Source: Tachypleus tridentatus
Lineage: Eukaryota; Arthropoda; Merostomata; Xiphosura; Limulidae
Assembly: GCF_004210375.1 (NCBI RefSeq)
Contig: NC_134837.1
Span: forward strand, 155,351,310 to 155,415,309
Direction of reading: 5' to 3'
Length of the DNA stretch: 64,000 nucleotides
The translations under genes and the position numbers were made by a program. This document shows positions 1 through 64,000 of the stretch, in pieces (the first letter of the stretch is position 1; each line of letters opens with the position of its first letter). The notes beneath the pieces were generated by a model. The model worked only from the letters and a program-made list of their open reading frames with translations. It was not told the origin of the DNA and ran no database searches.

Positions 1-977
1 ATATTGCCACATGTAGTACTTATGGATTTCTGTGCAAACTATTGAAATGAGTGCTATTAAACGTCATCATCGTTAATTAAATGAATTATATAAATGATGT
101 AGGCTATATTGGAGCGATTTAAACACGACAGCTTTATTTAGATTATACTAAAGGACTGTCAAGACGCACGGCCATCATATAGAGCATGACTGGACGTGGT
201 GATGTTCCAAACTCAACATAACATACTCAGCCTCTGTATACATTAGTTCGTAAAATGAGAAGTCATGTTCGTATTTGTCGAATTAGATAACACACCAGTA
301 GGCATTTGTGGCTGACGCATAGGATAATTAATTATGTGTGTAAGAGTAGCCAGATGGCATAATTCTGTATGATCTGTGCGTGTTCCAAGTTCTAGAGACA
401 GTTGAAAAAATTCTGTAAGTCTTTTTTAAAAAATCCACACGTTTTACGCCATTTCTAACATTGTATTTCTAGTCTTTAATTTGTTCCAACATTTTACAAA
501 AACGCACAGTACACATATGAACATTGTGCATCTGGCTATAATTACAGTTCATTTTCCATTATTCTTCTTCAGAAGAATAAAGGGTTGTGTTTAACGAAAG
601 CGATCGAGTTTTGGGCCTCTTTTGAAACCATTACGACTTTTGTATGTAATCTTGCGTGCTAGCTTCTCAATTAGAATTTATATTCCATTCAAGGACCCCA
701 GTTTACTGAAGGCAAGTTATTTCTTCTTTTACCTTACATCGCCTTCTTTTGAGATTCTCTTATTAAGTTCTACCATCAATAACTTTCTTATATTAATAAC
801 CATTATATTTTAATTCAATCAATTAGTGGAAACACCTTACCTGACCTTTTAGAAAATATAACTTTACTAAAATAGTCTGTATGATACTTAATTCTTTACT
901 TCGGAACTAACGACATAAAATTACATGAAACCACAGAATTTCGCGCAAAGCTTTTGTTTTTTTTGGTTTTTTTTTTG
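1..977. other. Intergenic, nothing recognised
   Basis: AT-rich DNA with chance ORFs only (622-813). The last 42 bases carry the isolated SINE tail at 936-951. Confidence 0.6.
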
Positions 978-1238
978 GAATTTCGCACAAAGCTACTCGA
1001 GGGCTATCTGTGCTAGCCGTCCCTAATTTAGCAGTGTAAGACTAGAGGGAAGGCAGCTAGTCATCACCACCTACCGCCAACTCTTGGGCTACTCTTTTAC
1101 CAACGAAAAGTGGGATTGACCGTCACATTATAACGCCCCCAAGGCTGAAAGGGCAAGTATGTTTGGTGTAACGAGAATTCGAACCTGTGACCCTTAGATT
1201 GCGAGTCTAGAGCCTTAATCACCTGGCCATGCCGAGCC
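978..1238 (-). mobile_element. SINE family 1, full length
   Basis: On the - strand: tRNA-like head (TGGCCAGGTGATTAAGG; box B region TTCGAATTC), conserved middle (GTTGGTAAAAGAGTAGCCC, GATGACTAGCTGCCTTCCC) and tail GCACAGATAGCCCTCGAGTAG..TTTGTGCGAAATTCC. A second, isolated copy of the tail (GAATTTCGCGCAAAGC) sits at 936-951 beyond a T-run. Confidence 0.92.
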
Positions 1239-2017
1239 TATTAGAGAGTGAAAAAAATTAGTATTTGGCAAATAGCACAGATACCCCTTATTGAACACCG
1301 AGGAACGAGAAGAGTTTTGCATCAGAATAAGAAACATATAATGTTTTAAAAAAACAAGAGACCGATATTTTGTCTTTTCGACATTCTGATAGGTTTTATA
1401 TCGACCAACAAATTATTTATTTGTTTGTTTATTTGATACAGTAAGGAATGACGTTTTAAAACCATGGAAATGCAAGTTTTATGCTTTTACACTTTGGATA
1501 CTTCAAGATACTGTTTCGTGCCTGACAAGATTTACTGCATGATGTCCCTTCATTTCCCTGTACAAATATTTTGCATTGTGTAATATTTAGTTCCTTACCA
1601 AGAGTCAAGTATAAACAAGTGGTAGACATGTAGTCTGTTGTGCCACAACTCACATCAGCAGTTACACATCATTGCATCAGTATATCCAAGTGCACATAAT
1701 CCTCCATATTCTATACTGAATATAGTTCATCATGAGTTAATTACTATGAATTTACGGAGGGCTGAGTATGTTATATTAAAATTATTTCTTATATACAAAT
1801 CAGCAAATCATGTAAAAACAACAAATTATTTGAAGTAATGGTTGATCAACATGTATAAATACTACATTTTAAAATCGGCATTCGTAGGTAGTGTGCTGTC
1901 ATTGACAGTTGATAACTTCTGGGAAGGGTATATAAGAGCTATTGCTAATACAAAACATTAATAAAGAATTTCCTTCTACTTTAAGGCATTTGAAAACCAA
2001 GACATATTTATCAATTT
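1239..2017. other. Intergenic, nothing recognised
   Basis: Short overlapping ORFs on both strands (1456-1838) show no family resemblance or coding bias. Confidence 0.6.
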
Positions 2018-2130
2018 GGTTTGTTTTCCTTATAGCAAAGCCACAGCAGGCTATCTGCTGACCCCACCGAGGGGAATCGAACCCATGATTTTAGCGTTGT
2101 GATTTTGTAGACTTACCGCTGTCCAGAAGA
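2018..2130 (-). mobile_element. SINE family 2
   Basis: Short tRNA-related SINE. In + orientation it reads AGCAAAGCCACAGCAGGCTA, CCACCGAGGGGAATCGAACC and TTTAGCGTTGTGATTTTGTA. The box B-like GGTTCGATTCCCC is on the - strand. Confidence 0.85.
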
Positions 2131-3475
2131 GAAATGCAATGAGTAATATCCAAGTTGGGGTAAGAAGGTGTAGTGTCTTGTAACAGGTGAGAATCCACAA
2201 CTACAAAGGTCCGTGACAAAAATCACTCATGTGCTTCAGGGAACAGTATTTAACATACTCAAGAAGAATCTCATCTGGAAAAGTGTCACAAGTCATGTGT
2301 ACAAAAGATTCAATATATATTCAACAATCACATACCTTGATTTTTCCAAGCAGGCTACACATACTCGACCTCAAAAATCCTTTACTCAGGAAGTCAATTA
2401 GAATAATAGTGTATTTACTTGTACAGTCAATGATGGGAGCACAGGTGGTGACATAAACAGGTGTGAGAATACTATGTCCTGTGCCCACAGTGGAAAATTC
2501 TTGAGAGAACAGAGTAGCCAAACGTTATTATTGGATATACCTAGAGCTTTAGGCCCATTCATCCATATCCGAAAAGGCCAGTGAGCTATAAAATTGGCTA
2601 AGTCAACTGGTGCTCAGGGAGGATTAAATAAGGAGCTAAGGAGTCTCATAAATGCAACTAAATAACTCGAGGACGTTTTACAATGAGGACAACAAAAAAA
2701 ACCGCAAAAAGAAAATACAGATGTTTCATATCCTAGTTTAAACTACTAGATATATTGACAATGGGCATCTCTCCTCTGGTATCTTTAATGACACACAAGG
2801 AAATGGATATAGAGGTAAGAAAAGTACACACCAAGCTATCACCAGACACCAGCTGAAATTCTCTATACACTTCGAGGACGTTATCCTGTATTGTTTGTTA
2901 ATATATTTTTTTTTAATTTTATGAAGAATCAAAACAGGATAGAGATTTATCGTTGACGAAGCCACAGATTTAATCTCAATTTGGAAGATAAAATATGATG
3001 CTCACTGAACCATTTGTCGAGTATTTAAGTTTCGCAAAGCTACTTCCTGTTTATTAAAAAAAAAACAGTACAAGCGTTCGGGTAATGTTATGGTGCATGA
3101 CTATAGCTGAATACTATACCTCTCTCTGATGTCAACCATAATGGTGACTACCTGAAAACTAACCTCTCACGGCCTTTAAACACTGTAATAAGATCAGCTA
3201 TAATGGTGCTGTCCAGGAGCTTATCTCTCACATTTTTTGAAAGAAACAGTTATCATATCGAAAACAAAAATACTAATCCAACTGGTTAAAAGTGTAAACA
3301 GGTGGAGTGCGTATAACTTTGGAACTTGATGAAAAAAAAGCATCCAAACGATAGTTACCCGAGAGTACGTCAGTTTTATTTACATTTTTGAGACCACGTG
3401 ATTGAAGACTGGCACTCCTGCCGAAGGAATCAAATTTCACATTGTTTTTTTTTACGATGATTTGTTTGTTTTTTT
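2131..3475. other. Intergenic, nothing recognised
   Basis: Several ORFs of 60-75 codons overlap on both strands, typical of chance frames. No repeat family seen. Confidence 0.6.
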
Positions 3476-3565
3476 AATTTCGAGCAAAGCTATGGAGGGG
3501 GCTATTTATGCTAGCTGTCTCTAATTTAGCAGTGAAAGACTAGAGAGAATGCAGTTGGCCATGAC
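3476..3565 (-). mobile_element. SINE family 1, truncated 3' part
   Basis: Only the tail and part of the middle are present (AATTTCGAGCAAAGCTATGG, CTAATTTAGCAGTGAAAGAC). The tRNA-like head is absent. Confidence 0.8.
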
Positions 3566-3826
3566 AGACTTTTTTGCTTTATTTTATTTTTTTACAATGA
3601 AAAGAACGATGTATCCATACAGAAAATAGATGAACTAAATAATGTTAATCGGGTTTCTTTACATTAAAAAATTTAGGAAACTGAGCACTAAATGGTTACT
3701 TGATTTTAATTACTCTCAGTATTGTTTTTCAAATATTAATTACGTTCAGGTATTATAACTAGACATAAGAAAATGCGGTATAACGTTTTCCTTTATTCAA
3801 GAATCTTTGTTACATTTACATAAGTT

Positions 3827-3990
3827 GTGTTTGTGTTTTTCTTACAGCAAAGCCAAATCGGACTCTCTGGTGAATTTACCGAGGGTAATCAAACCACTGA
3901 TTTTAGTGTTGTAAATCCGTAGACTTACTGCTATACTACGACCTTCCAATTACGAATCTAGCGCCCTAGCCTCATAACTACACCGAGCCA
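3827..3990 (-). mobile_element. Chimeric SINE: family 2 body with family 1-like head remnant
   Basis: Family 2 matter (ACAGCAAAGCCAAATCGGAC, CCGAGGGTAATCAAACC, GTTGTAAATCCGTAGACTTA) is followed by ATTACGAATCTAGCGCCCTA and ACACCGAGCC, which look like the head of family 1. Nested insertion or template switching are both possible. Confidence 0.65.
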
Positions 3991-6559
3991 GGATCGAGCT
4001 GAGCTCGAAAACTTTGAAATCAGTTGGGTGGAAAAAACGTAAACAGTCTAATATAGAAAATGTTAGAGTTTATCAAGATAACGATAGAGTAGAGACTGTT
4101 AATAAGACAAAACCAATGAAGAGATAAGAATAACATCAGAAAAACCTACTTGTAAAGGAATAATCTGCTAACATAAAAGAGACATGTTTCTGTATTTTGC
4201 TCGATTACATGTCTTCTTAACCTTTAACCTTAGACATCCATGAAACTGTTAAGAGGAATTTGACTAACACAAAAAATACTTGGGTTGTCCTACACGTCAT
4301 GGATGACAGTGAACAATACGTAATAAAAATAATTTGTCTACTATGAATTCTATTTCTCTTGGATAGTAACCATAAGCAGCAACTGAAATCTCAAAACTGA
4401 AGACGCAATAATGTGAGATAAATATAATAATAAATTCCAGAATTGTATTAAAATATGACCACGTGCCAGCCTGTAAGTTAAAGAAGGCAATAAAGACAGT
4501 TGATACATGGAAAGACAAAAGTCTCCCAGCACTGTCTCAAAGTATCTACAGCTATATAAAAGGGAGTCTGGAATGAAGATCAGTAAAACAGAAGATTATG
4601 GATGTCTGCTATTCCAAAGATATTGATCATAGGACAACAATGACATTGGCATAATCAAGCACAAACTGATGGATGAAGGGTCTGTTGCAGGGAGAAGCCA
4701 GTGAACTCTGTAAATAGAATCTACCAGAACGTTCATAATACCTGGCATTTGACAAGCTCAGAGATAGATTTGACTACTAACCAGAAAAGGTATAGATCTG
4801 AAGACAAACCTAAAGGAAGATCAGTAGACTGTTAAATTATTCGTGTGACAAAAAGGAGGAAATAACCAGATGAAAGATTAGGAGGAATATAAGGATGAGC
4901 AATCTTGAACATCAATTACATTTTGTCATAAACCAAACCAAAGGGAAGAATTATGGATTGGCAAACTATTATTTTGACAAAGAAAGGAAATCGTTAACTA
5001 ACAGATTGAGAGGTACATAACGTTAAGTAATACTTTATATAAATTAAATTTTTCCAGTGGTTCTGACAATGACTTTTATAATAACTTCATATATCTCATT
5101 TTAAAATGAGATGTCTTCAGGAATGGAGGTGGAGTTGAGACAGATTTCCAGAACCATAAAGAGATAGAAATAAAAACCTGGACAAGTGTAGTAAGTTATA
5201 TATGCATTGCTCCTTTCTGAAAGATAACTTGGACATCTTAATCCAGTATTTGTAAGTGACTGGATTAAAAGAAAGAGGAAAAGACATGAAGAACAAACTG
5301 AAGGATCTATTAAAGCTAAGGACCACAAGGCAAAAGGCCATGTTGATTAACCAAGTGTCCTAAACATTTTCATAAGTAGTCCAGATGAAGACTCATATTT
5401 TTTATTTACTTTGAAAATGAGTATTACAAAAACCGAGAATTATATTTTCTAGATTTTAGTTAGATTTAATTATGTTCAAATCCGTGAATCTCGAGAAAAG
5501 TCCAATAATTCTTTGATAATGGTGTGATATGTTAATCAAGCATGGACTTCTGTCATCTTATGGTTTTATAATATTTAAGTTCATTCTTTGTTCTGGTTAT
5601 TCGCAAATTTCACATTACTCGTGGTCAAGAAACCATTAAATTGGTCTTGTTTCGAGTTACCTTTGTTTCTTTGTTATTTTCCAAGTAGTTAATAGTTGTT
5701 ATCACCCATGGGGCTTCATGCAAATTTGTTAACAACAATGAACTTCAATGGTTCGGGTGATATATAAAAATTACAGTCTCACTTATGTGTAATGAGAATA
5801 AAAATTGATGAGTAAATGCAAGGTTTCTTTGAAACTATTATACTTTGGATTGGCAGTCTAGTATAGAACACTATTGAATATAATCTAATAGGCCTTTATT
5901 GTCAGTAGTCACTCCAGTAATCTAGTGAAAGCAAGAGCCCGACACAGTAAACAGATAGCTTGCACACTGTTCTTTTGTTTAGTGTATAACAAAGATTGTT
6001 CATTTTGTATTCCACCTTGTGTCTAGCCTCATTATATTATTTTATACCAACCCAGTTGGTAAGATTTTTAATAATTATCTATAACACATATCTTAAGCAA
6101 AATTTCATGTTATCTGGTGCGACTATCTAATATAGCTTTAAAATTATTTCAGCTTCTCTTGATTATACTACAGTGTGGACAGCTGGAGAAAATGTTTGAT
6201 TTTGTGACACCAGAATATCATTATTGCAAAGTACTGTGTATGATAAAGCGTATATTGATGCAAACTCTTGTGTTAATAAGTTTGAAAAATCTTTGTGTGA
6301 GATAAAATGAAATTTTTCACTATTCGAAGAACTTAGAAACAAGAGAAAGAGTTGTTTCTCGATAGAAGATCATTTTCTAAGAGAGCTTTTGGATCTAGAA
6401 AACATTATTTTTATGACGTGGAAATTTTGATGATCGTGCAAAAATACGTATTTTCTTTCTATCTTCTGCCACAGGTTCAGAAAGGAGAATTATCAAGATC
6501 TGGTATACACAAAAAGGGTGTTTTCACTTATAGGGTCAACTTCAGTGCAAGGGAAGCAT
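3991..6559. other. Intergenic, possible unrecognised old repeat
   Basis: The stretch 4.3-5.35 kb is A/G-rich on the + strand and contains paired overlapping open frames on the - strand (4297-4532, 5101-5341). It may be a decayed mobile element, but I cannot name one. Palindrome at 5093-5112. Confidence 0.4.
5093..5112. repeat. 20-bp perfect palindrome
   Basis: ATCTCATTTTAAAATGAGAT, perfectly self-complementary. Such sites arise by chance in AT-rich DNA. Confidence 0.6.
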
Positions 6560-7290
6560 AGTTAACGGTCTGGTAATTTGACATCTGGAGAGCCCAAGAT
6601 GCAGTAGAAGATTCTGATTAAGTCTTCCAATTTTACGCTACTCACAGTGTCTCAACTCCAGCTCTGGTCACAGACACCCAGAGAAAAAGTAAAACTAGAA
6701 GTGCCATCAATGAAATTTGTCTGCCAACATTAGCCATGTTGTCAGCAAGTGAGACTAGTTTATCAAATTATAATGTGTGTGGGTCATGGGGCAGTGAAGA
6801 GTCTCCCCAAACTGGGATATATATTCTTGAAGTAGACCTGACCTATAGAAAAGCTTGGGGTTGAGCGAAACCAATGGATGAGTTTTTTACAGTATCTCAC
6901 TGTTCTTGTACCTTTTATAAAAGACCTACTGCTTATTTAAGATATCTCAGTATAGTGTTGGCGAAAAGGTCATGAAATACGATTTATAATACCCTTACAG
7001 TGCTCTATGGATAAGGCTAAGCAAATTTCTACTTAAAATTTGAGGACACGGACAAGGAAGATCAGAAACACTCCTTTAACCAATTTAAAGAAGTTACTGT
7101 ATAGAATGAATAGATTCAGATATAAGCAAAGCAATATTTGATGTTGAATTTACGTGGTCCAGTGCTTGGATTGATCAAGCATTTGGATAAGAAGGAAAAA
7201 GCTGAGATAGTTGTCCTGCTTAATGGTAGACCAGATAAGAAAGCGTCAGATTTAGAAGTGAGAGAAGCTATAAGATTTAGCTGAGTCGTC
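6560..7290 (+). mobile_element. Possible gag-like fossil of an LTR retroelement
   Basis: A stretch reading NLRGPVLGLIKHLDKKEKAE (about 7145-7205), with neighbouring charged matter, recalls the capsid region of Ty3-type Gag proteins. No terminal repeats, protease or RT were seen nearby. If correct it is a short, broken, old remnant. The resemblance is weak. Confidence 0.2.
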
Positions 7291-10200
7291 ATTAGTGACC
7301 ACCTGATCATTATGCATTCCGAGATTTATAAATGATTATACGCAGCTAGGATGATCATTAGGTCAAGTACCCAATGAGTAAAAACACTGAAAATAATTTC
7401 TTTCCAAGCTATTAAATGGTATTTATCAGTGTATAAACTGCATTTTATGATTTTCATTTCATTACTATGAAGCTAAGACAGCTGTTTCCATTAAAGGTAA
7501 TGTTTAGCGCATCACCAATTTTACAACTTGATTTGATAGCTAAGAGCTTGAAAACTCAATTTAAAGGATATTGCGTACCAGAAACCTTGGGAAAATTAAA
7601 AATATATAAACTTCGTACAGTATGTAGAAATTAATATACAAATAAGTACAAGTAATCACTTGTAATTGAATAAGTAACTGTAATAAGTAATTGAATTCAA
7701 TAAACAATTCTGTTGATTTTCAAAACCTATTCAGTGTCAGAAATGAAAATTGTTGCATCTATTCTCTTCTTCATTTACTTAGTGAGTTAACATGTTTTTT
7801 ATTGATTGTAAGCAAAATTATACGTAAGCTAGGCGTACATGCAATTAGTCTGAATTTCTGTTGAAACGTTAGGCCTAAATTTGTTTCAGAGTTTATGTTT
7901 AAAATGTTTTTGTACAATTAGGCCTATAAATGAACGTGAATATAAAAATTTATACAAAAATTAAATTAATTCGTTAGTATTGCATGGACTGAACTTAATA
8001 TTTACCAAATAATACAAAAAAACAAAGGATAGAATAACATACATAGTATGAAAACTATAGCATAAACAATTAAGAAACATTGATTAACACGATAAGGTGG
8101 CTATTGATCACTAGCTGATCAGTGGCCAGATCATTTTACCATAGTTATATAACTGTCAGAAGTCATAACTAATTTTTTACCACTAGATAAACTCGATTCA
8201 CTACATTCAATACGTTAAGACACAAAACATTATCTCAAAGTATATTTGAAACAATTTCTTTTGGTATGTAATTCTTCTGTACTTTTTTTTTTTTCTTTGT
8301 TGATATCATTTTGTCCTTCTGCTTCGTTGCATAATTCTTCTATACATTTTTTATAACTTTCCTGATCTTACCGCGATAAAACTTATTTTTATTTGTAATT
8401 CGTTTGGCATTAATGTCTTCTTTTTTATTTTTTGTATTGTTCTTTTTGGTTTTTTTAGTTTGTTAGTTATTTCTTATACTCCTCTCTCTTTATTCTTGAT
8501 TATATTTCTATATTTAATTAATTTCACCACATTTTAGTTTGTTAGTTATTTCTTATACTCCTCTCTCTTTATTCTTGATTATATTTCTATATTTAATTAA
8601 TTTCACCACATTAGATCATCTTGAAGTTGAGTTGTTTTTTTTTAATAATCATGTTTTTTACACTAGTGTTGTAATGATGTAAATAATTTAAAATTATAAG
8701 TAGTAATAATACACAGCTCTGTTCATTCATTGATAAATAAAATGCATTATTTTTTCCACTATAAGTTTCGTAACTTACATGGTTTCAGCAACAAAGCATA
8801 GATCTAAATTCACAAATAATTAAATACCTCAAAAGAAATTCTAGTTGTTATTCTTCTCATACATATAAATACTTCTTGCATCGCTAGTAGACTATTCGAA
8901 CAAAAAACTAAAAATTTACAGACCTGAAATAACTAACTGAATAATCAAATTATAAGTTCATCTAATTTTGCATATTTCATATCATTCAAATAATTTCCTA
9001 CATTTTATAAATTGTTGCAATCATTATTTGCCATACCCTCATCATAAACGTCAGAAACTCTCCCCATTTCGAAAAATTACAAACATTTTCTTTAAAGCCT
9101 CCTAGTAGTTCAGCGGTTTACAAGTTTCTGGGCTTATGATGTAAAAATTCGATAACCAAGTTACACACAGCACAAATTGCCTATTGGTAGCATTGGCTTA
9201 ACAACTTATAAAACAAAACCTAATTTAGAAAGAAAAAGAAATATTACTCTATCACTGAAAAAAACAAACAAGATTCGAATTCACCGTTAATGGACTACAG
9301 TTTAGCGTAGTGGATAACAAATACCATATGTCTTTAGAAAATGGATCATTGGAAAAAACAACAACTCCTGTCCTACTCCAAAACCGTTAGGTTCAAATCA
9401 CACTGACAGTCCTTCTCAGAGTCATACATTTCAAGATGGCAGTATATTTACAGCAGAAAGTCTTTCGGTCGGGCTTTATTAAGTGTCTAAGTTGATGTCA
9501 TCAGTGTTCTGGGACAAATTGTTCGGAGTACGTAACTTAGATATAACAATTTCTAAATGATAAACGACGGCCAGAGTTTTCCAAACCACATAACTTATGG
9601 AGTTTGTGTTAAGTTTTTCCAGTAAAATAAAGAAATAAACAATTTTGATTAATTAGTAAACATTTATATTTTGAAAATTTGTTATTAGCTGATTTCTCCA
9701 TTACTTTTCACATATAGAAATATCCAAAATAGCATGACGTCGTAATCAAGTGTTCTCCTTTATGGTTATTTATTTTTTTAGACAATAATTACAAACTTAA
9801 AAAAGAAGAGAGTCTAAAATCAATCCGGGAAGTAGATAATTTGATCTTATACTACCCCAAACACAGGGTGTCAAAAGTTATTTTGGCTATCTTCATTTGG
9901 AACTTCTAATAAAATCAGTATTTTTAGGCACATGATTTCCTTTATGCATACATCTAATGTAGATATTTAAATTGCTACATTTTGTTGTATCGTTATACGC
10001 GACAGCCAAGACGTTTGTTATTAGTAACTGGAAGGGTAAGATTATGTTACATTCTTCAATAAAAACTCATTGAACAAGAAATTGCATGATATCTTTTACT
10101 TCAGTTTTGCTTCATATGGGAATATATAAAATGCGTTATGCTTTTCCCACTGTATTTAATTCCCACCATGTTAAGATGATTAAGATATGGTAGATTTGAA

Positions 10201-10296
10201 ATGTATTAGTCACAAATCACTTGACTTTCTTGCAGCAGAAGTCCTTGAAAGTGGGACTGCATAACAGGTTTTGATCTCTTTAATTCTACAACTAGG
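7291..10296. other. Intergenic AT-rich DNA
   Basis: Apart from the 79-bp tandem duplication (8453-8612) and T-rich tracts near 8.3-8.5 kb, I see no gene, SINE or LINE wording. Confidence 0.6.
8453..8612. repeat. Perfect 79-bp tandem duplication
   Basis: TTTTAGTTTGTTAGTTATTT..TTTCACCACATT is present twice at a 79-base spacing with no difference that I can find, implying a recent duplication or an assembly artefact. There is no coding content. Confidence 0.95.
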
Positions 10297-10548
10297 TCCG
10301 CAACAGAAATGTGGTTATGGCTCTCAACTCGTAATCTGAGGGTCACGGGTTGGAATCCCCGTCGCACCAAACATGCTCGCCATGGTGGCGTTATAAGTTA
10401 CGATCAATCCCACTATTCGTTGGTAAAAGAGTAGCTCAAGAGTTGGCGGTGATGACTAGCTGCCTTCTCTCTAGTCTTACACTGCTAAATTAGAGACGGC
10501 TAGCGCAGATAGCCTTGCTGTAGCTTTGCGCGAAATTCAAAACAAACC
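10297..10548 (+). mobile_element. SINE family 1, nearly full length, + orientation
   Basis: Head with CTCGTAATCTGAGGGTCACG and box B GGGTTGGAATCCC, middle GTTGGTAAAAGAGTAGCTCA, tail GCGCAGATAGCC..TTTGCGCGAAATTC then AAAACAAACC. The 5' start is diverged. Confidence 0.9.
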
Positions 10549-10670
10549 TTTATATGTTTCTCGTTATTTCCCCAATTACCTGCTTTTATAAATAGACCTT
10601 TAATTATCGCTCACAGATTTAGCTTTGTAATTTATCGATCATTTAAACCTAAGACTATCACTACTCAATC

Positions 10671-10821
10671 AATTTTAGCAGTGTAAGACTAGTGAAAAGG
10701 CAGCTAATAATTATAACGCCCCCACGGCTAAAAAGGCGAGTATGTTGGTGCGACTGGGATTCAAACCCGCGACCTTCGGATTAAGAGTCGAACGTCTTAA
10801 CACGCTCGGCCATGCCGGGCC
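10671..10821 (-). mobile_element. SINE family 1, internally deleted, - orientation
   Basis: Reads CAGTGTAAGACTAGTG, then jumps to the head (GCCCCCACGGCTAAAAAGGC, GGATTCAAACCCGCGACC, GGCCATGCCGGGCC). It lacks the tail and much of the middle. It lies 122 bases from the + copy, in opposite orientation. Confidence 0.88.
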
Positions 10822-11413
10822 TAACATATAATGGAGTTCACAAAAGTGTAAAGGATGTCACTATTTTAATTTAACTCCTCATATATGCTTTGCACTTTTA
10901 TTATAAGGCACATTATAATAAAAGCTTATGCTTTTTATTTGTGTAAGTAGTCTAATACAAAATAAATGTTCTTATTAGCTTACTCTAGCTGGATTTACTG
11001 TATAAATGTAAAGGAAATCACATGAATTTCTACACCTGCCTTTGCTGATATAATAAGATGGTATATATTTCGATGGTGAGTTTCATATTTGCATTTTAAA
11101 ATAGATAGTGAACAAAGCCAGCAACTAATAAATAACACAGGAAAAAAGGCAACAGAAGGGAAAATTATCTTACAATTTGTTTGCTTTTTGCCTTTCTTTA
11201 TTCTAGTTACAATATAAGCTGGTAAAGGAGACACGTGTAACAAACAGTGATTATCTTTACGAAGGTGGAAAAATATGATGAAATGGGATCTGAGTGCTAG
11301 ATTTTTGGCAAAAGGTTTTTAAGCAGTCATATTTTCAAGAACTGCATAAATCGTACTTGTAGAAGAAGCTTTTTTCACTATTTTCCATTTGAAAAACGGA
11401 TGCTTAAGTAACC

Positions 11414-11689
11414 TGGCTATTTACGCTTGCTGTCTCTAATTTTGAAGTGATAGAATAAAGTTTGGTTTGGTTTGAATTTCGTTCAAAGCTAGATAGACTA
11501 AAAGTAAGGTAGCTAGTTAACACCACCGACCTTCAACTTTCGGACTACTCTTTTTCAACAAATAGGGGAATTAAATATAGAATTTAAACACCTCCAGAAC
11601 TGGAAACTCACACATGTCCCTTGATAAGATTCGAACTCACAACCCGCAAATTGTATGTCTAGGGCATTAACCATCAAACCATGCCTGTG
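11414..11689 (-). mobile_element. SINE family 1, old diverged copy
   Basis: Recognisable blocks are TGAATTTCGTTCAAAGCTAG, AACACCACCGACCTTCAACT, GATTCGAACTCACAACCCGC and CCATGCC. It is more diverged than the other copies, with rearranged tail matter at its start. Confidence 0.7.
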
Positions 11690-12899
11690 TTAGCCACAAA
11701 AACGCTCTCAAAGTTAGTAGAAAACTAGAATAGTATGAAAACTTTCGTATTAAGAATGAAAACCAGTTATTAAATACCATAAGGTGTTAGCCACTAAGTA
11801 ATTAACTGTTTTCAATAATCGGTCACCAATGCATCTTACCGTAACTACTACCTAATTATCAGAATTTATATCTCGAATTTTTCACAAATCTAGTTCACCA
11901 GTTTACCATGTCCAGTATCCTGAGACTTAGTATTTCCTCATAAGATTTAAGCCTTCAAGTCAAAATAAGATCTCATTATTTTAAATTATTTGTTAATATA
12001 TTATTCAACTTTTATTTAGCTTAAAAATTTAATAATTATTATTATGGTATACACTACGAAATAAGTTAAAGAGTCAATATCAAAAAAATATTATTAAAAT
12101 ATATTGTTTATCACATCAAGTTTTAGTTAGATAAGTGCGACAATATTTGCATGAAAAAAGTACAGGTTTGTGGTAGACGGCGTGTTATGCATTATGACTA
12201 ATCAAGCAGGAGAGTAAGAAATTGGGATTACAATGGCAAACAAGTAAAATTGAATTTTGAATACTTCATGATTTGTATTTGAAATGAATAGGTAAGATAT
12301 TCTTGAGCTCTATAAAGCATATAGGTAAGAGTAACTTACTATAAATGAATTGAAGGCAGTTTCTTTTTTTTATTTTGTTTACATTTAAATTTTAGTGCTT
12401 TCTTTTAGCTTGTAATTTTCTCTATTTCAGTTTCACATATTTGACTATTTCAGAGTGGCAACGTTGCAAGTGACCTAATCATATGTTCTGCCATGTGAAT
12501 TATATGTATTAAGTTAGTCTTGAATAAAACTAAACAAGTCGGTGTAAAAATTTAATTTTGAGGAGCAAAAATATTGTTAACTATCACTATCGGTATACTA
12601 CTGCCAAGCAAATCAATAGTTCTAATCAACTCTGTTCTGCTTATTATTTAGAGAGTAAGCTGAGATAGTCAAACACTGAGAATTCTTTAGGTTAATTATG
12701 AGTAAGCAGAATTTTAGAATGGGAATTGGGCTTGTGAAGAATTATATTAGGCAGCTGATTTCAGAATTATGAGATAGGAAACTTATTAAATTTTGTGTTC
12801 CCTTAAATTTTTATAAAGGAATATACAAACATTATACCTCAACCAGAGCACTTAATTTTAAGGGAAAAATATTGATGTAAAAGATATTTTAATTTGTGA
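11690..12899. other. Intergenic AT-rich DNA
   Basis: No gene or repeat recognised. This is the start of the long SINE-free stretch. Confidence 0.6.
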
Positions 12900-14275
12900 A
12901 ATTTAAGAGAAAAGTTGGGAACCTCATAATTGATGAATACCATGGATCAGAAAACTTTTATCCTAGAGTTCCAAAGGAACTAAGGTTTTATTTGTGAACC
13001 ACAAGCTAATATTTTTTGTATATCATTGAGCAATAGAGGACTATTAGAAGATTGGAAATAGGCAAATGTTAATCCAATATTTAAGGGAGGTGTTTATTCA
13101 GGTAGTTAGTTTTACATCAGCATTTGAAAAAGTTTTGGAGAGTGTGATCAAAGATCTATTGCAGAGTCACTTAAAACAGTTTGATACAGTGTCAGAGAGC
13201 CAGCATGGTTTCACAATGTGAAAATCTTGTTTAACAAATTTTCTGATATTTTTTGAGGATATCACTGCAAGATTTGATGAAGGAAATACTGTAAATTTGG
13301 TTCACTTTGGTTTTCAGAAAACATTTGATAAGGTGACTCACAGAAGACGTGTGCAAAAATTAAATCTGTGGGTGTGGAGGAATCGTTATTAAATTGGACA
13401 GAAAATTGGAGTGGAGAGTGGTTGAAGTTGGATCTCATTGGATCACAGTTAAAAGTGGTGTGCCTCAGGACTTTGTGCTAGGGCCCGTGTTGTTTTTGAC
13501 ATATTAATGAGACTGACTCTGGAATGACTAACAACATATTGAAATTTGCAGATGACAATAAGTTATTTGGCAGATGGTGTTTAACTATCCAAAATGCAAG
13601 GTGATGTATGTAGGTTTTCACAGTTAAAGTTATTGTTACAATTTAAATGGGAATACATTAAATACTGTGGTTGAAAAAAATCACTTAAATCATCTAAATA
13701 GTCTATTGTAGTTAGAAATTGGGCTAATAGGATTTTAGGTAGTATTTATAAAAATATTGAATACAAGAATAAGGGATATTATTGTTTCACTGTATAGATC
13801 AGTTGTAAGGATTCACTTAAGAGTGCCATGTACAGTTTTGGTCTCCCTTCCTTAAGAAGGACATTGAGTTGTTGGAGAAGGTTCAAGAGAAGACCTGATA
13901 GGATTATACTTGAGATGGTGGGATTGTCCTGTGAGGAGAGACAAATCTCTGATATACTTGTTTTCTCTGGAGAGGATTTGATTGGAGTGTTTAAGATTAT
14001 TATTGGTATTGATAAACTAGGTTTAGCAGTGAAAACAATAAAAACAAGGTGTCATAAATTCAAATTTTGGCAGCAGAGGAGTCATCTGCAGTTTATAGAG
14101 TAGTATTGTTCAAACCTGATGGTTAGTTAGCTTTTGGAATGAGCCATCTTCAAGAGTGGTAGAGGTAGAAAATACGAGTTCAAGAAAAAAATAAAGAAAT
14201 GCATTAATAAGGGGTGGTTATAGTTGGGACATTCTTGTGGGCTAATAAACTCATTTTTGCCCTTCTAAAATTGTA
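12900..14275 (+). mobile_element. Decayed CR1/L2-group LINE fragment (reverse transcriptase)
   Basis: Translations in shifting frames give the ordered RT wording of CR1-type elements: LTSAFEKVLESVIKDLLQ-like matter, SESQHGF, KSCLTNFLIFFEDI, FQKTFDKVTHRR, SGVPQDFVLGPVLFLTY, ILKFADDNKLF, then the C-terminal LYRSVVR and RRPDRIILEMVGLS..ER and GVFKIIIGIDKLG (13828-14103 is the longest open piece). FADD is the catalytic aspartate box. There is no 5' part and several frame breaks. The 3' end is placed at about 14275 by loss of any resemblance and is uncertain. Confidence 0.8.
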
Positions 14276-14533
14276 TGAAATTTATGACAGTGGAATACTG
14301 ACTCACTCAGTCATTCTTTTGCTTTGTTTTGCTAAGTCTCCATTGACTCCATGTGAATTATGTAATTGTTAATATGCATAAAAACTTTCATAGTCATAGA
14401 CTTAATTCACTATTATTTTAATATAAGCTTGTGTACAGTACACATAGTACAAAGTAATACAGTACATTTTGTGAATGTAAAATCATATAGGAATGGTATT
14501 AGCAGTGCAAGAAATAATGGAAATAATAATATT

Positions 14534-14907
14534 GGGATGATATAGCTATACCTAGATCACCCCTACATTACTTTCAATATTAAAATTTAACATTGCATAT
14601 AAAATGTGCAAGTACAAAATGGTTATAAGGTCATTTCATTTAACTGACCTCATATAGAATCACTAGTAATAAAGATGTTTTGACTTAGCTTGCATTCCTT
14701 TGTACATAAGTCCTAGGATTTTAGTCACACTACCATAACACTTACCTTGATATGACTATGATATATTGATAAACATCATACCAATATTTAGAAATAGATA
14801 ACTTCAACTGCAGTAATATTGAGTTCAAATGTGTATTTTACAACGTAACATGAAATGTTAATATTGAAAGTCATGTATGGATGATCTATGTATAGCTGTA
14901 TCATCCC
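14534..14907. repeat. Inverted repeat (49-bp arms) / fold-back sequence
   Basis: The left arm 14534-14582 and the reverse complement of 14859-14907 agree at 44 of 49 bases (both begin GGGATGATA and end ACTTTCAATATTA). The 276-base spacer is AT-rich. No target duplication or transposase was seen. It could be a MITE-like element or a palindromic duplication. Confidence 0.8.
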
Positions 14908-14943
14908 TATAGTCTTGTTTGCATTCTTTTTGACACTGCAATC

Positions 14944-14963
14944 TGTACATAATCTTATGTACA
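14944..14963. repeat. 20-bp palindrome
   Basis: TGTACATAATCTTATGTACA, a 9-bp stem with a 2-base loop, directly beyond the right arm of the fold-back repeat. Confidence 0.7.
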
Positions 14964-16209
14964 AAATATTTTTAATTAGTTGCTTTGAGACATTTTTTTT
15001 CCTGACTGAAAGTTGGAGAATTCTATGAATATATTTTATAAAATTCAATATTATATGCATTGATTTATTTTTCTAACTTCATACATAATGAAGGGGTTGT
15101 CTCCCCAGAGACACCAGCTGTTTAGTGTGCAAAAAAGCATAGAGTATTCTATATTTTAATCATCAAATGTTCACCTATTGACTGCTAATTCCTGTTTCTC
15201 CCTGTACTTAAACTTTTTAAATGAACACCAGCTACTGTCACTAAGCACCATTGTGCATTGCCCAGGAACCCACAGAATAGATTTAGGTTTCAACTGATGT
15301 CAGTAATAAAGTAGTTCTAATGTTATCTAAATTAAAAGAAATATGAATAATTTGGTGGGTTGGTCACTGTCCAGTGGTATTTTATTGGTGGTTTCTGGCC
15401 TTGCTTTTGAGCATGTTGGGTAGAGAGACAAATGAAAGTAATTTTAAAAGCAAACAAAATTAAATAAATATCATATTGGATTAAGTTCACAACCAGTACA
15501 TCTTCTACCACCAGTTCCAAAGTCACATGGGACAAGATTTGAAAGGTCAGTGGGCAATATGATTGTCCCCCTCTCAACCTTGTTCTCTGATGGCCAGGAA
15601 GTAGCTGATACTCTAGGTGAAAGCTTTTGCTGGGAATTTAGCACTTCTGCTTTTTCCTTCATAGCCATCAAGACTCGGGCAGAGCATTCACCTTTTTCTT
15701 TTCAAGCTGATTGTCTCTATGACTATAAAGGTCCATTTATACTGGTGAAACATAAACTAGCCTTTCATTGGTTTAGCATACATCAATTGGACCTGATGAT
15801 GTACACTATGAAATGCTGTTCCATCTATCTCTTGCTTCTCTTGCTATTCTTCTGATTGTTTTTAACCAGATCTGGCAGAAGAATGTTTTTCCTGATGCCA
15901 GGCTGTTGTCCCACCTTTCTCTAAGCTTGGGAAGAATCCCAAGATTCCTTCAAACTACCTTTCAACTGCTTTGACGAGCTGTCTCTGTAAGACTTGGTGA
16001 GGATGGTTAATGCCTGTTTTGTTCTGGGAATCAAACAACCTCCTTTACCCACCCAGTGTGGGTTCTGATGACAGGGCTCCACCATGGACCACGTGATTTG
16101 ACTTGAAACATCAGTCACAGAAGCCTTTCTCAACCAACAACATCTTATATCAACATTCTTTCACATTGAGAAGACTTATTATACAACATGGAGGTATGGC
16201 ATTTTATGA

Positions 16210-16212
<3 letters not shown>

Positions 16213-16240
<28 letters not shown>
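16213..16240. repeat. (AT)n microsatellite inside the I-group LINE
   Basis: About 14 AT dinucleotides interrupting the decayed RT region of the LINE. Confidence 0.95.
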
Positions 16241-18182
16241 GGGTTACTTGACTATTTGCCTATTTTTATTAAACATTTTTTAATGGACATGCGATTCCAA
16301 GTTCATGTGGGTTTGACACTTTTCCGTTTTTCTCCACAGGAACTTGGAGTCCCTCAGGGCTGTGTTTTGAGTGTCACACTTTTCAGTATAAAGATTAATG
16401 CTATCATTGAAGAACTTCCTCGTACTATTGCAAAACTGGCTCTATGTGGAGGACTTTCACATTTCATCTCAGTTGTTGATCATGAGGTATATTGAGTGGC
16501 AGCTTTAGACTGCCCTCAATCAATTACTAAAGTGGACCACAACAAATGGCTTTAACTTCTGTCTCTCTAAAACCATTTGCATGCACTTTTGCTGCCAATA
16601 TGGTATTCACCCTGATCTTGAACCCCGTATCAGTGAAGTTGTACTGCCTGTGGTCCCTGAGACAAAGTTCTTGGGGCTTATCTTTGACCGTAAGCTAACC
16701 TTTATACCACAAATCAAGCAGCTACAAGTCAAATGTACAAGAGCATGAACACCCTCTATGTCGTCTCTTCCACCACTTGGGGAGCTGATCATTGTTCTGT
16801 GCTAAAAATATATCGTGCTCTGATTCGATCGAAACTTGACTATGGATTACTGGTTTATGGCTCTGCCACGACCTCAGCCTTAAAGAAGCTGGGCCTCACT
16901 CGTCATCAAGGACTTCTGCTTTGCACTGGGGCTTTTCCTAACTTCAGAGTTTATACATAGTCTCACAAACCTTCTTTGCACCTCTGCCGTTTGCAACTGT
17001 CTTTGCTGGGGTTGTGTTTTTCTACCTCAGTGGACCATACTTTTCAGAACAGACAATCTGCCATTGCTCCTTTTGGCCTTCATATCCAGGTACAGTTGGA
17101 TAAATTGTGTCTGTCCTTGGATAGCATTGCTGTATCCACTGGTCAGCCCATCCTACCATGACTTCTTACAGTCCCCAAATGTGACCTATCTTTAAGTCAT
17201 CCAAGAAAAGCAGACACTTGTGATTGGAAATACTGTCTGTTATTTGCTAAACATCTTTCAAACCATCCTCCCATTCCTATTTATACAGATTGTTTGAAAT
17301 CAGGTGACTGTGTGGGCTCTGCTATTGTTTGTTGTGGTTCAGTGGTTGCATGCAGAATCCCCTCTACCGCTTCTATGTTCACTGCTGAACTGTATGCCAT
17401 TTCTTTTGCCCTGGATCACATTGAAGCTAAGCAGTACTCAAATTGCACTATTTATACTGACTCGCTTAGTTCTCTACTGGCCCTGGAATTGCTTCATGTT
17501 AGTTCACACCATGTTCTTGTGATGTTCAAAATCGACTGCCCCATTTCTCTTTAATATCTACTTCTATCCAGTTTTTCTGGATACCGCGCACGTTGATGTT
17601 TGCAGGAATGAGCTCACAGACACTGCAGCTAAATCTATCTGCCATGGCACTATCACTGCTGTGCCTGTTCCATACATGGACTATGGTCCTGTATTCAAGG
17701 CTCGGCTCCATGCCAGTTGGTAGTCGACTTGGGGTGAGCAATGTGAAAACAAGCTTTTCCAAATAAAATCCTTTATTGGACTTTGGGTGTCTTGCTTCCA
17801 TAAGGATCAGAAAGATGAAGTTGTTCTAACTAGACTTGTCATTGGTCACAGTTTTTAAACTCATCATTTTCTGGTATCTGGGACTGATGTATCAATGTGT
17901 AGTCTGTGTAACACTGAGATCACAATAAGCAACATTTTACTGTGTTGCCATCATTATGACTCGCAACGACAACACCATTTTAAACATGTTCTATCCCAAG
18001 GTTTATCCATAATGTTAGACAGTGTTATTGGTGATGGTGACACTGTTCACCTTGGAAATGTTTTTAGTTTTTTAAAGGCCATTAATTTTTTTAATGCTAG
18101 TTGTTTTTTAATTTATACATTAGACCTTTTTTTAATGTGATTCCCTTTTAATAATCAAAGTCCATTTAGTTTGATTTGAAAT

Positions 18183-18475
18183 TAGAAAATGGCTGTAATG
18201 TCAAATAACTCTAAACCAGGACTGGAAAGGCCAACTTAAGGTGACTAAAACTGCTGTTTGAACTACCTGTTAGTCTTCCTGGCGAGTTATAATTAAAATG
18301 TTGCTACAAGTCTTTTAAAACTTTTATTACTTTCTGTAAATGACCATAACATCAAATAACTCTGAACCAGAACTGGAAAGGCCAACTTCAGGTGACTAAT
18401 GGTGGTTTTTGAACTTGTGTTAGTCTTCCTGGCGAGTTATGATAATTATAGTTATGCTACAGAAAGTCCCTTACA
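18183..18475 (+). repeat. Two-copy tandem repeat (about 151 bp) in LINE 3'UTR
   Basis: Two units share TCAAATAACTCT, CTGGAAAGGCCAACTT and GTTAGTCTTCCTGGCGAGTT at a spacing of about 151 bases (for example TCAAATAAC at 18201 and 18352). They lie between the LINE ORF remains and its 3' tail. Confidence 0.85.
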
Positions 18476-18633
18476 GCTTGCGTTACTGTAGTTTTTCTCT
18501 TAATGCTGTAGACTAGATGTAAATATTGGTTTTATGCCTTTTATGTTTTTTTAAACTTTGTTTTGTTTGACCTTAATTTCCTTTTATGAATTTTACTAAA
18601 TTTCCTTTAATTTTAACTTTTTACCAGATGTTT

Positions 18634-18688
18634 GGCACAGATAGCCTAGTTGTTTTGTGCCATAAAACACCAAACTAACCAACCAACC
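18634..18688 (+). repeat. LINE 3' hairpin and (ACCA)-rich tail
   Basis: GGCACA (18634-18639) pairs with TGTGCC (18656-18661) around a loop containing GATAGCCTAG. It is followed by ATAAAACACC and a TAACCAACCAACC tail. The layout and loop match the 3' ends of the SINEs in this window, which is why it is annotated separately. Confidence 0.7.
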
Positions 18689-18690
18689 TC

Positions 18691-21600
18691 TCCCCACAGT
18701 ACATCTCTTTTTGTGAGGAGAGGTTTCTGTACATTGTCATAGTTCTTAACTGTGGCTCACAAAAAGGAGGCAAGGAAGAGTGGGTGCTGTTACATACAGG
18801 AAGATATTTCAGATCAACATTGGATTATTTTGTAAGTCAGGTGTATTTGTAGCAATACTGGTGAAAACAAAAATTGATAGTGTATTTCTTATGAAGAAAA
18901 ATTAATTCTTTATATGCATCACATTAATTAAATTCCTTATAATAGCTAGTTTACATATTTCAGGAATGAATTTTTGACTTGAATGAAAAATAACAAGTGT
19001 GCATGGTTATTTGTTGTCTGTAGTATTATATGTAATACTTGGTGGAGCAGTCAGTGGAGAATTCGCTTGTAGAGAGCTTTTATGAAATAACGAATGTTAC
19101 AGTACACGTTACTGTGATGTAGCTGTATTATTTCCTCAAAAAGTTTGGAAACGTTCTAGATGTACTTTGGTTTAGATGTTCAGTCAGAGTTTTCCTAAAG
19201 TTCACGGGCTGGTTAGAAGAAGGCCTTTGAGAAATGTCTTGACTCTGGAACTCGCAAAAACATAAGTAAATTTGAATGGAGTTCTTGAGAACTTCAAAGT
19301 TTTTAGTTTCTTTATCATACAGGTATGTTCCTTGTAGAAGACAAGATCTGACTCAAGTTTCTTTAAAGTTTCATAAGACCATATATATTCCTGTTTGAAA
19401 TAATTCTGAGCATTTGAAAAGGTTAAGGAACTAGTGGGTATGTGTGGTATCTCCTTTTTTAAAGAAAATGAGACTACAGTTGTCACTATCGCATGTAATT
19501 TATCCAGAAATTGATATAAAAAGAGAGGTAAGCAGGAATATTTGCATTATCAGTTACACAAGGATCATTAAAATGTAGGATATTAAATTCACTGTTAAAA
19601 ATGTGTTTCCAGTATCATTAATTATGGTACTACTTAATAATAGTGATCATAATGAAACAGAGTGGAGGCCATAAAATTTATCTGTTTGACACCATGTTTA
19701 GAATGTCTGGATATAAAAAACAACTACTTCATAGTGTTGGTTGAACAAAATTGAAGCTTATTGTATTTACAAAGCTGCCTTAAACCCCTATACACATGTT
19801 TATGGAGTAAATCAAAATTTCAGTTTCAACAAATTTTCAATGACATAAGTGACTTTTCTAGACAAGCATACAGAAAATGTTAATAACCCCTTATCACTAA
19901 TTTTTTCACAGAACTTTCTGTGGTCCCAATGATTTCTTTCTAGCACTGGAAATGATAGCAGTAGATATATAAAATGGACAATATATTATTTTGAGCATGT
20001 AATTTGAAGATCTGATGAGTAATAAAATTGAGTATACAGGCTTCGAATGCTTTTGCCAAAGTATGAATACTTTTTGTATTATTAATCTTTTCTAAATTAC
20101 CATAGCTAGCTAGTTTATGTATATATTGATTCCAACTTGTTTTTAAAAAATCAAAACTTATTATATTTGTTAATAAAGTAACTTGCTGGAAGCTTCAAGT
20201 CCATTGACAATGTTTTTTCAATATTTACAGGCACTTAGTGGTTGAAGCATACAAACTAAAGGAGCAACTTATCTGAACCATTAGAGTCTTGAATATTTAG
20301 TTGATTGTTCTTCAACAGCTACAGTGTTCATAGAGATGTATTATAATTTGAGGTTCAACAAACATTTGAAATGACAGAAGGTGGTTACCAAGATACAGGT
20401 ATGCTCAGTAAGGACTTTCCTCAGGTCAAGAAGTTTTAGGAAGAAAAAAGTCATTAAAATACATTTATCTATTAAGTATTTTATTAATAAAAATAAGAAA
20501 GTGCTTCATTTAATCAAGCTAGCTCAATGAAACATATGAGAAGCTGTTTTCCTTTCTGATGATGTTTTAGTCATTGCCTTTTCAACTTTTGCTTAGTTAA
20601 ATGTGTATTTTATCTGTTATGCTAGATTTATTTGAGATTTAAATTTAGTGTTTAACTGTCATATTTACTTAATATAAATAAAATCTTAATAGTGATTGCC
20701 AGAACTGGGCAAATAATTGATACAATCAGTTACCTATGAGAATTGGATTTCATTGGTTAGTGTCACATAAAGTAATCAGTCAAAATTGATGTCATGAAAA
20801 TAATCAACTGGTGTTTACAGTTGTTACTTTTACAGTTATTCAAACTATTGAGTTATAGAAATTATAATTGAATCTATTAATTTCACCAAAATAATCAAAT
20901 AATTGAAATTACTATTTCCACTTACCCCAATTATTGGCAACATCTTAATGTTCTCTGATTTGTTTAATAGTTAGAACTGTTTTTCTCATTGTAAGTTTTT
21001 CAGAAAAACAAGAAATTTTGTTAATAGTGTGGATCAGTTTATCTTCACTTCCCAGATTTTATTTTTTAAAGAACCTTTTTTAGTGTTTTGTTGTATATGG
21101 AATAGACTTTGAAGTTGATAAGGGTAACATGACATTTTTGTACAGTAGTTCACCCTATGTACTTGTAAATGAAATAACTTCATTATTTTTATTTGCATTA
21201 TTTTGAATACATGTTTTCAAATTATTTAATAATTCTGTGAGATTTAAAACAACTTTTTTAATTTAAATATCATTCATATTTAACTGGTTTCTTTTGTTTT
21301 ATTAAAATAACTTCATTCTTTATCCTACATTGTTTCACTTTCTAATGTCCATTTTTCATGCCTTTGTCTCTTTCTTAGTACTCTGTGTTATCTCTAATCC
21401 TTTCACTTTATCTCTGAGCCATTAAGTCATGCTTTATAAAAGTTTTTTTTGATGTTCATTTTCTTTTCTTTTTTTCACCTCTTTAGCCTGTATTACTGCC
21501 TTTATCACTCCTTACTTGGCTCCTTTAATGTTGAGTCAGAATGTTCACCTCATTAATGTTAACTTGCCTCATTCTTAACTCCATGATCTTTACTCGGCTT

Positions 21601-21899
21601 CTGTTCTTCACACAGAGGTTTTTCTGACCCAAGGCAGCTTGGCATCAATCACTGTTATTTACTTTGATTTCTTATCTTACTCAACCTCACTCCTTTTGTT
21701 ATTGTTTCTAGCCCTGTTCAATCCACATTTCCTTTTCCTATTCCAGCTTCCTGATCTTTTTTCTTCCAAACCTCCCACATTGCTGCATCATGGCTGTCAC
21801 TCATCTATTTTGACAAGTCTGGCAAATTAGAAGCCTATTTGTTAGCTAAATATGTAGACCAAAAGGTAGCAAAGTTTTCTTCCCTTCTCCCTATGATTA
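18691..21899. other. Non-coding, CpG-poor, no repeat recognised
   Basis: AT-rich DNA upstream of Rap2. It may include upstream non-coding exons or the promoter of Rap2, but no exon can be supported. The frames at 19202-19486 and 21639-21830 show no family resemblance. Confidence 0.5.
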
Positions 21900-23120
21900 G
21901 TTTTATTTTCAGTGTTTCAAAGATGTGGTCTTGGATCTCTTGGCCAAAAACATCATTATGAGTACATTTATCTTCACTCCAAGATATTACTCTTGTCTTT
22001 TAGGTGCTCCCAAAAAGACTGGGCATTGAATTTAGTAATTGTAATCTTTTAATCAGTTTCTAATTGTTCCATGGTTCCATATAAAGGGTTTCTTCCCCTC
22101 TGATAGTCATTTTCAACCAGTCTGTGGAAAACCAAAGTTACTGTTTCAGGTGATTTTTGTTCATTAGAATCTAGTATTTCCAGTTTCATGCTCTTTCTTT
22201 TGGCATTGAGTCTTCTTTTTACATCTTCAACCCATCTCATGGGGACATTTGCTCACCATGTTCATGGATTGAGGCTGAAGTTCCATTATTACATGAATGA
22301 TTGGATTCTCCCCCTTTTTTGACAGAACTTTCTCTCACATTTACTTCCTTCTGCAAGAGACTGCTCAGCTGTGCTGCTGGTTGACCAATATTTGGTTTAT
22401 CTGGGCATATTTTTAACTCTCATCTTAGTTTGGCTTAACCTTAACCACTTTACCTGCAAGCAGCTGAATGTCTTGTCACCAAGATTTTTGCTTCTCATTT
22501 ACATCTTGCATGTGAAGTTCTCTCAGTTCTGAAGACTGGCTTTCCTGTAAACTACTCTTTCCTTTAGGCTATATACACATGCACCTCCTTCTGTGGTCAC
22601 TGCATGACCAGTGTATCTTTTCTCAGGATTTGTTGTTCTTGATTGTGAGCCTCTCCTCTCTGCAAGGAATTACCTTGGTGGTTTTACTATTTCAATATCA
22701 CAGTGAATGTCCTTTTACCACCTCCCTTATCTTATCTCAATCTTGTCACAGATTCTTCTTTGTCAGGTTGGGACATGTCTTTGGACAATAATGTGAATTC
22801 AAGTGTGTGGACTTTAGAGGAGGGTTCATTATACATCAACATTCTTGAATGTCTTATCTGTTGGGAAGTTTCTATTTCCTCCTTTTTCTAGTATATATTG
22901 ATTGGTTATAATTCACTCTGACAATTATGTGGTTTTTCATATCAACTGTTAGGGGCCCATTGGTCCATCTTTTTGGGTTATCATTGGGTATGTCTTATAA
23001 CCTGTAATGTCTTGGGGTCTTTGAAAATGATTGTCTCTTAGCTGAACTGGATTCTACTCACAGGATAGTTGCTCCACTCAGGTTTTTGTTGGGTTTGCTT
23101 TCAAGCTCTTCAGCTTCTAA
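21900..23120 (+). mobile_element. DIRS-like retroelement fossil (RT/RNase H part)
   Basis: Relic of a tyrosine-recombinase (DIRS) retroelement. Readable parts, in order, are an RT palm-like stretch (FHYYMNDWIL), the RNase H opening (TDSSLSGWDMSL, then a hydrophobic INILECLICWE) and the following block SDNYVVFHIN. No terminal repeats or recombinase were recognised. The element is clearly broken, with several breaks, and looks old. Boundaries are approximate, and matter from about 21.6 kb may belong to it. Confidence 0.55.
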
Positions 23121-26100
23121 TGCAATAAAAAGAAATTACAAAGATATTAATGGATACTAGTTCAAAACATTAAAGAATAATTTGTATTTATAAAGTGCTT
23201 TTTCAAGTGACTAGAGAAGTAGTCTTACTGATAGACATAAGATCAGATACTTCATTATAAATACTGCTGAAATGTAGTGATAACTTCATTTTAAATCAAT
23301 ATTCAAAGATGAAGGTTGAAGTAGAGCTATAATGCTTATTGTTACTGTTAGTCTTATTTTAGGTAAAAACCTTAAAGGCTATTGCAAGTATATACATGTT
23401 ATAAAAGGTTAATAAGACATTTAACAGAAATTTTGTTAACATTTAGATCTTTTGGGAAACAATATTTGTTTTCAAAGCTAGGTTTTTTAAAACGAAAGAA
23501 TCAAAGTGCCCATTTTCTAGACCTTATTTATTTGGTTCTACTTGTAGGATTTAACTGTTTGATACCCACATTTAATTTTTTTTTAACATTTACAGTACCT
23601 TAATTTCTAATCCTGTACTAGGTTATCCAATATTTCATAAATTAAACAGAAGTACATTATGCAAGATTTTTCATTAACATTCAAATGTTTATTACAGTTA
23701 CTGCCTGTCTCAATAAAGTATAGGCTTACATGGCTAGAAAAATGCATGAACTGAAATGAATTCATGCAAAATAATATCAAAAGAGTAATGTCATTTTCTG
23801 TTTATTACTTATTAATGCTGTAAGCCTTTTATGGACACCAAATTTAAAAAAGTGTTTTAAAAAAAATCTTTTATTTTTGAGGAACCATTGACTCACTAGG
23901 AGTGATTTGGTATCTCAGAGACTAAATATGCTCCTGATATTTTTTACATTGGTATTATTACTGACAATTGGAAGATTAACTTAATTAGTATCTGTGGGGA
24001 AGAAAAAGAAAAGAATGAGGGAGGATCCAGGAAACTATCAAATTTCTAGTTAATGTTTTGCAATGTGTTGTAAAAAGTAATTTAGAAAAACATTTGTAGA
24101 GTTGACATTTAACTAATTATTTTCACCAGTACCATTTTAGCAAAGGATTTTCATGCCATACCATTTTGTGGAATTGTTTTACAAGGCAGAGCCATTGCAA
24201 GTTTCAGATGAAGTCATGTGGGTTGATGTTGTTTTTTTAATTTTTGGAAAAAATTTGTAAATTGTATATTAAGAGATTTATGGGTAATTTAGATGCTATG
24301 GGTTTGGTAAACATTAAGACTGATAGAAAATTGGATTTGTCATCCATGTTAAATGTATTAATAAAAGGTAATTTTTGTGTGTAGTAGATTTGATAAATTT
24401 CTATTTAAAATGTAGGTTAAAAGTAAGTTCTAATGATGTTAACATGTTTTACACGCATGTAACATAGAAGAATATCAAGTTACTTGTCTTCCTTACATAT
24501 GTAGTTGATGCAAATGATTCAATGGCATAATCAAATGCTTAAACTAGCATACATGCAATTTTTACATTTAGTAGAATTGAACTATAGAATTAATTTTACT
24601 AGGACTAGTCAAAGTAGTCATGTAGTGTAGTTGCAAGAAAGACAGACCTCGTGAAAAGAAAAATAGTTGGAAGTATAATGTTAAAAGAATTGGTGTAAAT
24701 TTGAAAGAAAATAAAACCACGTATTAAAACAACATAGGAAATGCTGGGTTAAAGTTGTATGCCTACTTTTGAGAGTGCTTACCATTAAATAGATGCCAAA
24801 CAAAGAATAATATTTAGAATAGTTATTTGTTAAGTCACTTCAATAGGCTTATGCTTATGGATTTAAATATATGTTCTACAGATGTGGCTTTGCATGGCCA
24901 GATGGTTATGTGGCAGAACTTTTTGTAATGTTTGTTTTGTTTAAAATGTCTTGTACTGAGTATTTATACAGTCTCCTGCAACATAATTGGAGAAACTGGC
25001 ATCTGTTGCAGGAAAAATTCTTCTGTGAACATGTTAGTGATTAAAAGTATTACAAAATAAGAAATCAAAGCTGAATAGTTGTCCAGTATTTTGGATTAAC
25101 TTGCAGAACAACCATTTAAACTCAATTTGAGATAAATGTTAAAACCTTTTTAGAAAGTAAATACAAAAACTTTAATTAATGGGTAAAAAAAACATCTGTA
25201 AACAATAATAAACACATGTATCTTTCTTCTTATAACTAAAAGCTTAATTTTAAAGGTTTGCAGTTAAATTTATTATTTGTTAAACTCAGATCACCCATGA
25301 TTTTCCACCATGTCATGGTTCAAGTATAAAGGTGCTTCAGTAATTATTTATGAAAATTACACTTTAAAGTGTATTTATGACCCAATATATCTAACTACAG
25401 TGCTCATGTATAAAGTTGCTTCAGTAATTATTTATTTTTGAAAAATTGCACTTTAAACTGTGTTTTTACTCTATATATCAACTTCAGTGGCTCAAAACAA
25501 TAAATGGATTATTTGAATTTGTAATATTATAACTAAAACAAATATAAATTATTGATTGTAAGTTAAATTTTAGTAAGTTGAAACATTAGGTTTGTCTTCT
25601 AAGTGTCCATATGTGCACTTTTTAAAGATTGCATTGGTTACATTTTATTTCAATGCCTCCCCACTTCAAATCAGTGTTGTAAGTAGGATTATGAATTTCA
25701 TCTTGAATGGCATCTCATAAACATGGGGCAATGGGCCAGATCAAAATCTCCTAGGACTCAAGTGTAACTCTCTTTAATTTTGAACAGGTAAACACAGAAA
25801 TGGCACAGTTAGTTAGCACATGCTGTCACTGGGTCTTTGTCAAGCTCTTTCAACCAAATAAGTTGGTTGATTTGTGCATGGCCATTAAAAAAGTTTTGTA
25901 AAAGCTATAGTTATTTCTTATTATTCATTTAATTTTACTTAAATGTAACTATCACATTGTCAAATTAACTCTTTTGAAAAAAAATGGGTGGGTTTTTAAA
26001 AGTGTTTGTGCTGATCGGTTGAAAAAATAATATAGAAGCAAAATTGAACCATTCTTAGGTTATGTAAAGAATACATTAAAGTATATAAATATGGGGGACT

Positions 26101-26261
26101 AAAAAAATTCTGTCAGAAATTTAGTGTATAAAACATTACTACTAACACATGGTTATTTATAAACAATGAATTTGGCAGATATTTTTTAGAGATAATTTGA
26201 AATTTTGTGCAGATTTCTTTCTTAACACAAGTTAATTTTGATTGCCTGATGATATTTTATT
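23121..26261. other. Probable 5'UTR intron/upstream DNA of Rap2
   Basis: CpG-poor, AT-rich. Holds the tandem duplication at 25.3-25.5 kb. Because a splice acceptor ends at 26280, at least the adjacent part should be intronic. Confidence 0.45.
25321..25492. repeat. Diverged tandem duplication, about 85 bp
   Basis: Two neighbouring units share GTATAAAG.TGCTTCAGTAAT, TATTTAT, GCACTTTAAA-like and TATATC blocks at a spacing of about 84 bases, with several substitutions. It is upstream of Rap2 and non-coding. Confidence 0.75.
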
Positions 26262-26281
26262 TTTGATGTATTGTTTTTAGG
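26262..26281 (+). promoter_or_regulatory. Splice acceptor of a 5'UTR intron of Rap2
   Basis: A T-rich tract ends in TTGTTTTTAG with the AG at 26279-26280, one base before the Rap2 ATG. This is a good 3' splice site and implies that the upstream exon or exons are wholly non-coding. I could not place the first exon or promoter within 18.7-26.2 kb with confidence. Confidence 0.65.
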
Positions 26282-26824
26282 ATGAGGGAGTTCAAAGTTG
26301 TTGTTCTTGGAAGTGGGGGAGTTGGGAAGAGTGCTCTCACAGTTCAGTTTGTATCAGGATCATTCATGGAGAAGTATGATCCCACAATAGAAGATTTTTA
26401 CCGAAAAGAAATTGAGGTGGACTCTGCACCTTGTGTTTTGGAAATTCTAGACACTGCTGGTACTGAGCAGTTTGCCTCCATGCGAGATTTATACATAAAA
26501 AATGGACAAGGATTTGTTGTTGTGTACAGCATCACTAGCCATCAAACATTTCAAGACATTAAGAACATGAAGGAACAAATTATGAGAGTAAAGAATCTAG
26601 AACGTGTTCCAGTGATTCTTGTTGGAAATAAGGTAGATCTTGAACAGCAACGAGAGGTAAGCAGTATGGAAGGAATGTCTCTAGCCCAACTTTGGGGATG
26701 TCCTTTTATGGAAGCTTCTGCCAAAAACAAATGCAATGTGAATGAAATGTTTGCTGAAATTGTTCGTGAGATGAACTTTATTTCTGAACCAGAAAGACCC
26801 AGTCATTGTTGTGTGGTTCTCTGA
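26282..26824 (+). CDS. Rap2: Rap2-type Ras-family small GTPase, complete 180-aa coding exon
   Basis: This is a complete small GTPase of the Ras/Rap branch, a membrane-bound switch that cycles between GDP and GTP. Visible motifs are the P-loop GSGGVGKS (residues 10-17), effector loop YDPTIEDFY (32-40), DTAGTEQ (57-63), NKVD (116-119) and SAK (146-148). Thr61 in place of the Ras Gln is a Rap hallmark, and Phe39 separates Rap2 from Rap1, which has Ser39. The C-terminus CCVVL is a CAAX box: Cys177 is the likely prenylation site (final Leu favours geranylgeranyl) and Cys176 a possible palmitoylation site. Length matches the family (about 183 aa). The start is the only sensible ATG, giving the canonical [10 protein letters not shown] opening. 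A splice acceptor (TTGTTTTTAG) ends at 26280, so a 5' untranslated exon lies upstream, not located here. The reading frame is unbroken. Function is inferred from the family. Confidence 0.96.
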
Positions 26825-26836
26825 TGCAGGTGGGTA
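26825..26836 (+). promoter_or_regulatory. Possible splice donor just after the Rap2 stop codon
   Basis: The stop TGA is followed by TGCAG|GTGGGT, a donor-like sequence with GT at 26830-26831. If used, the 3'UTR is split by an intron and the coding exon is bounded by introns almost at both ends of the ORF. A junction this close to the stop would not be expected to trigger nonsense-mediated decay. If unused, the 3'UTR simply runs on. Confidence 0.35.
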
Positions 26837-29800
26837 GTGTGGCAGTAAAATTTACATTAGTATTTATTTTTAAGTATAGAAAATTGTTTTAAATAATACT
26901 TATGGATTGTGAATCAATCATTCTAAAGTTTAACTCATAATATTGCAAAGACATTGTAATGAGCATACCTAAATGACACAAGAATTGATTTTGTCTTGTT
27001 TTCTATATCAAATAGCACTTATTTTCTAAATGTTATATACAGTTTATGGCATTACAGGTTCATTCATACTAAGGATTTGCATGAAAGCATCAATAATCAT
27101 TTGTGTTATTAAAACCTGTATTAAATATTAGGTAGGAACAGTGTGTGTTTCTTAAAGTAATTACACTGGTATTGAGCCTGAAGTCTAATATTGCTGCTTA
27201 TGTTTAATAGTCTCCCATTAGTACACTGAATTTGCTGTATTATCAGTTATGTAATATGTCTAATCTTTATTCCAGTTAGATTTTGAAGGCAGTTTATTTA
27301 ATTTTACTTCAAGTTTATTTAACATACAAAACCTACAATACTTGCCAAAATACATGTAAAGTTAATTAATAACACAAGACAACATTATGAGAATAAACTT
27401 GTATTATAGTCTTCAAATCATGCTGTGGCCACATGATGTTTGTTATATGAGACACAAAATAAAAGGCATGGCTTTTATTGTAATTTAAATTCTCCTTTAC
27501 ATAAACTTCTGCATCTCAATTTTTTTGCAAAAGTTAAAACTGAAATTGGGTGAGATTCAAACTCATTACTACTGGAACTTTTATGCCAAATAAACAACAC
27601 TACATTAAATGCCTGAAGTTTCAGTTTTTTGTATCACTGATTATTGGCATATCTGTTCTTTTTTGTTTTATATCCTTAATAATTAGTAACTTGAATTTTT
27701 AGTTTTCAGTAGTGAAACTTCAGTTGGCAAAAAAAGTTCAAAAGAGTTTCAAATCTTAATTTTGCCTAATCTCAGTTTTTGTACCCAAAGAAGTTATTAC
27801 TAATCATTTCATAAAAAGCATTGCAACTGATTTGTGACATTTAATGTTTTTACTAAACAGTATTGGTAGTTAATAGGGGATGGTTTACAAAGTATTATTT
27901 TCTTGGGTTCATCATGTTAATGGGTTTGTGGTTGAAAACATCACTAGTGTAAGCATATCAAACTAATGAGTCAGTGCATACTAGTCATGATGAGTTTTAG
28001 TTTTATTGTGTTGATTTGTCATATCATATATCCTAACTTTATTTTTTAGGCTTAGCTTACTTTTGGTTGTAGGTTAGTTTTGTGAAAGGAGATCAATCTG
28101 TCAATCAGATGTTCCCAATATGAGTTTACACCACATTTGTCTTAGGTTGAATATCAAAAGTCTTGTATTTTGTTTTTTGGAAGTAATAAATATGTTTGAC
28201 TTTTTTATGACTTGATTGGAACATTAAAATATTTTTTTTGCACAAGTTGCAGTGTAGGAAGTACTATATTGTAGTACTTAAACTATTATATAATTTATCC
28301 TCTTGCTAATATTTCAGTTTTTTAAATCATATTTTCAGGAATAGTTTCAAACAAATAATTTCAGCTTTAAAACTACTACAATATCTCTGTGCTTTGCAAA
28401 ATATATGTGCTATTGGAGACTTGGAAAATAGTTTTCTCTGTTTTGGAATCAGAGACTGGTATGTATTATATAAAATTTGTACTGAATAACTGGATAGCAG
28501 TAACAATTTTTAAACAACTTATTAGCTCTATATTTCAATCATACTTTTGTTTTGTAGTCTGTTTATTTAATATTTCTTGTACTTACTACTGTGACTGGTT
28601 GTCAGTACTTATCTTTACATAATACTGTTTGTAATCATCTTTTAATTTTATTAATGAAACATTCCTTGAAGTCAGCAAATATTTGATTTTCTAATACTGT
28701 ATGTGTATATCAAAAAAGGATAATAGATATGGGTAAGCTAGTATTTTTAATCTTCAACCTTTGATGGTATGGTTAGTGATGTGATTGAAAACTCCTGATT
28801 GTGTTTGATTTGTTGTAAGTTATACATTATCATATTAATAATTAAGGTAATGAAAAATAGTTCTCTCCCTGCCTCCCTAAATTTCATGAGAAAAAGTCCT
28901 GCACCAGTATCATGGAAATAATACTCAGAATATTTCAATTAATGTACATGTATGTGTAAATTTTGATTTATGTGAGGTTTAATTCCCTGCAGTGAATGCA
29001 ACACATAGCCTATATAGCTTTGTTCTAAAACAAGCAGAAAACATGTTAGTGTACATCATGATGGACTTAATTGTGGAACTGCAGTGACAGTGAGCTACTA
29101 AATGAATTCATTAAAGTATTTATTTTTGTATTAGATGCCCCAATATACTTATGTAGTTAATATGAGTAGTGTAAATATTCTGTATCATCAAACATTTAAC
29201 ATAGAGGCAAAATATTTTGTTTTTGTATAATAGATTATAAAAATCACATTCCATTGGTTTCTGGAAGTGACTTTAGAGGTGCTCCATATGGTGAGACTTG
29301 TATAAGAACAAGAAGGAATAAACAACTGTTATTCTGTCACTAATAGTGAAAGGCACAATACTTTGTTAAGTTTTGGAACAACTGACTGACAACAAATGCT
29401 ATGAATACCCTTTGTATTGTTGTAGTCCTACAGCAGTTTGCCTAGAAAGTTAAAAAAAATGGACAACTTTAGTCATTTGTCCAAAGTCACATTGCCCACA
29501 AATGTCAGTGGACATTGTTGAAGTTCCTTATACCAATAAATTCATCACTACTGCAATAGTGCAAATATTGTCCAAGATGTATCACATCAAACCAGTTTGT
29601 TGTGGTTGACTGTACTTTAAACTTCACTTGTTTCTCTACAGTACACTTCATTCATGATTGAAGGGGAAAAATATCCTAAGGATTAGCTGTGTACACATTT
29701 CCTAGATATTTTATTATCTTGAGCAGTTGCACATTTGTATTGTAGTAGGACCAACTAGATGTGCACATTCACATAGGATGATGTCCACCCATTTTATATC

Positions 29801-32800
29801 TAATACCCAGTAAAAATATTGTTCTTACATGCTTTTGGTGAGGATAGGGTTCTCGATCACCACTTCCATTACGTCTGTCCACCAGTCTTTTCACCTCTGT
29901 CTTGCCATATGCTGGATGTGGAATTTTCTAAGGATGGACGTCTTAACTGTTGTAACTCAACAATCATTCCTAAGTGTAATGATACCATCAAAATAGATGT
30001 TTGGGTAGTTCTTGTGCAGATCTTGCTATCCTATGCCACTGTGGTAATAAATTCAGTAACTGAAACTGACAGAGGCAGTATTATACTATCATCTCTAATG
30101 CCTCTTTCAGAAACCAGACAAGCACACTTCTTGGGACCCCTTACACCTCTTTATTTCAGAGACTGTTTTACATATTTATTTTGACTATACAACTACATCC
30201 TTTTTAAAAAATTTTTTAAAATGATGGGTGGAAAAAGACAACCACAATATTAATACTGGCTTTAATTTGGGTTATCTGTAAGTTTTTATTCAAATGATAA
30301 AAACTGCATAACTTCAAATGTTTACTTTGATGATAATTTTTGTGTTATAAGTTATGGCTGACTGATCAATATTACCCTATAGATTGTTTATTAGGTTTCT
30401 TACTTTTAAAACTTTCTATTGGTTAAACACCTATGTATATAATGTATATTATTTTGTATTCATTATGTGGTTAATGATAATTTTTCTCTTCAAAGGGGAA
30501 ATGGATGGATGGCGTAGAAGATGCTTACAGGATGAAAACTGAGCTGTGCCTTCCATTAGGGATTGAACCAACCAGAGTTTGACATATAGTCACTGTGCAA
30601 TAATTCATTGCTCCTAAGATTGATACTGAAATGTTTGAAAGATCTCGTTAGTCATTTTTTCTTTTCACATGTTCACTTTCTAGAGTCAGCATCTCCTCAA
30701 AACACGTGCTTTGCTTTATGTCTGTAATAATTAAAGCACCAGTGTGGGTGCATATTGTATGAAAACAAATTTCAAGCAAAACATTAGTGAGATTTTTTCT
30801 AGCCAAATATCCAATTCAAGAAATTGAGAATGAGTTTTGGAACCCAAAGAAATCTTAGAGTGAAGTAAGGAAATTTATTGTACCTTAAAAGCTGTTTTAG
30901 ACAATATAAGGTGCTGATTTTTATAGACATTTTTGAAATGGAAATTTATAATTTTTGAGGATCATTCAAAAATTATTATGAAGCTTTCTGAAGATAACAA
31001 ATCTGTCAACCATTCCTCAGTTGAAGAATGTCGTTACAGTAGCAGTTTAGGCTATTTCTGGGGACTTAAGTGCTGGCAAGTTCACATTTTACAGCATGTT
31101 GTGCATGGATTTGTTTGGCAGACTTATGATGACCTGGTTTTGGAAATTTGTAAAAAACTGTGTTGTAAAATGTATTTATAATGCCCAGACAATATGAAAA
31201 ATAATTTTTCTTAGTATAAAGTTCATAAAACCTAGTTATATATTGCTTTAGACAAAGGAAACGAGTACATATGATAACACATTATTGCTGCTTATGTGTA
31301 ATTTGAAAATAAGTAAGGGTATTGTAGGTGGGATAAAAAAAAAAAGAAAAACCTCAAGTGTTTGCTGTATTTCAAATTTTTCAAAAATATAATGTGTATT
31401 GAAAAAGTAATCAAAACTTTATTAGGATTTTAAATAAGACTTTTAAAATGTCAGACATTTCCACGTAAAGAAAGAGATTTAAAAATAAGAAAAAATACTT
31501 TTTATAGCAACAATGGCTTTCGTAGGTTAAAAGGTAAAACTTTTCATATGGCTCTTTCAGGTGAGAATTAAGGTTATCTTGGTAATAAATGTAGCATTGA
31601 AGACAAAGCTTTTCATCTTTAAACATTCAGACAAAAGTGATGTTTGCTATTTTACGTGGTGCATGAGATTCAAAACCTAATTTGAGACATGATATAAATG
31701 ATAATCACATCCAAGTGTGTGTGTCTGTCTGTCTTTTTTGAAGACAGTAGAAGAACATACAGTAAAGTAATGATACCTAAAGGTGTTCTATCAGAAATTA
31801 GTTTAGCTATAGCATTTGATCAAAAATACTTATTAGACATATGTGCTTTTTATTGAATTATAAAATTTCAAACTTCAAGTGTTTTAGCACTCTTACTAAA
31901 ACTTCATCTGCAAAAGAGCAGTTCCTGAGAAGTAAAAATTGAGTATAGGTCTTTTGTTAGACAAAAATATTTTTTTTTTACTACATCATATGAAGTTTAA
32001 TCTGTGAAAAATTAAACCTAGTTATTGATCAAACCCAAAGGTGATTGCCAAACAAGTTCATGCAACAATGAAGTCTGGTATAACCTAAAACATGTATTAC
32101 TGTAAATAATAAAAATATTTCCACCTTAAACTAGAATATAATTTTAATGTTGGAAAAATTGTCTTTTTTGGTAATAAGAAATGAATGAAGGTTTATAAAC
32201 AAAATATTTTTTACTCCTGACCTTATTTTTAAATGAATTTGAAAATGGTGATCTTTGTTATTTGTTTAGTTTACAACTACACATGTAAAGAAGTAAGCTT
32301 AATCTTTACAGTTACAATTGAAATAACACTATCAAAAAATTTCTGGAGAGAAGCATTCATTTAATTGGTTCTTCAAAACTGTGATTGTAAGAGTCAATAC
32401 GAAAGTTTTAAATTTGTTTAAATTTAACAGAATTGGTGCTGCTGTGTGTATGATACTTTCATAATTGTCATTCATAATCTATGTACGTTGATGTTTAGAG
32501 TTTGGAAAATTTTCGTCGGGTGATTGAGTAAGCAGCTAACAGTTGTTATAACAACTTAGGCTTTTCAGTTTTCTCATTCCATGGTCATGTTTCTGACTTC
32601 ATGGACATCAGTAACAATGCCTTAGCTTTTCAAATTTTGACTCATCTTTTTAGGCTTGTGTTTTTGCTGTTTTGATTTCAGTAACTTTTTTATGTTAGAG
32701 GTAACATGCCTTTGATGGCAATAACTGGATCTTGTAGGTTGAGGTAATTGTAATGTTTCTCATTACATAGGAGGTAGCAAGTGAAGTACATATGTGAGCT

Positions 32801-35800
32801 AGTGGTAATGTTACTACATTCTGTTAAATTAGTGTTACAAATATGTAATGTCAAGGTAATCTGATTTTTGCCTCTTGAGATGGCGATGACACTTTACTGT
32901 TTACAGTGGTGGTAACAGTCATTTCTTTTGAGGTGGTTAAAAATAATGTGTGTTTAGGATGTGGTGGTAATAGTAATTTAAAAAATTGTGACAGTATGTT
33001 ACATTCATAATACTATACTAAAAGTTAAGTTAGCTTGATGTAATAGCATCTCACTGTTTGTTATTGAACATTTCATAAAATGGCTAAAACAATTACAGCT
33101 GTAATAGGATATTCTTCTGAGCTGTTTTCCATAGTTCAGTTCACAAATTTTATAAACTATTTAACACTTAGATATATTGAAGTAAAGATGTTTTTATCAT
33201 ACTGTCTAAATCAGAATTGTTTTATTTAATATCTGTAAATTATTTTTGTATTATAATATCTATTATATTAGAAAATTTATATCTCCATATACAAAAAAAG
33301 ACATTATTTTATCAATCATAACTTGATAATAATTTATGATTAAGATTTGCTTACAAACTCGGGTATAACTAGGACATTTGCATATTATTTTATAAATCAT
33401 ATAATAAAGTGAGAATGGTATGTTATGTTTGATTGGAAATATTTTCAAGATTGGTTTTTGTATTAAAATTAGTTTTTATGGATTTCAGATAAGATGAGGT
33501 TATGTTATCTGTAGCATGTCAAAATGGTACCATTTTATTAATGGTATTTTATTTGTAAAGATTATTCTAGTAATATTTTAACACTTGATGATAGCAAAGA
33601 TTTGCATAAATGTTGTATTCCAGATCTAATTACCTTTGTATAAAATACTGGACTTAAAATGTTAAATTACTGTTTTGTTGTTTGTATGTGTTTTGAGAAA
33701 CTTGTGGCCAACCCAGAAAAATAATTCATATTTTTTTTATCTATACACAGGTACATCTGGTAATATTTAAAATTGTAGTAGAACTTCATAAGAGACATTA
33801 AACTAAATCTTAAAGAATTTATAACAGAGGCATTTTTTATAACTTTATTCGTGTTTGTTTTCTTCCTATAATCCTTCTATGGTTAATTCTTTAAAATGTG
33901 GTTGGTCAAGGAAAAAAAAATTCCTAAATGACATGTACCCTTTGATATGAATCATCTTTAAAAATCATGATAATGTAAACAGCTTAATAAACAAAATTTA
34001 ACAGCCTAAGTTGAAACAAAAACAATCTTTTTGACAAATATCTTAATGTTTTGGCCAGTTTTGTGGAATACTTTTAAATCCTTACTTTTTCTTATGTCTA
34101 TTGTTATTCATATAATCACAGAATAACTTAAACTTTTATTTGTTTTTTCTTTCTGTTAAAAGGTAAGTAATTTCTTCTCATTAGTAAACAAAAAAATATT
34201 TGGAAGAATGGGATGATAATCTCCAGTTAATGAAACCTGAAATAATGCTGAGTTACATGGCATAACAATGGAGAAGTTAGAATAATTGAAATGTGTAGTA
34301 GAAAAAAAAATAGAAACTAAATACTAATTTTAAAAATTAAGAATTTATTTCTCAAAAGAAGAAAGTGGTACAGGCATATGAGTTGATAAATAATCATTGG
34401 AATTGAGGAGAGAACATTAGTAAATTAAGATATTAAAAGATAAAAAAATCTATTGGTACTTAAAATGTGTGTCAAAGGTCAGTATACAAAAGAAAATGCT
34501 TAGTTTAAAAGAGAATCAAGGTTTTGATCATTGCCATAATTGTGGATAATTAATAAGCTGCTAGGAAATGGAATTTACATGCTGTGTGAAGTTGCTTGCA
34601 TTGATGAGTGGTTAGAAGGTAAGAATAATTATCAAAAGATGGAAGTATGTGGTGATAATTAGTGAATTTATCTACAGTGTCAATATAAACGTGTATATGG
34701 AATTCTAAGAGTATAATATAACAATATTTCTGAAGATTGTATATATTTAAAAATTGAAACTAAAAATGCTTTACCATCATAGCCTTACAATAGATTTTAA
34801 ACCACAAGATTTTCAAATATTAATTCATCTTAAGACTTATGTATATCAATAAGTGTTCTACAAAACAACTGAAGATAAGTACACAAATGTTTATTTATGA
34901 TTCCTTTATAATTTTCATTCAGGATTATTACATTCTTAGAAATGTATTTGTTGTTTGAAGACATGAAAAAAGTCAAATCCTCATTGTATTAAATTGTATT
35001 GTACATTTTAGATGTGTTATGTCATTTGTTTTAGAAAGTAAGTTGATACCCCTGTTATAGTTTTAATTTAGCAGACAACAAATTGGTAGTTTAACTTCAA
35101 ATATTGGATAGTTGTACATTGTATACTTTGGCCTAACACATTTTTGAGATTGAAAAATTGAATGATTTTTCATAATTGATTCTAAAGCAATTTATTTTGT
35201 TTTTTAATCTGTGTAATATGTAACATTTTCGTATTTAGTTTTGCAATCCTTTGTGCTGTGTAATATACAATTTAGAATTTTTTTAATATTCATTGTAATC
35301 ATGATTGTCATTGCAGTATAGAAAAATATAGTAAATATTATATTATAATATCAGGGTGTATATATTAAAACACATACATGCATAATTAGTTTACCTCTTA
35401 AAATCTTTCATTATATAGCTTATTATTTTCAAGTACATCCTTTACCAGAAGGAAGTGTGCTTTAAAACTGACAAAATGGAATTATTCAAAGTAATCAGTC
35501 TCCCAGTTGAAAAATCACTATCAGTTTTCTACCCAAAATGTAGGATTTAAAACATTATTAAAATGTGTCGTTGCTAGCTGGTTAATCATGCACTGAAAGA
35601 GCAAATTGCATGCCTAAAGTGAGAGCTGTGGTACCAAAGAAACATGTTTAGCACTTTAATATTCAGTTTGTGACAAATTCCTTACAATTTGTCATCACTG
35701 CTGTACTGCCAATGTAAACTTGTGACTGATCTTTCTGAAGAGCAATATTTGATGAAAGATATCTGAATAACACAATCTTTTGAGGGTAAAAGCTATCAAT

Positions 35801-37140
35801 GTTTAATGTAGAAGCATTAGCAAAACTAATACAGCAATAGCTTCTAAAACCACACACCAAAACAAATAAAAGCAATGTCTTCATCCTAAAGGTGAAGACT
35901 ATGGTTATGAAAGAGAACACTCATTCCCGAAAAAGCTATTGGTGGGAAACTGGGTTTGTATACCATAGTGCCATTAAGAGAATAAACAAGGTTTTGAAGT
36001 TGAAAAATGTTCACAAGCTAAAGCTCAAAAGCTTCAATTCAAATTACTTAGTGAATGCAATAGATGCAATCATGAGAAAGATCGTTAAAAAAACTAGAAT
36101 CATACCAATCCTCTTTTGCCACAAACTTGTGAAGTCCTCCACTGCAATTCATATGAAGTTTTGTACCTGTGGTTTGCATAGACCTGGTTTTTTTGAGCTT
36201 TCAGTCATGTATGGTAAGAGTATTTCTGGAAATCTGTTGAGTTGTGTGATAAAAGATTGGCGTTATTACCCTTGGAAGAAGCTTAACTGAAGTTAAAGTG
36301 TAAAGCACCAGTTGGATAACCATTAAAATAAGTTTGATCACGATCATTATGAAAGTTACAGTTCCAAAATCAACACAGGATTTGAAACATTGTTTTTACA
36401 AAGTGCAGTTAACTCAGTAGGAGGTGTTTATGGTCTGCATATCTTACGTATGTAAATGTTATCGTTTTTAATCTGGTTTAAATTATTGTAATGTTGCATC
36501 AGGACATACTTTTTTCAAATTGTTTCAGTAGATTAATAATAAGATGCTTTTGATAATATTACATGTTTACTTTTTTGATATACAAATGACAAAAAAAATG
36601 AAGTAGAATCAGATGTGCAGCAGATGAACTCCTAGTTAATAAGAACACAAAAGGTGACAGTTATATCTTCCTTCCACTTTTAGACATTTATAAAAATTGT
36701 AAAACATCGTGTATTTAGGACCATTAAATATAATATGTAAATAATTGCTAATAGAACTGTTCCGACTTTATTGTTTTAGGGACTAAGTAGCAATGTGTGG
36801 CTTTTGCAGTTTAAGTTGCAAAAAATAGGGTCTTGTTTGGTAAATGATGAAAAATGTAGTAACTTGAGTTATTAGAAAATATCCTTACTAGAGATACCTA
36901 GATGTTCAAGCACTCATCTGGAATGCTCTTTGGAAGACTCATAATTGGTATACTACACAGGAATAAATTGCATTGAGTTTTTCTATAATGTGGACTGTAC
37001 TATGAGAGGTAATTTGTGCTAAGTTTTATAAGGCAATAAACTTGGTGATTTTTGAGTTATTGCACCTATATATTTTAATAGCTACAGTTATCTTTCCTAT
37101 GTCATTTTTACTATAATGGTTGTAGTATATGTGAGATCAA
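26837..37140. other. Rap2 3' side: 3'UTR, possible 3' intron, then unexplained CpG-poor DNA
   Basis: About 10 kb without a recognised gene, SINE or LINE. Many AATAAA hexamers make the Rap2 end impossible to place by eye. An acceptor-like TTTTTCTCTTCAAAG at 30481-30495 could start a 3'UTR exon if the donor at 26830 is used. The open frames 29819-30184, 35663-35920 (-) and 35892-36290 were examined and not recognised. CpGs become common again from about 37.15 kb. Confidence 0.4.
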
Positions 37141-38891
37141 AATATGTACAATTTAGTACCATTTATTGAATGTAAATATAAACATTCGTAATTTCACACT
37201 GTGCATTCAAAATTCAGATAATTATAAAAATAACTATCGTATCTGGAACAATCATAAATGTATCGCAGAACACGATTTAAAAGTACTCTCCTTACAAGAA
37301 CACCACTTTCAATGGGATTGTAAAAGAGAATTTGATAATAGCTTCATTCTCATAGTTTGTAAATATGGTATTAAATGTATAAAAACATCACGTCAACGCA
37401 ATCTGACTTGTTTTCTCGCGCAATACTTTCCAGTAATTTTTTTTAAAGAAAATGTGAAGATTTTCTAAGTTTTAATAAGGAATGAATGCTATAATTAGTA
37501 ATTACTAGCATAAACGGCTATAACAGAATTGCGTTTCTTCTAATAAACTTAAATATCATCTGAGGGGCGTCAAAATTTTTACCACATTGTTATCTATCTG
37601 CTTTTTATTTTTTTATATAAGCGTTGTAGTAAATATGGCAAATGTTCAACATAAACAGCAGTTTAATCAACAAAAATGACCAAAAATACCGTTAACAGTA
37701 AGATATCTAACTGATGACAGTTTGTTCTAAACATTATAGTCAGCTTGCTTTGGAGAGAATTCTACACAATGGATTCGGGAACTCAATCTGGAAATTACAA
37801 CAATGGATATAGTGGTACAGTATTGGAACTGACAATAATACGATCTTGAAACTTAACAGATAATATAATGCAACGTTGGAGCTATAACAGATGCAAGAAA
37901 AGCAGCTATGAAATTATACGGTTGGATGCAGTGACTTAATCTTGAATCTATAATAACGGGCAATAGTAAAGTCTTAAAACTATTACATTGGATGAATTGG
38001 TGCGGTCCTGAGACAGTACAGTTAAATATAGTGATTTATTTTTGAAACTATAACAGTAGATAGAGTAACACAGAAATTTGGAAATGGGTATTGTAAAATA
38101 GCCTTGAAATTGTAACGATGATAACCTCCTAGTCAGTGCTGACACCAATATATATAACCTCTGCTTTGAAATACTATGAAGCATTTTGCCGGGACAAGCA
38201 TGGTTGTTTTCGAGATTTACTTGCTAACAAGTTTGTCTGAAGTAGCAATGGATTCTGACTCCCTATAGCTTAGATGGATGATCGAGTAATCTTAATGTAA
38301 TGTAAAAAATGCTGTCCTAAAATCATCGATTTCCTCAAATTAATGAAGTATTACATTGTCTTTGCTGACTCGTTTTGATTTACGTACAAGAATGGACTTT
38401 ATTTAATGCAATAGTGCTACCTTGAAAATCACTCTTGTGCGCTTTAATACTAATTTCTGAACTTTTAGTCCTAAGCATCAAGTGTAATGGTGGAAACAGT
38501 GGATGTACTGTCACATAATTGTTCTCACTTTTATCTCTGGTTACACTTATTCTCCCTAAGAAGCAAGTTGTTTGTTGCTGTAATGATTATATATATATTA
38601 TTCAAAGTATTTTTGTAGTCTTTAGTATCTCATCCAAGATTTTTTTTATGAGGTGGCCCTTTAATATCTCGTGAGTTTACAGTACCATTAACTTGATCTT
38701 TTTAATGTGTTTTGGTAGTCAATATATGCGTAGGTCGTTCTTTTATTAGTTGCATGATCATATCTTCAATTGCTTGTATCACATCCATTCTGAATTTCAG
38801 TTGCATGCAGGTAATTTCTACAGTCAGGAATAATGAGATAAATTACTTCATTTCATTTTTTCTTGAAACTGGCAGTACTTCTACCTCATTG
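37141..38891. other. Intergenic, CpG-richer
   Basis: No gene recognised; 37166-37468 is an unsupported ORF. Repetitive-looking phrases such as GAAACTATAACAG and AATATAGTG recur around 37.75-38.1 kb but do not form a clear array. Confidence 0.5.
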
Positions 38892-39143
38892 TATATTGTT
38901 GGACATGATTTTACTTTGCAGATGCTGACTTCCTGTATTGTTGGACACCATTTTACTTTGCTGGTGCTTACATCCTGTATTGTTGGACATGATTTTACTT
39001 TGCAGATGCTGACTTCCTGTATTGTTGGACACCATTTTACTTTGCTGGTGCTTACATCCTGTATTGTTGGACATGATTTTAATTTGCAGGTGCTGACATT
39101 CTGTATTGTTGGACACGATTTTAATTTGCAGGTGCTGACATCC
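38892..39143. repeat. 42-bp minisatellite, six units
   Basis: Six units of exactly 42 bases begin at 38892, 38934, 38976, 39018, 39060 and 39102, each with ATTGTTGGACA near the start and TGCTGAC/TGCTTAC near the end. Units 1-4 alternate two variants (GATGCTGACTTCC and TGGTGCTTACATCC endings), so the array partly grew as an 84-bp dimer. Because 42 is a multiple of three, both strands have spurious open frames. I see no evidence that either is translated. Confidence 0.95.
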
Positions 39144-40140
39144 TGTTCTTTTACGTGTTTGCGTTACCGTTCAGAGAGCAGATGATGGTTATACGTATAA
39201 AGTATTTATTTCACAATTTGCTTGCTATGAAATGGTGGAGAATATGTTTGATAAATGTTTCTCTCTCTCGATAAAACTGTAATGAAGGCATAAAAACGGG
39301 AAGTATTTGCATAATTTAATATCGTGTTAATAATGAGATAAGTAAAACAGCTGTTGGATTTATTTAGGTAAAAGTATTAAAATTAATAAAGTAGATTTAT
39401 CTCTATTAACTTTGGAATAATCTATCTGTTAAACTTAAGTAAACCACCTAGCTTCAAAGTGATGGAACAAGAAAAATTAGTGAAAGATGTTACATTTTGG
39501 AGCAACAGACAAAAAATAACTACGTTTGTATAAATGAAAAGTGATTAGGTAAGAATATAACTTATTTATTGAATTTCTCAAGTAAGGAATGGTGGAGGAG
39601 AGAGTCAATCTTATTTATGATGATTATTAACAGCAACACAGAAGATTTACTTATTTCTATATAGTGTGTTTTTCTTCAGAAGAGATTTCTTTTTAGTTTA
39701 TGTAATTAAACTTACGTCTCATAAGGTCATGAGAGGGAAAATAGATATAGTAATTTTAATTTATTTTATGAAGCCTATATTTTTACCATTTTATCATAAA
39801 TTTCTTTTACCCTGGAAAGTGCTGGCTAAAGTGTTCTAATAATAATAATAATCTTTTCCCGCTTCGTTAAGTTTCTGAGTTTTGTTTATTTGCCACTCAA
39901 ATTTCATATGCTGTCTTTGACATTTTTAACTTGTTCAAAGAAAAGCATTTATTAGTAGTGCTTACAGTCTACTTGAAGTGGTCATTAGTGTGCCAGTACC
40001 CTCATTATTTCATATATTTTATGGAACAACATGAACTAAACAACACATTAATTAAAGAGACTAAGATTCACGAACGAGTGCAACATGCCTCCGTCACATG
40101 ATCCCAATAGCATCTAAAGCTGTGTACCACTACTTAAGGG
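39144..40140. other. Intergenic, nothing recognised
   Basis: AT-rich DNA with a short (TAA)n tract near 39840. No gene or named repeat. Confidence 0.55.
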
Positions 40141-40254
40141 TGTGTTTTACTTATAACAAAGTCACATCAGGCTATTTGCTGTATCCACCAAGGGCAATCG
40201 AACCCTTGATTTTGGCACTATAAATCCGAAAACCTACTATTGCCCCAGCAAGAG
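40141..40254 (-). mobile_element. SINE family 2
   Basis: Reads ATAACAAAGTCACATCAGGC, CCACCAAGGGCAATCGAACC and CACTATAAATCCGAAAACCT in + orientation, the diagnostic blocks of the family. Confidence 0.8.
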
Positions 40255-40508
40255 ATCCACTTTTTAAGCATTACAAGAAGGTATCTTTCCACCAAATTCC
40301 GTGTATAACTGGTTGAAATGAGACTAATTAATTGATCCAAATCCCTAAAATTATGGGTTTCCTTCATCTTTTAACCCCTTCCCCCTAAAATGATCATACA
40401 TTGGCACATTCTACATTTATGTATGCATATGTATGGAACCTATAAAAAGGGACTTTCTACCAAATCTCTAATTCCTAGAAATAGGCAAGTTCACTATCTT
40501 TGTTTTAT

Positions 40509-40645
40509 TTTGAATTTCGTACATAGCTATAGGAGAAGGGGGGTCTATCTGAGCTAACCGTTCCTAATTTATTAGTGTAAGTAGGAGATAGCTAGTCATC
40601 ACCATCCACCGCCAATTCTTGGGCTACTCTTTTACCAACGAAACC
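40509..40645 (-). mobile_element. SINE family 1, truncated (no head)
   Basis: Tail and middle only (TTTTGAATTTCGTACATAGC, AGCTAGTCATCACCATCCAC, TGGGCTACTCTTTTACCAAC). The tRNA-like half is missing. Confidence 0.82.
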
Positions 40646-42676
40646 ATAGTTGCCTATAACAGTTCGCTCACTTAGCTCTTCACTAGTGAATGGCTGGTTT
40701 TGGTGTGAGATCTGAAGTACTGAGTGGAACCATTATCAATGAGAAAACTCGGGTGAAACTTTTACCGTGAAATTGAAAAGTCATAATACTCTAGACTCTC
40801 TAGAGCTACCACTGTTCCGATCTGCTAGCATAGCGGTATGCAATAACCTATTTTCAGCAGTTGTACATATATGGAAGTTTTAATTTTTTGCTTAAAATAT
40901 TTTAAAGCTCATAACTTTAGTTATGTAAAATTCGCGTAGAAAAATGAAAAAAAAAATACTCTAAGTTTAGTTTGTGAATAACTTCTAGTAAACTTCTGTA
41001 AACAACGTATGTGTTGTTGATTTTTTATTATTTTTCTGTCCATTCCTAAGTATAGGTTCATATTTGCTAAGTATTTGTCATCACTTGAAAGTACTTTGTT
41101 TTTCATATGAGTTTAATTTTCTGTCAGTGGTTTTGTAATTACAGCTTTTTCGTTACAAAAAATACTAGAGCTCTATGACAAAATAAAAAAGTGAGAATTA
41201 AAAAAAAAATCCTGGACAGACCTGGATCTGATTCCACTGGATTTATTTCATTAGCTGTTCAACAAAAATGAAATGATTTTATGGTTTATATCGTCAGCTG
41301 AAAAACAGAAGCTCAAAAGTTACAGATACTACACTAATTTGAATAAACGGAACGATCAGGGGAGATAAGAACGATAAGGAATCATGAAATGAGTAGTTTA
41401 GTGGTAGGAAGGAAAAAACAAAATCTTCAGTACATTATAAATTCACGAGACATTAAACCATTAATAATATACTAGGAAATAAAACTTCTCCTTGTAGTTT
41501 CATTAAATGTAAATGAAGTATACTGTAAGTTTGTAGTTCCTGGTTATAAATGCAGTAAATCGATTTTCCGTACGAGCTATTGTGTTAGAGTTCCTTAGTT
41601 TTTTATTTAGGTGAGTTAATACAAGTTTAGATTTTTGGTTTAAGTTAAAACTATGCCTAACATTTTAGTTGAGGGGGGTATATTCATTTTGCAAACTCCA
41701 TTTTATACTTATGATACTAACTGAAAAGTACAAGAAAAAATTATTTAAATAAAGAAACTTTATAATAAGAATAATTAGAAAAACATATGACAGTATTTCG
41801 CCATGTATGATTAGCAAAATCCAGATTGTAAGATTAGAAATCATCAAGGTAACTAAAAACTAACATTAAAAATATATCATTCAATCAAGCGAAGGCTGTA
41901 AAGAAAATGTATCTTCTCTCCATTACATGACTTAGCATAAAAAACAGGCGGAAACCATTCTTTTTGACACAATAAAAAATGAGTTTTTGATTCATGAGTA
42001 TTTTGTTTGTTCACCATAAATTGTAAAATCTCTAGCAAAGTTTTGAAATTATTTATGATTTGCAGTTTTCGTCTAATCGTATGTCGATAGTATGGATACG
42101 TACTTAACATCAGGTCATTTTTATTATTAAAATTAGTGTATCAAACATGAAAAGTACGATTAGATACGGGTGCCCAACTGTTTTAACTCTTGTGAAATAT
42201 TAACTGATTTTGATTAAAATGCAAGTTTCTACTTTTGGAGATTGACTTTGCATTCCGTTAGATTATATTCTCGAACGATAACCTGTCCAGATTAAAAGTG
42301 GCACTTTGTGATAAAGCAATGGCAAAATGATAGAAATTGTTTTTGGTTAAAGGATATTGATTGCACTTGGAAATTAATAAAGAAGAAAACCTCTTTCATA
42401 AAAAGTATCATTAAGCAGCTGAGAGATGTAGATGTTAAATTTTGTTTAGAAACAGTTAATTCTCTTAATCACAATTAACTGTGTCCACCATTAAAATCAC
42501 TGATACTTAATTATTTATCTTGCTAGCGAAACGTTCAAATCGAAACGCACTCTTTCAAGTAAAAAAAAAAAAGAAAAAAAGAGAGAGAACAAGCTCTTTA
42601 GGTTTATTGAAACATATTTATAAATTTGCCACTATTGATAACTCAATTTTTTTTTACTATTTTGTTCAGTTGTACA
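40646..42676. other. Intergenic, nothing recognised
   Basis: Several - strand open frames (40921-41106, 41665-41847, 41877-42110) have low-complexity composition and no family resemblance. A purine tract lies at about 42559-42590. Confidence 0.55.
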
Positions 42677-42943
42677 GCCCGGCATGACCAGGTGGTTAAG
42701 ACATCGACTCGTAATATGATGGTCGCGGGTTCGAATCTCCGTCACACCAAACGTGCTCGCCCTTTCAGGCGTGAGGGCATTATAATTTGATGGCCAATCC
42801 CACTATTCGTTGCTAAAAGAGTAGCTCACGAATTGGTGATGGGTGGTGATGACTAGCTGCCTTCCCTCTAGTCTTACACTAGAAAAGTAGGGACGGCTAG
42901 CGCAGATATCCCTTGAGTAACTTTGCGCGAAATTCAAAACAAT
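42677..42943 (+). mobile_element. SINE family 1, full length, + orientation
   Basis: Starts GCCCGGCATGACCAGGTGG (box A region), with box B GGGTTCGAATC, complete middle, and tail GCGCAGATATCCCTTGAG..CTTTGCGCGAAATTC then AAAACAA. One of the best-preserved copies. Confidence 0.93.
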
Positions 42944-43860
42944 TACTGTACGCATTTATTCGACAAGCTGATTGTTATCACGTTTAATAAACTTTTACGA
43001 AAACATGACGCATAAAGCTTGGAAAATACAAGTTCGTTAGTATTATAATAATTCTGAACAAATGCATGTTGCTATAATTCTAAAACGAGTACAGTTTTGG
43101 TTCAAATAAGTGGAATGATAAGTGGGGCTCTAAAAAATTAAGAATGTTTTTACTGAATACCTTTCGACATTAAAACTATCGATGGATTAAATTAAAAGGT
43201 AGATGTGAACAAATACAATTTGTTTATTAATTACAAGGGAAGAATATATTTCAATGTCACAGAAATTCTACTTAGTTTGTTAAGTTGATAGACTGTGAAG
43301 AAACAATATATAATCTTAAAAGTGAAGAACTTAGTAGCATTCTTGCTTGTAAGTACACTTTGACAACTCAAAATACACGATGCCAAACTTTTTCACAGAA
43401 AACAGTGCACGCTTTTATGTGATATATATATATAACGGATTTAATACTATATATTTATTTTAATATCTATCTTTATGTTTAATATATATTTAGAATTGCT
43501 ATGTAACTTGTATCGTTAAACATGTATTGCGAAAGTCCCACTTGTTCTCTATACTTGTAGAAAATTCTTTAGCGTAAAAATCAATAATATATGTTTTACA
43601 TTGTTGCCAACTGAACTTTCTGCAATCTCGCCTACAGTTTATAAATCGATGCACTAAAAGACAGTTTTCAGAGTATTCTTGGTTTGATACAGTTAGTATA
43701 ATATAAACCTCGAATGCTATAATTGTGATAAACTGATTAATCAGAAAACTAGAGATATTTCAACAGGAACAGTTACAGATTTCAAACAATACAAGCCGGT
43801 TAACTTCAGAGAATTAACATGGACATTAGAATTTCTAATAAGACATTAGATGTCTTTCTT
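42944..43860. other. Intergenic between two + strand SINEs
   Basis: AT-rich, nothing recognised beyond a short TA tract near 43425. Confidence 0.6.
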
Positions 43861-44104
43861 GATATGGCCAGGTGGGTTAAGGCATTCAACTCGTAATCTG
43901 AGGGTCGCGGGTTCGAATCCCGATCACACCAAACATGCGTTAGAATGTGACGGTCAATCCCACTACTCGTTGGTAAAAGAGTTGCCCAAGAATTGGCGGT
44001 GGATGGTGATGACTAGATGCCTTTCCTCTTGTCTTTGCTAAATTAGGGACAGCTATAACAGATAGCCCTCGAGTAGCTATGTGCGAAATTCAAAAAACAA
44101 ACAA
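43861..44104 (+). mobile_element. SINE family 1, + orientation
   Basis: TGGCCAGGTGGGTTAAGGC, GGGTTCGAATCCC, GTTGGTAAAAGAGTTGCCCA, CAGATAGCCCTCGAGTAGC and an A-rich end. A short block between the head and the middle is deleted. The small ORF over it is a by-product of the SINE. Confidence 0.92.
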
Positions 44105-44470
44105 TATTTCTTGATGGAAAGTAATTTTGTAAGCCGCGTGAGGCCAGTCAGGAATAGAGCTGGCTAGCTTCCCCGTCAAGTGACTGTACCTGTGTATCTG
44201 CATAGAAGTAATTCGCTCGTCGTGAGCCGTTGGTAAAATATTCGGTTCCAGATGAGAGAGAAGAATGAGTATTATTTGTAAGTTTGTAAAATTTTTGTAT
44301 ATGAATCATTATTTGTTATAACCATTATTATAAATTGTATTATTGTTTGTATATTAAAATATATTTGTGCTAAAAAAGAAAACTGTGTGTATCAATCTTG
44401 TTGGCAAATATTATAAAATTGATATATATTAAAATTAAAATTTCCGGCTATTTGAAATCATAATACCTAA

Positions 44471-44588
44471 CAGTCTGGCACAGTGGTAAGGCTACGGATT
44501 TACAACGTTAAAATCAGGGGTTTGATTCCACTCGGTGGACACAACAGATAGCCTGATGAGACATTGCTCTAAGAAACCACACACACAA
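44471..44588 (+). mobile_element. SINE family 2, + orientation
   Basis: Head TCTGGCACAGTGGTAAGG (box A-like), box B-like GGGGTTTGATTCC, tail ACAGATAGCCTGATG..TTGCTCTAAGAAACC ending in a short (AC)n. It shows the family in sense orientation and that it too carries CAGATAGCC near its 3' end. Confidence 0.87.
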
Positions 44589-44840
44589 TACCTAATATAG
44601 TATATCGGAGATTCATCAGGTATAAATTGTAATACGTAACATATAAAAGCAAATAGAAGTGGTAATTGGCCAATAGGTATAGGAATTTCGCTGAATAAAT
44701 CATAATAGGTTCGATGGCTCACATGATTACAAATTCGGCAAATAACATTAAGATTATAGTTAATCGTAATTTCTGTGAAAATACTTTGACTTCAAAATTA
44801 AGTAAACGGAGTTTCAATTAATCGAAATTAACGAAGCACT

Positions 44841-44866
44841 TTATATATATATATATATATATATAT
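44841..44866. repeat. (TA)n microsatellite
   Basis: Simple TA repeat of about 13 units in intergenic DNA between SINEs. Confidence 0.95.
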
Positions 44867-45104
44867 GTATAACATACATGTACATTCCAGTATTATATCG
44901 GGAACAACTTTCCAAGTTATGAATTTATCATATCATTTAAAATTTGAAAACTTTGTATGGTCTGTCAGTAACGAAGTCCAGTTTTAAGCTTTATGTTAAA
45001 CGTGCCCCATTTCCACCGAGAAGTTTTTGGTAAGATGGCAGCAAATTGCGTGCGTTAAAAGGATGATGATGATGTGATTAATACAACTATTGTTTAACAG
45101 TTTG

Positions 45105-45367
45105 ATTTGTTTGTTTTCGGAATTTCGCACAAAGCTACTCGAGGGCTATCTGTGCTAGCCGTCCCTAATTTAGCAGTGTAAGACTAGAGGGAAGGCAGCT
45201 AGTCATCACCACCCACCGCCAACTCTTGGACTACTCTTTTACCAACGAATAGTGGGATTGACCTCACATTATAAGCCCCCACGGCTTGAAGGGCGAGCAT
45301 GTTTAGCGCGACGCGGGCGTACTCGGATTACGAGTCGCACGCCTTACGCGCTTGGCCATGCCAGGCC
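45105..45367 (-). mobile_element. SINE family 1, full length
   Basis: + strand reads TTTGTTTGTTTTCGGAATTT, CTCGAGGGCTATCTGTGCTA, the complete middle, then a head with several changes ending GGCCATGCCAGGCC. Preserved tail. Confidence 0.92.
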
Positions 45368-45698
45368 CTTAACAGTTTGATGCATTACAATTTTTCTCAC
45401 TGTCATGGACTTCCAGGTAAATGGAATGTCTCAAGGAAATGTTCCCGACCTCTACGTCTTCTCACTAGTTCTCAGTACTCTCGTTTAAGAAACTATTCGT
45501 AAGTATATTGAGTTAATCAGTATTTTTCTACCTTTTAAAGAAACTTATTTAATGATTAATTAATAAAATTGATTCTAACTGGAAACAATTAATTAGTTTC
45601 CGCAGATCTGCTCATACGCAATAAATTCCATTTAATTAATTTGTAGATGAAACAATGTTATATTTTGGGTTGAACGCTGCGTTCTTGTACATTGGTAA

Positions 45699-45802
45699 GT
45701 TTGTTTGTTATCAAGCACAAAGCTAAACAATGGATTATCTGTGGTATGCCAATCATGAGTATGAAAATTCGGTTTTTAGTCACTCAGAGGGGAGGAGGGC
45801 TG
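45699..45802 (-). mobile_element. SINE family 3
   Basis: Third family: + strand reads TTTGTTATCAAGCACAAAGC, ACAATGGATTATCTGTGGTA, AATTCGGTTTTTAGT and AGAGGGGAGGAGGG. On the - strand the tail is CCACAGATAATCC..GCTTTGTGCTTG, the same plan as families 1 and 2. Confidence 0.7.
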
Positions 45803-47054
45803 TAAGTGTGTGTATCATTTTATTATTGCAGAACTGTCACGTGATTAAAATACACTTAACATAAAACTGTATGAGGATTTGAAACATAACGCACTTTTTG
45901 TAACATGTTTTTTCTCATACTTTATAAATGAAAACTTGAATTTTAGAAAGAAACTTATTAACTTTATTTCGTATTATCTCTCAGTTTTCACGAGTAATTA
46001 CTGTTACCTTTTTTGTGTGTGTGAAAAAGTAACTGAATAAAGGCGCTCTACAGCTCATTCTGTAATAAAAATATACTACAAGTATTTCACTTTTATCATA
46101 CCTAAATCTTACATATCACAATACTATTCAACATTCTTCGAGTATAGTTCTTGCATACCATCAGGTATTTCTTCACAACTGTATATTATGTAATTGATAA
46201 CCTGTCTTTGTTTTTCATAACCAGCAATGGCTTAAGTTGCTGACACTGCAACCTTTGTCACTGGGCGTTTGTAAGGAAGATAAGATTGACTTCTGCAGAA
46301 TATCGTGTTTCTCGCACAATAACAATTTTCAGAGACATTGAAATAATTTATTTTCTCACACCGTGAACCGTAATTGTCTTGTTTTCACTTTGACGATTTT
46401 TTTAGCCAACCTTAGTTATGTATTTCGCAAAATAGAGTTCATAAGTCTTCAGTTAAATTTGTTTCAATTTGAAGGTAATTTTTTATTTGAGTAAAAATTT
46501 TAGCTTTGTAATCTTCAAAATTTCAGACAATATCATGTAACTAATTATATTATAAAAATCCCTGAAGTACTTGAACACCAGACTGTTGGTAACACTACTT
46601 TATAAAATTAGTTCAGTATATTGAAACCGATTATCTACGCTATTAAGCGTAGATAAGTGTATTAAGCTCTGTTTTGAGTCCTAATACTAGTAACTGGCGA
46701 TACAAAATAGTTGCCTTAATACCACATTTTTCATAACATTCTCATTAAGATTTGAGACTGTGTGTCCTAGCGAGAGTTTTATTTTCAAAGATATTGATAT
46801 TTTAATTTTTTCAGGTTTATTTGTTAAAATTGGAGTCATGGCCTATTATTATATATATAGATCATGCAACAGGATTACATTGTGCGAGTTCAGCTTATAA
46901 TTTTGTTCACCCGATGTTGGGATATTTCATTTTGCGCTTTTAAAAAAAAAAAGTTTTATTTGTTCACTTCTCATCGAATATTCCTTGAACATGATGTATT
47001 TTATTCTCTCAGTGTTGCTAGATTAGCCATGGACTCTGATTAATCTTAAGAGAT

Positions 47055-48040
47055 CAGTGGCAGCGCCAAGGGGGGACTTGAGCCCCCAATGAGCCAAGCC
47101 CCCCTCAGCCCCGCCCCCCAATATTGTTACCTACATATATTCATAATATATGGAAAACACAATCGTCGTTGTTGCTTAACAATTAACATCAAAGAGACAT
47201 AGATCTGTAGAACTCAACGTCTTCATTAAGACGGAAGTATGTGTCATGCATCCAATAGCAACGTACTGAATGCACTGAAACTCATGTGCTGTATTGCTGC
47301 TCCCTGTGTAATGCCATTCTATCTTGAGCTTTGACGAAGATTAGATAACCACGTTGATTTCAAGTTACATGTATAAGTGTATTGTGTATAGGTCAAAACT
47401 ATGAAGCATTGAGCCAGTATTGTGTCCTCTTTGAGATCATTTTGCATTGTATATCAGCCATCCAAAATTGTACTGATGATTATGGCATACACTTAAATTT
47501 GTGACTTACAATCCAATTAATGATATACTTATGATTAGATAATAACCTTACATGTTAACTGACCAAATAATATTTCTAAACAATTCTAGAATGAATTTTG
47601 AAATTGGGCTATTTAGAAGTGCCTAATTTAATGTAATATAGTAGTTACATTATTGTAACAGGTGCGTGTCACACTTATTATAATAAGAACAATATCACAA
47701 TCACAGTTTGGCCTGTATGAATAATGTGAACTTATGAAGAAACCAGCCTTTCTGTGAAGATCAACTGGGTGGAATTTAGGTGAGCTTCCTCTTTTACATA
47801 CACGCATATTTTCATAAACAGATTATTTCTAATTTGTAATAATGAATTATTAATCAGAGTACGAGTTTCCAATGAAAACTGGATTGAAAACGCAGTTCAA
47901 AATAGCACACCTTTCTGAAATGTACCTTGGTATTTACATTATTATAATTTATCATCTATACTTCATATTGATGGCATTTTGGGAAGCTCCTCCACAGTTT
48001 ACCTCAGCCCCCCAACGAAAATATCCTGGCGCCGCCACTG
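47055..48040. mobile_element. hAT-like non-autonomous DNA transposon (MITE) with 8-bp target duplication
   Basis: Termini form an inverted repeat: the left end CAGTGGCAGCGCCAAG and the reverse complement of the right end CAGTGGCGGCGCCAGG agree at 14 of 16 bases. The flanks TAAGAGAT (47047-47054) and TAAGAAAT (48041-48048) agree at 7 of 8, the length typical of hAT insertions. A CAGTGGCG-type terminus is common in the Tip100 group. The 986-bp interior has G/C-rich subterminal matter and no transposase-like ORF, so it would have moved in trans. Confidence 0.8.
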
Positions 48041-48048
48041 TAAGAAAT

Positions 48049-48826
48049 CAACACTAGAAGCAAACAATCTCTGTATCGTATGTCATGAAGATAAAAAAAG
48101 ACGAGTTAAGGGATGCAAGCAGTTAGGATCTACAAAGAATCGAAGAGGTGACGTAAATAAGGTCATGTGCTAGAAATGTCTTCACTTTGGAAAGGTTACT
48201 GTGTTCCGGCTGAGAAAGCTAAAGTTAACTTGCCGTCAATTGCAAATCGTCATTCCAGGAACTGTCTTCTGTCTAAAATAATTGACTTGTTATGCATGAT
48301 CAATGTATATACTGTCACAAATACTGTGACGAGTGCAGTTAATTATGCCTTGTCTCATAGTTCTGTACACAGAACCTTAATGGTACTGTTCACTCTAGGA
48401 TATTTTCTATGAAGGTGTGGTCAAATATATATATATATATATATTCTGAGGCACTGGCTGCATCTTTAGCTTACAAAATATCTATCATTAAGCATACGAA
48501 TGCCAGAGAAAAGCGATTTTTTTTCGACTTCATGTCAACAGACCTCATCAACAGAATTTAAACCTGACTGTTATCAAATGACTAATTCGTACACCTTGAA
48601 TCAAGGTTACAGTTCATACGAAACACATTAACATGTTACAACCCCCAAAAAATAAGAAATTTGGTTTTTCACTAATATGATTACAGTTTGATCCTCAATT
48701 AAGCTCATTTAATTCAGCGCACAAGCAAGCAAGTTGGATTTTTTTTAAACCTAACAGCACGTGAACTTAAAAAACAAGCAGGTTACAAACACAGTTCAGA
48801 CAGTTATTTCATTGTTTTGTTTACTT
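48049..48826. other. Intergenic, nothing recognised
   Basis: DNA between the MITE and a SINE, with an AT microsatellite. The open frame 48167-48412 resembles nothing I know. Confidence 0.55.
48425..48444. repeat. (AT)n microsatellite
   Basis: About ten AT dinucleotides downstream of the hAT-like MITE. Confidence 0.9.
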
Positions 48827-49065
48827 TTGAATATCGCGCAAAGCAACACGAGGGTTATCTACGCTAGCCGTCCCTAATGTAGCGCTGTAAGACTATAAGG
48901 AAGGCAGCTGGTCGTTACCACCTACTCTATCAACGAATATTGGAATTAATCGTGACATAGCGCTCTCACGCCTGAATGGGAGAGTATGTTTAGTGCAACG
49001 AGGATTCGAACCAGCGATCCTCAGGTTACGAGTCGAGCGCCAAAACTACCTGACCACACCAGGCC
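48827..49065 (-). mobile_element. SINE family 1
   Basis: TTTTGAATATCGCGCAAAGC, GGGTTATCTACGCTAGCC, GATTCGAACCAGCGATCCTC, ACCACACCAGGCC. Part of the middle is deleted. Confidence 0.9.
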
Positions 49066-50469
49066 AAACATGAAGTACGAGAGCTCATTGGTACCAAGTT
49101 TGTTTAATTAAGCTACAACGAGTCTAACAATTAAAATTGTTAAATATAATATTTCATATAAATATACTTTGAAATCGCATCACAAGTTTCAGCTATGACG
49201 TCATGTTTCATTTCGTTCGAGATGTAGCCACTAATCCAGATCCGCCTTTTAAAAGACAGCCGCCTTCACTACCCAGTGTTGACGTATGCTTTGAACGAGG
49301 ATTACGAGGGTATATTGCATCTCCAGTGAAGCATGCGATCTTGAGACGGTGCCGTATCTACTACTACCCAGTGGCACCACTGTCGAAGTTAATCTCGATT
49401 AACTTCGCACCTTCAGCGAGAGAAGGACCCTAAACTAAAAATCGTTTGAAGTTTGACAGAATATTAAAAAGCCCAATCCGCGATAAACGCGTTATAGTAA
49501 GATATATTTTACTTTTTTGTACAGCGTATTCAGATTCCATTTTATGAAAAAATTGAACATTAACATTTCCTTGCGGAGTATATGTATGTATTTAAATATT
49601 GTTCTATACGGCGACTGCTCAGCGAGATTAACCATTTCTTGTAAATAATTTTTATCTTCTACATATGGCTGGAAATTATCGAATTTGTCAATTTCGCATT
49701 TATTTTAGCACTAAGTGTTCAGATTAGTAATCTAATTTACTAATGGAAAATATACAAATAACTGTTCCTTTCCACCTTTCGAAATTTCACAAACAAAACT
49801 AAATGTTTAATCGTGTCTCCTTACAAAGGGAAGCGAACATTTACCATTAATAAGCTTACGGTGTATAAGCTTACGGTGTACAAGAATTTATCACAGTTTC
49901 TCTTCCTACAATCTTATCAAGATTGTACGGCTACTGGTAACAAACGTTTCGTAACCTTAGATGACCCTGAACAATTACTAATGTATGTAGGTGTAATTGG
50001 GTGTAATGTGGAAATCACATGAGTAGCAATCACTAACATAAACTTCTGACTTACGTCATCGATCACACTAATCACATTTTAACCTTAAAAAACAAAAACA
50101 AGTGGCGTTCTAATCACGTGCTAAGCGTGTACTGTCTCCCCCCCCTCCCATTCTTTATTTGCAAACTACTTCGAAAACGTAAAACTAAACGGAGGGTAAT
50201 TACGTTTAACCGCCTACGTAATTTTATTCACCAGATCATTGGTGTACTATACGTGTATTTATGTTGTTTAAAAGCTTTAAAGGCAATCAGGTTTTGCGAT
50301 TGAAATTTAAAAGAAAAATACGTTTAATCCTAGAATAAAACTTGAAAGTTCCAGCTGTTTCGATGAAAACAACGATACAGGAAGAATACGAAAGGCTGAA
50401 TCACAAACACTCAAGAAAATATTTATTCGGTATAGTGTTCCCTAACCGTGAGAGAAAATACTAGCAGAG
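49066..50469. other. CpG-richer intergenic DNA downstream of LAMP
   Basis: Contains a TGACGTCA palindrome (49196-49203), the hairpin pair at 49369-49407 and a small direct repeat, AAGCTTACGGTGTA, twice at about 49852-49880. The open frame 49203-49433 has more GC than its surroundings but no recognised homology. Confidence 0.45.
49369..49407. other. Two adjacent perfect hairpins in CpG-rich intergenic DNA
   Basis: CAGTGG-CA-CCACTG (49369-49382) is followed after one base by CGAAGTTAAT-CTCG-ATTAACTTCG (49384-49407; 10-bp stem, 4-base loop). The block lies in the CpG-richer stretch at 49.19-49.44 kb. I did not recognise an RNA family; U1, U2, U4 and 5S wording is absent. Confidence 0.5.
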
Positions 50470-50492
50470 TTTATTAATACCAATAGTTTATT
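50470..50492 (-). terminator. Candidate poly(A) signals for LAMP
   Basis: Two AATAAA hexamers read on the - strand (TTTATT at 50470-50475 and 50487-50492). They lie about 1.2 kb past the stop codon and close to the point (about 50.6 kb) where CpG dinucleotides become common again. Other AATAAA hexamers exist in this AT-rich DNA, so the exact cleavage site is not determined. Confidence 0.3.
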
Positions 50493-51656
50493 AGTCTTCG
50501 TTATACTTTAATACAATGTAATCATAATATAATTAAAATAAAACTGCATTACTTTTACGTTTTTCTAATTACAATAAATACTTTTACAACCTTGTTTGAA
50601 TTCTGAATAACGAAAACTTCTAATCACTAGCATTACAACACTACCCATGCAGTTTAACTGCATATTTAAAACAACTATTTGATCTATTGTGAATGTTCTT
50701 GTTCCAGTAAGCTAGGATGCAACATATTAAATAAACATTTACACTGAAACAAATAGTATACTTTGAAAGCTCTTCTCTTTTGTAATTCCACGAGCTATTT
50801 TTCAGTCATTTCATCCTTTATAATCTTTTGAAAAAGGTTAGAAAAACCCAATGAAAGTTCAGAATAGATACTGAATTTCTCTTCATGTTGTAAACATCTT
50901 AAAAGATGAAGGAAAATAATAAAAGCTTACTTGAAAGTTTCTATATAGTATTTTGGATACTCTTCAATTATTCAAACTAAGAAGTAACAGTTAAAGTTAG
51001 GCTTAAAGTGCAACATGTTACTCACTATATGCTCAGGTACAGTACAAGTCAAAGTTTCTTTATATTAAACCATCAACAGCTTAAAAAGGCAGAAATATTA
51101 CTTATGTTAACTTTTCTAATGTTAAGAATTGTTCAGACAGTATAGTGGGAACATTATATACAATGTGTTCCTATAAAAAACATTTCATAAGATGAAATAT
51201 CACTTTCTATCACAGTAATATTAAATTTAATACAAGTTCTGTTCACCCTATAATAAAAATTGCACATTAAAGTGGGAAGTATTTGGATAATTAACTTTAA
51301 CAGAAGTATACAATACTCACTAAGAATTAGTTAAGATGCCAAAGTAGTATCAATGGTTATTACTAAAAAACAAATTAAAAGCAGTTATATTTACCAATTG
51401 CTAACTTGATGAATTATTGAAATAATCAAAAATTCTAGTCATTGTTACAGCATAGAGCTCTTTAAAAAAAAAAAAAAAATCAAATAAAAACAGAATTATA
51501 CAAAACAGTTTACAAATAATTATTGAAAGTTTTTTTTGTAGAAGTGAAATTCTAGAAGTTATATTCAGAAGTTATTGTCACTGTACAATTTAAAACATGA
51601 AAAGATTTCAACTGGAGATAAATAAAAATGTCCAAAACAGGAAGCAATGGTATAAT
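50493..51656 (-). other. Probable LAMP 3'UTR
   Basis: AT-rich, CpG-poor sequence directly downstream of the LAMP stop codon, with an A-run at about 51466. No ORF or repeat family was recognised. It is assigned as 3'UTR only from position and composition. Confidence 0.4.
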
Positions 51657-51805
51657 CTACATTGATTGGTAACTCTTTTTACGGTTGCGATGACGACCAA
51701 CTATGTATGCAATAAGCACAATCAGTACCAATCCAGCCAAAGCACACCCAACAGCAATTGGAACAATATCACTAATTTCATCATCAGCAATACATTCAAA
51801 AGTAT
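51657..51805 (-). CDS. LAMP1: LAMP coding exon 5 (last cysteine, membrane segment, sorting tail, stop)
   Basis: The acceptor TTACTTTTCAG is followed by the codons for TFECIADDEISD, then the membrane helix IVPIAVGCALAGLVLIVLIA and the basic tail ending SYQSM, then TAG. It is too short to appear as an ATG-initiated ORF but is unmistakable by homology. The 3'UTR continues towards about 50.5 kb. Confidence 0.92.
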
Positions 51806-54680
51806 CTGAAAAGTAAATTTTATAACCAACCTTTAATGAAATTCAAAACTTTAGCTGATGGTCAGACCACAGTGAAGAATCTTAATTAACAATTAAGCCT
51901 AATTTCTCCAATGTTTAGAATGAAAGAAGAAGACTATGGTTTTAGTTAACAAGATTCATACAAAAGTCTTATTTTTCTAGTGTTGATTTCTATAAAACAA
52001 TGTAAAATTAAACTTAAAAATTACTGCAAATGAAACATGTTAAATGAACAATTTAAAAAAAATTAAAATAAATTTTATTTCAGTATTAAAGTATAGAACA
52101 CTGAAAAATTTAGTGTCCTACAAAAACAGGTTCAAAGTTACGTAAAATTCTACAGTTGTCTGGAGCAGCTTAAAATTTAAATTAAAGGATAAGTCCTACC
52201 AAAGATGTTTTGATAGAAATATGCTTAAACAAGTTATGTGGCTTACCAGGAACATTTACTCTTCCCAAGGTTAAGTAATAAAAAGGGAATGTGCATGCAA
52301 ATTGAAAATAAGCTTAATATGACAAGTAACCTTAAAAAGGAGTCTTCTATCCCTCACACCCACATTATTCTAATTAGCAAACGAGTTTAAAAATTGGAGG
52401 TGTGTATAAATAGAATTTAAGTTTGGTGACACACTGAATGTCTAGGAGTCTTTTCCGTTTTGCATCACAATTTGTTACTTGGACTGTATGAAATTGTGTC
52501 CACCCAATGACACAGCAGTATGGGTATGGACTTTTAGTGCTAGAAAGAAAGTTTCAAAACCCACGATGAGCATAGCATGGTCCATTGTGCACCTTTGTGT
52601 TTAATAGCAAAGGTAATAAAACATGAGTGAGGTTTTACATGTGGTAGAATACATTTAACATTGTAGCACTGGATGCTCCAAGCTAGCTTTAAGGGTTAAG
52701 TACATAGGAAGAAAATTGAATGTGGTCACAAAACAAAGTACTAATGATACAGATCCAAAAATAAAGTTAAAGGACAATTACCTTTAAAACTGAAGAAGTA
52801 ATTTAACGTCTATAATTAGAATAATCAATCTATATAAATAGTTTAAGATTACACATCTTCTGTTGGTCAATTTGAAATGTTTTTTTTTCATTCAACTTTC
52901 ATCACTTAGGGAATATGTATTTATGTATAAATAGAGGCACAAACACTTATTCACTGGAATGTTTTTCAAGAAGCACATGAAACTAACCAAAATGTTTAGA
53001 TGATAAAAGTTCCAAGTACAATCTTACCTTTACTGAAGTCTGAGCTGTTATCAGTCCTGAAAGCTTCTACTTGGAGGTTTGAGATGGTCATTCTTACATT
53101 TACATTAAAGTCAATATTCTGAGCCTTGTTGCACACATAACTTTTACCCTGGTCTACTTTAAAAAGAGTGTCATTGACTTCAACTTCTTTCGTTTCATCT
53201 GTTTGAAATTATGAAAAAACAAAGTGAGCATGACTAATGTGTTATCTTCCTTTTTTGTTTATGGTACACCAGTTTTACAAAGTACTGGAAGAATAAAGAC
53301 AGTATTACTTGAATAATAAACTTGCATCAGTTAAACTAGTCTCATCCAAGTTATCCTCTTATAGACATGTAATTGAGTGAAGTAGGAGTACACATGCATT
53401 TCCATAGATTTTACTATTATGTGAATGTCTTAGACATTCAGTTAGAATCAATACCTTTAGAGCTTAGCAAGTTATGCAAGGTGTAAACATTAACTTTTAT
53501 TTGCAGGAAGTGTGTAAACTTAAAATGTTATTAAAAACTGTTAACTATTTAGATTTACCAAACACTTTTCAGTAGGTAAGCGTACAAATGACTTAAGCAG
53601 TGCCAGCTTTATACACACACAATGCAAACAGGTGCTAAGGGCTTTGCACAGGTCTCAAAGACAAGATACTTTTTCCTTTTGCTATTAACCAAGAAATAAA
53701 TGCTCATTTTACTTGACATTAAATTCAGAGTTGCTAAAGTAATAGCAAAACTTTAAATTTAGTTAATACTTTCTCTCAGATGTACAAGCAACTTGTGCTC
53801 TTTAAAATAAAAGCTACAACTCTAATTGTTTACAGAATTTAAGATTTAATTACATAAAATTTATTCATACTTACATAATGCACCATATACCATTGATCAC
53901 CAAACTTACTTTGATAAGATGCATTAGGAAAGTTGACATCATCTAGAGTATAATTCAGCTTCATTTGCGTTATTGACACCGTTTTGTCACTCTTAGTAAA
54001 GGTCATCATCAAGGAATTGTTATTGAAATGCAACACAATAATCTGAGTATAATTTGCTGCTGAACATGTACTACGATTGGTATCAACTAAGGAATGTTTT
54101 GGAACAGCAAGTTTTCCAGTTCCTATCTGGAATATAGGAATGGACTTTTAAATCTTTGAAATATTTAATGAGTACATATTAAGTGTATTCATAAAATTCA
54201 ATAAGGAATTTTAAAATAACCAAATATTCTGTAGGATTTTCAATGCCATGATGTAATTTTAGGTTTCAAATGTTACTTTAAAAAGATATTACTCTAGATA
54301 TGACTAGAGTTTAGTCTGTTTCTTTGCATTTTATAAAACTTTGTAATAGAATATGTCATACTATTATAATTAGCTTGATTAAAATGTCATTAATGTACTT
54401 AGTGTCAAAATAAAGATGGGGTTTCAAACTACTGACCCTTCTGGCTATCAAGTAGGTTTGTTTAGATAAGAAATGCCTGGTGAAATTCACACAAACTAAC
54501 TTACTATAAATTGGCAGAGGAAAGAAATATCACCAACAACATACAATAAGTAATATAACACCTAGTCTATACAAAAGAAAATGAACAATTTTGAATGAGT
54601 ATGTAGATTAATAAAATGGTGCAGTTAAAAGAATCTATAGCTAACACCATGATAGCTAATTCTTTTAAAGTATGAGGGAT

Positions 54681-54712
<32 letters not shown>

Positions 54713-57700
54713 TTGCTATGTAACGTTTTATTTAATATATATATATAGTTTGGCATACATGTCAGTATACACACACTGATAAAACAGAACAAGAGGGTTT
54801 AGTAAAATGTGAGCTTTAACGTGGATACAATTTATATACTATATCATATACATTAAAAAATAATCCCAGTCACACAGATGATAATCACTAAGTTTACATT
54901 AACTTTTATGAAAATATGAATTATTTACTTAAGACTCCTAGAAGTGTCTTCACACAGCACAACTGGCTTACTCTATGTAAGCTAATATGCATATTAGCTA
55001 TGCATTTATTTTAAAATAAAACATTAAATGAAATATGACATCTAAAAAATAGTATACTTGCATTTTTATTAGACTTATATTTGATACTGAAAAAAGAATC
55101 CATGGTCAAGATAATACAGGTTTCATTTTTATTTTTAACTGTCCATTTATCATTGGGTGCTGAGGTTGAAGAACTCTGTGCTTCAGAGGAGGTTGGATGA
55201 GGGGTGTCTTCAGTGTCATTTTTAGTAGTAGAGGGTGGATGAATAGTGGTGTCTTCAGTGGATGAAGTATTATTGATGTCTAGTACAATTTCTAATGTGA
55301 AATCAAAAGAGAACATACTGTATGAAATTTGAATTATATTTAAAAGTTTACATATAATGAAACTGCTAGTTATAAGTGACTGATGTCTTATGTAACTGAA
55401 GTGGCAGTGTAATATTTAGGTTTTTAGAATTCTCCTACTCTACTTTACCTTACAGCAAGTTAATTGGAAATTACACTTCATAAAATATGAAACTACAACA
55501 CTCACAATTAATATTTTAAAACACTTAACCAGGTTAGTCTTTTCAAAATGAGAACTCATTTGTATGGTTTTTTAATTATAATGAATATTTTGTCTTTATA
55601 ACAACTAGTTTAATTGCATACTAAGTTTGGTCCTTCAGTTAAGAGATTTTGAAACAATGCATTTTAACAAGTATAAAACCAAAATCAGAGAAAGCATTAA
55701 GGTCACTGTACCCTATAACACTTAAAAAAAAATATATTTTGCTCCTAACTAACCAACAATTCACACTTTATACATTTTAGGTTCAACTAAGTGAGTAAAT
55801 ACGTGTCAGTTGAAGTGCATACCAGTAAAAACAAAACACCCAACTAAAAACATTGGATTTCATTTGGGCCATTTAAAATACTTATTTGCATGTTACTTTA
55901 GATCATTCATGAGGCGTTTTGTTGAAATTAGCTTAGAGTAAGCCCTGAAAGGTCAGGTCAGTTTAAATCTTAGACCAAATTAAATGCATTACCTAGTTCT
56001 GCATTCTTTATTATAGTACTATTCTTCTGGTAAGCTAAAAGTAACAATATTTAAGGTTAAAATTATCTTGTTTTTGAATAACAAATTAACCATTTACTCT
56101 TTCCACTACCAATAAATAGATAGCAGAGAGTTTGTATTTAAAATAAACAATTACCCCATAAATCTTTATTCATAATATTAACATTTGTATTATACAAAGG
56201 GTACTTTCTGAAAAGCTACTCTAATTACTACCATATATGAATAAAAATATGCATTTATCATTACTTTATTCTATCATGAAAGTTTTTATTCAATTTTTCA
56301 AAAACCCCCAGCATAATTCAAATTTACCATTTTTCTCGTAAAAGGTCTTAAAGATGTTTTGAAGATCAAATAAGCACTTCAAAATAGCATACCCTCATTC
56401 AAAAACCTGAACACCCAAGTTAAAGATTTGGGTATATTACAAACAGCTAAAGTGCAGTTAGCTTAGTTTCACAAAAATCAATTTATGCTAGTTACAATAT
56501 GAAGTTATTTACAGATAGCTACTTTTTTTGGCCTAAAAAGTAACATCTTAAACTAATACCAATTGAGAGAAATTTACTAGAAATAAGAAAACAAACAAAA
56601 AAACAACAACAACTTAGATTTATTGTTAACTGCAAGTATAGGAATGATTGAGAGGAAAGAAACTGGGAATCTTCAGTAGAAGTGATCATTTCTCTATTGA
56701 AAGTTCAATATTGTGCTCCATATAGAGGTAAGGAGTGTTTTGTTACAAATTTCAAAAATAAGCTAAGATCTGAAGAGATGCAATAAAATATTCTGTTGTG
56801 AATTCTGCAGCCAAGTTATATGGATATTTGATCAATGTGGACAATAAGTTTGAAAGGATAAAGAAAATCTCTTGTCTAATGATTAAGAGATGGCAGGGTT
56901 AAAAGATATGCAAAACCACTTACAGTTAAGGATTTTACCAGATAGTCAATGTTTTTTCATTAAGAGAAAAATCTGTCTTACAATATCTTTTGATATTCTT
57001 ATAAAAAGGAGAAAGTTTATGCAGATGAAGGTAGTAGTATAGATTGGGTGCATCTGGATTTTCAGGAAGAAAATAACAAAATGTCACATGAGGTTTGTAA
57101 AGATATCTAGGTGTAAGGATAAATTAAACTTGGACAGAAGAGTGGCTGGATGGAAGAAACACTAGATTAATGTTGCAAGCAAGATTACCTCAGGGCCCAC
57201 TAAGGATCTTTAGAGTTTGTCTTACATCAATAACAGATGAAGGTATGGTACATTACATAATTTGCAGATAACAGTCTTGCATGTTGCCAGCTGCAAAGAG
57301 GATGCTGCCAGTTTACAAAAAGATGTAGTTAGTGGAGCAAATAAATAGCAACTGGATTTAAGTAATATAAATGATACATAAGTTATAATTTAAATTACAA
57401 GTATAATTTCAATTAAAATAACCTTAAGTGTCAAGAAAAAAAAAAATCTTTGTATAATGGTTGAATCTCTTAAGCCATCCACACAATATGCTGTTGGTAG
57501 TGTTAAGGCAAATAGGATTTTAGGTTGTATCTACAGATACTAGTCTGTAAAAAGACTACTTTTATTGTATAGACCAATAGATACTGCATTTGCAGTACCT
57601 CTTAGGCTCCTTACCTGAGGAAAGACATTAAACTACAGAGATTTCCAAAGTGTTCTTTTTGGAGAAAAAAAAGACGAGAATGAAGCTATGTATGGTAAGA

Positions 57701-60235
57701 CTTAGAGATAAGGCACAAAAGCCACACAATATTTATCCTAGAATCATTAAGAAAAAAGTAGGTGGCTTATGGGTTGTTAATCTCACTATGCAGATGAAAC
57801 CATTAAAAGTGGTTAGATGTTGGATTATTGCAGATGTTAATATAGTACTTTATTTTAAATATACATGTAGCAATGCCACAGCGAGCTGTCTGCTGTGTAC
57901 AGAAAGTGGAAATTAAACATCCAATTTTAGTGCTGCAAGTTGAAATGTAATGTTATACCACCAGGAGACATAACATGTTGCAAGTTTATTGTCCCGAGAG
58001 ATACGAAGTTACATCTAAAAAACATTCATGCACTTGATAGCTTAAATGCAAGCATTGTATCCACCACCATGTGCTTGATCACACTGCAGAAGCAAAGATC
58101 CAGGTACATTTAAAGTAACAACCCAGGCCTGTTAATGTTGTTGTTAATTCTTTGTCTGCATTATTATTATTATGTTAATTTATTTTAACAAGTTTTAAGA
58201 GTGCTTTAAAATGTTAATAGATCTGAATAAATTCTTATAATCCTTATGTCCATGGAAGGATATCAGAGCTATCCTATAGCAATTTGTATGAAGAAATACA
58301 ATAAGCTCTTTTTCCACCTTGTAACCTATTTTGCACATCAAAATAAAGTTAAAGGATTGTTAGCTTGCAAGATCTTGACTTATCAAGAGTTAAGTGAGTG
58401 TGTATGAACAATAAAAAACTATCATGCTAATACAGACTTATAGACTGGATCTTATTAAAAGAGGCTCCCATAGGTAAAGAAAACCAGAGTTTTGTTTTTT
58501 CTTAGATACACTAAAAGAAGTGGAAAAAAAGCTTGCAAGTTACAATAATTTATTTACAACTTTTGAGTGGATTGAAATACATCAACTCAAACATCAAAAC
58601 AGCTCAGAGATTACACAGATAATAAGGAAATAGTAATTTAAATATTGTAAGTATAGGCAGGGGGAAATTAAAAACATTTACCAAACCTGGCACAAGTGTT
58701 TACCACCTAGAGCAAAAGGACCAAGTTACAATGTGCTTTAACTTTACACTACATTGATAAAGCCATAGAACAAAGAATATACAACAAAATTATACATCCA
58801 TCTTATCACAGAAGTAAGAAATTAAAATATACCTGATGAAATACATCAAGACCATTTTACCATCTATCATGTTCACTCTTCTATGCAAAATATTTTCTCA
58901 ACCCAAACGAGCCATTTTTGCATATAAACCATGCAGCACAGTTTCTATTGAGAAAAGATGAATCACAAGAATGGCATCCAAAACAAACCACTCCTCCCTA
59001 CTGCTTTTTACAATTCATCTAACATAGAATTAGAGTTTACTAAAAAATCACCCATTTCAACAGTCTAATTGCACAGAAATCAATAGGCACTAGATAAAGT
59101 ACCCTAACCAGCAAGATTTATAGAGACTAGGTATTAAGTCTTCAAGAGTTATGAAGGAGACTAAGGATCATATTAAAGAGATCTTTTAAATGTGGTGTAT
59201 CTTACACAAGTATCACTCATACAATTTTCTACATTAATGTTTTACTTTACTTTGTCATGAGCCACTATGTATTTTTCACTTGGAAAGCCTTCATTATTTC
59301 ACACTTGTTGCTCGTAACAAGTATGCATTATGGACTGTTACTAGATGTGGGCTGTTACTAGAGTTAATTGCTTTAATCAGTTACCTAGGAGCAAACATTA
59401 ATTAGTAGCACATAACTAATTGATTGATTAATATTATGATTAATTTAAAAACTGAAGCCAGCATTTCCAGTTACTATAGCTTTAAGTTATTCCAACAACT
59501 GCCAATAGAAAATCTAATGACATCATTTAAAAATAAATTAAATTAATTGAAGTTAGCATTTCTCATTATTCCAACAATTGATTAAATCAATTCTAATAAA
59601 AAGAACAAAACAATTGAAGTTCTGATAAGAGGGAAGAAAACTATTAACTAGCACCTGAAAAAAAAAAAAAATTTTTTTCGCTAACCATAGTATATACAAG
59701 CATACTAAAAAATAAGTCCGATATTAGATACACTTTACCTTGACATTTCTATTTACTCTGGCGAATTCCTTTACAAAAAACAAAGGAGTTGTACTGACTG
59801 TATAGAACTTTTAGCATTTTGTTTTTTAAACATCTAAAAAACATTAAGACGTTAGACTGGAGTAGTTTATTAAAATACGGTAACTTGTATTACAAATAAA
59901 CAATGCAATACAAAACGTAATAGACTGAACTAGTGGATGATAAAATTTTTAAGATACAAAAAAACAACGTTTTTATTATTTAAAAAAAATAAAATAAAAT
60001 CCAGTAATAGTATTTTAACTACTTCTGAAAAACAGTTCGTTTCAGAAATAATACTACTACTAGTAATAATATTAAAACATTACGTAGATAGTAACAAGTT
60101 AATCGGGTACTAACTACCGTAATAGGAACTCGTATTCCTCTTACGAAGTCTTATATAGTAAAAACAAAAATTACCTTGCTCAGAAGAAAATGCCAAGAAA
60201 GACAATAATATGAATGCAAGACCTGTCAACTTCAT
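51657..60235 (-). CDS. LAMP1: LAMP/CD68-type lysosome-associated membrane glycoprotein, 5 coding exons, 275 aa
   Basis: Coding exons (in transcript order) are 60175-60235, 55058-55291, 53910-54122, 53028-53198 and 51657-51805. Summed length is 828 nt with no frame break, and every intron is phase 1. The protein is a type I lysosomal membrane protein: signal peptide MKLTGLAFILLSFLAFSS, a Ser/Thr/Pro-rich stretch (about 27-68), then one LAMP domain with two cysteine pairs (79-118 and 192-231) and about a dozen N-glycosylation sequons. The membrane segment (about 240-262) contains AGLVLIVLIAY, a near-verbatim LAMP signature. The 13-residue cytosolic tail ends in YQSM, a YXXphi sorting signal like the mammalian GYQTI. 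Vertebrate LAMP1/2 have two lumenal domains. A single domain after a mucin-like segment is the CD68-like layout, so the symbol is approximate. The exon 2/3 junction is the least certain splice. Confidence 0.93.
51806..53027 (-). other. LAMP intron 4
   Basis: Phase-1 intron of 1,222 bases with GT-AG ends. CpG-poor. No recognised repeat or ORF. Confidence 0.8.
53028..53198 (-). CDS. LAMP1: LAMP coding exon 4 (LAMP domain, membrane-proximal)
   Basis: The acceptor TTTCAAACAG and donor AAAG|GTAAGA bound residues 170-226. The exon contains the conserved GKSYVCNKA (C192) and the VEAF segment that corresponds to VQAF in vertebrate LAMPs. This exon has no ATG-initiated ORF of its own and was found from the splice sites and homology. 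Confidence 0.88.
53199..53909 (-). other. LAMP intron 3
   Basis: Phase-1 intron of 711 bases, GTAAGT donor. Nothing recognised inside. Confidence 0.8.
53910..54122 (-). CDS. LAMP1: LAMP coding exon 3 (LAMP domain, middle)
   Basis: Encodes residues 99-169, including C118 and sequons NRS, NYT, NNS, NYT and NAS. The donor is TATCAAA|GTAAGT. I chose the acceptor AGATAG|GAACTGG because it alone keeps the frame from exon 2. The AG four bases upstream (TTCCAG) would break it. Confidence 0.87.
54123..55057 (-). other. LAMP intron 2
   Basis: Phase-1 intron of 935 bases with a (TA)n tract at 54681-54708 and a shorter one near 54736. Its donor (GTATAC) and acceptor (GATAG) are the weakest of the gene. 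Confidence 0.7.
54681..54708. repeat. (TA)n microsatellite in LAMP intron 2
   Basis: About 14 TA dinucleotides, with a shorter TA tract 28 bases further on. Confidence 0.95.
55058..55291 (-). CDS. LAMP1: LAMP coding exon 2 (Ser/Thr/Pro segment and start of LAMP domain)
   Basis: The acceptor TTTCACATTAG precedes AAATTGTACT. The exon encodes residues 21-98, with many S, T, P and E residues, then KWTVKNKNETC, the typical start of a LAMP domain with its first cysteine (79). The donor is GCAA|GTATAC, weaker than the other donors, but its phase fits both neighbours. Confidence 0.86.
56890..57800 (+). mobile_element. Strongly decayed CR1-like LINE fragment inside LAMP intron 1 (antisense to the gene)
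   Basis: Pieces of RT wording can still be read: KRKICLT, WMEETL after GQKSGW, FADNS (for FADDT), ANRILGCIYRY and LLLLYRPIDTAFAVPL. The order matches the better-preserved element at 12.9-14.3 kb. Open frames such as 57650-57916 are chance or relic frames, not genes. Confidence 0.5.
57864..57967 (-). mobile_element. SINE family 2, degenerate, in LAMP intron 1
   Basis: TGTAGCAATGCCACAGCGAG, CTGTCTGCTGTGTACAGAAA, TTTTAGTGCTGCAAGT and TTATACCACCAGGAG keep the family order with many changes. It follows directly on the CR1-like LINE fragment. Confidence 0.55.
60175..60235 (-). CDS. LAMP1: LAMP coding exon 1 (signal peptide)
   Basis: Starts at the ATG complement at 60233-60235 and encodes residues 1-20 plus one base. 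The hydrophobic core FILLSFLAF is a clear signal peptide. The donor is AAG|GTAATT. Cleavage is likely near Ser17-Ser18. Confidence 0.88.
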
Positions 60236-60334
60236 TTTGGATATGTCGTTATAACAGATGATAATAACTAGAACCACACCATTCACTACAACTCAACTCA
60301 ATACCTCCTAATACTAACGAGTGCGAACCTAACT

Positions 60335-60342
60335 TAATTATA
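60335..60342 (-). promoter_or_regulatory. Candidate TATA element of LAMP promoter
   Basis: The - strand reads AAGTATAATTAAG. A TTAGT initiator-like motif lies at 60313-60317, giving a TATA-to-start spacing of about 27 bases and a 5'UTR of about 80 bases. A second TATA-like site, TATAAATA (- strand, 60429-60436), lies further upstream and is an alternative. Confidence 0.35.
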
Positions 60343-60376
60343 CTTGGTGGAGGAGGGGGGGGGTTAAGAGGAGAAA

Positions 60377-60383
60377 TCACGTG
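60377..60383 (-). promoter_or_regulatory. CACGTG E-box (CLEAR-like) upstream of LAMP
   Basis: TCACGTG on the + strand (palindromic core 60378-60383), about 143 bases upstream of the LAMP ATG. LAMP1 is a classic target of TFEB/MITF through the CLEAR element, whose core is TCACGTGA. The match here covers seven of those eight bases. Confidence 0.45.
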
Positions 60384-60479
60384 CTACCTTTTCATTCATT
60401 AGATAACCTCTCTCTCCTGATGAATAAGTATTTATAATCGCATATCTAGCACGGAGTGTATAATAGTCAATAGTATGCA

Positions 60480-60487
60480 TGACGTCA
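60480..60487. promoter_or_regulatory. Palindromic CRE (TGACGTCA) upstream of LAMP
   Basis: A perfect TGACGTCA about 245 bases upstream of the LAMP ATG, a potential CREB/ATF binding site. The other copy I noticed in the window is at 49196-49203, away from any recognised promoter, so chance occurrence cannot be excluded. Confidence 0.3.
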
Positions 60488-61159
60488 TATTCGGTGTCCT
60501 CAATTGCAATATTGAAAATAAAGGTAAACCTTTTGTGAGGTTGATGGGGTTTAAATAAAACTTAAATTTACAAGGTCGCTCACAATCACTCGACTATACA
60601 AAAATCACGAGTTATGTTAATTCACGGCACGACAAATCGTTTGTGCAGATCTATAGCATCTATAAATCAGTTTTCGTGAAAGTATCAGAATAAGTGGTAT
60701 CACCTGTTTATCCTGCCATTACACAATTTAAAAAAAAAATTATGCAAACATTTTTACTGTATTATTAAAGAAAACAAACTATTTAACGATTAAAATACAC
60801 AGTACTGTGTAAAGCAATCCACAATAAAGTTTAATCCAAACTAACGAAACAATATCAAATTTAAATGAAAACTTCTACATTGTACAGCGATATCAAACCA
60901 ATAGTAGTAGTAGTACAAATACTAGTATTCCTAGCTAGCGAATTCTACCTTTATTTTGTTTACTGTTCATTTATTATTCATTCTATCGTTTACATTAATT
61001 ATAAATTATTATTTATATTAGAGCATTAACTTATCTTCTATCAACAGCAGATTTATTTTTAAGTATGTATTACGAAAATGACATAAACCTACCCTAGTGG
61101 TGACGTAAAATATGAATGTTGTCATAAATTAATTAGGTTTTCGGTAGTAGCAAGTTACG
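60488..61159. other. Upstream of LAMP, nothing further recognised
   Basis: CpG content here resembles ordinary intergenic DNA. A small (AGT)n tract lies near 60903. No divergent gene start was found. Confidence 0.5.
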
Positions 61160-61404
61160 ATTTGTTTGTTTTGAATTTCGCGCAAAGCTACTAGAGCAAT
61201 ATAAGACTAGAGGGAAGGCAGATAGTCATCACCACCCACCCCCAACTCTTGGGCTACTCTTTTACCAACGAATAGTGGGATTCACCGTAACATTATAACG
61301 CCCCTACGGCTGAAAGGGCGAGTATGTTTCATGTTACGGGGATTCGAACCCGCCACCATCAGATTACGAGTCGAACGCCGTAACCCACCTGGCCATGCCG
61401 GGCC
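61160..61404 (-). mobile_element. SINE family 1
   Basis: TTTGTTTGTTTTGAATTTCG, CGCAAAGCTACTAGAGCA, then a small deletion, the middle, and a well-preserved head (GATTCGAACCCGCCACCATC, GGCCATGCCGGGCC). The ORF at 61331-61522 begins inside this repeat and is not a gene. Confidence 0.92.
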
Positions 61405-62879
61405 AGCAACTTACGAGTTGCAACCTTGTGACATAAAACTGTATGAAAACCTTCCTTGGTCTTTAAAACGAATTAGTTTACAAGATATAGTTAGAATGAG
61501 TTATGCTCGATATTGTACTTGATATACCGTACGTTGTTATACCGTTGTCCATCTTTCATAAAGATGGACTGGTTACCTAGAATAATAATTTAAATAAATA
61601 TTGTATATATTGTCTAATTAGATATGTAACATATTCAACAACATGTAATTAGTAAAGTAGTAAAAACTAAGTCACGGTTCCTTAGTAACTTTAGACGACG
61701 TACGCCTTACACAATCCGACTCGTAGCTTGATATGCTTACAAAATACTATTTATTTCATTGTAATTTAAATAAAGAGGGAGTTGTAATATACCTGACAGA
61801 AAAGACAATTTTATTAAAATGCATTTGTATACTGGGATTGAAAGCTACACTGTGATACAGTTTATAATTTTAGGCAACTGTAGTCTATGGGACATAGAAA
61901 GTAAGGACTAAGATAATATAATAACTATGAACTCTTTCTGCAGTTCCAGAGGAAACGCTGATATTTTGTATAATTTGAAAAACGGTTGGTGTCGCTTTGT
62001 ATGCGAGTGTTGTAGTACTATATAAAATCAATATCGCTGACTGTTTCAGATAAGTCTAGCATTTTTTAAAATAATAATAAAGGCATACTTTAGTGGCTTG
62101 TAACCAAAATAACCTGCAGAAAACCTGTAACAGTAATTTGTTACAACGCAGATACAGGCAAGGTATATGCTGAGATAAAGAGGATATTAAAGAATATATA
62201 ATTTTTGGAGAGTGCTTTGTCATCTCCAGTATTGGTTATAGTGAATAATGAATGTATATAAAAATTACTTAAGTGAAAATGGTAACTCTCGTTGATGCTT
62301 TTTCCTTATTACGAAGATATGAATGTCTGAATACATTGGAAGGCTTCCATTAATCCATCGTTTTAGATTTGGTATTCATATACTAACTAGTCAAATTTTG
62401 TGATGAATACAGACGTAAGAATGGTTTTAGAATATATGATTCCGTGTCAGAGTTTTGTATCAGGGCTTGTATAAAACATCCACCAATTTTAAAAGACTAA
62501 TGGAGCTTGTTAGTTTATGTTGACAACTTTATACTGTTTATTGAAAAGAAATAATATTTACATGTTTTTGTTTCAGAAATCAAATGAGAGTACAGTATAT
62601 TATATAAATAGAAAATATAGTAGAAAAAATACATTAAGCATTAAAAATTCACTATTTAACATTGCATATTTGCAGCAAATAGCAACATGTTAAATGTCTT
62701 TATTTACAATTTCAGTGAGTTAATAAAAGTTTTATTTAAAGAAGTTTTAAATAGTTTTTAACACTATCTAGCTATCTGTTTTACAATACTAACATTTTAA
62801 TATAATAAAAATGCAATAGAAATTACAATTCAAGTAATTCAAGAGCTATTGTAGAATTAAAAATTTACTTGATTATATT
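61405..62879. other. Intergenic, nothing recognised
   Basis: AT-rich DNA with no supported ORF or named repeat. Confidence 0.55.
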
Positions 62880-63002
62880 TGTTTGTTTGAAGTTAAGCAC
62901 AAAGCTACACAATGGACTATTTGTGATCTGTCCACCACAGGTATAAAAACTGTTTCTAGCGTAGTAATTTCGCGGGCATATCTTGTACTACTGGGAGAGG
63001 GG
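62880..63002 (-). mobile_element. SINE family 3
   Basis: TGTTTGAAGTTAAGCACAAA, GCTACACAATGGACTATTTG, GTCCACCACAGGTATAAAAA, CTGTTTCTAGCGTAG, CTGGGAGAGG. It is better preserved than the copy at 45.7 kb and defines the family with it. Confidence 0.75.
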
Positions 63003-63156
63003 TTATAAGCCCTTTTAAGCCGTAATCAATAATTTAAAATGTTATGTGCAGTTACCCAAAGAAGTGTTCCGAGTTAAGTTCTCGTGATTAAACCATTGTT
63101 TCAGCACAAGTTGAAATTTGCTAAACAAGTTAAGACAATTAAGACCACGAAAGAGT

Positions 63157-63417
63157 GTTTGTTTGTTTTGAATATCGCACAAAGTTATCTGTGCTAGCCA
63201 TCCCTGATTTAGCAGAGTAAGTCTAGAGAAAAGGCAGCTACTTATCACCACACACCATCAACTCTTTTTTTTTTACCGACGAATAGTGTGATTAATCGTT
63301 ACATTATGACGCTCCCATGCCTGAAAGGGCAAGCATATTTGGTGTGTAGGGAATTCGAACCCACTCTCCGTAGATTGTTGCGAGTCGAGTTTCCTAACTA
63401 CCTGGCCGTGCCGGGCT
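63157..63417 (-). mobile_element. SINE family 1
   Basis: TTTGTTTTGAATATCGCACA, TCTGTGCTAGCCATCC, CACACACCATCAACTC, GGAATTCGAACCC, CTGGCCGTGCCGGGC. A T-run interrupts the middle and the CTCGAGGG part of the tail is lost. The small ORFs here are by-products. Confidence 0.9.
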
Positions 63418-64000
63418 CAGAAAATATATTACTCTTAACTAATCCTTTTAAACAGAATTATTGGTTCACAAAACTCATCCATAGTTTTCTTATATTCTAA
63501 AAGCATTTTTTATGCTCTAGATTTCATATTTTGAAATTAATTGACAATATATTCAAGAACGTAATGTAAAACATTTACTGGAACACATTCTGTATCAAAC
63601 ATGAGGATCAACTGTTGTTGAATATTGAATGTTATCTATAAATGTGGAATCTCCAAGTGCGACATTTCAAATGTACATCTGTAATTAGGTGTTATCAAAC
63701 AGGCCGAGTTTTTGTATGCAATAATATGCATCTCATTACGACAAGCTGGATTATATAATATAGGTAAAATACTATTATTCTAGCCATAAAATATTTCATC
63801 AACAGCTTTTGATGGTAGGTTAAAGTTCACCAAAGATATTGCTGTTAGAAACCTACAAAATGCTTAAAATTCTACCAGAGGTTTTCAGCATAGATATACT
63901 AAGTTGAACAAACGCAAAGGATAAACGTATGATGTTCGACCTGCTTCGGACAGGAAAGAGTTTTAAATAATAAAATTTCTACGAAGCGAATGAAATTCGG
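63418..64000. other. Intergenic, nothing recognised
   Basis: AT-rich DNA to the window end. The open frame 63288-63500 begins inside a SINE and is not supported. Confidence 0.55.

What the first reader, a model, noticed from the sequence alone, without database searches (positions are those of the whole stretch)
18634..18688. An I-group LINE and the SINE families share a 3' hairpin with a compensatory base-pair change
The LINE 3' end reads GGCACA-GATAGCCTAG..-TGTGCC followed by ATAAAACACC. Family 1 SINEs end GCGCA-GATAGCCCTCGAGTAGCT-TGCGC followed by GAAATTCAAAAC. The loop word GATAGCC is kept, and within the stem an A-T pair in the LINE is a G-C pair in the SINE, so pairing is preserved. Family 3 (CACAGATA..TTTGTGC) and family 2 (ACAGATAGCC..TTTGC) follow the same plan. 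Tail sharing between SINEs and a partner LINE is a known route for mobilisation in trans. Here the LINE remnant and three SINE families seem to use one tail fold in the same 64-kb window.
Basis: partly seen in the sequence, partly recalled or inferred. Interest (0 to 1): 0.7.

Follow-up and report, generated by a model that had tools for sequence, protein, structure and literature searches.

The report
Shared tail hairpin of LINE and SINEs
A mobile element that makes its own copying enzyme and three kinds of short mobile elements that do not share one small RNA hairpin at their ends, which has changed in paired steps that keep it folded; this is a large, clear example of a known kind of parasitism.

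Summary
The hairpin is real and where stated (18634-18661, tail to 18688). In the unnamed 2.17-Gb genome it ends a LINE family and very many SINEs. All eight family tails compared keep an outer stem and 16 invariant letters; GATAGC is not in the terminal loop of any of ten predicted folds.

The compensatory pair is genuine but not LINE against SINE. LINE tails: A-T 976, G.U 1412, G-C 359, unpaired A.C 55. SINE family 1: A-T 37,989, G-C 14,981, G.U 3,729, A.C 2,593. The same pair changed in both partners. RNase H is found in LINE copies of both stem types.

Beyond the finding: 11 of 27 G-C-stem LINE-type insertions, but 0 of 29 A-T ones, consist only of hairpin and tail (about 45 bp); 6 of those 11 have clear target-site duplications. 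One SINE1 body is fused to a LINE tail inside a single duplication.

Tail sharing, and compensatory stems in it, are known from other LINE/SINE pairs. This is a new, very well populated member of that kind. The hairpin-only insertions are the least expected part. Binding by the LINE protein, and the partnership itself, are inferred.

The parts
18634..18661 (+). LINE 3' hairpin, A-T state of the changing pair
18662..18688 (+). LINE terminal tail ATAAAACACC + ACCA-like repeats
16097..16492 (+). decayed reverse transcriptase piece upstream of the tail (RVT_1, E 8e-5, 22.8 bits, below the cut-off of 29.6)
17162..17551 (+). decayed RNase H piece (14 bits, below cut-off here; above it in other copies L090, L026, L021)
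10502..10532 (+). SINE family 1 tail hairpin, G-C state
42899..42929 (+). SINE family 1 tail hairpin, G-C state
44055..44085 (+). SINE family 1 tail hairpin, 5' arm decayed
45126..45156 (-). SINE family 1 tail hairpin, A-T state
984..1014 (-). SINE family 1 tail hairpin, A-T state
48835..48865 (-). SINE family 1 tail hairpin, decayed
40518..40555 (-). SINE family 1 tail region, decayed, longer loop
3482..3512 (-). SINE family 1 tail hairpin, decayed
63176..63195 (-). SINE family 1 tail with most of the loop deleted but both arms of the A-T stem kept
44539..44584 (+). SINE family 2 tail region, decayed
2018..2063 (-). SINE family 2 tail region, stem AGCA/TGCT intact
40139..40184 (-). SINE family 2 tail region
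3830..3875 (-). SINE family 2 tail region, decayed
62890..62936 (-). SINE family 3 tail region (ends approximate), 5' arm decayed

Best explanation
The hairpin is the 3' recognition element of a stringent-type, RNase H-bearing LINE lineage. tRNA-derived SINEs (families 1, 2 and 3) carry a copy of it, so that the LINE protein reverse-transcribes their RNA by target-primed reverse transcription. What is kept is the outer fold plus the core letters CAGATAGCC...GCTTTG; outer-stem letters may change if pairing is kept. One outer pair has moved between G-C, G.U and A-T in the LINE lineage and between G-C and A-T in SINE family 1. Shown: shared core and outer stem, paired change with controls, RNase H in LINE copies of both stem types, hairpin-only insertions with target-site duplications, one SINE/LINE-tail chimera. 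Predicted only: the inner stem AGC/GCU and the AU bulge. Inferred: that the LINE protein binds this hairpin, that the SINEs are copied by this LINE, and that CpG decay plus selection for pairing drives the change.
For: LINE-type tails: G-C 359, G.U 1412, A-T 976 (with one extra fixed T), A.C 55; about 150 A.C would be expected if the arms were independent (my arithmetic from these four counts). SINE1 in a fixed 34-base context: G-C 14,981, A-T 37,989, A.C 2,593, G.U 3,729, odds ratio 58.9. Control: the equivalent CpG-type double change at the neighbouring pair (C-G to T-A) counts 186. SINE1 consensus sequences of the two states (42 and 10 copies) differ at 3 of 130 columns: the two members of the pair and one loop base. 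Eight family tails on one structure: 96.2% of 79 cells paired, 3 pairs changed on both sides (12 of 500 shuffles reach this), covariation score 5 of 500; slid structures 27-55% paired. RNase H above the 25.8-bit cut-off in G-C copy L090 (32.1) and A-T-stem copies L021 (27.0) and L026 (35.9). G-C and A-T LINE copies are alike upstream of the tail, up to 0.886 identity. Chimera L098: SINE1 body fused to LINE hairpin and tail, flanked by CTTTTACACT/CTTTTATACT, 0 of 64 null pairings as good.
Against: No LINE with the SINE1 loop (CCTCGTGTA) and tail (GAAATTCAAAAC) was seen in the 99 sequences held, so the partner of SINE1 and SINE3 may be another or an extinct subfamily. In 35 unselected SINE1 tails the pairing excess at this pair is weak (27 of 35 paired, 91 of 2000 shuffles as high). 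One of five measures shows nothing (further pair types, 412 of 500 shuffles), 7 of its 10 pairs never vary (all three inner pairs among them), and the outermost pair is unpaired in 3 of 8. The inner AGC/GCU pairing with the conserved GCUUUG is the minimum-energy fold in 5 of 10 folds; in the others AGC pairs with a nearer triplet. Single-sequence folds of SINE hairpins are not much better than shuffles (z -1.2 to -1.6). The chimera is one case.
Confidence: 0.85

Rival explanations
1. The paired change is only neutral CpG decay of dead copies: both arms contain CpG, so G-C would drift to A-T without any constraint.
For: Both arms of the G-C stem hold CpG; A.C and G.U copies of SINE1 exist in thousands.
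Against: The matching double decay at the neighbouring CpG pair is about 200 times rarer (186 against 37,989). A-T is the commonest state, 6 of 10 A-T copies differ by 2% or less from consensus in the body outside CpG, and the two halves are strongly associated. CpG decay may still supply the mutations.
Confidence: 0.05
2. The LINE and the SINEs share the tail only by old descent or convergence, and the SINEs are moved by another LINE.
For: SINE1 and SINE3 share a tail end (AATTCAAAACAAC) that differs from the LINE's ATAAAACACC, and their hairpins are 3-4 bases longer.
Against: 16 positions are invariant among 8 family tails. SINE2's end (ATAAGAAAACACAC) resembles the LINE end. L098 joins SINE1 to the LINE tail in one insertion.
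Confidence: 0.1

Closest known systems
UnaL2 (eel) and zebrafish ZfL2-1/ZfL2-2, stringent-type LINEs of the L2 clade
   Same: A 3' stem-loop decides template choice; in ZfL2-1/2 the stem can be swapped if the loop is kept, a broken stem abolishes movement (ZfL2-2), and a bulged base in the UnaL2 stem matters (PMC4176376: abstract and passages read).
   Different: L2 clade, with the loop as the specific signal; here an RNase H-bearing lineage with the conserved letters flanking the loop, and no functional test.
Maize/sorghum L1-clade LINE with ZmSINE2/ZmSINE3
   Same: LINE and SINE 3' ends form a putative hairpin with compensatory changes in the stem and conserved loop letters (PMC3747384: section 4.3 and passages read).
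   Different: Plant L1 clade, different sequence; here the change is seen within one SINE family in tens of thousands of copies and within the LINE family.
I-clade LINEs (I factor, MosquI; recalled)
   Same: RT followed by RNase H (recalled for the clade).
   Different: Clade not tested by a tree; the hairpin was not compared with I-clade tails.

Membership tests
SINE/LINE tail-sharing pair of the stringent type | 3' end of the SINE homologous to the 3' end of a LINE of the same genome | tested here: met
   Shared hairpin with 16 invariant positions among 8 family tails; LINE-type and SINE copies in the same genome.
SINE/LINE tail-sharing pair of the stringent type | Conserved stem-loop supported by covariation | tested here: met
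   Outer stem; weak in the 35-copy sample. Inner stem never varies, so untested.
SINE/LINE tail-sharing pair of the stringent type | LINE protein requires the stem-loop for movement | not testable with these tools
   Needs a retrotransposition or binding assay.
I-group LINE | RNase H domain | tested here: met
   Above cut-off in 3 of 6 locus pieces (L090, L021, L026), just below in L077 (25.1 against 25.8), no match in L038 and L023.
I-group LINE | RT in the same element | tested here: inconclusive
   RVT_1 match below cut-off (22.8 against 29.6 bits) in the window copy, upstream of its RNase H piece; other copies were fetched only 1.5 kb upstream.
I-group LINE | Place in the I group on an RT tree | not tested
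   No reference RTs were held and no full RT sequence was fetched.
tRNA-derived SINE | 5' tRNA-like head with A and B boxes | tested here: inconclusive
   B-box-like GGTTCGAATCC and GGTTCGATTCC are visible in heads; ARAGORN, run with the bacterial code, finds no tRNA in the window.
tRNA-derived SINE | Short insertions flanked by target-site duplications | tested here: met
   32 of 35 SINE1 rows measure 246-265 bases from head to AAATT; duplication score 8 or more in 16 of 35 rows, some of them duplicates of one locus.
V-, CORE-, Deu-, Ceph- or MetaSINE superfamily | Superfamily central domain | not tested
   No reference central domains were held.

The most novel reading that the evidence does not exclude
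The hairpin is itself a mobile unit: a roughly 28-base hairpin RNA with a short tail, cut out or protected by the LINE protein, is inserted alone as about 45-bp retroposons with target-site duplications. This happens mainly for the G-C-stem version, which would make it among the smallest retroposons known and a footprint of the protein on its RNA.
Probability: 0.15. Interest if true: 0.65.

Novelty: new member of a known kind. Interest (0 to 1): 0.45.

Why it matters
Tail recognition by LINE proteins has been worked out in L2-clade elements (PMC4176376). Here nature has run a stem-swap experiment in an RNase H-bearing lineage: in SINE1, tens of thousands of copies in paired states and few in broken ones, and the same pair changed in the LINE. 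It separates letters that must be kept from letters that only have to pair. The hairpin-only insertions may show where the copying enzyme stops or what it protects, and can be surveyed by genome search.

Tried and rejected
Rejected: GATAGCC as the loop; A-T as the LINE letter and G-C as the SINE letter (both in both); neutral CpG decay as the whole cause. A mean-based age test for SINE1 states was not significant (p 0.19) and the rank test is borderline (p 0.054, on values rounded to two decimals), so the order G-C then A-T is only suggested for SINE1. For LINEs the nearest-neighbour identity is higher in A-T (median 0.892, n 31) than in G-C (0.834, n 14; p 0.0004), but the copies were chosen by exact hairpin and rows are not independent. 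Rfam found nothing in the window at the gathering threshold. A PDB sequence search of one RNase H piece (L077) found nothing at E 0.01. Paper searches (lists capped at 12-20 where more papers held the terms) showed no title or abstract start on this hairpin or on hairpin-only insertions. A search for four of the letter strings gave 19 papers, none with a transposon title; I did not open them. Searches also asked for horseshoe crabs because, from memory only, the SINEs look like those of chelicerates; the organism was not identified. One script timed out and one failed; both were redone.

Rows dropped: 28 of 93 SINE1 rows (gaps); 5 of the remaining 65 had other letters at the pair. In the hairpin-only tally L094 (a SINE1) and loci L088 and L096 (same flanks as L087 and L095, by eye) were left out of the 30 G-C loci, and L032 (as L031) out of the 30 A-T loci; L025 and L026 share a flank and may be one event, giving 28. 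L087 (unclear) and L098 (chimera) count among the 27 but not among the 11. L006 and L007 are two further cases from another search (8 loci fetched), cut inside the 5' arm.

Full report
What is there. At 18634-18661 (+) the window reads GGCACAGATAGCCTAGTTGTTTTGTGCC, and then ATAAAACACCAAACTAACCAACCAACC to 18688. Upstream lie broken pieces of a reverse transcriptase (16097-16492, Pfam RVT_1, E 8e-5, below cut-off) and an RNase H region (17162-17551, weak here).

Shape of the hairpin. Ten typed tails were folded, nine of them family or window tails and one a mismatched control. In all ten, GATAGC lies outside the terminal loop. In five (a second LINE type with loop CTTGTA, both SINE1 states, SINE3, SINE2) the fold is an outer stem that includes the G of GATAGCC, a two-base bulge AU, an inner stem AGC/GCU made with the conserved GCUUUG, and a variable loop. 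In the other five (the main LINE tails) AGC pairs instead with a nearer triplet. On an alignment of eight family tails 16 positions are invariant. Under the first plan 96.2% of 79 cells are paired and three pairs have changes on both sides (12 of 500 shuffles reach this; covariation score 5 of 500); sliding the partner by 1-3 columns drops pairing to 27-55%. One measure, further pair types, shows nothing (412 of 500). Seven of the ten pairs never vary, among them the whole inner stem, so the inner stem is a prediction without covariation evidence. The outermost pair is G-C in LINEs, A-T in SINE3 and unpaired in the other three. SINE2 has a stem two pairs shorter, so its columns depend on the alignment.

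The pair that changes. Counted over the whole genome, LINE-type tails with the outer G-C pair occur as A-T 976 (which fixed one extra T), G-C 359 (4 of the 100 listed have a SINE1-like loop), G.U 1412 and A.C 55. By eye the commonest loop in the printed rows differs between the three paired states (59 of 100 rows printed; none). The unpaired state is rare. In SINE1, with a fixed 34-base context, the counts are G-C 14,981, A-T 37,989, A.C 2,593 and G.U 3,729. If the arms varied independently one would expect 5,546, 28,554, 12,028 and 13,164; the odds ratio is 58.9. Both arms of the G-C form contain CpG, so decay alone could mimic some of this. The matched control, the double CpG-type change at the neighbouring pair, counts only 186. 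The consensus sequences of the SINE1 states differ at 3 of 130 columns: the two members of this pair and one loop base, the latter also variable within the G-C state (14 of 42 have the A).

A caution on small samples. Among 35 unselected SINE1 tails, the pair is standard in 27 against a shuffled mean of 23.8 (91 of 2000 shuffles as high). The genome counts carry the argument, not this sample.

Order of events. A-T copies of SINE1 look younger (median body divergence 1.8% in 10 copies against 7.1% in 19; rank test p 0.054, mean-based test p 0.19). A-T LINE copies are closer to one another than G-C LINE copies (nearest-neighbour medians 0.892, n 31, and 0.834, n 14; p 0.0004, rows not independent). 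Both point from G-C to A-T in both partners, and the large G.U class of LINE tails is the expected step between. Whether the SINE followed the LINE, or both drifted the same way through CpG decay under the need to pair, cannot be told here.

Which LINE. Of six locus pieces, RNase H is above Pfam's cut-off of 25.8 bits in a G-C-stem copy (L090, 32.1) and in two A-T-stem copies (L021, 27.0; L026, 35.9); G-C copy L077 is just below (25.1), and A-T copies L038 and L023 give no match. G-C copies resemble A-T copies upstream of the tail, up to 0.886 identity. The two stem states therefore belong to one kind of LINE. I-group membership is plausible from RT plus RNase H but was not tested by a tree.

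SINE families. SINE1 is very common (43,758 exact G-C-arm hairpins of any loop). Copies measure 246-265 bases in 32 of 35 rows, and 16 of 35 rows have target-site duplications (10-14 bases) scoring 8 or more, some rows being duplicates. SINE2 and SINE3 share, by eye, a similar short tRNA-like head followed directly by the hairpin; their ends differ. SINE2's end resembles the LINE's ATAAAACAC; SINE1 and SINE3 share AATTCAAAACAAC, for which I saw no LINE in the sequences held.

Hairpin-only insertions. Of 27 separate G-C LINE-type events among the 30 fetched loci, 11 show no similarity to any other copy upstream of the stem (best extension score 4.5 or less, within the shuffled range of 1-10.5); of 29 A-T events, none are like this (Fisher p 9e-5). 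The other copies match LINE 3' sequence for at least 34 bases, most to the 160-base limit examined, except L087, which is unclear, and the chimera L098. Target-site duplications: 6 of these 11 score 8 or more (7 of the 15 tested, which add L006, L007, L087 and L098), against 0 of 47 longer copies, whose 5' ends lie elsewhere, and 1.9% of 210 mismatched pairings; L054, L074, L079, L089 and L095 show no clear duplication. Genome-wide, 136 of 359 G-C tails are preceded by the LINE's TTT, in line with 11 of the 30 fetched loci. At least the cases with duplications are real insertions of about 45 bases. Ordinary extreme 5' truncation is the cautious reading; a stop at the stem base, or protection of the hairpin by the LINE protein, would explain a peak there. 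Why the A-T sample lacks them is open: two A-T-type cases (L006, L007) from another search are cut inside the 5' arm, which the 30-locus pattern could not have caught.

A chimera. In L098 a SINE1 head and body (from 159 bases upstream) runs straight into a G-C LINE hairpin and LINE tail, and CTTTTACACT / CTTTTATACT flank the whole (0 of 64 null pairings as good). One insertion event thus held both sequences, as expected if the same enzyme copies both (template jump) or if a SINE1 RNA had taken over a LINE tail. It is one case.

What is known. Stringent-type LINE proteins of the L2 clade need their 3' stem-loop; stems can be exchanged if the loop is kept, a broken stem fails, and a bulged base matters (PMC4176376, abstract and passages). 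Compensatory stem changes between a plant L1-clade LINE and its SINEs are reported (PMC3747384, section 4.3). So the principle is known. New here, as far as my searches went, are the lineage, the scale, the same pair changing in both partners, and the hairpin-only class. The searches cover one library of open papers, and I saw listings, not all the papers.

Noticed in passing
L070, L072, L080, L084, L086, L092 and others (G000), at the centre of each locus: About 45-bp insertions made only of the LINE hairpin and tail, with target-site duplications; frequent among G-C stems, absent from the A-T sample.
   Followed up: partly
L098, minus strand, from 159 bases upstream of the hairpin to the end of the tail: SINE1 body fused to a LINE hairpin tail inside one target-site duplication.
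   Followed up: partly
38852-39187: 42-base tandem repeat, copies 66-97% alike over 126-base frames.
   Followed up: no
8453-8610: Exact tandem duplication of 79 bases.
   Followed up: no
18187-18264 and 18338-18415: The LINE 3' region contains two copies of a 78-base repeat, 83% alike.
   Followed up: no
13222-13389: Fragment that looks by eye like an RT of another LINE type; no Pfam match.
   Followed up: partly
14502-14588 and 14853-14939: Inverted repeat, 83% complementary, 264 bases apart; possibly a small DNA transposon.
   Followed up: no
63176-63195: SINE1 tail whose loop is mostly deleted while both stem arms stay complementary.
   Followed up: no
L031/L032, L025/L026, L095/L096 (about 80-150 kb apart); L007/L008, L087/L088 (about 2 Mb apart): Pairs of loci that look by eye like the same insertion with the same flanks; recent duplications or assembly of both haplotypes.
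   Followed up: no
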